Shown here piece by piece: positions 1-64,000 of a stretch of DNA of 64,000 bases; position 1 is the stretch's first letter, and every line of letters starts with the position of its first letter. A program made the position numbers and the translations under genes. The stretch is from Pseudofabraea citricarpa (lineage: Eukaryota; Ascomycota; Leotiomycetes; Helotiales; Dermateaceae). Under the pieces are notes generated by a model, which saw only the letters and a program-made list of their open reading frames with translations, searched no databases and was not told the origin of the DNA. Where the stretch lies: assembly GCA_029641185.1 (NCBI GenBank), contig JAPWGK010000003.1, forward strand, positions 1,116,001 to 1,180,000. Reading direction: 5' to 3'.

Positions 1-870
1 AATCTTAGCTAATCTCTTTTTAGTTATATACCTAAATCTTATTACGATCCTAGTTATACTCTTATTATTAGTAAAAATAATACTTAATAATAAGTTATAT
101 TATCTACTAGATAACTTACTTATTATAATATTACTTATACTTAGTCTAACCCTTTTATTAAGCTAAGAATACGTTTATTAGATAAATACTCTTATAATCC
201 TTCTTTTTTATAGGTTATCTTTATATTAATCTTATAATAATCAAATAACTAAGTATTATTCCTAGGCTATTATCTTAAAATAATAATCCGCCTAATAATA
301 ACTTATATTCTCTAACTTTATCTCTAATTTAATCTCTAAGTTATTACTTTAAGTAAAGTTATTAAGAATCTTACTTTAATTATAATAATAATCTATTTAA
401 CCCTAGTAATTAAAATCCTAATTATTATAATAATAATAAGAATAAGGAGAATAATAAGAATAATAAGAACGATAAGAATAATAAGAATAATAAAAACGAT
501 AAGAATAAGAAGAATAATAAAAACGATAGGAATAAGAAGAATAAGGAGAATAATAAGAATAATAAGAACAAGAGATTATAAGTTAATAATAAAGAAAATT
601 AGGTTACTTAGAAGTAATAATTATATTTTAGCCTAATTAAACTAATAAAATATACTAGAAATAAATTACTTTCTTTTTTATATCTAAGTTATATCTTTAA
701 GTAATTATTATACTAATTAGTATAACGCTACGGGTACTTATAGGTACCTGCCTTATAGGTTAGGTTTTTCCTAAAAATTATAACCTATCTTATAAGTACC
801 TACGGGTTATTTTAAAATAATAAAACCCGACTTATAGGTACTTATACCAAAGTCTAGAAACGAGCTAATA
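1..870. repeat. AT-rich RIP-like repeat island
   Basis: Very AT-rich DNA dense in TA dinucleotides and stop codons in all frames, with no credible gene. Positions about 430-600 form a purine-only tract built from AATAAGAAT/AACGATAAGAAT variants. Positions about 725-850 contain several TATAGGTAC / GTACCTATA words in both orientations, a possible decayed inverted-repeat end. The composition fits a transposon destroyed by RIP; no element class can be named. Confidence 0.7.
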
Positions 871-2022
871 ATATCAGAGGGTGGTAATTCCTAAAGTTAT
901 TAAATATAATAGACGAAAAGAGAACTTGACGGAGAAAATAAAACGGGACGAGCTTAGGATATTTATTATATTCAAGTTTCAGTTCAAAATTATACTTCCT
1001 AAGATACTATTTCTCCTATTATATCTAGATTCAAATACGGAGGAACTAGTTTCTTGGATTCCAAACTTTGTATTCACCACGTGATATAGCATAAGAGTAT
1101 CAATCCAAACATCATAATGACACGATGAATTATGATTGGATTTTACAAAAGAAAAATTGAAAGAACTGCTTGCACGCCGATCTCACCCCGTATGAAGTGA
1201 GAATTTCCCGAAGAATCTATAGATTACATAAGCACCTGTGAGGATTACAAATTGATGACTAATTATGTCCAGCTAAGCCGGTGAGCTGGTGAAGTCTTCA
1301 ATCTACAAACCGCTCTACAAACAAAAGGCTAACTTAATAACAGACTAGTTTTCTTTTCCTTATTACTTTTGCGATTCAAAAGTTACGTTATCCTTTTATA
1401 TTACCATTGTTTCTATGTCTTTATTAATTAATGTTTCTATGGAAATGGTTTCTAAAATTCCTCTCCCCTGCATGTCTAACTATAAATACCTAAGTAATGG
1501 CCTAGAACAGACGGCCATTTATTTCTCTGATTACTTTCTACCACAGGTATTGATTGATTCCGAAACAAAGTGCATCTTTGTGTAAAGAAGCTTAATTTAT
1601 TCTTCCTTCAAAAGCATGAGGTACATTATAAAAGCATCTGAGATTGAAAATCATTATAGCCTTGGAAGAGGTGATGGCCAAGAGCAAGCTGTTAGTAAGT
1701 GATATCTTGTTTCTACCTTACGCCCAATCTTTCTTATCGTGCTTATCTTGGGGCCTTAGGGGTTCTCGTCTAATTTCCCCGCAGCTAGCCCGAATAAGAC
1801 GACTTCAATAGAGTTTTAATCTTCGTGTTTGAAAAACAACGAGACGAGAGGAAGAGGAGTCTACGTCTACCACCTGCCTGGAATTGAAGGGGTTTCTACC
1901 TCACCAGACTTCGTTGCCCTCTGATTGTTTATTTACCCCTCTGAATAGCGTTGTTTGATTATTTGCCACCACATTATTCGAATATACCGCCTGTCCTTGT
2001 CATAAGAGCCGTCTTTAGCACA
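871..2022. other. Intergenic; upstream region of the 2.0 kb gene
   Basis: No supported gene. From about 1,080 the composition changes to normal gene-flank DNA. A TATA-like ctataaatac lies near 1,480. The open frame that runs into the downstream gene begins at a TTG at 1951, so it gives no evidence for an earlier start. Confidence 0.5.
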
Positions 2023-4491
2023 ATGGAGAGTATTCTCCGCGAAATGGAGCGTAATGGATCAGGAGTCCCTCGATCAGCATACGAATCTTCAGAATCACCG
2101 GACGATGATATGATGCAAAAGATATTGTCTGGAGATTTTTCCTCTTTGGGATTACCGATGCCATCTTCAATGCCGACGCCTGCGGAAGCTCAACAAGAAG
2201 CTCGAGAACGGTCAACGAAAGTTCTATCACACTGGCGTAAATTACAGCAAATACTAGAAAGACACGAGGATGTGATTCGCAAGCGTTGGAACAAGAAGAC
2301 AAAATCGCAGCGGACTGCCATACTTTTACGAGCTTGGCCTCATATGTCACCGACTCATCGACCGGATTACAAGGCTTTGCAGAAGGAGGGGCCACAATTG
2401 AAGTCTCGCGGAACAAAATTTAGAGAAGCATACGTATGGCCTTATATCAATGTCGAAGATCTGGCCAGAGGCAAAACTCTTCTTCTTCTTTTGAATTCTC
2501 GGGGTCGCCATGTACCATCTGTGTTTGCTCATGCCGACTTTGAAGCTATGAGACTAGGCCATGTCAGTGGTGCTGTAATGCCCGCATTCCTAAATCTCTA
2601 TACAATGTTACTCGATGGGGAATCAGTCGAGACATATGGGCGCCTGGTTTCTTGGGACGATGACCAAGATGCCATGATGAATTGCTTCACCGGCCTTGCA
2701 TTTCAACCAGGACAGGGACTGCTAATTCTCGAAATTCAAGAAAAGATACTACATTTCCTTTTGGAGTGTTGTCAAGAAATTCTCCATGATGTCACCCCAA
2801 GCGCCTTGATCAGTGAGGTACAGATCAAGCCAGAGCCCCCTTCACTTGCAGACAGCTCAGAATGGCCGACCCTGGCATCTATAGCTGCAGAAGCACATTA
2901 TCGCCTTCCTGCTCAGCTTGACTTCCTTCGGCTGAAGAGATTGGTAGCTGCTAGATGTTCTAGTGTTGAGGATCACATCGGAGCCTTAAGAGAAGACCCG
3001 GGTTATTTCGCGGAGGTTTTGGGAGATTGGAGTGAGCATCGCCAAGAAAAATTGCTGGACACGAATGGAGTTCCGCATCCAGTACTAGACACACCACTAT
3101 TCTGGGAGCGAGTCATAGGCAACGTTCTTTTGGATGCATACGGTGCCCTTGTCGTATGGAACATAATCAAAAAACAACTCAACCATCTAGCCGCTTTACA
3201 GGAAAAGTATTCGGATGTTATAAAGCCAACAAAATTGCTCCCAGCAGAATACATGAAGATGTTATTGACTTTCAGACATACACTTAGCCAAGTCAAGAAT
3301 GGCCCAATACTCACACTTAAAACTGGCGTTGTGGCGTCTCCACCGCTTCGTTCTCTATTTGTCAGAGAGCCTCATATAAAAGGATCTACTATGATTCGCG
3401 TCCGAAGCAAGGGTGGTTCGGATCCAATGTTGTGGCTTTTCACCGAACTTTGGACAGAAGAACAGTTGACTTTGCTGGGACTTCCGGGTCTTGTGGATGA
3501 GATGGAGTATCTAATGCAAAGTGATCCTAAAGAGAAAGCAAGATTCTCGCCTTGGGTAGCTCGCACATTTTCTGAGCTTGGTTTAATCGCTCGACTTCAA
3601 CATGAGTTGGACATATATCAGCCTTGGGCAGCTGGTTTTGATCATGAATATGCAAATTTCAAGAAGGAAATCCAAGCAGACTTCTCACGTCAATTTGATC
3701 CACTCGCAAAAATTCAACGCAATTTTAAAGAAGGATCACTCGCCACGTCATTATCCAAGTTTGGCTCTCCTACAGAAGCTCGCTTCTACTATCCATCTGA
3801 CAAACGACGTACAAAATCCACCACCGAAAGCATGCAAAAAGCAGAACACAACCTAGATCTGTTTTGGGGAACCCTTGACCAGTACCACCGACAAAAGACT
3901 GGGAAGTCTGTCCATGAGTCCGTAAAACATCTGCTTAGCCAGACGCGGCCACTGGAGCGCACCGCTGATTGGGTCGAACCCATCAAAGAACCAAAAAGTG
4001 CCGTTGCGGGCAAAGCGAAGCAAGATTTGAATGAGTCTCTTTCTTCAATGCAACTTGAGCCTGCGAATGATTCCTCAAAATTTTTTCCTTCTCAACCAAA
4101 AATTAAGCCGAAGACAAGAGGCTCAGCAACTAACAACTCGGATACCGCTCCAACCGCCCCGTTGATAGAGGACAAGCAACCCGTATTCACACTTAAAAGT
4201 CGTGCCTTCAAGGTTTTCAAAGTGCTATTCTTCAATCCTTCTCAGTCAGACTTACCAGGTGAAGTTTCCTGGGCGGATTTCCTTCACGCCATGTCAACAA
4301 CTGGATTTGCACCTGAGAAGCTATATGGGTCTATCTGGCAGTTTACGCCTTTAAAGCTCGACGTGGAACGTAGCATTCAGTTCCATGAGCCGCATCCGAT
4401 AGGTAAAATTCCCTTCCGAAATGCAAGGCGTATTGGAAGACGTCTAAATCGAGCATATGGATGGCATGGTGGCATGTTCGCTCTTGAGTAG
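2023..4491 (+). CDS. Large conserved fungal protein of unknown function
   Basis: Single-exon protein of 822 residues. I start it at the ATG at 2023 (agcacaATGG); the frame stays open upstream to a TTG at 1951 but has no earlier ATG. The N-terminus is acidic and Ser-rich, followed by a helical segment rich in Lys/Arg/Trp (LSHWRKLQQILERHEDVIRK). The C-terminal ~90 residues have a strongly conserved look: a PGEVSWADFLHAM motif, then FHEPHP and a basic GRRLNRAYGWHGG end. I associate this C-terminus with a family of fungal proteins annotated only as hypothetical. There is no signal peptide, membrane segment or catalytic motif that I recognise. A basic, proline-rich linker lies at about residues 640-740. 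The function is unknown. Confidence 0.85.
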   Translation: MESILREMERNGSGVPRSAYESSESPDDDMMQKILSGDFSSLGLPMPSSMPTPAEAQQEARERSTKVLSHWRKLQQILERHEDVIRKRWNKKTKSQRTAILLRAWPHMSPTHRPDYKALQKEGPQLKSRGTKFREAYVWPYINVEDLARGKTLLLLLNSRGRHVPSVFAHADFEAMRLGHVSGAVMPAFLNLYTMLLDGESVETYGRLVSWDDDQDAMMNCFTGLAFQPGQGLLILEIQEKILHFLLECCQEILHDVTPSALISEVQIKPEPPSLADSSEWPTLASIAAEAHYRLPAQLDFLRLKRLVAARCSSVEDHIGALREDPGYFAEVLGDWSEHRQEKLLDTNGVPHPVLDTPLFWERVIGNVLLDAYGALVVWNIIKKQLNHLAALQEKYSDVIKPTKLLPAEYMKMLLTFRHTLSQVKNGPILTLKTGVVASPPLRSLFVREPHIKGSTMIRVRSKGGSDPMLWLFTELWTEEQLTLLGLPGLVDEMEYLMQSDPKEKARFSPWVARTFSELGLIARLQHELDIYQPWAAGFDHEYANFKKEIQADFSRQFDPLAKIQRNFKEGSLATSLSKFGSPTEARFYYPSDKRRTKSTTESMQKAEHNLDLFWGTLDQYHRQKTGKSVHESVKHLLSQTRPLERTADWVEPIKEPKSAVAGKAKQDLNESLSSMQLEPANDSSKFFPSQPKIKPKTRGSATNNSDTAPTAPLIEDKQPVFTLKSRAFKVFKVLFFNPSQSDLPGEVSWADFLHAMSTTGFAPEKLYGSIWQFTPLKLDVERSIQFHEPHPIGKIPFRNARRIGRRLNRAYGWHGGMFALE

Positions 4492-4739
4492 CTTCTATAT
4501 TGGATTGGCCCCAAATTCAACCGTACATTTTAATGGGGGGATAATATCTTGTGTCGTAGGAGGCCACGTTGGTTATTGATCCTCTTCTCATTTAATAAAT
4601 ACGTTTGTAACAGTATGATATGTAGGTCTTTGCTTTTTTGGTGCCATCTAATGAGTGACAAATAGGTAGTTACTTTCTTATGTGTTTACAATTTCGCTAA
4701 ATTAATTGATGGCCCAATGGCTGGTTGAATACAATAAGA

Positions 4740-5799
4740 TTACTCGCCAGTGTAAGCAGGATCTGGATCGCTATATTCCGCAAAATCCGAACCACGGAAG
4801 AACTCAACTGGGGATCTGAAATCAGCAAAACCTATATTGGGACTTGAAAGATGAAATCCCATCTTCCGCTGTACTTCTTCAGACCACGACAATACTTCTT
4901 CTGGACTATTAACCAGATATTGGTTCTCCTAAATAGTGAAATTTTTATTAGCCTTTTTTCTATTATGTAGTTATCTGATTCACATACCTCTGACCTCAGG
5001 AAGCCCTGGCAGAAGAAGAGCCCATGCATTGGACGCTTTTGATCTAAGGTTCTGTTCGCTCCGCCAGCATGGTACGTACCACCGAGCATGCAATACGCTT
5101 CGCCTTTCTTCATAGTAGCATATGAAGCATCCTCTACTGTTGGTATACGGTCCAAACCCCAAAGATGAGATCCTGGAATTGCCTGATGTGCAACGTGTTA
5201 ATCAGCAGGGTTTAGATCATTAATAACACAATGAAATTATAAACACGAGGGGCACATACCAAAGTTGCGCCGTTTTCGACTGTTGTATCAATACCTGGAA
5301 TCAGAAAAGCCATGCTAAGGTCACTGCCTACACGGTAACCAGTCTTCGTTTGATCGAGGTGTAGAGTATGATGATTCTTGTCATCCCGATGAAGACGTTG
5401 GGCTGCGCCGCCAGGATTGATTTCCAAAGTCACAGAAATATTAATGATAGGGCGACTTGTATAGGTATGTTTCTCTGCACCATAATAGTTGCTAGTAGTT
5501 TTGGACAGAAAGTAGTCGGTCAATTGGGTAACCACAGGGTGGACCAGCCATTGCTCGCGTACCGTCTTGGAGCGACCCACGAGTCGGGCACATCTGCGTG
5601 TTTCGGGTGGGAACAGTGCGCCTTTCCAAGGTTTATCGGCGTTGAGATAGGGACGAACTTCCTGATCTACGGTATCCACGAGGTCTGGGGTAGTGAAGTT
5701 CTGGATGATAACACACCCATCGTCAATAATTGCTTGGATGAGACCTTCGGTATCAGAAACGTCGACTCGCCTGAGCCCCCGCTTTGTTGTAGATGGCAT
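4740..5799 (-). CDS. PhyH-type Fe(II)/2-oxoglutarate dioxygenase
   Basis: Three exons (5799-5260, 5182-4988, 4928-4740) encode 307 residues. It is a phytanoyl-CoA dioxygenase-family enzyme, expected to use Fe(II), O2 and 2-oxoglutarate to hydroxylate or otherwise oxidise a small molecule. The facial triad is visible: H137 and D139 in QRLHRDD, and a distal H218 in GGTYHAGGANRT, which also carries a likely 2-oxoglutarate-binding Arg. The size and the HRDD context resemble fungal secondary-metabolite PhyH oxygenases (FtmOx1-like) more than peroxisomal phytanoyl-CoA hydroxylase. The start is the ATG at 5799; the frame upstream has only a TTG. It is divergent from an amino-acid permease across a 1.1 kb region that contains a 71-bp inverted repeat, so co-regulation is plausible. 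The substrate is unknown. Confidence 0.88.
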
Positions 5800-6057
5800 G
5801 GCGACTTTCAAATAAATAAATCTTTTTCTCTCTGAGTATTGAAATAGAGGGGAAGTTTGAATATGATTGAGTCAAGTTTATATCTATCTATCTTCATACC
5901 AGCATCAGAGTGGGGGTGCCCAGATCTGGTCCGTCGGTCACACTTGCCGAAAGGATACATGGGGATGATCGTTATCGTCCTCCAGTCTCCACCACCTTTG
6001 ATTGCATATTTACATTAAGGTTCCGCGTTCTCTTGCCCTATAGAATACATTGACTGT

Positions 6058-6402
6058 ACTCAGGCCGTTCAGCTCGTTTCGCACAGCCAATCAGGAAGAG
6101 GTACCTCTGTCTACACCAAATTTGTTAGTTAACTGAAGTACCGATTTATACTTGAGTATGATTGGAGTAATATTCTGCTTGTCGGAGCGTCAATTAGCGT
6201 AAGCAGGGTCTACACGGATCAGAAAAACCATTGATCGTAGATATCTTATTGGCTCTAATCCTCGAGACGCTAAATGACGCACCCGTTGGTGGCGAGCAAG
6301 TAGATGCCGTAGGATGAGATACTTCCCTTTGCTAACAAATCTGGTGTAGACAGAGGTACCTCTTCCTGATTGGCTGTGCGAAACGAGCTGAACGGCCTGA
6401 GT
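6058..6402. repeat. 71-bp inverted repeat (foldback) between divergent genes
   Basis: Arms at 6058-6128 and 6332-6402 are reverse complements at 70 of 71 positions, with a 203-bp loop. Each arm contains the palindrome GGTACC within aagaggtacctctg. The element lies in the shared upstream region of the dioxygenase (minus) and the permease (plus). The high identity implies a recent origin or selection on both arms. No terminal target duplication was seen. Confidence 0.85.
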
Positions 6403-6927
6403 ATTCCTTGGAAGAATGGATAAAACGGATGTCGCAGTTTCAACAAGAACTCTTATCAAGTAGTGCAAACCTAACAGAGTTCGGTCCAATCAAAACCCTG
6501 CGGTTTTCAATAATGCTTGGGATCTATAACAAAATTTGTCAATTGTGCTTCTTATTTTCTGGGATCTCAATTTTCATTTTTGGAGCTTCGCGCCTGGCCT
6601 GGGTATTATTGAAGCTCTTTGCGCTGTACAGTAAATAAAGGTAGCTAATTATATAAGGCGCTTGTAATTACAGTATTACCCCTTCTTCCGAAGAGTATAA
6701 CTCTCTTGTTATCAGATAAGGATGCCAATTTTTAGACCAGCCGTCGGCCTAGCTAGCTGTTAATAGTGGAGTATCCTGTACGTCGGCCTCGCCTTCCCCT
6801 CTTAAATCTGTGGCAGGTTGATCTTCCAGTGTTCAGCCAATTGCTATATGATGGGGTCCCATGCAGGTCCAGTCCATGGATCTGGAACCATCCCACACCG
6901 AACTACTTTTCCTCAACCTGCCTCGAT

Positions 6928-8966
6928 ATGGATTCCATCAAGTTTTCTAAAGAGCATGGCGGTCATGTTTCCCCAGCTCTCGAGAAAGCCTCCGATGATA
7001 GCATAAGTACCGCTGGCGATGGCAGCGAAGTCATTGGTTCCGTCGAGGACATTGGACATCTCAAGCGTACGTTAAGTGGACGACAAGTCCAGATGATCGC
7101 GATTGGTGGATCCATTGGTACTGCTCTTTTTGTTAGCATCGGCTTAGGACTCATCGCGGGCGGTCCTGGAAGTTTGCTGTTGGGTTTTATCACATATGCC
7201 ATCTTGCTAGCATTCGTCAACAACTGCATGGCTGAGATGGCTACCTATATGCCGGTCAATGGCGGATGGATACGAATGGCCACCCACTGGGTCGACGAGT
7301 CTGTCGGTTTCATGCTGGGTTGGAACTTCTTCTTCTATGAAGCCTTCCTGATCCCTTGGGAGATTGCAGCACTGAACCTGGTCTTGGATTTTTGGGGTGG
7401 GAATATTCCAGTAATAGCGATATGCATTGCTTGTATTTTCCTTTACGGGTGAGTTGCACTTTTACCCTTCAAGTCAGTTTATCAACAAATACTCATTGGT
7501 TTAGTTGCATTAATATCTTCGCCGTTAAATGGTACGGCGAAAGCGAATTCTGGCTAGCGAGCGGGAGTAGGTTTTGACTTGGTTACAATTACTCAATGGG
7601 TCATGGACTAACACGACTCTTCTAGAGGTCCTCTTAATCTGCATTGTTTTTGCTTTCACGTTCATAACCATGGTTGGAGGTAATCCTGCTCGCGATGCGT
7701 ATGGTTTTCGATATTGGAACAATCCTGTAAGTCTTCTAAGCACTCACTATGTCTCCATTTTCTCATGATTAAATCTAGGGTGCCTTCGCAGAATATATTA
7801 CCACTGGCCCACTGGGCAGATTTCAAGGATATGTCGAATGCGTCTGGAGAGCCGCCGTGAGTTGTTCTACTTCCAAATGAATTACATGTCCAGCAACTTA
7901 CACAAGGAATAGTTCGTCATCGTCGGTCCCGAATATGTATCTATAGTTGCAGGTGAAGCTGCTAATCCTCGCAAAACCGTGAAGACGGCCTTCAAAACAA
8001 TGTACTGGCGATTCGCGTTGTTCTTCATTGGTGGCGCAATTTGTTGTGGCATTGTGATCCCATACAATAGCGAGAGGCTCATTGAGAGACTTACTGGCTC
8101 CGAATCATCTACTGGTGCTGCTTCACCGTACGTCATCGCTATGCAAAATATGGGAATTTCAGTTCTCCCTCATATCACGAATGCTCTATTGTGTACGAGC
8201 ATCTTCTCAGCCGGCAACATGTACGTTTATTGCGCTTCGAGGACTCTATATTCTTTAGCGCAAGAAGGCCATGCACCAAAAGTCCTCCGTCGCTGCAACA
8301 AGAACGGTGTACCGATATATTGCTTTGCGATAACTATGCTGTTCCCCTTCCTCTCACTATTGCAACTGGGAAGTAGTGCCGCAACGGTCATCGACTGGTA
8401 AGGGCTCTTGCCTCCTGCTAGCTATCCAAATTCTAACTTATAGAAATAGGCTCGCTTCTCTTATCACCGCCTCCCAGATCATTGAGTATGTTCATTTCAA
8501 GTTATTTTATATCTTCTGGAGACTCGCAGCTGACATTTGAATTAGCTACATTGGCATGTGCGTGGTCTACCTATTTTTCTACCGTGCAATGAAGGTCCAA
8601 GGCATGAATCGCGATACTCTCCCATACAAGGGCTGGTTCCAGCCATACAGCGCTTGGATCGGATTGGTTGGTATGATACTTGTGGTTACTTGCTATGGAT
8701 ATGCCACGTTCCTTCCCGGCAACTTCGACGTTGGAACCTTTTTCATCTACTATGCCATGATATTTGCTTGTATCATTTTCTACACGGTGTGGAAAGTTCT
8801 CAAGAAGACAAAGGTCATCCATCCTGCCCACTGTGATCTTATCTGGGAGGCGCCTCTGATTGATGCATATGAAGCAACATTCGTCGAAAAGGATGTGGGG
8901 TTTTGGCGCGAGATATTCCAGATGATGGGTCTGAAAAAATACAAGGCGGGTCAAATGAGTGAATAA
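6928..8966 (+). CDS. Amino-acid permease, APC superfamily (fungal YAT/AAT type)
   Basis: Seven exons (6928-7448, 7505-7566, 7626-7726, 7779-7856, 7913-8397, 8450-8485, 8546-8966) encode 567 residues, the usual length for fungal amino-acid permeases. After a hydrophilic N-terminus comes the family hallmark: RTLSGRQVQMIAIGGSIGTA leads into the first transmembrane helix, followed by a LAFVNNCMAEMATYMPVNGG segment and further hydrophobic helices. The joint ASGKVLLICIVFAFTF across intron 2 (branch site ctaac) confirms the splice. It should be a plasma-membrane proton symporter for amino acids; specificity cannot be read from the sequence. The start at 6928 is the first ATG that gives a normal N-terminus. 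It is divergent from the dioxygenase gene and convergent with the downstream regulator. Confidence 0.92.
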
Positions 8967-9234
8967 ATGGCCTCCTTTTGTGTCATCTGTAAGATTAACC
9001 AGCATTTAACTCGCTTACGATATTTTGGGGTTCCTGTTTCAAGTAGCTGGCAATGAACGGTCTTTTGGCGATGTCATGAATAGATATAACATTTGAACTT
9101 TCATTCAGAAAGATGTCATGATGGCTTTCAAGCCCCCGTGATAGCAGATCAGTATAACCCTACCAACTAGTCTTTCGCAAAACATCTTGCGTATGATAAG
9201 CATTATACACACGAAATAACATAGAGGCACGCTT

Positions 9235-11566
9235 TTATGCCAAAACCAGATTAATCCTCTCTTCCCGTAAAATATCTCTCCAGCAAATATTAGAATTCCT
9301 ATTAGTGTGTTTTGCTTCCCAGACTTTGGTTGCTATTTCTCTTGAAATATCGAAAGTCCGCATACCGCTCCTTTGAGCTGATCGAAGTAGCCATCCTCCA
9401 ATCTCAGCTTGATCCTTATCCTCAATGGCCGCACAAGCTACGATGAACCCGGGCCAACACACCGATGCAGCAGAAATATTGTTGATAGTTCGCACTTCCT
9501 CGAAAGCAAGCAAGTGATAAATGGCTGCACGAACGTAGGGCTGCAGAACCAAGGCATTGAGGTATCGAACACGATCGTAGAAGAATATCATAAGCGCTGA
9601 ATGCATGGCCTCATTGAGATGGTACATCATAGTCGAAATAGGATCCTGCAGTGTTTCATCTTCAGAATCGTTTTGAGCGGTATAAGGAGCTACAACTGGG
9701 TTTTTCCAGTTGCATATATCATCCTCAACAAATTTTGCTTGTTTTGTAAATGCGAAAGATGCCTCTGCAGGAACATTTAGATGCATATGCTCTCCTAGAT
9801 TTGCCAGGTGAGTTGCGCGAGAAAGGAGTGATAGTAGTGAAACCGGGATACCATAGATGTCTTGCAGCATAGAGCCTCCGTCCTTCGATAGACACGCAGC
9901 ATTTCGAGACAATTCTGGTTCAATCTCTTCGAAGGCGTCAACTTCAGACATGCTGGTACTAAAAATATGGTACGTGGTCAATGATGGATATTGCATCGCC
10001 GGTTCGGTAGAATCGTCAATTATGTTCAGCGTATTGGCTGTAATCCTTCTTGGTTCAGAAAATGCTTGATTCGGGGCGGTGTGGTACATGTGAAGGCTTT
10101 CTTCAAGTACTCGAAGATATAGGAACATAGTATGCAGCATTTGAACTTTTCGTGATTTTCGCAGTTTTCCAATTCCACGGATACTGATAAACCTTTCTAT
10201 GTCGAGAAGAAAGCTACGGGCTTCTTGTTGTTTGCCGTTCATGATCTATATCAGTGAGCAGACGTAGTCATATGCAAGGATTGGGAGGGGCAGTACAGAT
10301 ATCGACACCATACTCAGCAGAGCCATCAGAACCTCTTTGTACTTTGCCGTTTTAGGGGTTCCTTGCGTTTCTCCTCTTAAGCATTTTTTTAGGTGGTGCT
10401 TTGCCCTACTTTCATATTTCCAGCCAATACTCCACCATAGTCTCGTCCCACCACTCGCTTCTGGAGAACACTTATCAATATTGAAAGCGCTAACGGCTAA
10501 AACAGCATAAAAAAGAGAAGCTCGAGCATGACTGGTATCACCCAGTACATCGATCTCCGCCATCGTCTGTAAGGCACACGGTAAATGAAGAATCTTCCAA
10601 GGGGGCTGGGGAGTCGTGAATGGTGACAAGTATCCTATGATCCGGGAACTATAATGATTGAGCAAAGCTTGTGCGTTATCCGGAATGATTAATCCAGCTG
10701 TGTTCAGTTTTGGTGGAGAGAGAGATCTGAAAATTGCTGAACTCAGCTTCTCGCAATCCAGAGCATCTACCAGAAACTCCTCTGGGACTGTCGGTGAGAC
10801 TGTTGCCACAGGATCAGCAGGGGCCAGTTCATCTTGACCCAATCGAGCTATGTGTTCAGGTGCTGGGCTATTGACAAACGATTCTGGGTTCCAGCTGTCG
10901 ACTAGATCTTGAAAATCCAACTCGTCAACTTTTGACCAAGTCTTATTAGCTAGCGAGATGGCGTCTTGGGAATCGGAGAAAGATTTCGAATCCCAGCCTG
11001 GCATAGTTTCGAGCTCCATAATAGATGTTAAATTGCAAGTTTCGTTTAGATTTGATTTATAGACTTGATCGCTCCCTGATATATTCGTGGAGACGGTAGT
11101 AGGCCAGATCAATCCGAACGGACCTATGAACAAGTCGCCATCTTTAGATGTGCATCGCGACTCCACCTCGATTTTCTCCAGAATTTGCTCGAGGCCTTCT
11201 GCTAAGACTTGGTCCGATATTTGATTGCACAGAATCATGCGTTCTCCATCTTTGAAGTCGCTATTAGCCAGTAATTTCCTTTGGGGTACCTAGCCACTAC
11301 TTACCGGAGAATAATCTTTGTCTTCGGTTCCCCGAGTTGGTTTCGGGCTCAATTGTGTTGTTTTGGGTTGGAATACTAGCTAATCCTTGGCGGTTTGGAT
11401 AGAAAGCTGGCATCCATTGGAGTTTTGATTGGGATGATTGGGGGGCGCAGGGTAGGTTGAGACGTTTGCATGGCCGACAGGTGGGTTGCTGGCCATCACA
11501 CTTGACTTTCCGTCTTCGACAAGTCTTACAGCTTCTTGCGAAGCCTCTATATTCTCTCTCAGACAT
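9235..11566 (-). CDS. Zn2Cys6 transcription factor with C-terminal fungal TF domain
   Basis: Three exons (11566-11305, 11249-10297, 10245-9235) encode 741 residues. A canonical binuclear zinc cluster lies at about residues 12-39: Cys spacing C-x2-C-x6-C-x6-C-x2-C-x6-C, with the basic stretch RRRKVK. The C-terminal two thirds is helical and resembles the Fungal_trans_2 (ARG81/ArgRII-like) domain: a SMVSIS segment spliced to IMNGKQQEARSFLLDIERF, then SRKVQMLHTMFLYLRVLEES. It should bind CGG-type half-sites in the nucleus. Its position beside the permease and dioxygenase makes it a candidate pathway-specific regulator; this is inference. The start codon is the ATG directly preceding the zinc cluster. 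Confidence 0.9.
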
Positions 11567-12556
11567 TGGGTATGATACCGCACCGTGGATTACGATATAT
11601 TCCAGGTTTTCAATTGAGCAACTTATCATGCCATTGATTAAATGCAGGTAGAGAACGAAGAGCAGGGTCCTCGTAGCCAAAGAGAACGATTTCGCGCTAA
11701 GAGATAAGAGAGATAAGAGATAAGCGCAATGATGGAAAAGGCTGGAATGCAATGATGAACTTAACACTAGTAATTCCATTAAAACCAACGAAGATATTTG
11801 CGTTGCTTGCCTAAATAACCATCATAAAAATTGTAAAATCCGACTATTGATATCCGACCTGTGGGAATTTAATGTAAAAGAGAGTTTTGAGAACTATTAT
11901 CAAAGCCAATTGCGGGTTATAACTTCCTCAACGAGTGCTTTGTCTTTAAAGCGAATGTAATTAAGCAGCTTATTTGAAAAGAACGATTACATAAATAGAG
12001 ATTATAATCTGCGCCCCTCTCTTTTCCTTACGGACTCAAAACGAAGTCAACGAGAAAAAAGTATCCACCACTTTTAGCTTCTATCTATAAACTATTAATA
12101 AATAATTATTACCTAAATATTGCATTGGGGTATGATACAATGTCTTTAGAGCTTACTTCTAATCGATCATCATCCAGTGTCATAACATGCAAGATAAATT
12201 AAGATAAATTAAGCGAGGTGAGTTTGGCTTAAGATAGACGTCCACCATCTTCCTCGACGTGAACTCAATAATAGCGAGCATACCAAATATACTTGTGAGT
12301 GGGGTTGTAAGTTCGGAGGATAAGTAAAAAAAGAAGAGTTCGGTGAATAAGAGATTTTAGCTAATGCCAACCTCCTTGACTTCCCCTTGTATTCTAAGGA
12401 CTAAAGTTATTCTGCAAACGGGATTTAAAAGATATGAATACTCGTGCACTTCAATCTATTTGATGTAAATTATCTCAAAACAGAAGTTCTTAATTAATTC
12501 GCAGAATTTAACTCGAATTAATTCTCAAAACATTTGTAGATTGCATCAACAGCATC
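11567..12556. other. Intergenic, no gene seen
   Basis: About 1 kb of AT-rich DNA upstream of the Zn2Cys6 gene and downstream of the cysteine-rich gene. A short direct duplication of agataaattaa/gataagagata type words is present. No open frame with fungal protein character and no RNA gene were recognised. Confidence 0.5.
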
Positions 12557-12632
12557 CTACCCATAACTATATCCAGCAACACAATCATTACCGGTAGCAA
12601 TACACCCAGCTTCAAACGAGATAGCGAATGTG
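12557..12632 (-). pseudogene. Relic of a third cysteine-rich repeat
   Basis: Immediately downstream of the stop codon of the cysteine-rich gene, in a different frame, the minus strand reads EAGCIATGNDCVAGYSYG and then a stop. The spacing Cys-x6-Cys-x4-Tyr-x-Tyr-Gly is what the two intact repeats show at their C-terminal third (CAGLDVTCADGFAYG and CLSLDVECVANYTYG). The N-terminal half of this unit is missing. It is either a decayed third repeat or a unit reached by alternative splicing that I could not place. Confidence 0.5.
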
Positions 12633-12635
12633 CTC

Positions 12636-13343
12636 TTATTGTTTATGAAAGTAATCCGGTAGGCACTGGCATGAGGAACTTGCTCCGTACCATCCATATG
12701 TGTAATTAGCGACGCACTCAACATCGAGCGAAAGACATTCAGCTTGTGGACTGCTGACTGGTCCACAGGCATCTATGGCCGCATCATAAGCCCAAGTTTC
12801 TCCCGCTGGGATCTCAGGTCCCCCAGGGCCCTGAGGTGGTGGGCAGTACTCTTTCGCACAGTTACAAGTAGTCGGGACAGCGTTCGGATCGTAGACGGAA
12901 GGCAAGACGCATTGAATACGACAGAGCTGGCCCGTTTGCCGTTTCGTTGGATCCGGTAGGCATTGGCAAGTATCAACTCCATTCCAGCCGTAGGCAAATC
13001 CATCGGCGCAGGTGACGTCAAGACCGGCACACTGGTCCCCCTCGGGAACGGGCCCGCATGAGTTCGTTGACTCGTTCCAGCCCCAGACATCACCTGCAGG
13101 AATATTGGGACCACCGGGCCCTTCGGGAACGGGGCAGTACCTCTCGGCACAGTTGCATGTCGCCGCGGCCTAGTTCGATGTTTAATTAGCCACTAATCAA
13201 GGTTTTTCGCCTGGATTGTACTGTACGTTCGGATCATGCAGCGAAGGCTCCACGCACACGACAAGACATTTGAGAGGAGGGGCAGCAAGTGCAGCGTTGA
13301 GCATTGCGGCCGTAGCCATGATGCCAAAGAGGATGGATTTCAT
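12636..13343 (-). CDS. Secreted cysteine-rich protein with two tandem 10-Cys repeats
   Basis: Two exons (13343-13227 and 13169-12636, 57-bp intron) encode 216 residues. Residues 1-20 are a clear signal peptide (MKSILFGIMATAAMLNAALA). The mature protein is two tandem copies of a ~86-residue unit, each with ten cysteines in identical order: C-x3-C, then TCNCA-(E/K)-x-YC, then GPGGP-x-IPAG, then single Cys residues, ending TCQCLPD or SCQCLPD. An EGDQC/PQAEC stretch and an AYGW/TYGW motif align exactly. The intron falls inside repeat 1 after SLHDPN and is absent from repeat 2. Expected to be extracellular and disulfide-stabilised. I do not recognise the domain. A cell-wall protein or a host-interaction effector would both fit; no function is claimed. 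Confidence 0.85.
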
Positions 13344-15530
13344 TTTGAAAAATTGATGTGAAAATGTTTACCTAAGATTTCAAGAAAGAGAAAGATACTA
13401 AGAAGATTGAAGCCACGATTTTCTGGAGTTTAAGTGCTGGCAAACACTTTGTTCTTATACTTGAGCATAAAATTAAATTGCACCGGCCGATCTTGCCTTG
13501 TGGGACAGTAAGTTGTGTACCGTGTTGCCGGAAGACCGAGCTGAACCGTCATTCAAAGCCAAAGCTAAAGTATTACCGCCGAGACCGAAGGCAACCGTTC
13601 ATGATAGTATAAGCTTTTACGAGTAAACCCTACTACAGCAAGCAAGCCTCATTCCACTCACTGGTTCCGTCTCCTGATTTTGAGATGTCGGTGGCTGCTT
13701 GTGAGGATCATGAATAACGCTATAAAGCTTGATTTTGCGGGGAAGAGAAACTTGGGATAAGCGGAGTAAGCTCCTTGTAACGTGGAGAAGTTCGTCAGGA
13801 TTACGTTGGATGATGGAGATGTAGCGATTGGTTCACTCCCGTTAGATGAAAACCAAGCGGGTTTACGAGACATCCAGAGTGAGTTCATATTGTGCTCATT
13901 GGACAAACTTTCGACTGCTAAAGTGGCTAAATTTAATGTACGAGACCTGAGAACTCATGCGGAAGTTTGAGCCGCTGTCAAATGACTCTTCTCACTCAGA
14001 AACAAATCTCCTGGCTTAAACGAGCACGCTAAAACCCCGGTATCCAGCTAGAGAATCAGACGTTCACGTGCGAGGGAGCTAAGATCTCTTCCTTTTGACT
14101 CGTTCCTACTTCATCTCAGCTCTGTTCTGTCGAATACGAAGTTGCATTCTTAGGCTGAACCATGCGTGGCGTTCTAGCAAAGCTAGCATGGAGAATGAGA
14201 ACCAATAGCCAAGAAGATTAACTGGTGCTTTTTACGTATGTTGATTGAATTGAACCGACGTTTGTGCAACCTCGCAGAGTTCCAGGCAGCTTTTGAACTC
14301 GATGCGGTGGAAAGCTTACGTGATAAAATGCCTCATTCCTTCTTGCACTTTTTGAAAAAGACGAAATGACTACTGCTATTTATAAAGTTGTTGCTTCGGT
14401 TGCTCTTTGTTATTGCGCATCAGAATTGTGGTTTTCTTTTTCTTTGATCTAGAAAGTAACCGCCTTTTACCCAGTAATTGATAACTCATAGCAAGGCTTT
14501 TATTTTCCAGATTGAAATATGTACCTAGATAGTGGAGGAAGGATCCTGAAATTCTACGTCGCAGATATTACATATATAGACTATAAATATTGACAAGTTA
14601 TTTGTTGTCTGTGATCAGAAGAGTAGTCACCTATATATCAGGAAATAAGGACCTCAATTTTCAAACTTTATCAAGTGTAATGTTAATCGCAATGTCTAAT
14701 GTCTTCTAAGCGTAAACCTTGGTCCATAAAAGCGCTACCAAGATTATATTGGGTTATGGATGTGAAATTCCAAGCTGGAATGGAATAAATCTTTCTCGCG
14801 GTTTAACCGAGCACTACTTTGTTAGCAGTTGCAGTTTTGGTCAACAGGTACAGACACGACTTTGCCTTTCTTGATCAAGCATTGAGGACCCAACTTGGGC
14901 AATTTCTCACACGTTATCAAGATAAAGGCTGCTGCACTCCAATCTCTTCCGCACCTAAACAGAACCCAAGCAAAATTCACCGTCGTATATTCGACAAATC
15001 ACAGAATCCAGAGGAGAAACTCGGGTAGTACACGCCAGATAACCTCTCCCCGGCTCAGGTATGGGAACTTTCAAAAAGAGATATCAGGTACTTGGCAAGC
15101 TTTGATAAGGCTCAAATTACACGGTTTGACTCTGTCGCGAGCTCTTGTACGTGTGCCCCTCGACCCTTCATGGCTGCGCTCACAACAGAACAATCATCGT
15201 CCATAGGACTCGGTAAAAGTTGCCGAATGCAACTCGTGTCAAGCTGCTGGAGAAAAAGAAGTCAATCGGCAACTGAAAACAGGTATTTCTAGTCGGGGCG
15301 GGGGATAGTGTGTCAAGAATGGTTGCGCTTGTCTGACTTTCAAGTATTATCCCCTTCATTAAAACTCCCTCGGGACATTGTAAAGCTGGCACTTACCCAT
15401 TTTTTTTTTTTTTTTTTTTGTCCTTGATTATCTCTACACTGTATATCACTTGATATATACAGGTGAGCCCCTTAGTAATTCCTCCAGCGATCTACCAGTC
15501 TATGCCGTACTATAACTTGCAGTTTTTATA
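13344..15530. other. Gene-poor intergenic region with T20 tract
   Basis: No supported gene. Short open frames exist around 13,780-13,970 and 14,820-15,290 but show no recognisable protein features and no good splice partners. A run of 20 T residues occupies 15400-15419, shortly before the kinase remnant. The N-terminal lobe of that kinase could not be found here. Confidence 0.5.
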
Positions 15531-15534
15531 CCGT

Positions 15535-15785
15535 GTATGTCTTGCATATCCAAACAAAGAATATCGTCTTGGGTATCCAAGACGACGCGGTTCTGGCCGG
15601 GTTTGAACGAGCTGAGGTGGACGACCCAAGTCCATGCAAGACTAATGAGGATCGAATTATCTATCCTCCTCGGCGATTACCTGTATGGCGCAGTATCGGA
15701 CGCTTAGTGTTATGCGACTTTGGCGAGGCGTATATCGGGCACGGTGGTTTCGATGATGGCATTCAGCCACATCAATACCGCACAT
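15535..15785 (+). pseudogene. Remnant of a fungal SRPK-like protein kinase
   Basis: A 250-bp fragment encodes the middle of a kinase domain. IQTKNIVLGIQDDAVLAGFE matches the catalytic-loop region, then a DDPSPCKTNEDRIIY stretch, then LVLCDFGEAYIG (the DFG motif), then a GIQPHQYR segment where the family continues with an APE motif. Here that is replaced by unrelated TYSEG sequence. In related fungal kinases the catalytic loop reads H-T-D-x-x-x-x-N; here the His is followed directly by Ile-Gln, so two residues including the catalytic Asp appear to be missing. The N-lobe and the C-terminal half are absent. Judged a dead gene fragment. Confidence 0.7.
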
Positions 15786-16647
15786 ATTCTGAAGGAAAAA
15801 AGATCTTTAGTCATAAGCACCAGCAATTACTCCTCATCAACAATAATATCTCAGTTGCACTCGAAAAATCCGACTTCCGTAGTAATTGGACAACAGCGGC
15901 TTCTTTTGATCATGCCAACAAACCAGATCAGCGAATTTGGATAACTTCAACAAAAGTGAGGCAGAATCAACAGAAGAAATATTTCTGCTTGGTCGAAAAG
16001 AGTGAGAGGAAATGATGTACTGAATGTAAATACAGTCACCGCATCAATGCATGCAAAATAAGGCCGGGCGAAAAAACTTCTCGGAATGCACGTGTGGTAT
16101 AGTTTCGACCGAAGCCTAGTCAGGCTTATGCTAGGCAAAATTGATAAAATGCTCAACCTGTGTGGGAAAATTTGGTCGTTTTAGTATCTTGACTTGATAC
16201 AGTGACTGAAAGGTATGAAGTGATTTTGAAGTGCCAAGTCTCAATGAGTACTTGATCCATCAAAATCGCCCGCAATCCCAACCAAATTGAAAGGTTTCTA
16301 AGCCGTCTTCCTCCTGCCACTCTACCAAAGATACCACCAAACTGCTGGAACTCCGCAGAATTGTGAAATGTTTATAATCTATTGCAAATCGAATGGTATT
16401 GGTAAGTACAATGCAACCCACCGGCCCAAATAATATCCCCCCCGCCAGATCGAAAAAGTATCCCCTTCGTCGCTGCAATAATGGAGCTTGATGTCAAAAC
16501 CCCGGAAACGCCATGACTATATGCAAAACGAATGCGCGTAAAAAGCTACCGCCGTAGAAAGTTCGCCCGACCGTCTCGTCGCGGCGAGATTGACCCTGAC
16601 CCGAAAACTCGAAACATGTGTGTGACCTCGGACTCGGAAAGGTACGT
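15786..16647. other. Intergenic, no gene seen
   Basis: About 0.86 kb between the kinase remnant and the stop codon of the coiled-coil gene. Only short open frames without recognisable character are present. The right part is probably the 3' untranslated region of the minus-strand gene. Confidence 0.4.
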
Positions 16648-17352
16648 CTAATGTGTTGGCGGTGGGCTATCTCCATCTTTATCAATCATCACATAGTCAG
16701 CACTGGTCCGTTCCGGATCAACAATAACGTATTCACCTTCGCTAGCTCCTGGGGTGGGTGGCAGACCTCCCGGCATTGCCTGTCCAGACTCCTGCTTCCA
16801 TCCTGATGTAGGTCGCGAGGCAGCTTTGTTACCCGTCGCCGGTCGCGAAGATGGCTTGTTGCCGAAGGTTGTGGCTAGAGGACTGATGGGCGATCTCTCA
16901 GCTTCTCTTCCTTGTGAAAAGGTATCTCCTAGAGGTACCCGCTGCCGAGGGCTACCAGGAGAATCTGCTGAGCGGCCAGACGGGGATCCTTTTCCAGGAC
17001 TGACAGCGGCGGCCTTCAATCGCTCCTCGGTCGCCTTGAGGCGCGCTTCGAGGGCCTCCAGCTCTGAGGTTTGTGTAGAAACTGCTTGCTTCCTAGAAAA
17101 ACATTATTGGGCGCCCCAGAAGCAGATGGGCCGGGTCACGCTTACTTCTTGAATACCTCAGCATCTAGATCGACGATGCTGTTGTCGTCGAGCTTGAATA
17201 GGTCGTTCAAGGCGGCTGAGAAGGAGCGCGCCATGGTTCTGCGCAGAGCGGTCAGTTGTCATGTAGATGCGCCTGGCTGTATTCTCGAGAACATACGACT
17301 GAGGCCGTGTGCTACTTGGCTTCCACTCGCGGTCGAGGTCTGCGTCGGACAT
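16648..17352 (-). CDS. Small coiled-coil protein of unknown function
   Basis: Three exons (17352-17297, 17238-17146, 17092-16648) encode 197 residues; both introns are canonical GT-AG and the frame is continuous. After a short polar start comes a conserved-looking SAALNDLFKLDDNSIVDLDA segment, then a heptad-like acidic/basic coiled coil (ELEALEARLKATEERLKAA). The rest is a low-complexity Ser/Pro/Gly tail ending in an acidic GEYVIVDPERTSADYVMIDK motif, where YVIVD and YVMID look like a short internal duplication. No signal peptide or membrane segment. I do not recognise the family. It is divergent from the bromodomain gene, 1.35 kb away. Confidence 0.7.
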
Positions 17353-18702
17353 GATGGCGGTTGTGGTTGCTGACGAGAGTATGGCGGGCGAGGGGGAAAG
17401 GCTGCGGTTATAGATGCAGTTGCAGTTGCAGTTGTGGTCGAGGTCAAGGTCGAGGTTGGAACGAGAGAAGATAAGACAGACGAAATGAGTTTGATTGCGA
17501 TAGCCCTTGGACCGACGTCCTGGGGTCAATAAGTATTTAAAGTCGACGCTCTTCCTGTCTCAATGCGGGCAGTGGGAAAGGGGGTAAATCGAGGCTCGGC
17601 TCGCAGAATGAATGAATGCAATGTCGCGGGTTCGCTTGGACAGCTGGACGTTTGCGTGCTTAGTAGTAGTGCTGCTGCCCTTTTCCTTGAAGCTTCGTGA
17701 TGCTTGTTCCAGATGAGAGTTAAAGGACCACGGAATAGGCAAATAGGGGACGTTTCGTTTCTGCTCCTTCCAACGGTTCGTTCTTTGTAGCCTCCTTTCA
17801 GCCCCTCTGTGTCGGAGCAGCTCGTCAGGCTATTGGGCATCGAACAAGTAAAATTATGCAATGCGGAGTGTTTATAAGTGCAATTTAACCAGCTTCATGC
17901 TTGCACCTGACACGATCACGATGACGATCTGGACCGGGCCCTGGGATTTGAGGCAGACATAATTCAGGGTTGCGGCAAGAATGTGGTCAAAGGAACCTGG
18001 GGGGTTGGGAGGTCGAATATAATAAGTTAGAGGACTTGGGGTAAGTAGCTAAGACAAGGTAGTTGTTATGAAGGCGGCTCTTACAGCATTCAGTAGTTAC
18101 GGCTCTGGGCTAGTGAATGTAGCTATAGGTACGGAAGTATCTAGTTGGCTATTGGGGACCCGGCCAGAACAATGTACGGAACTAGAACTAAGTGCTATGC
18201 CAGAACGGCAATGTCACAAGACTGGCTGATCTGAGGGAAAGTGTGACTTTGTCATCTGTCATCTGTACATGCAAGAGGGAGAATCCAGTTGATGGCTTTC
18301 CAGTGGCCAGGCATGTCTGTCGTGGGCTGGTCCGATGTCTTGGCCTAATAATGGTTCCCGTCAACACCATCAATCTTGACACCTGCCATCATCGCCAGAC
18401 CACCAGCCCACCGAACCATGCGCGGGCACGTGATCACATCGAATCTTTCATCTCCAAATGAACATCATCAGTCATCGCGATACGCTGTCCCGCCATCAAC
18501 CACCCCATGACCCTCATCAGTTCTGCATTGATATTACTGCACGCGACCCCTTCAGCCTCTGGTGAGCTTGCGCAATGCTCCCACCTGCCCTACAGCCCCC
18601 GCTGAAGTGAACTGATTGATCCAGGTCCTCGTCGTGGCTCCTCTACAGCTCCTCCCCAGACGCAACAGTCCCCTCGATAGCTGGCGAGGCGGAGACTGGG
18701 GC
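17353..18702. promoter_or_regulatory. Divergent intergenic region of the coiled-coil and bromodomain genes
   Basis: 1.35 kb between two diverging starts. It carries GC-rich stretches near both genes, pyrimidine tracts and a CACGTG E-box-type palindrome near 18,427 (gggcacgtgatc). The open frame before the bromodomain gene extends to a TTG at 18616 and gives no ATG upstream of 18703. No RNA gene was recognised. Confidence 0.4.
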
Positions 18703-21648
18703 ATGAATACTACGACAGCATATACTCCGCTCGAGTGTTTATTATTATTCCAGTCCCTCGTCGCCCACGGCACCGATCCAGACGCATTCGTTCACATATC
18801 CGAACTTCTGAAGAACAACAGCTTGGTCAGAGACGGAGAAACATACGATGCCGAAAGATTGGGCGCCAATGCCCTGCAGGACCTATACGCTAAGCTTTTA
18901 CATGATGAATTAAAGGCCGAAGCAGACCAGAGTGATGGACAAGATGCCAGCCAAACGAATTCAAGAAAGCGGAAGCTTGCCAGTCCGAAGCTTAAGGATG
19001 CGGAGAGCAGGGACAAGTTGCAATATCTGGTGGAAAGACTCTATGCAAGATACAGAGAGTACATGGTGCGGGCAATCAGGGAGGACGAGAAGCGATATGC
19101 AGCAGTTCAGCGTGAGATTGCAGAGATTGAGAGAGGTGAATGGGATGAAATGATACGGAAGGAGGATGCTGCTGAAAAGACCAAGAATGGAGCCCCAGCA
19201 GCAAAGGACCCGGCTCCAGAGACGATTAATGGATCAGAGGTTCCTCCATCTGTAGACGTGCCCGCACAAGAGAAGAAGACAGAGAATGAGAAGGTCGTTC
19301 CAACAGCGGTACCCGAACCCATTAAAGATGTAGTAAAAGCTCCTACACAACCAGAACAATCTGTACGCCCATCTTCACGTCCATCTTCACGCCCGTCGTC
19401 ACGCCCAGGAAGTAGATCTGATGGTTTGGCAATTAGCGATGTACTCAACAGCCAAAACACGCCAGCACCATCTTCTCCGAGGGTATCTGAACCACGGGAT
19501 TCTACGTCACGAGGCCGTGGACAACCACAGAATATTCCAGCAATTCCTCCAATAAGTAATACTCCAAGACCTGGTAGTAATGGGCCACATGGACCATCTC
19601 CTCTTCAGTCAGGGCATCCGCAGCAAGGTGGTGCATGGCATTGGGAACCTCCATATCAAGCAGCTCCTCAACATCAACAACCCCCACAATACCCACCTGG
19701 ACCAAACTATCCCCAGTTTAATGCACAGCAATATCCTCCTCAACACTACCCACCTCAGCAACGAGGTTCTTTTCCTAGTCCGCACGGCTTACCTCCTCCT
19801 CATCCTCATGTACCATCATCACCCATCAATGGATCACATCCACAGCATATCCACCTGCCGCCCCCAAATGCTATGCGGATGTCACCAGGCTCTCCATCTA
19901 TGCCACTCGATGCTTTAGCAGATATTGCTGGCCAGCAGTATCGTGCGCCATCTGGATCTCCAGCCATGAAACATCAAGGGCAATTCCCTCACCCGCAGAG
20001 CCCTCAGTTGCCTCCAGGTGGCTATGCTCACCCATATCCTCCTCAACCACATCCACAACATCTACAACACCCACAATCTCATCCACAGCCTCATCCACAG
20101 CCTCATTCACAACCTCATCCACAACCTCACCCACAACCTCATCCACAACCACATGTATCGCCACATCACTCACATCAGCCACACCCATCACAGCAACCAC
20201 AGCAATGGGATGCGAGATCACCTGTTCAAAATGGACCACCACCGCAATGGAATCAACCATACATGCAACAGTATGCTGGAACTCCACAGCAACATCATTT
20301 TGCTCCTCAGTTTCCACAACCGCCACCTCAATTTCCTAAACGTCCTGATCTCATTGCTCCTGAAGGCAGGCAATATAATTCTCCTTACAATGCAAATCAA
20401 ACGCCAAGGCAACAAATTCCTTTCCAAAACTCCAACCAATCAACTCCTAAAGCTCGACCCAGCTTACCGTTCACCCCGCTTAACAGTGTAAGGTCACAGC
20501 ATATAACTGGTAGCGGTACTAGATGGACACCCGTACCAACTGGTTCAACACCGCGTCGTGAGCATGTATCCAGTGCCCCAGAAATGGAACCATTGAGTCC
20601 CGTATTGGCTTCATCCAATGCTTCCACAGCTAAAAAGAGCATCATTAAACAAGCTCAACAGACACCAGCTTCGAAGCCAGCCAAGGTATCCGCGGTTCGT
20701 CGAGGCGGGCAACGTACAAGAGCTGGGAGTACTACGTCATCTGTTATCGGTGGTTCTCACCGAAGCCAGTCAGTCTTATCACACGCTGATGAGCTTTCAA
20801 TGGATAATGAAGCTTTGCCGAGTCGAAAAGTCAAGCAAGAGGTTGCTACACCAAAACCAATTGAGGATGTTGGGGATATGACGGCGGATGAAGGCAGTGC
20901 ACGTATTCACAAGAGCACACTAGATGTTCCCTCTCCATATCCGTCAACAAAGCGTAAACGAGTTAGCAGCACGGAGACTCGCGACCCACCCGGACCGCCA
21001 ACTCGAGTTCTTTGGACTCGTGCCTTTCCTAAGATCAGTGCTTCAGCAATCGAATCTATTACTAGTCATCGCAATGCAAGCACTTTTGCAGCTCCTGTCA
21101 AAAACCGCGATGCACCCGGATACAGTCAATTGATCCTAAGACCACAAGATCTGAAATCGATCAAGTCCTCAATCATCGCTGGAAGTAAAGCAGCTGCAGC
21201 TGCAGCACCCGAGGATCAATCGCAGGCATCTAGTATCTGGCTTCCAATATCTGAAGATTTGATACCTCCGAAAGGAATTATCAATTATGCTCAATTGGAA
21301 AAGGAAATGATGCGAATGTTTGCGAATGCTATTATGTTTAATGGAGATCCAGATCGTGGGCTTGGCAAGGCTTTCGATAGGTCAAAGGTTATCGAGAATG
21401 ACACATCGACGTACGAAATCGACGAGAACGGAATTGTGAACGACACGAGATCTATGTTCCTAGATGTAGAAAAGACGATTGGGGATCTCAGGAGCGCCGA
21501 AAGAAGAAGCGAGGAGGCCAAGGAGAGTGTAGAAAAGGATGACGAGGTTGATGAATTAGCTGGTGATGGGAACAACAGTGGGAATGGCAATGGCAATGGT
21601 AACGGTGAAAATTATGGCTCGGTTGCAAAGCGCAGGAGGAAGATCTGA
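18703..21648 (+). CDS. Bromodomain protein, NuA4 BRD8/Bdc1-like subunit
   Basis: Single-exon protein of 981 residues. The N-terminal ~60 residues (PLECLLLFQSLVAHGTDPDA and following) resemble the SANT-like start of BRD8-type subunits. A charged coiled coil follows (about 100-155), then a very long Pro/Gln/His-rich disordered region with RPSSRPSSRPSSRPGSR and about ten HPQP units (about 455-480). The C-terminus has a bromodomain-like fold at about 800-905: AIESITSHRNASTFAAPV, APGYSQLILRPQDLKSIK and MMRMFANAIMFNGD, corresponding to the ZA loop and the acetyl-lysine-binding Asn helix. It ends in an acidic stretch and the nuclear signal AKRRRKI. By family knowledge such proteins are subunits of the NuA4 histone acetyltransferase complex. 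The bromodomain call is firm; the complex assignment is inferred. Confidence 0.8.
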   Translation: MNTTTAYTPLECLLLFQSLVAHGTDPDAFVHISELLKNNSLVRDGETYDAERLGANALQDLYAKLLHDELKAEADQSDGQDASQTNSRKRKLASPKLKDAESRDKLQYLVERLYARYREYMVRAIREDEKRYAAVQREIAEIERGEWDEMIRKEDAAEKTKNGAPAAKDPAPETINGSEVPPSVDVPAQEKKTENEKVVPTAVPEPIKDVVKAPTQPEQSVRPSSRPSSRPSSRPGSRSDGLAISDVLNSQNTPAPSSPRVSEPRDSTSRGRGQPQNIPAIPPISNTPRPGSNGPHGPSPLQSGHPQQGGAWHWEPPYQAAPQHQQPPQYPPGPNYPQFNAQQYPPQHYPPQQRGSFPSPHGLPPPHPHVPSSPINGSHPQHIHLPPPNAMRMSPGSPSMPLDALADIAGQQYRAPSGSPAMKHQGQFPHPQSPQLPPGGYAHPYPPQPHPQHLQHPQSHPQPHPQPHSQPHPQPHPQPHPQPHVSPHHSHQPHPSQQPQQWDARSPVQNGPPPQWNQPYMQQYAGTPQQHHFAPQFPQPPPQFPKRPDLIAPEGRQYNSPYNANQTPRQQIPFQNSNQSTPKARPSLPFTPLNSVRSQHITGSGTRWTPVPTGSTPRREHVSSAPEMEPLSPVLASSNASTAKKSIIKQAQQTPASKPAKVSAVRRGGQRTRAGSTTSSVIGGSHRSQSVLSHADELSMDNEALPSRKVKQEVATPKPIEDVGDMTADEGSARIHKSTLDVPSPYPSTKRKRVSSTETRDPPGPPTRVLWTRAFPKISASAIESITSHRNASTFAAPVKNRDAPGYSQLILRPQDLKSIKSSIIAGSKAAAAAAPEDQSQASSIWLPISEDLIPPKGIINYAQLEKEMMRMFANAIMFNGDPDRGLGKAFDRSKVIENDTSTYEIDENGIVNDTRSMFLDVEKTIGDLRSAERRSEEAKESVEKDDEVDELAGDGNNSGNGNGNGNGENYGSVAKRRRKI

Positions 21649-22295
21649 GGCCCCGGGTCGAGCGATGGCTTTGTATAGATAGTATGACTACCAACTGTTT
21701 TAAATAGCGATGACAAGAGCTCAAATAGCTCTATAATTCCATGAATGAAAATAGATCTGTTCTAATTTGTATTTGCCTATCTTGTTTGACTTGTATACAA
21801 GGAAATAAATGTACAAGGAAATAAACGAATGATGTATCTATTTCCGAGTAGACCTGACTTCATTTCCCTGCTGTGCAAGTCATAAGCAAATATAGCTGGA
21901 CATAGACTACTTGATTAGAGTAAGTAGGAAATGCGGGACGTGTATACCTCCGCGACTAGTTAGAAATTTATCCATCTAGAAGAGAACGAGCACATGTGAA
22001 TGTATCGAAAGCCGCTGACACATTCCGCATCGATTGTGCGGTCGGTCCGCAAGCCTGGTTCGAAATCGGCAGGCTTCAATGACGTAGCATCTGCAGCTAA
22101 CAATCATGAAGATCCATTCATAAACTTTAAAAATTGGTAAAACACGTGAATTCGCCCTTACCTCTTGACGACCCCATTTTTGATGCATATCATTTCCCAA
22201 AACAAATCTCTCTTTGACTTTTATTTCATATTTGATCAAAGTCAATTCCGCCTTCTGTTCTTCATATTTGTTTGGCCTTTTGCGATCAGCCAATC
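21649..22295. other. Intergenic between bromodomain and aminotransferase genes
   Basis: 0.65 kb holding the 3' flank of the bromodomain gene and the promoter of the aminotransferase. A CACGTG core appears near 22,143 (aaacacgtgaattc). A 105-codon open frame on the minus strand covers the promoter but shows no protein-like features. Confidence 0.4.
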
Positions 22296-23933
22296 ATGTC
22301 GACGGTCGATTCGCATCCAGAACCATTGTTCTCCTTCCCCTCCATCCCTCCTCGTCTCGCTGATATCAGTACTGCCATCACATCAACCGTCTCAGGAGCT
22401 ACGAGGGAGAGTGTGAGATCTCCCAGGTCTCCAGCGTCTCCTTTTTTCGATCCGTTGTCTGCTGCGCTCTCGACTGCACAAGCTAAATATACGCTCTCGA
22501 ACTCGAAATCGCTAGCTGCCCATAATGAAGCGTGTCAAGACTTTCCCGGTGGGAATACGAGAACAGTATTACACTCAAGCCCATTTCCTATGACCTTCAG
22601 TAAGTTTTCTCTGCGCTGCACGGAAACAGGAACAAGACAAGAAGAACAATCACATTGATGAAACTTTAAAAACAAAGCCTCCGGAAAGGGATGTGAAGTC
22701 ACGAGTCTAGATGGCGAGACATATATCGATTTCCTGGGTGAATACACGGCGGGTCTCTTTGGACACTCCAACCCTACCATAGCAGAAGCCGTTCGAGAAG
22801 CACTGCAGCGCGGTTGGAATCTCGGCGGCCCAAACACATACGAACGCACACTGGCGCGGAAAGTATGCAAACGCTTCTCAGCGAGCGGCATCGAGCAAGT
22901 ACGCTTCACAAACTCCGGAACAGAGAGCAACACGATGGCTCTCGCCGCTGCCGTAGCATATACCGGCCGGAAGAAGATTCTCGTCTTCAAGAAGGGATAT
23001 CATGGAGGCACGTTATCGTTCCCGGAAAACCTGCATCCGGAAATGCATACCAACCTGCCACATGATTTTGTGCTGGCGCCGTATAACGATATCGACGGCA
23101 CGCGCAAAGTCATTGAGGCTCTGCCGCCGAAGTCCCTGGCTGCCGTTCTTGTTGAGCTCGTCCAAGGGAGCGGCGGTGCAATTCCAGGAACTCCTGAGTT
23201 TCTGAGATTTCTGGACAAGGTAGCGCATGATCTCGGTGCCGTGTTTGTCGTCGATGAGGTAATGACTTCACGGCTCTCGTACCATGGACTCTCGGCAGAT
23301 CTGGGCCTGAGTCCGGATCTCGTGACGTTGGGGAAATGGGTCGGAGGTGGTATGACCTTTGGAGCGTTTGGAGGGCGCAAGAACATTATGAGCCTGTTTG
23401 ATCCTCGTGCTGCGGTGCTTGCACATTCAGGCACCTTCAACAATAACGTCATCACCATGGCTGCTGGATGTGCCGGGATGGACATATATACCGAAGAAGA
23501 GATCAAGCGATTAAACGCCCTGGGAGAAGATCTCAAAGCGTCCATCTCTGCCATTCTTAACAAGTACTCGATCCAATCTAAGCCCGAGCCAGCAGGAAAA
23601 CCGTGCCCAGAGAAAAACGAGCTCGAATCGCCCTTTACGGGAATCGAATCCCCTAAGACTGACCATCTAGTCACGAGCGTCGAGTCACTCTCGATCAGCA
23701 GCCCGGGCACCATGTGGGTTTCTGGCCGTGGTAGCATGCTGAATATCAATTTCGCGGGTCAGAGCGAAGGGAGTCTGCGAGCACTGTTCTGGCATCATAT
23801 GTTAGAGGCTGGCTTCTACCTCGCTCAGAGAGGATTCATTGCCTTGAATATCGAGATCCAGAAGGATCATATAGAGAGGTTCGTAGCGGCAGTTGAGAAA
23901 TTCGTGTCGCGGTATCGACAGGCTTTGAACTGA
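22296..23933 (+). CDS. Class-III PLP aminotransferase, glutamate-1-semialdehyde aminomutase-like
   Basis: Two exons (22296-22599, 22678-23933) encode 519 residues; the splice restores PMTFTSGKGCEVTSLDGETY. The fold-type I landmarks are present: FTNSGTESNTMALAAA (phosphate cup), YHGGT, VFVVDEVMTSR (the Asp contacting the pyridine N) and LVTLGKWVGGGMTFGAFGG, where K is the PLP Schiff-base lysine. An internal Ser/Pro/Glu-rich insert (about residues 420-455) sits between the large domain and the C-terminal domain. Fungi make aminolevulinate from glycine, so this is unlikely to be a haem-pathway enzyme. It belongs to a group of GSA-like aminotransferases of uncertain substrate, often in specialised metabolism. 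The intron acceptor (aaacaaag) lacks a pyrimidine tract but is the only one that keeps frame. Confidence 0.85.
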
Positions 23934-24693
23934 GCTATGAAGGAAATTTTTAAATTGGGCTAGATGCATAATTTATCGGAATTGAAAATCTTGTATATAA
24001 CGTTGGGTATGGAATTGGATACCTCATGTGTGATTTACATGTTGTCCTCCGTGTGGAGTAAGCGAGCAAAACATCAGAACATCGCTAATACCGAATAAAT
24101 GTATAATTTCCAACTCTACGCCCAGCACTTCGGAGGCACGGGCATGCAAGCCCTTGCTTGTTGCACGTCTGAATTCCTCACTCTGAAAATCCAATATCCA
24201 GTTTCCAGATCCATCCATACACACGTTCTAGCCCACTGCGCCCATTCCCCTCCGATTTAGCTTCTCCATCGCACTAATCAAAGTCCGGCTCCAATAGCTT
24301 CTCTCCTTCGACGGGTATTTTGTTGCACGTCTAGAAATACCTTTATGTACTTATATTTGCAGCTGTTATACAAGAGCCATTGACTAATATAGAGAGGGCT
24401 TGAGGTTTGTTGCATATCGACATTCTCGAGAAACAATCAACCCAACTGCGTTCCGAACGCTTGCGGGGTTTTGTTGCGTGTCTACGTTCTTCGGAAGATA
24501 TTCTGCTTATTGGCCGTTATGCTTAGTTGGTATCTATCTAGCAGTAGCACCTGCCCTAGCCAAGCAGGTGCGGTTTCTGTTGCACATCTGGATTCCTACG
24601 TCGTATCGCGGCGCAGTTATAGCTCACCAGTAAATGAGCTTTGTTGTATGTCGAAATTTGAGAATATGTTAACTGGGTTTATGTCAAGTCCAC

Positions 24694-25145
24694 AGTAACG
24701 TCGGGATCCCTAGCGTGTTCACTATACTCGCTTGGATGGCTATATTAATATATAGAATAGGTATATATAAGAAAAGTAAAATAATAGAATTCTATTAAGA
24801 GAAGTTATACTCGTACGTAGTTATATAATCTTTATTTTCAAATAACTTAAATTTTATTAATCTTAACTTTAGTTACTTATTACGTATTATTAGAAAATCA
24901 CGCGTATATGTTATATATATATTTTAAATAAAAAATAAACTTTCTAAGACTATTTTTATAATATTAGTATTTCTTACTATTTAGATATTATACAAGTTAT
25001 ATTTATCTATAGTTTACTTATATAGTAGAAATATTATAAACTATAGCTAATTATAAAGCGAGATTACTTATAATATCACTTAAAAGACTATTAGGGAGCG
25101 TATGCTAAGCTAAACCGAGCCACCGCTAGGGGTCCCGGTGTTACT
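24694..25145. mobile_element. 452-bp inverted-repeat element (MITE-like) inside the array
   Basis: The left end AGTAACGTCGGGATCCCTAG and the right end, read on the minus strand as AGTAACACCGGGACCCCTAG, match at 17 of 20 positions, and all three differences are transitions. The interior (about 24,740-25,090) is extremely AT-rich and free of open frames, consistent with RIP. No target duplication is obvious. Removing it would bring the flanking motif copies from 595 to about 143 bp apart, within the array's range, so it looks like a later insertion. Confidence 0.65.
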
Positions 25146-25930
25146 ATATATACGGTTGGGCTCTCCAAATATCATCTATTGTGGGACAGGATGCGCGTTC
25201 CACTTCGCCTTCGTAGGTCTATGCAAGCGAGTATTTTGTTGCGTGTCGATATTTAAGAATGCACTGTGCGCTGTTACTTAGCTGCTATTTTGTCCATGCT
25301 AGTAGCCAGCTTGTGTATGGTTCTACCAGTTTAGGGGTTTGTTGCATGTCGATGTTTTAGAAATATGTTGTCTACTGCTCTTTAGTAGCTGTGTAGCTCG
25401 CTCGACTCGTGTTATGTTAGTTAGGTATGTAGCCATGTTTGGACTTCACCGTTTGCGTATGTGTTCACTTACGTATATCCGTGGCTAATGCTAGCTTTTG
25501 TTGCACATCGGAGGTTGTACGTAACATCTCTGTGAAGTAGAGTATATATAATTTAGCTTGCTCGTGGTGCTTGTTAGCTTGCTTTTGTTGCATGTCTGAG
25601 TGTAACACAGGGTGTCTGTACAGAGTGCGAGGTAAAATCTGGGCTACTAGAATCTATGTATATAGATGGTCTGTTGCACGTCTGAGTTTCCTTCGCCTGT
25701 ATTTAGGATCAGATCTGATTCGACCAGACTTCAGCTTAGGAGGAAGTGAGATTTTGTTGCACATCTGAATTCAAAATATCGCACATCGGATATTTCCAGC
25801 CTTTCTCTCGTGACCTTAGTTCGCAGCTAAAGTAGACTTTGTTGCACATCTGAGTCCGAAGGACGTCCGTCCCTCACGGTCATTCGTTCGTTCTCGCTTA
25901 TCAGGCTCGTGATCAGCGGCGGCTGGTTTT

Positions 25931-26076
25931 GTTGCACGTCTGCACAAGAGTTCGAATTCGTTCAACGCATCGAAACTGATTTTGAGCACCAGCGAACTTT
26001 TTTGTTGCACGTCTGCACAAGAGTTCGAATTCGTTCAACGCATCGTAACTGATTTTGAGCACCAGCGAACTTTTTT
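25931..26076 (+). repeat. Two tandem 73-bp units inside the array
   Basis: 25931-26003 and 26004-26076 are identical except for one base (cgAaac versus cgTaac). Each unit is one motif copy plus its complete spacer. It is a recent duplication of a single repeat-spacer unit. Confidence 0.9.
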
Positions 26077-26264
26077 GTTGCACATCTGAAAAACTGCTGC
26101 TCAACTCCTCGAGGTACTTCAACTCATTTTTTTGCGCTGAGGTAATTGGGTTGGGTTGGGTTTTGTTGCACGTCTGACTTCGAGAGGACCCTCCAAATCT
26201 CTGGATATTCTGAGCCAACGACTCACGTGCTAGCTAACTGCCTAAGTTCTTGTTGCATATCGGA

Positions 26265-26949
26265 GTGGCTAGGAGAAGGTCATAATGTTTTGCTGGGTTT
26301 CATCGCAAATCGAGACTCAGCTGAGTACCTATCTTTGAAGAAAGAAAAAACAATAGCTTGTCTATCTCATTTGGATTTTATCATACGTTAAATTATCGAA
26401 GGAGTGGGTTGGAAACTTTACAAATAACCAGACCTGTTATTGATCTGGACCTGCTAGAGCTCTTGATCTATTGGTTCTTCTGCCACCTTGCTCATTTTAT
26501 TGTTTTGAAGACATCTCATATTGACTAAGAATAATGAGGAACCTAACTCGAAATAGTTATCTCATGAGGCTTGTCGGAAAGTAGTTGCCAATACGTACCA
26601 AAATGGGTAAGTGTATGGAAAGCGGACTAGATGGTTACCCCAATCAATTTATCCTGTATCAAATGCTACAAGATGATATTTGTTGCTGTCAGACGAACCT
26701 TAGACCAATACATCGTCATGCGAGGGCATTTCTGTTGCGCCATTCTTAACACATTTCCACTGATGAAGGTATATTTCAAACAAGTAACATATTATGATTA
26801 CCGAGCAGGCTACGGAAGAAGGCTACAGGGTAACCAAAAACAAAGGGAAAAATAGCAAGGAGGTATAATCCGAGGATACGCCAGAAGACTCGCAGAATAA
26901 ATTGACCGAAGACACAACAAAAAGGAAATAACACACGGGATATCAGAAA
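26265..26949. other. Intergenic, downstream of the array
   Basis: Contains a doubtful array copy at about 26301 and two weak GTTGC words at about 26,682 and 26,733, then the 3' flank of the oxidoreductase gene. No gene seen. Confidence 0.4.
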
Positions 26950-28206
26950 TTAAAAGGCCGATCCGGTGGCTGTGGGAACCATCTTCTCGGTGAACAACGT
27001 CTTCGCCTTGACCATGACGACCATGAAGCTCGGTAGTTTCATGGTGCCCATATGGCCTGTGCCTGACTTCTTGCCGACGGGGACGGCAAGCATGTCTACA
27101 GTAGATAAGTTAGCAATATGCAAGAAGCAAGACTTCGGATTTACGTACCCTTCTCATCGACCTTGAATGCGACGGGGGACTTGTTCTGGAGACCCAAGAT
27201 GATGTTCTTGACAACATGAGGACTTTGCTTCTCGACATTTACGTATTGTGGGCGTTGCACAGCTGAGATATCTCCAACGGCCCAAACATCTTCAGTACCC
27301 TTTACTCGCAGGTACTGGTCAACAACCACGAAACCGTTCTGGTTGAGGAGGTGTCCAGGTACATAAGAAGAGTTGGGTACAAGACCCATAGTAGGAATGT
27401 ACAAATCAGTGGTCACTTTGCTGCCATCAGATAGCGTGAGTTCTGTACGTCCATCTGGCATGGTTGCTGATCCTGATACTTTGGTGCTGGTCTTGATCTC
27501 AACATTAAGAGTTTTGAGTTGTTTTGTTGCCGTCTTCGATACGCTCGCAGGTGTTCCTTCAAGAATTTGAGCACCGCTAGCAATCTGATATGAATTATTA
27601 GCAAATGGATAGTTTGGGAGACGCCGTTTAGTGGCTAATTATTGTGGGTTGTTGGCAAAAGACTTTACATACCAAAGTAATCTTTTTTGTCTTTCCATAC
27701 TCGAATCCCAATTCGCCTGAAACTTCCACTCCGGTAGCACCTCCACCGACTACGGTTATCGACTTTGCAGCCTTGACCTTGTCTGAAAATTGGTGAAGTG
27801 CGTCGCGGGTAGCTTCAAAAGAGCCAACCCCCTTGAAAGGTACATCCCCCTTTGACTTAGAACCGGTCGCGAGAACAAGGATATCGTAATCGAGAGTTAA
27901 GGCGCCACTGGCGCTAGCGACTTCAACCTTTTTGGAGTTGACATTAAGGCTTTCGGCAGTTCCCAGAACAAATTCAAATCGGCCGGCGGGGTACTGTTTG
28001 AATCCAGGCGCAATTGGGTGGAAGATCTTCTCGTCTTTCAATTGCCCTGGCACGATTGCTCTTGTAGCTGCGATGTTCCAGTAGATGTGCGTACTTGGCG
28101 AAACGAGAATGACCTTCACGTCACCCGTCTTTGCTGTCTGCTTCAACAGCCTATGTGCCGTTCCAAGGCCAGCAAATGATCCACCAAGGATGACGACGGT
28201 CTTCAT
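26950..28206 (-). CDS. FSP1/AIFM2-like FAD-dependent NAD(P)H oxidoreductase
   Basis: Three exons (28206-27673, 27584-27149, 27095-26950) encode 371 residues, the normal size for AIF-like/FSP1 enzymes. The N-terminus MKTVVILGGSFAGLGTAHRL is the FAD-binding Rossmann motif. A second dinucleotide motif, KSITVVGGGATGVEVSGELG, binds NAD(P)H. The conserved ATGSKSKGD follows the central strand and the late FAD motif is TEDVWAVGDIS. The C-terminal MGTMKLPSFMVVMVKAKTLF is typical of fungal members. It is expected to oxidise NAD(P)H and reduce quinones at membranes. The start at 28206 places the FAD motif at the extreme N-terminus, as in the family; the frame is open further upstream but without protein-like content. 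Confidence 0.88.
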
Positions 28207-28689
28207 TTTTGCGGTTGTTATATTGGAAGATAGATAAAGTTGAAGAGTTTGATGAAGTGGTGAGAGAAAGTTGTAGTGAGTACAAAATCGAAATGGTATG
28301 ATTTCCCTGCGGGAATCGGGACGATATAAAAGCTCGCAACCTGTGCCACGTTCGGACTTTGCAGCTGTTAAAAATCTCCGATGGGAGCACCAATTTGAAA
28401 GCATTTTATCGAATTTCTCAGCATATTCAGTGCTGTCGTACCAAATTTCCATTCATTGGTGGTTTCGTATCTCGTAATAATGCTTGAACCATACTCGAAC
28501 AGTCCGGGAAGCGAGCCGAAAGAAAGTGTCGGCTCGAATGACCAAGCGTACCGCCCACTTCGAGCCAATCAGAGACTGCTCCGCGCTTCATCAAGTTCAC
28601 AGACCCACTAAGCAACCCAAATGCTAATGCCAAATGTGACAAAGCTCTAGCGGGATATTAGCATCCAACAGAAATTCACTATATCTAAT

Positions 28690-28803
28690 CTTACCAGTCC
28701 TCTTAAGAGCTAGCTGTATGATCAAGAAGTACTCCTCTGTAGCTCAAGTCTTAAGAGCCTCTGAAGTCTCATATTTTATTACTCGGTACTTGCTTATCCT
28801 CGG
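28690..28803 (+). repeat. Left arm of ~115-bp inverted repeat flanking a regulator gene
   Basis: Reverse complement of 31692-31805. Shared blocks include CCGAGGATAAG, AAAATATGAGACTT, GACTTGAGCTACAGAGGAGT, ACTTCTTGATCATA and GCTAGCTCTTAAGAGG. Most differences are transitions (for example AAGCAAGT/AAGCGAGT). Similarity stops abruptly on both sides. Confidence 0.8.
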
Positions 28804-29388
28804 AAGGATGAAAATCCTTAATATAATAGATTCATCTAGTAGTATTCATGACAATTTGGCAGAAGGAAGACAACAGGACCAAATCAAGATCAGAAATCTA
28901 TATGAATAGTTGGATTTGACTTTAAGCAGCCGGATGTTTGCAAATATTGTGTTGGTCTAATTCCTGGTTGTTTGTTGACTAAACTCAAAAATCTCTGTCA
29001 GTTTTGGGCATATTAGACTAACCATCCTTTTACACTGGTCTACACATTTTACTGACCATCATGTTCACATTCTCTTGTTCAAAGCAGTTGAACAAAAGAA
29101 ACCTGACCTCGTTGTAATATTGAAGTTATAATCACGTGACATCTTGTAGATTACATAATGCGGACCAGAAACATCTTGGGTGGTGGCAGAACACCAGGAA
29201 CATGTTGGTCGCTTTGTAATGTACGTATTAAGACTGTGTACTTGCTCTTAGAAGCCAATCATTTTGTTTGTATACCGGGAGCTATAAACAACCCAAATAG
29301 GTTGGCTACGACCTTCCAAGCAGCTCGGCGAATCTTTTATTCCACGTACAAGAAAGCACCTCCTTTCTTGGCTTACCGCAACAAAGGT

Positions 29389-31237
29389 ATGATGAACGGC
29401 CCGTTGAGAAACAAGCAAGGTTGCTGGACCTGCAGACTACGCAAGAAGAAATGCGACGAGCGACATCCGCAATGCTCAACATGTGAATCACTCAGCATCA
29501 CTTGTTACGGCTATGGTCCAAGGCCAGAATGGATGGACGGCGGGGAGAAAGAGAAGGCCATAGCAAACACCATCAAGGAGTCTGTCAAACATAATTCAAG
29601 GCGCAAAGGACGCTTGGGTGCATCCATAAGTCAATTTCGAGATCGCTACCGCAGCCAGAAACCGCTCCGGCCAGCACCAAAAGAAAAAGCTAGCCATGTG
29701 GAACCGTCTCCCGTGAGCGATGGAACGAATCATGGCACGACAACAAATTCCCAGGATTCCAGCTCGCCAGATACTATGGAAAACTCGTCGCCTGAATCAA
29801 CAGTAAGATTTACATGGTCTTGGGCAACGGAAATACTGATAATCTATAGCCACAATTTGTTGGATGTAATAATCCCGATCGAAGTTGGCAAATACCTTCG
29901 CTCTCAAATATAGAATCAGGTTTATTGATGCACTTCTTGGACAACGTGTTTCCTTTACAATATCCAATGTACAAACCTAGCATTGCTGAAGGTGGACGAG
30001 GCTGGTTACTTTCTTTACTGATGCGGACGAAACCATTGTTTCATGCTGCTATCGGTCTGAGTGCATACCACCGAGAAACGATGCTACTGGCAGAAAGTCG
30101 TAATTCACATTGTATAAAGGGGATTGCAGAGCAAGAAAAACATCTTGAGCGTTGCTTAAAGGAATTCCAAGAGTCCTTAGAGGCAGTTGGTCGATGGCTA
30201 AGCCAAACTTGCCCAAAAGATGGCCTCGGTCTTCTCTCAACCTCTGTTCAGCTAATATTTTTTGATGTTGGTATTACTTCATTTGATATACTAGGAAGAT
30301 ATATATACTAACCGAGTGATAGCTGTTTGCTGGGAATGGTGAGACCTGGCAGATCCATCTGAAGGCAGCAAGTACTTTTTTCCATGAAGGGTTTGAAAAC
30401 CATAGCAAATTCTTGGGATTAAACGCCTCATCTGAATCATTAAATCCACATGAGGTAACCGCTTTCGCCGAGATGAGATTTCCAACGGAAGATCTATCAC
30501 TATTCACATTTATCTCGGGGGTCGTCGTATGGCTTGATGTTATTGCAAGCATCACAACTGGCAGCTCGCCTCGCTTGCTTTCTTTCCATCCCTCTATCAT
30601 TCCACCAGATGCCCCAACAAAGCTCGATAGAATTATGGGTTGCGAAAACTGGGCCATGAATCTAATCGGTCGAGTATCTGCACTCCATGATATAAAATCG
30701 CAAGCACTTCAGAGTGGAACATTTAATCCTATCGGCTTTCAGCATAAAGTCAATGAGATCAGGGAACGAATGCATCAACACCTCACAGAAAACTTTCTAT
30801 CGCTACTCGTCGTCTCAGATACAAGCCCAACGCCAACATATGGCTCTATACCTACTCCTTCAAAACTCACGACCCGTATATTTGCCCTCGCTGCATCAGT
30901 ATATCTACATATGGTTGCTTCCGGACTCGAAGATTCGGCAGATATCAATGCAAATCTTGATGAGGCTATGGCGATTCTTCGATCGAAGACACGCACAGAT
31001 ATAATGCATGCCCTGGTTTGCCCACTGTATATTCTAGGATGCGCTGCGAGACAGCAGGATGAGGATTTTTTCAGAAGTGTATTCTCGACACACCCTGTGC
31101 TTGATCCGTCGTTGGAGCACCGAGCTAAGTTGTTACCTTTGCTAGAAGAAACATGGCAGTTGCGACAAACCTCAGCCTGTACCTGGACTTGGCAAGAAAA
31201 CATCCGCCTCTCCCATCACAACCTTCTGCTCATATAA
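29389..31237 (+). CDS. Zn2Cys6 transcription factor (second regulator)
   Basis: Three exons (29389-29802, 29850-30266, 30323-31237) encode 581 residues. The zinc cluster lies at the N-terminus: GCWTCRLRKKKCDERHPQCS followed by TCESLSITCYGYGPRPEWMD, i.e. C-x2-C-x6-C-x6-C-x2-C-x6-C. A basic linker with a Ser/Thr-rich stretch is followed by a helical Fungal_trans_2-like domain (SGLLMHFLDNVFPLQYPMYK, then LFHAAIGLSAYHRETML). Exon 2 ends at a non-consensus GTTGGT donor, the only one that keeps frame with the acceptor at 30322; the intron has a good ctaac branch site. An ATG at 29158 is in frame but its 77-residue extension looks non-coding, so I start at 29389. The gene lies between inverted repeat arms. 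Confidence 0.85.
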
Positions 31238-31276
31238 CATTAAAAAGCAGTTTCTCGGCCGACTCTGTAGCATTTG

Positions 31277-31631
31277 CGGTGATTAGAGCTCGGGGCCGTT
31301 TTTTTTGCCCCACCCGGAGGTGCCTAATATATATAAGGCAGCTATAATAACCAGTCGTCGACCGGTCGAGTACCAGTTATAGTTTATTTATTTATTTATT
31401 ATTTATTATATTATAGATATAAGTTAAGAGATTAGATTTTACTTATAATAAAAGTAGAATACTTAAAATAATAACTTATAATATAAATAAAAGCTTTATA
31501 TTAAATATTTAGTTACTAACTAGTTTATAACCGGGACGACCGGCCGGGCTCCACCTACCTTTTTCTGCCTTGCCGAAAAAATCAGGCATCTCTAGGTAGG
31601 GCAAAAAAACGGGCCCGAGCTATATACTCCC
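31277..31631. mobile_element. 355-bp Mutator-like MITE with 10-bp target duplication
   Basis: Flanked by the perfect direct repeat GTAGCATTTG (31267-31276 and 31632-31641). The ends are ~51-bp terminal inverted repeats containing AGCTCGGGGCCGTTTTTTTT on the left and AGCTCGGGCCCGTTTTTTT on the right arm's complement. Most differences between arms in the inner 30 bp are transitions. The interior is AT-rich with no coding capacity. The 10-bp duplication is diagnostic for MULE-type elements (9-11 bp). It inserted just downstream of the stop codon of the regulator gene. Confidence 0.88.
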
Positions 31632-31691
31632 GTAGCATTTGATATAACATAGTATTTTGACTTTTTTCTCCCGATAAATTAGATTAGTATC

Positions 31692-31805
31692 CCGAGGATA
31701 AGCGAGTACCGAGCAACAAAATATGAGACTTTGGAGGCCCTTGCGACTTGAGCTACAGAGGAGTACTTCTTGATCATAGGGCTAGCTCTTAAGAGGCCTT
31801 GTTAG
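31692..31805 (-). repeat. Right arm of ~115-bp inverted repeat flanking a regulator gene
   Basis: Counterpart of 28690-28803, on the other side of the Zn2Cys6 gene and the MITE. The outer flanks of the two arms share no sequence. Confidence 0.8.
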
Positions 31806-32022
31806 TATGACTGTCTTACAGCTATATGTATATACAAATAACTCAACGTGTGGTTACGAATATATATTGATACTTAGTTGTTCTCCTATCTACACATGCG
31901 TACGAAGTGCCAAGACCCATGCGAATACTCGTGACTTGAGAGATGCTGAGAGAAACATGTGATCCTCCTAACAGGCCTAGTAAGATTGTCTAGGTGGTTG
32001 CAGATCCTGTAACGGAGGAAGA

Positions 32023-32848
32023 GGCTTAAATACAGGCAAAATTCCTAGCGCGCGTTCCTTCCTTACTATACTCACCCACGTATCTTCCCCTAGAAAAAGT
32101 GATTCCTATATACTCCTAAAACGAAGCTATTCCCAGCTATCCTCTATAAAGCCTGACTCTCTTTGTGCTAGTTATCTTAAGCGTTCCTTCTATATGAAAT
32201 ATACGCCGTAACTCTAATTATCTGCCTCTGATTCTTATTCCTAATTCTCGCTCCGTCAAGTAGCCAGCTTCCCTAGCCCGTTCTACCCCCGTTCTGTCTA
32301 TCTACCTGTATATACTTCTTTCGCGATCTTTTATTCTTCAGAAGCTTATATCTTTGTAGTTCCTAGCCCCAGTTTACTCATATTGCCTCAGATCTATCCT
32401 AGTTATATATAATAAGGATCCGAATAAAACGCGTACTATAGCTTTGCGTACTTGAAAAAGATATTCTTATAAAATCGTAAATCGTAAACTATTCAGAGGC
32501 ATTCACGGATTGATCAATCAATCATGTGGAGGTGAATGGATTGTATGGAGGTTGCGAGAGCTTATATAGCTCGAGGAACTGCCAAACAGGACAAACCCAG
32601 GCATGTGACTTCTCGGGTGTCGGATGCCCTTTCAACATAAACTCCTATATATTCGTTCATGGAGGATAAAGTCGTGCTTGTACGTAGATTACGTGCCGTA
32701 GCTTCGATCGTGTGCGAGAGTATTTTTGCGCGCAGAAAATAAATTTGACTTGAAAGGCTACTAGAAATCGAAGACATAATTGAAAAACGAGTAAATACGC
32801 TTTAGATACAGGCAAAAGTCGGAGCGCGCGTTCCTTCCTTGCTACACT
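32023..32848. repeat. Decayed region bounded by ~50-bp direct repeats
   Basis: 32023-32071 and 32799-32848 share GATACAGGCAAAA-like sequence followed by an exact AGCGCGCGTTCCTTCCTT and ACTAYACT/GCTACACT. Differences are mainly transitions. The intervening DNA is TA-rich and lacks open frames. It could be a short LTR-type or tandem element remnant. Confidence 0.55.
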
Positions 32849-34780
32849 GCAGACTTGCTCCTGTAGCCAGACACCAACTCCATAGCCGGCAGACAGTCCA
32901 TCAGCGCAATGACGTGCTCTGTAAAGACAGCGGCGGAGCCAGTGCCCAGCATCTTATCGCGATAAGACGAACAACCAAAATAGAGTCCAAAGCAAAACAC
33001 ACTTCTGAGACACCAAGCGACATTCCAAGACTTGGTACTGCTCCACTGGATTCTTCATATATTCAGGTCAGCGGCTGTGAGAGATTCAATCTCTAATCAT
33101 CTTCGTCTGTTTATAAGAGCCCATTCTCGTATACCGTAGCCGTCACCAGAGCCGATCAACGAGATCCACCGCCGCCACGACTCATTCCACCAAAACCAGA
33201 TACCAACGAAGGATGCTCGGAGTTATGGCCGGAAGTGGGAGTGGGAGTGGGAGTGGGAGTGGGAGTGGGAGTGGGAGCAGGAGCCCAGCCACGCAAGCCG
33301 GCACCGTGTGCAGAAAGAGCAACGTATGTGTGCAAGATTCCTCGTCGCATGCAAATATTTTCTTCCTGATGGGATATATATGGATCATGGTCATCCGTGA
33401 TCCAGCAGCCAGCACAGCACGTGTTCGTCCGTCAAGTGCGGTGTGACAGTGTGACAGTGTGACAGTGTGACAGTGTGACAGTACAGTACAGTACTAAGCA
33501 GTGTGACGTTCGGGAGTGTCCATGCATTCCCGCAGAACCGAGACCCATGAAGCAAATCCAGGGAATCTACCGTACAGTATAGTATAGTACAGTACTGTAC
33601 AGTACAGTACAGTACCGTCCAGGCATCCAGGAACCCGAGCTTGGGAAAAGTCTCCCACGGCCCTATGACTTGACTCGACTTGGCTTAGAGAGGATCCGAG
33701 TTGGATTCCAGCTCTTGAGAGTTCTGGATCATTACTTATAAGCCATCTCTCTTCTCGCCATGGGCTCTCTGCTCTAAGCTGAGGTAAGAAGTATTACCGT
33801 GTTGCAACAGACGGTGTAGCGGCAGAGCTATCCTTTTGACAGGCATGTATGCAGGCGTCTTGCAGAACCCTGGAAAGGAGGCTCACGATGCGAAAAGCAA
33901 GCAGTGGATCCCACCATCTGATTTATTGCTTGCTTGCTGCTTGCTTGATTACTTTCCTGCCTTCTCTTTGTTGGCTTTATTGAAGGGCCACAACTCTCAA
34001 TAAATCAGCAGCATCTCGACCCGGGTAGAGGGGTCGAGTGCAAGAAGCCGCCTCTTAGTGCGGGGCAACTGCAACTCCAAGCTCGGCTCTTTAGATCGTC
34101 ATTGCAGGCAGGGAGCCACAAAATAATCTCCCCCAACTCTGCCTCCATCCTCCCTTCAACTCAACATCAACACCCTCACTACTCACCACCCCTCCAAAAA
34201 CCTGTCCCTCTCGATGACCACAACCAATCACACTCAAGGCATTGGAAATTGGTTGTAAGGAGCAAAGGCGACTTTTCAAATCTCCATACACAGCCTCTGG
34301 AAGGTCGTGGTTGACACTCCCTGTGGATAGCCGTTTTCTCCCGCGGTTGAGACAAATAATCGCACCACCGTCTCCACACTCCTTCTTTCACCTTCCTACC
34401 CCATACTTTCTCTTTTCGAAGCTCTCCAACTCTACTACAAACGGACAAAGAGCACCAAACATCTGGTTGAGAGTTCCCGACCTTCACTGCATCTATTCTG
34501 AAGCATCACGCGATCAATCACTTTCAGCCCCTACCTCCCTCCTATACCTCGATACTTCTCGTATACCACACCCAAAGCCTGCAGACCTGGTGCCGTCTTC
34601 AATTGTCACACCTGCGAGCAGACCTAGACTCAAGCGATCATCTGCGAGCTCTAAGCTGCTTCATCCGTGGGCGGGAAGGAAAAGCTCGCACCAAAGGAAC
34701 AACCCCTCTTCTATATATCTCTCGGCGTTCACTCATTACATCGAATTTCCCCACAAGAGATCACAGGACATCTTTTCATT
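32849..34780. promoter_or_regulatory. Upstream region of the PFK-2 gene, rich in simple repeats
   Basis: Contains (GTGGGA)8 at about 33235-33278, five copies of the 8-mer GTGTGACA at 33441-33480, and two clusters of the self-complementary pentamer series (AGTAC)n at 33480-33495 and about 33571-33616. From about 34,130 to the start codon the strand is C/T-rich, typical of a strong fungal promoter and leader. An open frame across the GTGGGA tract would encode Gly-Ser repeats but has no support as a gene. Confidence 0.6.
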
Positions 34781-36382
<1,602 letters not shown>

Positions 36383-36720
36383 ACACAAATAGATACTGGC
36401 AAACATGTTCAAAATACTCTCAATCACTATGGTTGAGATGGATATGAAGAATTGCTATATTGCATGACCAATGACGATTATGAATGACAAAACACAAATA
36501 TTAGCTAGGTTGAGCTGGCTGTACTTTATTGCTCAGCTTTCATTGCTGTATAAATTAGACTCAATCAAATGAACACTCATCACTCAGGACCGGATGCAAC
36601 AAGTGATTGAAATTTATTAGTAAGATAAGTATCAAGATGCTAGATATGTTAAATATTATTCTCAGCCGTTTTCACCGATTGACATTTTGTTTCAGCCATT
36701 CCAGTCAGTGGCCACTCCAC

Positions 36721-39700
36721 TTACGCATCCCAGCTATCGGGATTTTCATCTCTCTCCAAGTCCTTGGTCATATATTCCTTCGGACCTTCATCAATTTCCA
36801 CCGGGTTATCAATGCTGTTGCCAGCCTTTCCATCCATACGAGCCATGAACTTCCACAACTCTCCATCTTGTAGTAGAAAGTCGGCATCTGCTCTAATGCC
36901 AGACTCGTCATATTCGCCTAAAACCGAGCCCTTCGCAGCAGACACGATCCGATCCGTTACCGTCCTCTCGGTATGATCTCTCCAGATCTTTTTAGTAAGA
37001 TCAGCACAGGTGGTACAAAGCAGCAGACCACACCCATATACTCGATTCTCAGGCGTAGCCATGTCGCCGGACGACGTGAATTTCTGCTCCGCGCAGCACG
37101 CAAAGAAAGCCGGGGCCGGGCAGATGGAGCACCACTTCGTCTCGTTCGCCAGCTTCCCTTTCTCGACATCGCCGTCGGCAAACGCAGCCAGGGACTCGTA
37201 GAGCGCCTTCTCGTTGAATGTCTTGGCGTCCAGACCTGATATCGCCTGGATATGCTCGTGCACGCACGTCATGATCCGACACCGGATGAACGTACATCTG
37301 ACGCACATGTTGGATGGCAGCTTGCCACTTTCTGAGTGCCCGTTTTCAATCTCCTCGCACAGGAATTGTTTCTTCTCGTCCATGTACTCAGCTAGCGTCA
37401 CGGTCGTTTCGCCGTACCCGCACAGTCCGAAGAATGGACTCACACACCAGTCGCATTGCTCCTTTTCTTTTGGAGAAGAGGAGGAAGAAGAAGAGGAAGG
37501 GGAAGAAGGAGAAGAAGGACCCGTCCCCTTCGGTTTCCAGTTAAAGGTCAACGGGTAACAGAAACTCGTCGTCACGGTCCGGAGCGGTCTCCCGCTGGCG
37601 GTTCTCCCTGCTGGCAAGAGCGAGGCCGAAGAAGAATTCCTGGCTGCTTTCCTCGCCAGTGCCTGCTGCTTCTTGGTCGTTTTCCCACCGCGATACAAGC
37701 CTGTAGAGCCGCCGAATCCATCAGGAGGTGCGGTAGAAGCATCGAGGGACTCTTGAGCTGAGAGCTTCCTGCGTTTTCGCCGCTCTGCTGCCATGGCAGC
37801 CGACCGCTCGCGGCGTTCTCGATCTTTGCGCTTCAGTTGCTGGCTGTAGTGCTCCATGCGTGGCTTGTAGGTGGATTTCCTCTTGGCTTTCTCGGGAGCT
37901 GCTGCTGTTACTTCGGCTTCTGCTTCTACCTCTACTTCCACCTCTACCTCCGCTTCTTTTTCTTTTGGTTTTGATTTTTCTCCTCCCATTTCTCTTTCTT
38001 CGCCTTCTTGCGAATCCGTCATTTCGTCATCGGCTGAAAATCCACTCTTCTGTGATCCTGATCCGATGTTCTTGGAGCCAGCAACAGACGAGGGAGAAAG
38101 AGAAGGAGAAGAAACACTCTGGATTACTTCTTGTTTTCCCTTTTCTGTTTCTTTTGCCTCTTCTCTTTCTTTTTCTTTCTCTTTCTCCTTCTTCTTCCCC
38201 TTTCCCGTTCCCTTCCGCTTCCGCCTCCGCTTCGGGCTGTCATCCAAGTCGAAATCCAGATCCGGGTCATACGTGCCGCTGTTATCGTGATCCTGCCACG
38301 CACTACTCAGACCGATGGTGTGTTTCTGCATTCGCGGCCGCATCTTCGAGTTGATTATCACCCCGAGATCTCGGATGCTGGGCTTTTCTTTTCGTCCCAC
38401 CCCCTGGAGGTGAGACTCTTGCGCCTTTCGCTTCTTCTCCATAGCGGCGAAGAATTGGTCGGCTGCTGAGGGCTCGGATGATCGTTCGGGCGAGGGAGAG
38501 CGAGAAGGAGAAGGAGAGAATGGCTCTTCATTTAGGGGACTGGTAGGCGGAGTGGGTGATGGGAAGGGATCAGAAACGGTCGAGGCTGTGACGCCCGAAG
38601 CGTTGAGTCCGAAATCTTCATCCTGATCTCCTCCTTCGGCCTCGCCGTCGTTCTCGACAGGAGGGTTTGAATCGACGAACAACGAGGGACTTTCTTGGCC
38701 AGAAGGTTTCTCGAAGACAGACGCCTGCTCTTCGACGCTTGGAAGCGTACTGGGCTTCCCGAAGATAGATGGAAAGGAAGAAGAAGCACTGGTGCTGAGG
38801 TCTGGCACAGGTGGATCGATAGTCGTAGCTTGGTCCGGGAGAGCTGCGTCGTTGTTAAAAGAAGAAGAGACACATCTCTTGGCAAAGATAGACGCGAAGG
38901 ACGAGAGAGACTGCTGCTCTTCCTGCTCTCCTGCTTCTGCTTCTCGACCTTCGCCGCCTTGTGTCGCGCCTTGCTCGTGCGCTGTGTCATTTTCCTCTGG
39001 TGTCGCTGCTGCGGCGAAGTTCCAGTTCTGATGGATTGTGCTTAGACCCTGAATGTCGGTCTTTGCCTCGATGGACGAATCGTCTTGCTGTGGATTTTGG
39101 CCTCCTTCTTGCCTTGGATGGGTGTTTGCTGCTTCGATGCGAGGTGTTGGGGAATCGGCTTTGAGAGTGATAGATTGTGTAAGTGGATTCTGTTCCGGTG
39201 GAGTTGCTTGACCTTGTTGGAAAGTTGCTTCTGCTGGCTCTGAAATGTTGTGTGTTAGAGGTCTGGCTTTAGAAGCGACGGACGGTGTGACTGGATTCTG
39301 TTCTGGTGGAATTCCTTGACCTTGTGGGAAGGGTGTTTCGACGTCAGGTGTTAGGGAATCGGCTTTGGAAGTAATAGGTGGTGTGATTAGATTTTGTTCT
39401 GGTGCAGTTTCTTGACCTTTTTCGAAAAATGCTTCGACGTCAGATGTTGGGGAATTGGCTTTGGAAGTGATAAATGGTGTGATTGGATTTTGTTCTTGTG
39501 GAATTCCTGGACCTTGTTGAAAAGTTGCTTCTGCTAGCTCTGATGTGTCTTGTGTTGGAGGTCCGGCTTCGGAAGTGATAGGTGGTGTGACTGGATTTTG
39601 TTCTGGTGGACTTTCTTGGCCTTGTTGGAAAGTTGCTTCTACTAGCTCTGATATGTTTTGTGTTGGAGCTGGCAAGTTTCCACTTGGAATTTGAGATGTC

Positions 39701-39723
39701 TCTTCCGGTTGTTGTCTATCCAT
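36721..39723 (-). CDS. Large protein with C-terminal Cys-rich zinc-binding domain
   Basis: Single-exon protein of 1,000 residues. Residues ~29-195 are five to six degenerate tandem repeats of ~37 residues (EATFQQGQ...PEQNPVTPPITS). A long acidic/Ser/Pro disordered region follows, with basic KRRRKRKGTGKGKKKEKEKE (nuclear signals) and Glu-Val/Glu-Ala runs. The C-terminal ~280 residues carry paired cysteines: CDWCVSPFFGLCGYG, CVRCTFIRCRIMTCVHEH, WCSICPAPAFFACC and GCGLLLCTTC. This pattern resembles the fungal version of the zf-4CXXC_R1 domain (family name by resemblance, uncertain). Likely nuclear. The start at 39723 is an ATG shortly before the repeats. Confidence 0.8.
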   Translation of the reverse strand: MDRQQPEETSQIPSGNLPAPTQNISELVEATFQQGQESPPEQNPVTPPITSEAGPPTQDTSELAEATFQQGPGIPQEQNPITPFITSKANSPTSDVEAFFEKGQETAPEQNLITPPITSKADSLTPDVETPFPQGQGIPPEQNPVTPSVASKARPLTHNISEPAEATFQQGQATPPEQNPLTQSITLKADSPTPRIEAANTHPRQEGGQNPQQDDSSIEAKTDIQGLSTIHQNWNFAAAATPEENDTAHEQGATQGGEGREAEAGEQEEQQSLSSFASIFAKRCVSSSFNNDAALPDQATTIDPPVPDLSTSASSSFPSIFGKPSTLPSVEEQASVFEKPSGQESPSLFVDSNPPVENDGEAEGGDQDEDFGLNASGVTASTVSDPFPSPTPPTSPLNEEPFSPSPSRSPSPERSSEPSAADQFFAAMEKKRKAQESHLQGVGRKEKPSIRDLGVIINSKMRPRMQKHTIGLSSAWQDHDNSGTYDPDLDFDLDDSPKRRRKRKGTGKGKKKEKEKEKEREEAKETEKGKQEVIQSVSSPSLSPSSVAGSKNIGSGSQKSGFSADDEMTDSQEGEEREMGGEKSKPKEKEAEVEVEVEVEAEAEVTAAAPEKAKRKSTYKPRMEHYSQQLKRKDRERRERSAAMAAERRKRRKLSAQESLDASTAPPDGFGGSTGLYRGGKTTKKQQALARKAARNSSSASLLPAGRTASGRPLRTVTTSFCYPLTFNWKPKGTGPSSPSSPSSSSSSSSPKEKEQCDWCVSPFFGLCGYGETTVTLAEYMDEKKQFLCEEIENGHSESGKLPSNMCVRCTFIRCRIMTCVHEHIQAISGLDAKTFNEKALYESLAAFADGDVEKGKLANETKWCSICPAPAFFACCAEQKFTSSGDMATPENRVYGCGLLLCTTCADLTKKIWRDHTERTVTDRIVSAAKGSVLGEYDESGIRADADFLLQDGELWKFMARMDGKAGNSIDNPVEIDEGPKEYMTKDLERDENPDSWDA

Positions 39724-41585
39724 CTTTGCGAGAGCTTAGGATGCTCGAGACATAGGAATAGACTGAGGCTGGGTGTAGGGATGAATGGATGCTATGATTA
39801 TTTCTTAGTACTTACTTGAATTAAGTTGGACAGATATATGCCAATGTATAAAATGATAGATGAAGTATGAGGAAGGTAAGGTGAAGGGTATGAGAAGAGA
39901 TAGCATGAGGGTGCATCTTCCAATGTCCTCAAGACATGAAGCGAGGAGGACATGGAGAACTCAAAGCCAATTGGCTTAAGATCAACTATCGCGAAGAAGG
40001 ATGAGAAGCGGGGTGGGAAAGGAGAAGATAGAAAGAAAAGATGCATGTAGAAGGCAGATCTCCATGTCTTCTGCTTGAAAGCAGAAGAAGAAGTAAAGAC
40101 CAAGGTGAGCTGGGAGGAGGGAAGAAAGCGAAGTCGAGAGGATTAGCCGAACTCAGCTCGCCTTGTCCAGCCGAGCAGAACGGGACTTTATGCTTTCGAT
40201 AATCTGCAACGTACCTGGATTTTCTGCTTGTAATTTTCAATTGGATAATGGATTGGGTCTCTTGAGAGACACCTGCGGCTTTTCAATGACGATGTTAATT
40301 GAGTTGTTGTGGTTGTGGGTGGGTGTGGTTGAAGATGGTTGGATGTTGGTGTTGAAGTGGTGGTGGAGAGTTCAGGTCGGTCGAGACGAGAAGAGTGGAG
40401 TTGAGACTTCGCCCCAAGACACACCCTAGAAACAGTAGGAAATACTGGCAAGTATAGTGATAGAGTGCTGGAGTTATGGAGTAGAAGGGCTTGAGGAAAG
40501 TTCAAGGGTTGTCTGAGACTTTAAGGAGGAAAAGCTGAGCAACGAATATCGAGCTTCGGGGGCGAAGAGGGAAATAGAGTATGTGATGCCACCAGCTCAG
40601 GGATCGAAGCTGATAATAAACTCCAGATCGCTCGAAGTCCGAATTCGTAGGCTGCTGGAGAAGAAGATTCGATTGGAGATTATTGATTGAAGAAAAACGA
40701 AAGGGGATGGACTGAGTAAAAGTTGGGAGGTTACAAACTCAGCTGCAGAGATTTAGAATACCGCATCAACTACTACGAAGAGGATTCTGAGATAGAATCC
40801 TTAGATAATTCCAAAGCAGCATTGCTATTCCTATCGAGGCTCAGAACCTTGAACATCCGCATAGCGATTTTACGCCATCGAGACTGCTCGCGCTATACAA
40901 CGAGCGGTCGATGACGGCCTGGGAAATATTGCGAATCTCTATGGCAGTTTTTTTTTTAAACGTTTTACAATGACAATTACTTTGCCATCAAAAGTTCGTA
41001 TTCAAGAAATCTTCCTGATTAAATGCTTTTTCGTAACTTGTGTGTCCCACCAGTACAGTTGAGTGACGATGAGATGAATTGCCCAGAATTAAACATTCAA
41101 ACTTTATTCTCTCTTACCCCCAGCGCAGCTTTATAGCACATAGTTTATTCCAAGACCAATCAGCAGATACTATTCGTCTGGCATCTTTGGAGAATTCTGC
41201 CTGCATCCCGCCATGTGTCCCTGATGTTGCTGGGCATCATAACCATCGCGAGTATCATGAAATATTATAATAATAAAAATTTCGGTGATTCAAGTGACAA
41301 CCACTTCTCCATAAATATCCTAAATTCAATTTCAAGAAAAGTTGTAATTAGGTCGATAAAGGAGGCTGATGGAGGGAGGTTGGTTGGTCTCGGTGTCACG
41401 AGCCTTACTGCTGCTTTGAAGCTAGTGCCAGAACGCGGCCCGAGCTCCACTGACTAAGCGCACTAAGCCAATCGAAAATTTCTTTATATTTGGCTTGCGC
41501 TCCTCTGCCCTCTCATCTTCCTCAACCAACACTCCATAACATGTGTGGCTCTTGAACAACAACAATTCCTCTCCCATGTGGAGGG
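39724..41585. other. Intergenic, 1.86 kb, no gene seen
   Basis: The upstream region of the zinc-binding gene is purine-rich on the plus strand (pyrimidine-rich leader on the minus strand), with a GGTGGTTGTGG-type stretch near 40,300. The rest up to the histidine phosphatase has only short open frames with no recognisable features. Confidence 0.5.
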
Positions 41586-42561
41586 ATGAGACTTCTTTTG
41601 ATCAGACACGGCGAGACCGTGGATAATGTCGCCGGGAAATAGTAAGCATACCGCCTTAGAACCCAAGATCCCTACTGACCCCAACAGTGCTGGCATTACA
41701 GACTCTGCTTTAACAAACCACGGTGTTCTACAAGCCAATCGACTGGGCACACATCTTGCGAAAGCAAATGCCAAAGTCTGCAACATCTTCTCTTCAGATC
41801 TTCAACGCGCCTTCAAGACTGCCAACGCGATTCGACTTGCACAGGATGAGACTTCCAGACCTGAAATGGTTACCACGCTTGAGCTCCTTCGCGAACAAGA
41901 CTTTGGTTTCTATGAAGGGAAGGTCTTCTCTGAAAAGTCTCGCGACTCCAGTCAGAGTGGAAAGGATGCGCGTGTGGAGGCACACAAGAACATTCCAGGG
42001 TTCAAAGACGTCGAGTCTAGAGAATCTATGAAAGGTCGAATGGAGACCTTCATTGGTACCCATCTGTTAAATCTGATTCAATCAGTATCAGCAGAACAGA
42101 CTGTGGTGGTCGTGGCTCATGGCATTATCCTGTCACAATTGTGGCGATGTTTATTGTCTCGCTTTCCACAACACAATGTTTCTGTTGCGACCGGTGTTGC
42201 TGCAGATAAAACGTTCAGCTTGGAGCATCTTGGCGGTTGGTCAAATACAGGCTACCTGGATCTTGAGCTCAAACCTTGGGTGAAGGACAAATCTGCTGCT
42301 GGAAGTGTTCCTAACATTGCAAAGCCAACCAATTCCATCGACGCAAAGTTGGATGAAAAATCCGACTTTTCATCGATGCCAGCCGCTCAAATTGCGAACA
42401 TGATTCTTGATATGTCCCTCGTGGTCAAAGCAGTGAACAATCTTGAGCATCTCAAAGGTCTAAAGAAGACTAGAGGTGGCATTGGTAGCTTGAAACATGA
42501 TTCCAAACAAAAAACCATGGATTCATTCTTTTCGAAGAAAAGGAAATTGGAGTCGCCTTGA
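41586..42561 (+). CDS. Histidine phosphatase (phosphoglycerate-mutase family) with C-terminal PIP-box
   Basis: Two exons (41586-41641, 41688-42561) encode 309 residues. The N-terminus MRLLLIRHGETVDNVAGKYA carries the catalytic RHGE motif (His8); the splice reconstitutes the family sequence AGKYAGITDSALTNHGVLQA. The second catalytic His lies in VVVVAHGIILSQLW. Exon 1 is only 56 nt and easily missed, because the downstream exon contains its own in-frame ATG. The last residues read QKTMDSFFSKKRKLESP: a consensus PCNA-interacting peptide (Q-x-x-M-x-x-F-F) followed by a basic nuclear signal. The phosphatase call is firm. A nuclear, PCNA-linked role is inferred from the tail alone. Confidence 0.88.
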
Positions 42562-43086
42562 AGGACTCCTAATCCAAGTTAAGGTAAGCACGCAGACTTT
42601 TTTTTTTTTACTTCCTACTTGAGATGATGAGAGCACTTATTCACAGACCTGTTCTGAATTCCATGTGGACAGATATATTAACCAACTGCTGTCTGATCAA
42701 TTTCTACATTTCCAAACTTTAAGAATGAATTTCTTGATTGGAATTTTTGCTGACTTGTTCACCAGTTTAGTGTATCGATTGATCAACAACAATGCAACAA
42801 TGCACCGTTGTACCTTGATAAGTCAAGCCTCTGATTGATGTTTCATATGACTTGGACCCTTTTCATACACGCAGTCTAGTTGTTTGATGTTATCTGGACA
42901 AGAAACGAAATTTATCTCCAACGTCAAGCGACGATGAATTTAATGGTCATGAGCTTTCCAGATACTATGCAAATAGATAGACATTAAGTAATTGAAACTA
43001 TTCACAAACATGCTAAACTCCTAATGAATATCACTGAAACTCCATGCATCGTTCACATCGTCGAATCATAAACTGTAGCATGTCCC
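42562..43086. other. Convergent intergenic region
   Basis: 0.5 kb between the 3' ends of the histidine phosphatase and GPI-protein genes; holds a T11 run near 42,600 and no gene. Confidence 0.5.
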
Positions 43087-44073
43087 TTACAACACAACCA
43101 AGCCCACAAGACCGAAAACAAAGAGGCCAACCACACTTCCTCCCATGTCCTTATTGCTCGAAGCTGCACCGGTGAATTGAGCTGGCGCGCTGGTCGTAGC
43201 ACTAACACTTGCGATGGGTCCACCTGGTGAAGTCGAAGTAGCGCTGGCATCTGTAGTAGAAGCAGAAGCCGAAGTGAGGAGAGTAGTTGTCGTAGCCACT
43301 ATTCATAACGTCAATTCTCGCGCTCACTTATCTAAATTCTTGAAGGGAAAGGGAATTTTTTCTTTCTCCAAAGATGAGAAAGAACAAGACATACCAGGCA
43401 CGGTAGAAAACGAAGTCGTCTCCACAACGGTCGTCGAAGGAGCAGCAGACTCTGAGGCAGATTCAGAAGCCGTCGGAGAAGCAGGAGTCGCAGTCGACAT
43501 CTCGCTCAGCAGCGAGCTGACGAAACTGCTCACCTGGGCCGGCGTGGCAGTGCTCGTGCTCGCAGTTTCAGTCGCAGTCGCAGTCGCAGTCGCGGTCGCT
43601 TCCGTAGTAACGGATCCAGAGCTAGAACTTGCTTCTTCTGAGGAGGTGGGCGTGACTGTCGAGGTGGAAACTAAACGATGTCAATACAGTTTCCAAATTA
43701 TGCGTAGAGGGAGGAACGAAGATGAAAAAGAAGACGAAAAAGAAAAAGAGAGAGAAAAGGAGAAAGAGAAACACATACCAGGTGTCTCGATAATCACAGA
43801 TGTGGTGCTCGTACTGGTGGTGGTTGGCACGTCCGACTCGGATGAAGAAGCTGTGGATTCTGGAGTCGGCGTAGCGAAGGTCGTGGTGGTCGTTACGCCC
43901 GTTGAGGTCACCGACGTCAACGTCGTCGTCGTCGTGCTCGTTGATTCGGAAGAGGGCCAGACGGGGAGAGTGAGGGTTGTAGTGAGGGAGCCGGCCGAGA
44001 CGGGGATCTCTGTACTTTCTTGAGCGGCGGCGAGAGAGGTGAGGACGAGGAGGATTGCTGTCGTGGTCTTCAT
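43087..44073 (-). CDS. GPI-anchored Ser/Thr-rich (mucin-like) cell-surface protein
   Basis: Three exons (44073-43779, 43670-43395, 43298-43087) encode 260 residues. Residues 1-18 form a signal peptide (MKTTTAILLVLTSLAAAQ). Nearly the whole mature chain is Ser/Thr/Ala/Pro, with TATATATATET and TTTTTLTSVTSTGVTTTTT runs, expected to be heavily O-mannosylated. The C-terminus GAASSNKDMGGSVVGLFVFG and the following hydrophobic tail fit a GPI-attachment signal, with the omega site around the GAASSN residues. No catalytic domain is present, so a structural wall or surface role is most likely. Intron 1 is a purine-rich (AAAGAG) tract on the plus strand. Confidence 0.85.
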
Positions 44074-45311
44074 CTTGGCTTGAGTTGTTGGCGGAAAGTA
44101 AAGCGAGGGAGGGATTGGGGATTGATTGGGATGGGATGGGATGGGAAGGGATAATAATCAAGTATGGGTGGGATGAGAAAGAATGGACCGCTGGAGGCTG
44201 GGGGTGTGGTTGCGTACTTATTCTTTTTCTATGTATGTATGCATGTATAACGAACAAGACGAAATGCCATCATTCTCTCCCTACCTTACCTATTGCTTAT
44301 GCCTCGTGCCTCGTGCTTCCATTTCCATCGTGCATCGAGCCTTGTCATTCCGCCATACAGCTAAGCTACAGCTAGGCCGGACCTCATTCATCTAGAGAGA
44401 AAAATGTGATGTACGGGAGTGCAAGGCAGGACAAGGGTCTTTCCATGGCATGGCATGAAATGACAACCTAAGCCAACCAACCGCAAGAAAACGGGCGAGG
44501 AACTAAACAAAAAAAAACGTCGTCCTGAATACTCGTTAAGTATCTATCTGTTCCTTGTTTTCAATACCCGTTGAACTGTAAAGCCCAGACCAGGTAAGCC
44601 GTCCGAATAGCCGTTCATCTCTACCTACAGCTACTCAGTACAGAAAGCCACTCGGGCCAAACCTTGATTCAAAAGACGAACCACCTTAAAGCCAATGGAT
44701 GGCCAAAAACCTGGAAAAGCAAACGAAGGGTCGAAAATAAAAGAAGAGAAATTCATCCGTGGCTGGTGAGGGGAAGGGGAAATGGGAAAGATCCCTACAC
44801 AGATCCTGCGTCATCAGGCATGCTGGTACGAGCACGACAAGATTCGCGAATGGACAGACGTCGTACACGCGCGGGGTGAGCTGTGCGTGTGTGAGCTGTG
44901 TGATGTGGTGATGCAGCAGAAAAGGCACGAAAGAGACAGGGGTCACAACCTTGATTTTGCACTTTTTCCCTGCCTCGCTGCACCGAGTAAACACAAGCGA
45001 GCACCACAACGTACTGCCTCCCGATGAGCAAACACGCAAACAGAAGAAATGATGTGATGAGCTATTTCGTGATCATCGGGCGGGAAACTCTCTTACTTGA
45101 TACACAGGAACAGGAGAAGTCTTCTGGGCTTGCTTCTATAATCATTTCATGTCATTTCATTTCATTTCTTTTCTTCTCTATTCGTGAGGAATCTTCCTTT
45201 GTGACAAACGTGACATACAGCAAGTTTTTATCCCTCAGCCAACCAATGCATGCTTGCCATGTAGATTTACCAGCCACATCAGATAAAACATCTTCGTGTA
45301 TCCTTTCGAAA
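44074..45311. other. Intergenic, 1.2 kb, no gene seen
   Basis: Promoter of the GPI-protein gene on the left, with a GGGAT-rich tract near 44,120, and the 3' flank of leucyl-tRNA synthetase on the right. Several short open frames on both strands have no protein-like features. Confidence 0.5.
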
Positions 45312-48300
45312 TCAGACCTCCACATTCTCGAAATGGAAGGTGGGCGCTCCAGGAACTGCTGACTCTGCATTTGGTGGTAAGCCAGTAACTTCTCTCTCCT
45401 CACCCACAACCTTTCCTGTCTTTCCTCCTTCGGCTACCTCAACCAATTCAACGGTGTGAAGGCCTGCAGCCTTCTTTAATCCAGCCACCATATTCTTCAA
45501 GGTCGCAACCTCGTCAAAGGCAAGCTTGCGATCGAAAACGGTGTCAGCCTTCTCACCACCCACCAGCCTCTTCTTTAATCCTTGAACGAATGGCATTGCT
45601 TTCTTCATTTCTCCCATCTTGGCAATCTTCCCGTTGAGCTCTTTGTCATTGACGGATTTTGAATCTGGGTTCCAGGCTTCACGAACAAGGTCGATGTACT
45701 TTTCTTGCCATGCAGGAAATTTTGCCGCCGAGAAGATGGTGAGCTTCTTGGGCTTTTTGAGATCATATCCAATGTCCTTGCCCTTGGCTTTCTTCTTTTG
45801 CTGCGCAGCTTCTGCTGAAGTGATATTTGAAGATGTAGCACGGACGTACTCGCGTGCTGCAGTGAGGCTAGCAATTGGTGCAGGTACGTCAGGGTAAAGT
45901 GCATTTTGAATGGTTGATGGCTTGTTAAGAACCTCAAGCCAGATGTACTCGGACCAATGGGGTGCGATGACGGTAAGAAGAAGAGCTTGTAACTCGACGT
46001 ATTGAAGCACAAGATCCTTGTGCATCTTGATTCCGGCTGCCGTGCTCGCTTCTCGGTAGAAGTCACGAGCACTGGTGAAGTCATAAAGTGCTGATTTCAA
46101 GGCGAGCTTGTAGTTAGTGTCCTCGTAATGCTTTCGGCATTCATGCACAACAGCATTCATCTCGTTTTCGAAGAGAGCATCGAGGAAGTCATTCTTGGCC
46201 CCTGATCTCAAGTTATTCTGATCCTTGACCATCTCCTCACACCATTCTCTGAGTGTGAAAAGACGGAGAACATTGTTATCAGCAACATCCTCTTCGAAGT
46301 TAGCATCGGCCACTCCATCGCCTGCATCAGCCAAAGCAATTCTGCTTGCATCTGCGCCATACTTCTTTACCATGTCATCTAGAGTCATAAAGTTACCGGT
46401 CGATTTACTCATCTTCTCTCCATTAAGAAGTAAGTGGCCATTGGCACGGACACCCTTGGGCCAGTACTCTGGTGGGAAGATCGCTAGATGAATATATAAG
46501 AAGAAAGTAAGATGGTTAGGAATAAGATCTTTTCCTGATACACGGAGATCCAAAGGATACCAGTATTCAAATTCTCTTCGCATCGATGCAAGAGTTCCCT
46601 CTGGAATCTTGCTCTCGCTAAGAATTTCCGGGCTAAGATCTCTTCGAGCAAAGACGTAATCCCAAACTTCATCGGTCATCTGGTCTGCCTTGATACCAGC
46701 GATACCGGGGTTCTTGCCAAAGATATCCTTGTGTAGATAATGAGCAATTGTGTAATACGCCATGTAGATGGTACTATCACTCAAACTCTCGACTAAGAAT
46801 TGAGGATCCCATGGAAGCTTTGATCCAAGACCATAAGTACGGGCACAAGCCCATTGGTTGAGCCAGTTTAGGACTCCCTCAAACCCGTTCTTGGTTTCTT
46901 GTGAGTATGTATTCAATCCCTTGTCGACATACTCTAAGGCCACCTTTCTCCATGACTCTTCTCCGTAATCGAGGTACCATTGATCCATCAAGGCAACACA
47001 ACAGTCGTCACCAGATCTGCTTACTACCTTCTTTTCTGGCTCAGAATATGCGAATCCTTCACCAGCATCGATAAGCTGCTGTCTGACCTTAGGTTTCGCA
47101 TCCTCGACTTTCTGGCCTTTGAATTCACCATAGTTCATGATACCTTGGTAAAAGCCTTCTTTGTAAGCGAGTTCTTTTGCCTCTTCGAGTTGCTTTGTGT
47201 CTTTTGGAGACGCAATCTTGAGCTTCTTGCACAAGAAAGGAGCAGCCAAATCACCATATGATGGAGTGGTAATGACTGATACAATCTCCAAATCTACCCA
47301 CTCCTTTTTGATTCCGTAGTACTCTGCCTTCTTGGCAAGATCGGTGACAGTTGCATAATCATCAGGACTATCAGACGGTACTGAGGTCACAACACCAGTT
47401 CCCTTGGTAGGAAGCACAGAATCCATAGGTAAGATGCGAACACCATCCTTATGAACGGAGAGTGGCGCATTAACCAAAGTTCCGACACAAGCTGAACCAA
47501 GAATCTCTGCAACCTTCTCAAAAACACCGTTTCCGGGAAAGATTCCTTGATACGCCATGTTTCGAGCGGCTCTATCTGTGATAACATAGTACTGCTTCTC
47601 AGATACTTTGAAAACACCATACTTAATTTTAGGTCCAACAAAACAGCATGTTTGCCCGTACATGGTCTCTGGTCGAAGAGTAGCCGGTACGAAGAAGACA
47701 TCTGATCCCTCGGGAACCTTGCCCTTGATTACTGCCTCAGCATCAGGAGCCCACTCCTTGACCTTCAACTTGAGAGCGGTATACTCTTGAGGACCAACTC
47801 CCTCTCCTTCACTCCGGTCGTGATCCATACATGGCTGGCCGTCTTTTGGAGAGTAGATAGTGTAACGCTTTCCATACTTGATCTTTTTCAACTCCTTGAG
47901 ACGATTCATCTGCCATCGGACAAAAGCATCGTAATATGGGTTTGCGTCTGTGGTAACGAAAGATCTTCGCCAATCAATACGTGCACCGAAGTTGGTAAGA
48001 TCTCTCTGGCATAAAGGAGGGAAGAACTCCAACCAATGCTGTGGATCGGCGAATAAATGAATCTCCTCCACTGGTATTCCAAGTGCGCGCATGATCTGGA
48101 ATTGATATTTCATTTTTACAACCTTTGAAGCGGCCTTTCCTTTTTTCGCAGTAAATTTGGTAACATCTTCGTGGTGTGTACTTGGGGCAGGTGTCTCGGC
48201 TGCCTTATCCTCTGCAGCATCTTCCTCTGAGTAGCCCTCGAAGTTCTTTCCAAATAATTTGACCTCATTGATGAGCTTGTCTGCGCATGCTTTGATTGGC

Positions 48301-48727
48301 ATACCAGTACAATGGAAACCCATAGGAAACAAACTTCTCTTTCCTTGCATACGCGCAAAGCCGGCAGTGAACTCGATTTTGCTGACCGAGAAACTGTGCC
48401 CTGCATGGAGGGTACCATTCATATATGGGTATGCCATTGTACCAAAGAACTTAGGGTGTTGCTTGCGTATTTCGGCGGCGGAGATTGAATGGAGGGGTAT
48501 TTCGGTGGTAGTGGGGGCATCTGGTTGAAAGACTCCATCCTTTTGCCATTGTGCTTGGTATTTCTTCTCGATTGCGATGAGGGTATCTCTCTTCTCGGTC
48601 TATATAGAAGAAATGTCAGTCACATACAACAGACGTGGGGCACTGGAGGGCTGACTCCTTTCAACTCTTTAGTTTTTGAGATGGTAGCAGACTCAAGAGC
48701 CTTCGTGGTTGCTTCGACTGCAGCCAT
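45312..48727 (-). CDS. Cytosolic leucyl-tRNA synthetase
   Basis: Two exons (48727-48656, 48599-45312) encode about 1,119 residues, the usual size for eukaryotic cytosolic LeuRS. It charges tRNA-Leu with leucine. Class I signatures are present: the HIGH-type NGTLHAGH, and KMSKS in LNGEKMSKSTGN. The editing (CP1) domain shows TLRPETMYGQT. The C-terminal region carries the eukaryote/archaea-type extension. The first exon (MAAVEATTKALESATISKTK...) joins to TEKRDTLIAIEKKYQAQWQ. The donor I chose is GTCAGC after residue 24; an alternative in-frame donor (GTGCCC, 12 nt further) cannot be excluded, so the N-terminal 24-28 residues are provisional. It shares a 244-bp divergent promoter with a small membrane-protein gene. 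Confidence 0.95.
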
Positions 48728-48971
48728 GATTGCAACTTGAAGAATCGATTCACGCCCCTCAGCTCGAAGTTGTATTCGAGATCAGAAGGCCGACGAGTCA
48801 CCAGAGTCGCAGTCAAGTTGTGTGACTCGCATCAAACACAGTCGAGATTTAGAAGTTGGTGGGGTGAAATAAATCGATGCCTTACAGACAAGGCCTTAAG
48901 ATACAACGACAACGACCTGGAGCTTCACCACAAGTGGATCTCGATTTCTGAGGTTGTCCAGTCATCTAAAG
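48728..48971. promoter_or_regulatory. Short bidirectional promoter
   Basis: 244 bp separate the start codons of leucyl-tRNA synthetase (minus) and the small membrane protein (plus). No TATA box is evident. A TGACTC-like word (gtgactcgc near 48,820) resembles the Gcn4/CpcA amino-acid starvation site TGACTC, which would suit an aminoacyl-tRNA synthetase. Confidence 0.5.
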
Positions 48972-49459
48972 ATGTTCTCAACCACCATTCGACGACTAGC
49001 TCAGCAGAAGCCCATATATGATGTCTTTGCGAATCCATACAAGGCGAAACGACTATGGCCACCTGATTTCTCCAAGCTTACCCCGAAGCAACAATTCAGA
49101 CTCGAGCGCAGATACAAAAGAAGGACGAAGTTGAAGTGGGAGAGACCGAGATGGACCAAAGCTGTCAAGATTGTGCAAATGAGCTCTGTCGTTTGTGCGT
49201 ATAGTAGTGTTGTAGGGTTATGATCAGAGCTAATGATTTGGCAGTCATTTTAGTATATGGAATCCTGTTCCTGGATTGGAATCAGCCCACGGATAATCAA
49301 CCATTCCAAGGCGTAAGCTCTTCTGCCTGAGACTATGACTTGGCTAATCTGATATAGGTTCGGAATTGGTTCTTTGGATTGACGGGCTCGATGTGGACGA
49401 AGCAACGATACGAGAGGAAGGATGAGCCGGACGAAGCGTCACCAAAGGCGAGCACATAA
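48972..49459 (+). CDS. Small single-pass membrane protein, probably mitochondrial
   Basis: Three exons (48972-49194, 49245-49312, 49358-49459) encode 130 residues. The N-terminus MFSTTIRRLAQQKPIYDVFA is basic and lacks acidic residues, like a mitochondrial presequence. A Lys/Arg-rich central part (RLERRYKRRTKLKWERPRW) precedes one hydrophobic span, MSSVVFILVYGILFLDW, and a polar C-terminus. The layout is that of small inner-membrane or mitochondrial-assembly proteins. I do not recognise the exact family. Confidence 0.75.
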
Positions 49460-50344
49460 TAGAAGCACATGGACATGGTATACCAAGTTAAATCTGGCGT
49501 GGAAATCCAAGCGGACATATGAAGGACCCAAAAAGGGCGGAGTTCCATGCTAGAAGGATCTCACGGCCAGAACAAAAGAGTCCAGGAGTTGGCTCGATTA
49601 AGTGGAACCTCTTCAACTTGACTATGTATTTTACGGGCAAGGAACTTGTACATAGTAAGTATGGTGGTATAATGGTTGCGGGAGTCATTGCAGGAATGTA
49701 CTAAAAGTAATTAGAAATAAAATCGCCACCGAGTTAAAGTAAACAGCCATTTCGCTTCTTTCTTTACTTTCACTCGCCCTATTTTTGGATATTTTTCTTT
49801 TTTGCATGATAAATTTCTTATTTGGAATACTGAATTTATATAAGCTGCCTAGCTAGGTAATGGGTCTTGCTTTTCTTTTTTCTCTTTTTCCCTGTTGGTT
49901 GACCGTAATCAATGGATCAATGGGCACCCTAGCGAATGCTCGTATTCGAAGGTATTGATTTGTCTAACGAAGAAAGAGGAGTACTACAGGAAAGAGGACT
50001 TTATAAAAGCATTAGCCGACCATATCATTATCCTTTTTTTCTTCTTTTTTATCTCGACTATTCTAAGGGAGAATTATTCGGGCTACGAGGAGTTTTTTTG
50101 TTTTTAGAACTTCACCTACAAGAATTAGATAGAGAAATAAATAACCAAGAAGTTTAATCCAACCAATTATCAGTACTAATAATACACATTTCTCTTTTTT
50201 TCTTTTTTCTTTCTTTCTCCCTCGAAATGCAAAAACAAACAAGTTCCAACCTTTGCAAATTAAAAATAACTGTGAACTCATGTTCTCCTACCGGTTACAA
50301 GTTCTCATCATCCTCACTACCTTTTATTCCCGTATAGGTACCCT
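49460..50344. other. Intergenic, no gene seen
   Basis: 0.88 kb. Pyrimidine-rich runs at about 49,750-49,890 and 50,030-50,100. Short plus-strand frames near 49,940-50,150 are of low complexity and are not called. Confidence 0.4.
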
Positions 50345-51865
50345 TCAAGGGCCATTGGCAGTGTCACTTTCCTTACGTGGAGGTTGAAGCGCGAGCAAGG
50401 CCAACTGTTCCAAATGCCTCGCAAGGTGGTTTTTGAAATCATGGGGTGTACCAAACCTGGTGTTTACTCCCTTGCACCCGCTCAGACTTCTCCAGTCGTT
50501 GCACAGTGGACATGCATCAGCTGAAATCTCGTTAATGGGCTTACCATACTTGTGAAAGTCTTCCTCTGGAATCATGTCCACGGTTGTGTGACTTTTCAAG
50601 TGGTATTCGAATAAGAATTCGGAATTGGTGGACCAAGGGTCAATACACCATGGGCAAGTCCACAGCGATCGGTGAGCCTTCATTTCATGGTCAAACCATT
50701 CGGATTTGCTGCCGAACATCATTCTACAATCTCCAGACGTGCATACGTAAGCTCTGAGATCACTAAAGACATGTCGCCTATTTAAACGTTAGTAAAAGTA
50801 TACAACGAGTAAAAACACCTGAAATAAGCACATACTTCCATGCATTGTGATTTTTGACATTGTGTATAGAATAGCAAAATGGGCACAGAAACGGCTTTCC
50901 GTACTCAAACTTGACATCGTCAAATGCCCATTCTGGAGGAGGTGGCACTAAGAGTACCTTTTCGTCTGTCTTTTCGTCCGCAGACTCGTCAGAGGTTTCT
51001 GAGTCAGCCGATTCGGTCAAGGAATCTCCACTGCAGTCATGATTATGTTGATCCAGGTCAGCCTTTGTCAAAGCTGCTAATTCTTCCACTGTTGGTGCTT
51101 CCGAGTTTCGAGCTCTTTCATCCACCTCTTGGGATGTTCTTATATGTAATTCTTGTCGATATCTGAGATATTCTCTTCGGAAAGTGATCGCTTTTCCCAG
51201 TATCCGTCCGTGGGCTTCCGTAAAAGAATAGGCGAGTCTATGTCTTCTAAAGACTTCAGCAATATCGGGTTTCGAGTCTAACTTGTCAGAATGTAATTGA
51301 ATCCTCAAGTAAACATTTTCTGGTGAATGTAAGAAAGGCAAGTCACTCATCATGACTAAATGGGCGATCACCCTCTTTGCCTTAGATAGATCCTTAAGTA
51401 GATTTCGCTTATTGAAAAAAATATTGAAGTCTGGAATGAAGCGTCGAGATTGGTGGTTATTTATCCTTTCGGAAATTGTCAAACGAGCTTTATAGTATTA
51501 GCAGTAGTATTTCTCGGTTGGAATAACTTACCATAATTAAGGCATCTTGCCAAGTACTCAAAGCTGTGTGATAGCGCTTCAAAACCGCTGATGCTTATAT
51601 CCTTCAGCCGATAGTCTATCGAAGTGTGGAAGTACTCGCCATGGAAAACTCCATATCTTTTGCGCCAGTCCTGGAATTCGAGGTATATTTCCTCAAGCAG
51701 CTTAAGACTTTTTTCTTTTTCAAATATCGACACGAGTTTAGAATCTTCAATTCCTTCTAGTAGCTCTCGAAGCTCTTGAAAAATAAGTAAGCACTTTCCA
51801 CAGCGCTTCGAAAGAGGCTGGCCAGATTTAGCTGGTTTTGACGTTATTTCCAAGTGTGTGTCCAT
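50345..51865 (-). CDS. C2H2 zinc-finger-like protein (fungal family, unknown function)
   Basis: Three exons (51865-51532, 51487-50836, 50777-50345) encode 472 residues. The N-terminal half is helical (LLEEIYLEFQDWRKRYGVF). A low-complexity Asp/Ser/Thr/Glu segment (about 270-300) precedes the C-terminal finger region: PFLCPFCYS, then HNAWKRHVFSDLRAYVC, CRMMFGSKSEWFDHEMKAHR, WTCPWC and ACPLCNDW, ending in FKNHLARHLEQLALLALQP. This finger cluster with the HLARHLEQLAL ending occurs in many filamentous-fungal proteins, alone or in NACHT/ankyrin multidomain proteins; their role is not established. A 15-bp unit repeated three times lies just upstream. Confidence 0.8.
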
Positions 51866-51890
51866 TATGGTATAGTGATTAAAATAATGG

Positions 51891-51939
51891 ATGAAGGTTG
51901 TCTGGGTGAAGGTTGTCTGGGTGAAGGTTGGCCGGGTGA
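51891..51939 (+). repeat. Three tandem copies of a 15-bp unit
   Basis: GTGAAGGTTGTCTGG-type units repeat three times 25-75 bp upstream of the start codon of the minus-strand C2H2 gene; the third copy reads GTTGGCCGG. Confidence 0.8.
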
Positions 51940-52783
51940 GGATAGAGCTTTTTTTTTAAATTACTTCTGTATTCTTTGTTCAGCCAATCCATTCAATTTT
52001 GTTGACGCCATATCGATTTTTATGCATTGTACCTAGCTGCTCTTTGTTTGGGCTCGAGCTGTTTAATACACTAGTGAGAAAATATATGGGTTATTGACAA
52101 AGAATTTGAAAGACATCTAGAAATTCATATAGCTAATCTTGGTTAAAAAAGCTCTACTTGAGGGATCAATTTTAGGTGATAAAGACCTCTTTAATTCATC
52201 ACTGTTCAAAATCGCTGTAATTATCTTGACTGATAAAGATGTTACGATAAGAATCATTCTACTCAGGAAATGTGACTAAGTAATCTCAGGGATGCAGTAG
52301 ATGCCAGCATTCTTTCTTTGCCTTACGGATGCTAGAACTTTATTCTTGGCAACTTGAATTTAACTGCTCGCGTGCCATACCAAAAGAACGCAAGCTAAAA
52401 GGAAATCTCCAGTTTGAGACCAACAATAAGCTAGCAAGGCATCCTTTTCTACAGATAGGCTAGGCTATGAATGAAGCTGCCTCGGGATTGTATTGTCTCG
52501 GGCCAATGAAAGCACAAATTTCTATTGGCTGCTCTTTTCAGGTAGTGGCTTTTTATCCATTGTTGTCTCATTTCAGCAGTTCTTGTTGGTATTCTAAGCT
52601 CTTTGGATAGATGAATGAAATAGAAAAAATTAGCAGATCAAATGACCATTGATGAAAAACTACAAAGCTATTGCATGTTAGCAATCACTGCCCAGAAAAT
52701 ATTTCATTAAAAAACGAAAAACACAATTCCGATAACACCAAAAACACATCCACCCGCTCAATCACCACCGGTAAAAAAGCTCC
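51940..52783. other. Divergent intergenic region, no gene seen
   Basis: About 0.84 kb between the C2H2 gene (minus) and the F-box-like gene (plus). AT-rich, no RNA gene or motif recognised. Confidence 0.4.
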
Positions 52784-53750
52784 ATGTTCGATCGTAAGCT
52801 CATCACGAATGACTATACACTATATCCTAAAGATTCTGAAGTTCTTAAAGCATCTACCAATACTCCAGGGTTATCTACCAACGTCCACAAAACCCTCCAG
52901 TTACCTATAAATGCTTCAGAGCGGAAGATGGATAACCTCAAAATCTCCGAGTTAACTACCGAAACCTCAAATTTCCCTTCGGTGGCTATAGTACCATACA
53001 AAGCCACCAGCATATTCGAAGAATTTCCTCCCGAGATAAGACAATTAATCTTCGAATTTTGCCTTGACTTCTATGACGAGACACCTGCCTTACTCAAAGC
53101 TCTCCGATGCAACCTATATTTATATCACGAGGCCTTTGTAATATTTAAAAGGGTGAACAGGTTTACTCTTTACTGGGGAAACAATTTCAGATTTCACGGA
53201 ATGAAAGAAGAAAAGATTCTTTCTCTGAAGCGAATTAGGATACTAACTGCTGGGTACGTACTATCGTAAATATCAAATTTGACTAAGTGAGTAATTAACT
53301 TTCAAATGTAGTTTTCCCATGCTTGACCGAGATGCCTGGATTATACAACAACTTCGGACCAAACTGCCCATTACAGAACTTCCGGCACCCCATCAGCCAA
53401 GTGCACTAGAGTATCTGGAGCTACGCGGGTACTATTACACATGCTCATTCCTTTTTGGCATGCTGTACCACCATGAAGTGACACTTCCCAACCTGAAACG
53501 CCTCAGCTATCATTTTCATCATGACAAGAACTATGCGGAGCTTAGGGGTAACAGTTGGCAGGGTTCTATCGCGAGAGTCAACAGATTAATGGGATTTCCA
53601 GGCAAGCTGACAAGAGTCACACCAACTGATGAACGTAACATATATGGCTATAATTTGCCTTGCATCTATCATTTGGGAGAGGATGCTGAAACTTGGTTTT
53701 GGGACCTCGAAGAGGCTCGCCAAAAGAAACGTGCTGTGAGCGCGGAGTAG
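52784..53750 (+). CDS. F-box/2EXR-like protein of unknown function
   Basis: Two exons (52784-53253, 53312-53750) encode 302 residues. The segment SIFEEFPPEIRQLIFEFCLD at about residues 76-95 looks like the short N-terminal helix pair of fungal F-box-like or 2EXR domains (F-x-x-LP-x-EIR). Downstream are LYHEAFVIFKRVNRFTLYWG and a leucine-patterned region (ITELPAPHQPSALEYLELRG). No other motif. Such proteins are numerous in Leotiomycetes and poorly characterised; a ubiquitin-ligase adaptor role is only a possibility. An internal ATG at 52928 (MDNLKI) is an alternative start. Confidence 0.75.
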
Positions 53751-54481
53751 TGTAATAGCGGGTGTTGATGGTGTATTATTCGACTTCTGGTTGTCCTCAA
53801 AAAGATATTTTGTACATTTGATAAAATCAATCTATTTTGGAACCAAAGAAATAATTGCTTTTTTTCTCTCAGGCTAATGTTCTTCCCCGCGTGGAATCTC
53901 GGCAAATATCCTTTCCAACTTAGAACTCATTTTCTGGATCTTATTCGTGGGTTTGGAACCCTATTAGTGTATAATCATAAATTTTGAAAGTCTTCGTATG
54001 TTTGTATCAATCTTTACGATTGTCATTTGCGCAAGTGATGAGTCTTTGTGGTTATAAGTTAAGCGAGATACCTCGAACCGTATGACCATGATCCATGAAA
54101 TCCCTTTTCTAAAAACTTAACCAAGATACAAGAATCTAAAACTAGTATTTTCAATTGGGTTCTTGCGCCTGCGGGGTTTAAAGACCAGGTCACAAGTAAA
54201 TCAGCAGTAGCCTTGAATTATCTCGCTTGTTCTAAGACTTTCTTAATAATCCTTAATTTCTGAAAGGATTCATCTCGTAGCACAAAGATGTTTCCAAACC
54301 CTGCCTCGTTTGTTGGCTTTTAGTGGTCCATTAATCAACGTAGAAATTTCTAGCTATGTGCCAATTACCGCAAGAGAGTTCTCGCGACCCGTAGAATTTG
54401 AGATGGTAAAGTATAAGAAGCCTAAATTATACCAGCTACAAAATTAAATTCATTGCAAAGAGGGAACAGTAATCACTCACT
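53751..54481. other. Intergenic, no gene seen
   Basis: 0.73 kb with no supported feature. Confidence 0.4.
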
Positions 54482-55287
54482 ATGTTCGGTTTACTCGTCT
54501 TGATTGGTGTAGTGCTACTCGTCATATGGCTCTTGACAGGTTGTAATCCAGCAACAAATCACCACAACATCGAACTTCATTCCAGACAGAGCCACCAGTC
54601 CAGAAGAAATTACCTCAATCTATCAGTAGACATACCCGAGCCAAATTTACCCAGAGAACTAAGAACCGAAAATACTTCAAGGAACGACCCTGCATATTTT
54701 GAAATAATAGCACAATTTCAGTAGTCGGATCAGTCTGAGCACCTGTTTCTAAGACGCCGATTGATATGGAAAAACCACCTCACATGAGCCCCCAAACTTC
54801 GCCTTTTGTCATGGCGCGGCAGACAAGATCTGGGTTTCCATTGTCTACCAGAATCACCCGGCCCTCGTTACCGGTCAACAACCAGCGAAATCATGATTTT
54901 TCATCACCCAGTATCAGCTGTGCAACTCCTGTACAATTTCGAGAATGGAAATACAGCCCATCATCTCTAATTCGTTATCCTCTGAAGCCAAATAGTAGGA
55001 CGCTTTCCCCTTCCTTCTCCGGGGACCTATTTCTAGTTTCCGCCAGACAAGTAAGACGTCGATTAAAACAATAAACGAGATACGTACGGCCCGAGGAACC
55101 AATCCAAGAAACAGAATTGCATACTAATCATGCTTTTCCCAGATGGGCTATGGCTAAAATTGCGTTTCATTGGGTCTGGTATCTTACCGAAACGTTGGAG
55201 GAAGAAGCCGAAATCAATAAGTTGTGTTGTGATGGAAGATGGATTTTAGTTCATTGGATGCTAGCTAGTTCAGGAAGCAGAATTTAG
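54482..55287 (+). CDS. Uncertain small gene with N-terminal membrane anchor
   Basis: The first open segment (54482-54724, 80 codons) starts with a strong hydrophobic stretch, MFGLLVLIGVVLLVIWLLTG, followed by a polar chain. Two further segments have coding-like composition: about 54766-55052 (FREWKYSPSSLIRYPLKPNS) and about 55085-55287 (AFPRWAMAKIAFHWVWYLTE, ending GSRI and a stop). I could not connect them with convincing splice sites; candidate donors GTAGTC at 54731 and GTAAGA at 55050 lack acceptors that keep frame. It is either a multi-exon gene with a layout I missed, or a short membrane peptide followed by decayed exons. Confidence 0.35.
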
Positions 55288-56707
55288 CGAATATACGAGT
55301 ACCAAGTATTGCATATTCTCAGTATTCTTTTAGCTTGACACAAGGGAGGCAATACATTAGCTTGGCACTTAACTCAGTTGACTGTTGAATCTGCGTTTAT
55401 AGATAACTAGGTAGCTGGTGTATTTTCAAGATACAGGCGATTCTAGCTTCTGCTACGTCAGTTAATATAGATCTTTGACGTTTATCTCCTTTAGATCTTT
55501 ACAGACCATATAACCTGCCTGTGAGAGGTTGTCTATCTATCAACTTGGCTTAACATTTTCTCGTTTTCTAGTAATAATGGTTCTATTATTATCAACTTGC
55601 TTTCTGTGACCATATTCGTTCTTCTTACCAGCTATCAAAAGTTTGGATTCATCTTCTAAAGAGTCGTATTATAATAGCACGGTATAATGGTTCGCCGTCT
55701 TTTTAATTTACGAAGAAACACATACTATCGCTAGTTTGACTTTTGCTGTCAATATCCTATTTAAGCAAGGATAACTTAATAATAGTAGCATATACCTCCA
55801 ACTTAGGAGGGGCAGAAACTATCCTATACTTCGACAATCATAGCTATTCAAACACCTATAAATCAATAATATTCAAAGGCTCAACCTGCAGTCGAAGAAG
55901 CTTGAATCCATGATTATTTGAAAAATCATATCAAGCTAGGGTGCCTCTTTTTTTTAATAGGTATATGAAACGACTCGATAATCGGCAAGTTGGAGTGAGG
56001 ACACTCGAGTAGATATTCGTCACTGGTATCTTGACTGCAGGAGGTGATTAGAGGTATCAGATAAAGAGATATTTCGAGATTCTCAACTCTTCAAAAATCA
56101 CGATCCGAGAGCCCCAAGATTTTTGAGCTGAGCTTCATGTATGGCCAATTGATTTTCTCTACCGTAAAGTACAAACACGTCATATAACATCGGATCAGCT
56201 CGCAAACCAGTAATGGGTGTAGAAGCATATGGAGATTCGGGCAAGTGAGAGAATGAATGTCATGATCGACGTTTAATCCTTGTCATGATAGAAGAAGAAG
56301 AAGAAGAAGAAGAAGAAGAAGAAGAAGAAATGCGTGAGAGCAGTAGACCCTTGAATGCCTAAAAAGCAACCAAAATGACAAGTTGTTATAGCTATCAACG
56401 GTTTGGCGTTCCTGACAATAAGTCCTGGATAATGGAAAGTAAAAGTCAGATTGAAAAGTTTAATTTATTTGGTGATGCTTGTCCGTATTGACAGCTGTGA
56501 TAGTATATGAAGTTCTTCCATCTCGCATAGAGACTATTCTATTGCACTTCCACAACTCAGAGCACTTCCTCAGTCGACATGCAAGTCCACGACACAACAT
56601 TGTCTTATAGTCGTGTTCCAGCCCTTGTGCACTGCAGCGTCCATTCTTGGCTTGCTCTTGTTTCGGGTATCCTTAGGTTTCCATGACCATCAACGTATAT
56701 CCAGTGT
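55288..56707. other. Intergenic, 1.4 kb; (GAA)13 microsatellite
   Basis: AT-rich with no gene. A perfect GAA run of about 13 units occupies 56291-56329. The right end is the 3' flank of the AP-3 sigma gene. Confidence 0.6.
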
Positions 56708-57321
56708 TCACCTCCCAGCCCAGGCAAAGTTCCCACCCATGGCGCCCATACCCAGCGCCCCACCCCGTCCTTCGTTGACCGGCCTCTTCGCAACCTTACC
56801 CTGCATCCGAACACCCTCGACAACCCTATCCAGCTGAGTCTCAATAACCACGCCACCGACAATCATTTCCGACAGCGCGGCGTGCAGCGTCTCGAAATTA
56901 AAGATCAGGTCGAGCTCACAAACATTCTCGAATAATCTGTCGAGTGCCTCGACATAGACTTGTATGAGGTCGATCAAGGCGAGAGGGGACTCGGTCGAGG
57001 TAGAGATGATGATGAAGTACAGGGTAGCGTAGTGCCGGTATGTAACGAGAGATGGGACATCGTTATGTGGTTCTGAGGAGGTCGTGGACGTGCTGGAGCT
57101 GGCTAGGAGCGGTGGGAGAGGTAGGAAGTTGCATGATCCTGTCGGGCGATGGGATACCAGTGTGAAGATCTCTGAGATCAGCCGCTGCTGTACGCTGGTT
57201 TCCTGGGGAAGGTTAGCATCGCCTGGTCGATATAAGCAGAGGTAAGACGTACGAGCTGGGTGTAGAATTTCGTCAGACGTGGTTGCCCGGCATTGTTGAA
57301 GACCAGCACGGCATTTATCAT
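56708..57321 (-). CDS. AP-3 complex sigma subunit
   Basis: Two exons (57321-57253, 57202-56708) encode 187 residues. It is the small (sigma) chain of the AP-3 adaptor, which sorts cargo from Golgi/endosomes to the vacuole. The N-terminus MINAVLVFNNAGQPRLTKFY is the sigma-3 form of the longin-fold signature. RHYATLYFIIISTSTESPLA and LIQVYVEALDRLFENVCELD are the central and adaptor-binding segments. FNFETLHAALSEMIVGGVVI completes the fold. A Ser/Thr/Pro insert (about 47-66) separates the early strands, and a Gly-rich tail follows. Divergent from frataxin. Confidence 0.88.
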
Positions 57322-57689
57322 CTTGTCGATTGGCAATAGAGGTAATATGAGGGGACGGACGGACGAGGTGTGCTGGGGGAGGATCGTACGACAATCAAGG
57401 TTGCGTCAGGAGTGAGGCTGTCAAGGTGGGAGGGAAGGCTGAGAGCAGCGAGAGACGAGAGACGAGGGATGAGGTCAGTCAGGAACAGCCGAAGCGAAGT
57501 GTGGGGTACCGTTTGGGAAGGAAGCTGTGCTGTGCTCTGGCTGGTCATAACTTTTGGAGCTCTCGAGGTTTCAAGCATTCAATCACCATTTAACCATTAC
57601 GAACCCCAGACCAGTTTTGTCAATCACTCATACTCTTTCTTCTTACAGTGCTCCCACCCACATCCAACGCCCTCTTCCATCTCTACACA
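57322..57689. promoter_or_regulatory. Bidirectional promoter, AP-3 sigma / frataxin
   Basis: 368 bp between two diverging start codons. The frataxin side is C/T-rich just before the ATG (ctctacacaATGG). No TATA box seen. Confidence 0.5.
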
Positions 57690-58405
57690 ATGGTTCGCTC
57701 TGCCATCTCGAAGCTCGCCGCCAGGCTCACAAACCGAGGCGTTACCGTTGTCCCCGCCGTCCAGCGAAGCTCAAGCACTATTCTATCGCGCAGAGCCGCA
57801 GCTCAAACTCTATCTCGTGCATCTCGCACATCCATCACACAATACAGATCATTCTCGGCCGGCTTCTCGAACCCAAAAGGCCTCTCCCCAGATGCTGAAG
57901 AGCCCGCGCCCTCAAACCCAGAAGAACATGATGTAACGGCCAGTACGCCAGCGGATCTCTCGCCATCCGAGTACAATGAATTGGCCGATGCCCACATGGA
58001 CATAATAGTTGCAAAGTTGGAGGACTTGCAGGAGGAGAGAGAAGATGTTGATGTGGAATATAGTGTAAGTATCCTCCCCGTTTGCGCTGACGCATTTACT
58101 GATCTCTGAGATAGGCTGGTGTTCTTACATTGGTTTTCCCTCCCCTCGGTACCTATGTAATCAATAAACAACCCCCAAACAAGCAAATCTGGTTGTCGAG
58201 CCCCATCTCTGGTCCGAAACGATTTGACTATGTCATCTTTGGCGATAGTCAGAACTCCAAGGCCGGCAGTGGTGAAGGGGAATGGGTTTATTTGAGAGAT
58301 GGAACAACCTTGAACGGCATCTTGCTCAAGGAAGTTGGTATTGACGTAGAAGCTATCGATGATTTGGTAGGCTTGAAAAGCGAAGAGTTGACTACCAATC
58401 TTTGA
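57690..58405 (+). CDS. Frataxin, mitochondrial
   Basis: Two exons (57690-58064, 58115-58405) encode 221 residues. Frataxin is a matrix protein that binds iron and stimulates Fe-S cluster assembly on the ISCU scaffold. The first ~60 residues are Arg/Ser/Ala-rich with almost no acidic residues, a mitochondrial presequence. The mature part begins with the acidic helix ([20 protein letters not shown], then [11 protein letters not shown]), the iron-binding ridge. The beta-sheet signature [20 protein letters not shown] and [14 protein letters not shown] is essentially invariant in frataxins. The single intron falls precisely before AGVLTLVF. Confidence 0.93.
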
Positions 58406-59032
58406 AGGAATTAAAAATGTTGGCTGTTGTACAACACGGGGTTATGGTTTATGCAGGGCTGTTTTACTACAGGCGAATATGCAGCGGAGAAGCGCAATGA
58501 TGCTCTGAAATAGGTTATGGGAAACAAATGATATTAATTCTTCTCTGTCACATAGTCCACATGGTGCCCCAAGAACTCTATGCACTCACTAAACATCTCG
58601 ACCGGAATATTCATCCCGATGGATCTGCCCTGCCCATGATTTTACCAAGACTTGTACGCTTCTGATAAGATAGCTAGGTAGATACCAAAGTATGGGGTTT
58701 TGTCGATTTCTGTGCCTGGCCGATGGCCTGCTGCGAGATCATTGATTTGATCTTGACCACTAACCAGCGCAAGTCTACACTGTAGCACTGAAGATGGTGC
58801 ATACTGCAGGAACTTTATCTAAGTATAGACGTTGATCCGTAATGCTGAGTTACCACCGAAGGTTTGTGCGAAGGTGACACTCGAGATGAAGGTTGTGCTT
58901 CGAGCAATGCCATAGACATAGTCATACGCCACGACTCCCGCCAAAGCCCATCCAAGCAGAGTTGGCGGAGGGCAGCACGGTACCCATTCCTGGACGAAGA
59001 GATGATAAAAGGGCTATCATCTAGATATAAAT
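58406..59032. other. Intergenic, no gene seen
   Basis: 0.63 kb between two 3' ends (frataxin and DPH3). Nothing supported. Confidence 0.5.
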
Positions 59033-59410
59033 CTAAGCAGCCACCTCAACCGTTGCGGTAACAGGAGCCTCCTCTTCTAAATCGACCTTCTCCTCTTGCT
59101 TCTCCTGCGGAAGGCTAGCGACATCGTAGATAATCTTGATCATGAGACTGCAGCTCGGACAAACGGCGATATCGGTATACTCGTCTCTAAGATCGCTAAT
59201 GTTGATTTCGAACCTGTACCGCACAAGGAACGTCAGTCGCTGGCGCAAGCCAAAGAGGAAGTCGGAGGGGTAAAAAGCGAAGGTGAGTGGCGTAAATGAA
59301 GAGGAAAAGACTCACCTGTCGCCGCATGGACATGGATAGTGGTAGATTTCGAGTTTCTCATCATACGTCATGTCCTCGATCTCGATCTCGTCGTAGATAT
59401 TCTCTGCCAT
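59033..59410 (-). CDS. DPH3: Diphthamide biosynthesis protein 3 (CSL zinc finger)
   Basis: Two exons (59410-59316, 59213-59033) encode 91 residues. DPH3 carries electrons to the Dph1-Dph2 radical enzyme in the first step of diphthamide synthesis on elongation factor 2, and also supports Elongator tRNA modification. Family features: the N-terminal [20 protein letters not shown] strand, then [16 protein letters not shown] (CxC) and [14 protein letters not shown] (CxxC, with the CSL triplet), giving the four-cysteine metal site. A Glu/Val-rich tail follows. The intron splits the Arg codon after CGD. Confidence 0.93.
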
Positions 59411-59981
59411 CTTCGCGTTCGTTGAGCGCTGCGGTTTTCTAACTGTCGCGAACTTTTTTGACTTTCTGTCTTGAGGATCTGGATGCGGGCAGGGATCGAA
59501 TGGTGGGGAAGCGTTTTAGCTCTGAAGTACTACCTCACGTGATGGCACACTAACTTTATCACGACCTTTTCTTCATTTTAAACACGCATGACAATGTTGA
59601 AGTCTTCGCCGAATGTTAATATACTCATTTCCAAGTAGAAATGAGTTCAAGGAAAACTCATCACTACATTTAAAGCATCTCGGCTGAATTATTTACTAAT
59701 CGTGGCTAGCTTAAGATGGAACAGAGTGCAAGAACAAGCGTTCAAACATACAATGATGACAAGCCGTTTATCCATTGCAAGATCTATCACGATCTATAAT
59801 ATATAAAGTTCCCGAAAAGAAGGAAAGAAGAAAAAAAAAGGATCCTCCAACTCCGATCATTAAAGCTATTTATATCCATATATGTTAACAAAAAGAAGTA
59901 AGAAAGTAACATCTCATATCCCAATCATCACTCGGCGCCGCCAGGGTATATCCTCACCCACCAACCTGATCCATCCCCAAC
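59411..59981. other. Intergenic, no gene seen
   Basis: 0.57 kb containing the DPH3 promoter and the 3' flank of the secreted repeat gene. A CACGTGA core lies near 59,535 (cctcacgtgatgg). Confidence 0.4.
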
Positions 59982-60882
59982 CTAATTCTTCCTGTTCAAC
60001 AACGCTCTCTTAGCGCCTTCCAAAGCACCGAAAATGGCTCCAAGCTGCGAGTTGGCATCAACTCCCGGAGGGAGGGCTTTTGCCGTTCCATTTCCCTTAG
60101 CAGCACCACCTTCTGCAGTTGCGGTTCCGTTGCCCTTCGAAGCACCTTCGCCTTTGGCTTCACCACCGGTAGCTGGCTCAGTAGCATTTCCCTTCGTAGC
60201 TCCTTCGCCTTTGGCTTCACCACCGGTAGCTGGCTCGGTAGCATTTCCCTTCGAAGCACCTTCGCCTTTAGCACCCTCACCCTTAGCAGCACCACCGGTA
60301 GCTGGCTCCGTAGCATTTCCCTTGGTGGCACCCTCGCCCTTTGCGCCTTCGCCCTTAGCAGCACCTCCCTCGGCGGGTTCAGTGGCATTTCCCTTGGCTG
60401 AACCTTCACCCTTCGTGGCACCCTCGCCCTTGGTAGCACCGCCCTCTGCGGGTGCGGTGGTGTTCTTCTTGGCCGATGAACCACTAGCACCCTGAGCAGC
60501 GTTTAAAAGAGCTGCGAGACCAGCGGTGCCGGAACCCGTCGAGTTGCCAGCAGCCTTTGGCTGCTTTGCTGGGGCATTGGCATCAGGGGTGATGGTGATC
60601 CCGCCGGAGCCACCCACGTTGGTCGTCTGACCTTGTGGGTTCACGGTGATTCCTGTCTCGCCATCGACTTTGGTGGAACCATCGTCTTCGACTGTTTGAG
60701 ACAAAAACGTTAGAATGATGGGATGAAATAACAGTGGAGATGTTGGGTCTTGGGATTTGGGAGTTAGCTGTTCACGTACCAATAATTCCATTCTCGCCCT
60801 CGAGAATGGTCTTGGGGAGGGCCCAGGCTTGGCTGCCTACGGCCAAGAGAGAGGCAACCGCCAGGACTGCTTGGTATCTCAT
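59982..60882 (-). CDS. Secreted Gly/Ala/Lys-rich repeat protein
   Basis: Two exons (60882-60780, 60691-59982) encode 270 residues. Residues 1-21 are a signal peptide (MRYQAVLAVASLLAVGSQAWA). The mature N-terminus (ILEGENGIIGVEDDGSTKVD and following) is non-repetitive and ends in a Thr/Pro-rich ITITPDANAPAKQP. The middle consists of degenerate ~18-residue tandem repeats of the type KGEGATKGNATEPATGGEA; most units contain an N-glycosylation sequon (NAT or NGT). The C-terminus returns to a unique helical segment (LGAIFGALEGAKRALLNRKN). The expected location is the cell wall or matrix. I do not recognise the family; repeat number is likely to vary between strains. Confidence 0.8.
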
Positions 60883-63192
60883 GATGAAGACGTTCGTCTG
60901 TTGATGACTTTGTCAAAGGAGTGGGTAGTAAGATCGAACGCAGGAAGATATCTAATCTCTGATTAGATATAGGCTGCTGTTCTTTCTGAATTAAAAAAGA
61001 TAAGATGGAATGAAGATCAATGAACCAGCATATAATAATCCGAAGTAGAAGATGAAAGACGAGGAAAAGACCAAGACACTGGGGAAAGTGGAGAAGGAGA
61101 GGAAAAGAGTAGAAAGCAAAAGAGAGGTCCCAAGGAATCCAAGATATACCCCAAGATCCGCCTCCACAACACAGGTCTAAGAGAAACAAAAAGAATGGAT
61201 CCAAAAATATCTTGGTACCAGTCCCGAGCCGCATACTTGCACTTCCGTCCGCAGATGCACGGCGCGACGTCTGGCGAGCCTTATGCATATCAGATGGCCC
61301 CCGTCTTGATGCACGAATTGTTCCTTGGCTGGCCTTCGCTCCTCGATTCGATTCCTTCACCTTTGTTTCGCGTTATTCTTGGCGTGGTGCGTTCTGACAT
61401 GCTGGGATTCAGCCAAGTGTTTGGGGGGATGTTGGGGGATCGTGCACGTGATGCCGATGATGAAAGAATTGGAAACGAGAGATGTGGCGTTTGGATTGTC
61501 GGAGAAGATAAAATCTGTGAAGTACTTCCTTCGTTTGAGAAGCAGAGAAGACTTGAATGAGAAACAGATAGGTAGAAAACCATAAATGGTTGCCTGTAGA
61601 CATGAACTTGAGCTTTCAGAGTTCAGGTCGATATCATGTGACCTATATTCGAAACTGCGGAGTTGACATTCCGTGGCTATTTCTGTACCTGCAAGGCTGA
61701 ATTATACTCCAAACATGTGTTTACAACACTTTTAAGGTTTCTTGTTGTTGTTCATTTGAGAAAGAAGAAAGAAATACAAGAAAAAAAGTGGGTAGGCTGT
61801 GAAAGTGGAAAGAAATCATGATGTTAGGTATCGTCAGCTATATCGACAGCCCGGAGGCTTTTCAAAAGGCCACCAAAAGATCCGTGGCCTGGATATTAAG
61901 ACAAGCATACATATAGAGAAGTGTTCCAACATCTTACCAAATAGCCAGACCTTTTCCAAATCAAGATTATACCCTGTCTGATCTACAGTACTGTACTATC
62001 CGTGCTACTGCTCCATAGCGTTAGTTGTGTGCAGGATCAGTATGGGAAGTATGGTTGGTCGACATGGAGAAACGCAAAACTAGTTCTGACGAGAGAAAAC
62101 TTGCCCTCGTTTATAACACCAAACAGAAATCTCATACTGGCAAGGCGAAGAAACACTGTTGGTATTATGTAGAGGATGAGCCTTGCCGTAGAACAAGATT
62201 GAAATGGATGAAATGGGGTGATGAGTTCTTTTCATGTCTTCACTGACAGAATCAAGAAAATCTGTTTCGAGCCCAGGAAGAATATGCATTCTTGATCTCG
62301 AAACCATCGCAACCAAAAGAGTCTTAAAGAAGGCTGTTGGTACCATGTGGGTGACAGAAGCATGTTGTCCTGTAGCCAAGCCGGCGCAGTTCAAAGAAGC
62401 TTTCTGGGGCGTCTACCAAGACCGAGCCGAGAGCAGCCAAGTGAGCTTGTCAGGCCTTGCCGATACCAATACCGTCAGCGTTGTATAGAGTGTTTCCCAC
62501 GTCAGTACGGAGTGCTCAAGAGTCTCCTCCGCAAAGCCTCACGATATGTTTAAACCTTCCTAACCATAGCATAGTCCTACGATTTGATTTGTCTTCGGCT
62601 TCACAAACTATGGCGAACGGCGGTCCCCGAACCATCAAACCATCAATTGTGGCGGCTGCTAACATGCGGAAGCTGCGTACGAATGAAACGGTCTCCGAAT
62701 TGAAGCTATGATTGTGGCTTTTCTTTCCCACTAGACAACCTGAATTGACCTGCCTCATAGGGCAAGCTATACTTTCTGTTATCTTGGTCCTTTCGCTACT
62801 ATTTCGGCGATTGCACGCTCCCCACTTCTCCGCCATACATCTACTCTCGCATCTGGCTTCTAGCGAGTCTTCGTATGCTTTCTTATCAGTGTTCGGGAGC
62901 CCCTGAAGAAGACGACAAAATGGCGCCGGGCAAACTACCCAAATTAAGTTGCGCCCCGGCTTCTGGATTGGCCTCTTATTTTATCGACCACTTTTGATTT
63001 CTGTATCCTGCATGGATTACTGGCTTTTCCTTCCAGAAGACCAGGTTTGTAAATGTAAGCTAAGAGAAATTTAATCCATGAAGCGTGCCTTAAGTAGATG
63101 CATGTCGCGTCCTTTCTCGTTCTGGCTGCAGCTGCTGTTCGTTGTCTCCCTTCTATGCGAAATATCTTTATTCTCTTGCTGCACTTGTGAAA
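60883..63192. other. Intergenic, 2.3 kb, no supported gene
   Basis: Several open frames of 60-120 codons occur on both strands (for example 61,195-61,560 and 62,080-62,394), overlapping one another and without recognisable features, signal peptides or splice context. The right end is the promoter and leader of the permease gene. Confidence 0.5.
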
Positions 63193-64000
63193 ATGTCCGA
63201 CTTTGTGCATGGCGATCAAGCTGATGTGAGGAGGTCTCACGATGTCAAGCACCCTCATGATCTCGAGTCCGGCGAGAAGCATACCATTACCAGCGACAAT
63301 GATTCCGAGGTTAACTACCGAACGGCCGAGGAAGAAGCCGCTCGCGCTCATGAGCTTCAATCCAAAGTAGGAGTCCTCGCTTTCTTACGCCGACAAGAAG
63401 ATAGACTTGATAAGAAGATGGGTATCGAGACACAGGGTGTGGATCGGATCTTGGAAGAAGACAAAAAGCCACCGTCAATTCTGAATGTGTTTTTCCTCTG
63501 GTGGTCTTTGACTTGTCATGTTGGCACACTTCCGGTGGGTCTTCTTGGTCCTGAGTTTGGACTCACCTTGGGTCAATCTGTTGCGGCGATTGTCGTTGGA
63601 ACCGTTCTCGGTGCTGCCTGCACAGCCTATACCGGTACTCTTGGGCCCAAAGTAAGTCAATGCCAATATCTCGTTTGATAAACTGGCACTGATCGGTTAT
63701 TTAGCTTGGTCTCCGTGCTATCGCGACCTCTCGATATTCTTTTGGCTTTTATGGTGCTAAACTCGCGTCGGTACTCAATATTGTGATTGGCGCTGGTTTC
63801 GCTGTTGTTAACGTAGTGGTGGTGGGCCAGATGCTGAATGCGGTCTCAAATTACCGCATGCCGATTGAGGTCGGGTGTGTTATTATCGCCGTTTTGGGAT
63901 ACGTCATCTCCATTTTTGGCTTTGCACTGATCCATACCTTCGAGAAGTACTCTTGGATCATGACAGTCATCATCATGCTTATACTTATTGGAGAGGTTGG
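63193..64000 (+). CDS. NCS1-family purine/cytosine permease, 5' part (runs off window)
   Basis: Exon 1 (63193-63651) and the start of exon 2 (63705 onward) give ~251 residues; the gene continues beyond the window. After a 100-residue hydrophilic N-terminus come RILEEDKKPPSILNVFFLWW, GLLGPEFGLTLGQSVAAIVV and, across the intron, GTLGPKLGLRAIATSRYSFG, the characteristic NCS1 transporter sequence. Further helices follow (LNIVIGAGFAVVNVVVVGQM). It resembles the fungal Fcy2/FcyB branch, proton symporters for cytosine, adenine, guanine or hypoxanthine at the plasma membrane. Confidence 0.88.

Follow-up and report, generated by a model that had tools for sequence, protein, structure and literature searches.

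Tandem repeats with a common short box are already known in animals. Different human minisatellites reportedly share a short "core", as described by Jeffreys, and the fungal arrays reported here likewise comprise different minisatellites with a short core in common; unlike the human ones, their cores also occur where tandem structure is hardly visible. By analogy, the closest known kind is the divergent satellites of Meloidogyne with a CENP-B-box-like motif. In these satellites, the 17-bp "Box 1" is kept in otherwise divergent repeats (32–64% identity), lies at monomer junctions, has been proposed as a promoter of array rearrangement and shares 10–12 of 17 positions, and 4–5 of the nine essential ones, with the human CENP-B box (PMC3694981, PMC9673304). 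The fungal core is similar in being a motif of about 17 bp kept in otherwise divergent tandem repeats and in its degree of CENP-B likeness. It differs in its fungal host, in its arrays, which are short (between 2 and about 34 cores where read) and scattered through the genome, in spacers that can be unrelated, in the core sequence itself and in the presence of at least two core subtypes.

Two further systems resemble the fungal arrays in part. The mammalian CENP-B box of alpha satellite, with its nine essential bases, is a short motif that occurs once per tandem unit, as in the fungus (PMC4904201); the consensus forms of the fungal core agree with that box at 11–13 of 17 positions, but the nine essential bases are not all present and each contig can carry fungal arrays at many places. 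RTS1/Rtf1 and Ter1/Sap1 of fission yeast are polar replication fork barriers composed of direct repeats of sites for Myb/HTH-type proteins (PMC5368702, PMC6053445). The fungal arrays appear alike in their head-to-tail geometry, whereas RTS1 and Ter1 are special loci and the fungal arrays occupy many dispersed places, and the likeness seen is one of layout. In the open literature, a scope outside which most subscription papers fall, no report was recognised of fungal arrays of this kind, short and dispersed, sharing one core and forming a continuum from minisatellites to nearly bare cores.

The window, i.e., the whole 64-kb stretch of DNA that was analysed, contains 18 head-to-tail copies of a core on the + strand between positions 24156 and 26264 (Table 1). 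When up to three mismatches were allowed, TTTTGTTGCAYRTCKGA matched the window 19 times; 18 of these matches fell within this interval, all on the + strand; in 100 shuffles of the window the mean was 1.33 matches and none of the shuffles reached 19. A weight matrix derived from 184 cores of other loci (L031–L054, with the window excluded) recovered the same 18 cores in the scanned 64 kb with scores of 11.7–29.5 bits, and the single further match, at position 22178, scored 8.1. Ten shuffles yielded 0.6 matches per shuffle at a score of at least 8, 0.3 at 10 or more and none at 12 or more, and since chance matches occur at 10 or more, the sixth copy lies near the edge of chance. Above the shuffle level, the window holds these 18 cores and no others. 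The initial annotation, made from the letters of the window, had described about 19 copies of a 17-bp motif, in most cases 62–106 bp apart; the clustered, one-stranded array was confirmed with a corrected count of 18, the length was about right apart from a weak tail, and 14 of the 17 spacings measured 64–106 bp, with the remaining three being 162, 159 and 595 bp.

The extent of the core was read from the information content of 147 cores from 21 loci, a profile in which the search pattern had set or constrained positions 3–13. Among the free positions, 0–2 carried 0.8–1.5 bits, 14–16 carried 0.4–0.9 bits and 17–19 were weaker (0.3–0.5 bits), while elsewhere the content was at most 0.4 bits, with some outside positions at 0.3–0.4. 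The core was accordingly defined as TTTTGTTGCAYRTCKSA followed by a weak CYY tail.

Table 1. Positions in the window of the core copies, the repeats associated with them and the neighbouring genes.
Feature	Position	Strand	Evidence
Core copy 1	24156..24172	+	mismatch search and weight matrix
Core copy 2	24318..24334	+	mismatch search and weight matrix
Core copy 3	24405..24421	+	mismatch search and weight matrix
Core copy 4	24469..24485	+	mismatch search and weight matrix
Core copy 5	24575..24591	+	mismatch search and weight matrix
Core copy 6 (lowest score, 11.7)	24639..24655	+	mismatch search and weight matrix
Core copy 7	25234..25250	+	mismatch search and weight matrix
Core copy 8	25337..25353	+	mismatch search and weight matrix
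Core copy 9	25496..25512	+	mismatch search and weight matrix
Core copy 10	25583..25599	+	mismatch search and weight matrix
Core copy 11	25669..25685	+	mismatch search and weight matrix
Core copy 12	25752..25768	+	mismatch search and weight matrix
Core copy 13	25837..25853	+	mismatch search and weight matrix
Core copy 14	25927..25943	+	mismatch search and weight matrix
Core copy 15	26000..26016	+	mismatch search and weight matrix
Core copy 16	26073..26089	+	mismatch search and weight matrix
Core copy 17 (top score, 29.5)	26161..26177	+	mismatch search and weight matrix
Core copy 18	26248..26264	+	mismatch search and weight matrix
Tandem pair of 73-bp units (core and spacer)	25927..26072	+	period 73, 97% matches over 25927-26088
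Inserted dispersed repeat, about 470 bp, AT-rich, inverted ends	24682..25154	.	genome matches and ends by eye
Class-III aminotransferase gene, 3' end facing array	22662..23933	+	long ORF; PF00202, E 3.4e-47
Pyridine nucleotide-disulphide oxidoreductase gene, two ORFs, 3' end facing array	27141..28452	-	PF07992, E 1.3e-14, 1.3e-17

The DNA between the copies, which had been called unrelated, was mostly near the shuffle level, with 2% of the non-adjacent spacer pairs and 12% of the adjacent ones (2/17) exceeding the 99th shuffle percentile. The exceptions were the pair of 73-bp units, the sole recent tandem duplication in the window array, and the spacers flanking copies 7 and 8, which weakly resemble each other. 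The segment between copies 6 and 7 has relatives at five other places in the genome (two on contig C1, two on C5 and one on C41) with 74–88% identity, and its inverted ends, compared by eye, agree at 18 of 21 bp, which marks it as a dispersed repeat inserted into the array and accounts for the 595-bp gap. The element is MITE-like and has perhaps undergone mutation by RIP. When the whole window array was compared with its own genome, the best candidates scored included no match at E 0.01 except for this repeat.

The location between two gene 3' ends, proposed in the initial annotation, was borne out by the ORFs and by the PF00202 and PF07992 matches of the two flanking genes. The aminotransferase shares 85% identity with a Phlyctema vagabunda protein and 66% with a Coleophoma protein, which points to a helotialean ascomycete. 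Elsewhere in the window, two repeats of another kind were seen in coding sequence on the - strand: a minisatellite with 96/108-bp periods at 39177-39668, within a 1004-aa ORF (36721-39735), and a glycine/alanine-rich repeat with 57/72-bp periods at 60133-60460, within the ORF 59982-60836.

The genome (44.0 Mb in 43 contigs) was searched with the core, all repeat counts from this search being lower bounds. Allowing two mismatches, at least 943 matches were obtained versus 82 for the reversed control. The exact 14-mers composed of TTTTGTTGCA, a central CG, TA, TG or CA, and TC had at least 116, 106, 58 and 40 matches, respectively (at least 320 in sum), with reversed controls of 0 in all four cases; across the genome, CG and TA centres thus outnumber TG and CA ones. 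The any-centre form TTTTGTTGCANNTC was found at least 358 times (control 6), and the centre was pyrimidine-purine in 320 of these 358.

Linking the 298 listed matches (out of the 320 exact ones) at a distance of 1,500 bp resulted in 102 places, which are spread over 30 contigs with many on a single contig. A single exact copy was present at 48 places, a class that ignores inexact neighbouring copies, and two or more at 54. Among the multi-copy places in this list, 49 of 54 were one-stranded, the first core being on the + strand in 27 and on the - strand in 27, and neighbouring cores lay on the same strand in 189 cases versus 7 on opposite strands. The genome-wide motif search and count of clusters, which had been suggested as a check, thus did not reveal the random dispersal that would have spoken against an array. 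Tandem duplication alone would produce the head-to-tail polarity of the cores.

A second subtype of the core (subtype II, TTYGTTGCAYRACGGA) was present in at least 164 exact copies (control 0) in arrays of its own, and it also adjoins subtype I in L038 and L042. A pattern covering both subtypes and a trailing SAC had at least 289 genome matches with a control of 1. Subtype II arrays were observed at C2:1291820-1293868, C3:618625-621016, C8:493279-495453 and C11:266858-267722, and further ones at C12:1368290-1369981, C12:2077109-2078220 and C12:2085896-2086502; at C3:618625-621016 and C12:2077109-2078220 the copies occur in both orientations. Positions 10 and 14 of the core were associated within loci, C going with T and T with G (187 cores, 24 of 25 loci), and the Y10-K14 pairing was counted 145 times against 127.7 +/- 3.9 expected in these 187 cores. 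This association may reflect only subfamilies.

The gene context was classifiable for 19 of 21 loci. According to crude ORF calls, on which the convergent bias rests, 10 of the 19 arrays lay between convergent genes and 2 between divergent ones; other intergenic DNA was 23% convergent and 29% divergent by length, or 11 and 12 of 41 other gaps by count. A cluster of promoter elements was considered and rejected because of this position.

The sister arrays, all from this one genome, were chosen by their core from the top of the match lists in contig order, so that proportions among them are not genome proportions. Their units, as read, measured about 50–138 bp. Some are near-perfect minisatellites with units of 73–91 bp, such as L044 (91-bp steps), L050 (88–90 bp), L046 (89–90 bp) and L051 (73 bp). 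Non-adjacent spacer pairs exceeded the 99th shuffle percentile in 100% of cases in L043 and 83% in L044, and in 5% in L041 and 4% in L049, where the values for adjacent pairs were 7% and 15%. In ten loci (L034, L035, L043–L048, L050 and L054, on contigs C1, C3, C4, C6, C7, C8, C9, C12 and C34), the unit of about 90 bp or its variant contained a second box, CCGTCGCTAGACTTATTT, whose conservation roughly equalled that of the core among 31 aligned units. L031, L041, L051, L052 and L053, as read, had their own units with the core in common, and a lone second box without a core was seen in L052.

Alignments between 25 loci fell inside the arrays on both sides in 482 of 483 cases, the sole exception being a weak 51-bp match between L039 and L050, which indicates that the flanks of the arrays are unrelated. 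The array family with the second box has in its turn dispersed to sites that differ in their flanking DNA. Tandem units were present at several loci (the 54 multi-copy places), and several arrays had units of their own with only the core in common, which makes them a dispersed minisatellite family with a common core. The window array is one member of this genome-wide family, in which the core of about 17 bp is common and the rest of the unit not always; for the explanation as a whole, which includes the reading of the core given below, our confidence is evenly divided. Homology of the spacers as satellite units, which had been named as the observation that would undo the first description, was found in the sister arrays, while the window spacers mostly no longer align.

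High identity of the core in aligned units is a biased measure since the units were found and cut at the core. The least biased test started from the second-box anchor GTCGCTAGACTT (up to one mismatch) in the window and L031–L054. A core with 0–1 mismatch of 15 was located upstream of 66 of the 74 anchors and was perfect in 54 of these 66. The eight anchors without a core were found in the window outside the array (2), L036 (1), L052 (1), L045 (2), L050 (1) and L054 (1), those in the window, L036 and L052 possibly being due to chance. For the plain 90-bp unit in seven loci, the core was present at 34 of 35 anchors, whereas a box downstream that was allowed equally many free positions was present at 19 of 35, a control that is not low and in which about 7 of the 35 anchors are last units whose downstream part possibly lies outside the array. 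An initial downstream control, a fixed sequence over mixed units, gave 10 of 74 and was too harsh. In L051, many units had an AG centre or worse, and these altered cores speak against selection. The stronger argument for a kept core comes from the window, where 18 recognisable cores stand beside spacers near the shuffle level.

The core is probably bound by a protein that recognises this DNA sequence specifically, given that it is long and asymmetric, lies beside drifted spacers, occurs singly or in runs and, although found on either chromosome strand, is mostly on one strand per array. Multiple binding sites for one protein had been among the first suggestions for the array, and this one is the best supported of them, as a reading of the sequence in which the core is kept and the spacers have drifted. 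The protein would be a putative HTH/Myb or CENP-B-like protein reading a long asymmetric site, and selection would keep the sites while the spacers drift. Arrays occupied by this protein would then hinder replication forks in a polar manner, or act as boundaries, in intergenic DNA, by preference between two gene 3' ends. By analogy with fission yeast, a role as polar fork barriers is proposed only tentatively. The core is copied together with its spacer by tandem duplication, as seen in the 73-bp pair of the window and in the 73- to 91-bp runs elsewhere, and fork stalling at the sites would also cause such duplications, through which arrays form and are renewed. Stalling of forks in one direction would account for both the polarity of the arrays and the duplications.

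A somewhat unlikely alternative is that the core is recombinogenic or selfish and has no host function, being a site of breaks, nicks or stalling that duplicates its neighbours, so that only core-bearing units are re-amplified. Whole core-containing units are indeed duplicated in many arrays, different neighbouring DNA has been amplified along with the core, the 48 of 102 places with a single exact core (inexact neighbours uncounted) are possible seeds, and cores decay in L051. However, the window, L041 and L049 keep many cores despite spacers near the shuffle level, and in the absence of selection the cores of such old arrays should have decayed like the spacers.

A special case of the binding-site reading is that the core is bound by a pogo-derived HTH protein that silences chromatin or protects forks like Abp1/Cbh1 of fission yeast, which we regard as doubtful. 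Compared with the human CENP-B box (YTTCGTTGGAARCGGGA), subtype I matches at 11–12 of 17 positions in its consensus forms, subtype II reaches 13 of 17, and shuffled cores match equally well at a frequency of 0.0002–0.008; the likeness was sought post hoc, and these frequencies are uncorrected for the other motifs considered. The consensus variants thus reach or exceed the level of about 10–12 of 17 seen in CENP-B-box-like satellite motifs. Among the 18 cores of the window, 10 match at 10–12 of 17 positions, but the other 8 match at only 8–9. Of the nine essential bases (NTTCGNNNNANNCGGGN), 5–7 are present in the consensus forms and 3–6 in the window cores, and with these bases incomplete the core is not a CENP-B box. 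The likeness of the core to that box, a comparison of sequence, is suggestive.

Candidate genes for such a protein were sought by domain. PF03221, a CENP-B-type HTH family, had four matches in the genome (C11:359133, C12:2470739, C14:86699 and C14:181498), the best of them within a 428-aa ORF, and these four genes are possibly domesticated transposase genes. HTH genes of this kind occur widely in comparable fungi, which counts against the CENP-B-like reading. PF04218 had no match in the genome, which also speaks against a CENP-B-type protein, and PF03184 (DDE_1, the pogo/Fot1-type source) had none in a search that was silent in 14 control genomes as well.

It is improbable that all arrays derive from one ordinary satellite of about 90 bp and that the window array has simply decayed. 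Such a common origin would suit the unit with the second box at ten fetched loci and the coreless copy of that box in L052, but the units of the five loci with their own repeats are otherwise different, and neutral decay is not expected to spare just the core. Highly improbable is an origin as ends or subterminal repeats of DNA transposons. Subterminal transposase sites can be repeated, and inverted blocks exist at some places (C3:618625-621016), but the near-complete confinement of the alignments between the 25 loci to the arrays, apart from the weak 51-bp match, speaks against it, as does the lack of a DDE_1 match in the genome, though the control search was silent too. A core forming the boundary of a repeated element with a homologous interior was rejected on the same alignments.

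The suggestion of a structured non-coding RNA locus retains only the faintest chance: the single-strand polarity and a weak consensus fold of the 90-bp unit (27 units, z -1.75 for one strand and -2.08 for the other) are compatible with it, but this fold comprises only three base pairs, the 67 core-plus-downstream pieces (z -0.07) and the upstream pieces (-0.14) were at the level of the controls (-0.15), and no Rfam match was found within the window. CRISPR-like acquisition of spacers, for which short repeats and mostly unique spacers of similar length might speak, has a negligible probability: the repeats vary, start-to-start spacings range over 64–162 bp plus the 595-bp gap, the array has no match in its own genome apart from the inserted repeat, spacers are repeated in sister arrays and the same core occurs elsewhere in ordinary minisatellites with near-identical 73- to 91-bp units, which reduces the comparison made in the initial annotation to an analogy of layout.

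Returning to the core as a protein-binding site, the arrays raise a wider prospect that we consider speculative and rather unlikely in its entirety. About 100 dispersed polar arrays and single CENP-B-box-like sites would form a network, its two or more subtypes being read by paralogous HTH proteins, and would provide programmed barriers to forks, or boundaries in chromatin, that make and renew their own repeats by fork stalling; it would thus show, in a present-day genome, how a common box can be gained by satellites that are unrelated. As a warning for the reading of other genomes, the decay of a minisatellite around a kept site can produce layouts that look "CRISPR-like". In animal satellites, a short box sometimes outlives the rest of the repeat, and it may be kept for a function or may itself drive amplification. 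The compact 44-Mb genome of this fungus seems to hold all the stages together, from cores that stand alone through recent tandem runs to old arrays of which mostly only the core remains, and, provided that it grows in culture, these two possibilities could be put to the test in it.
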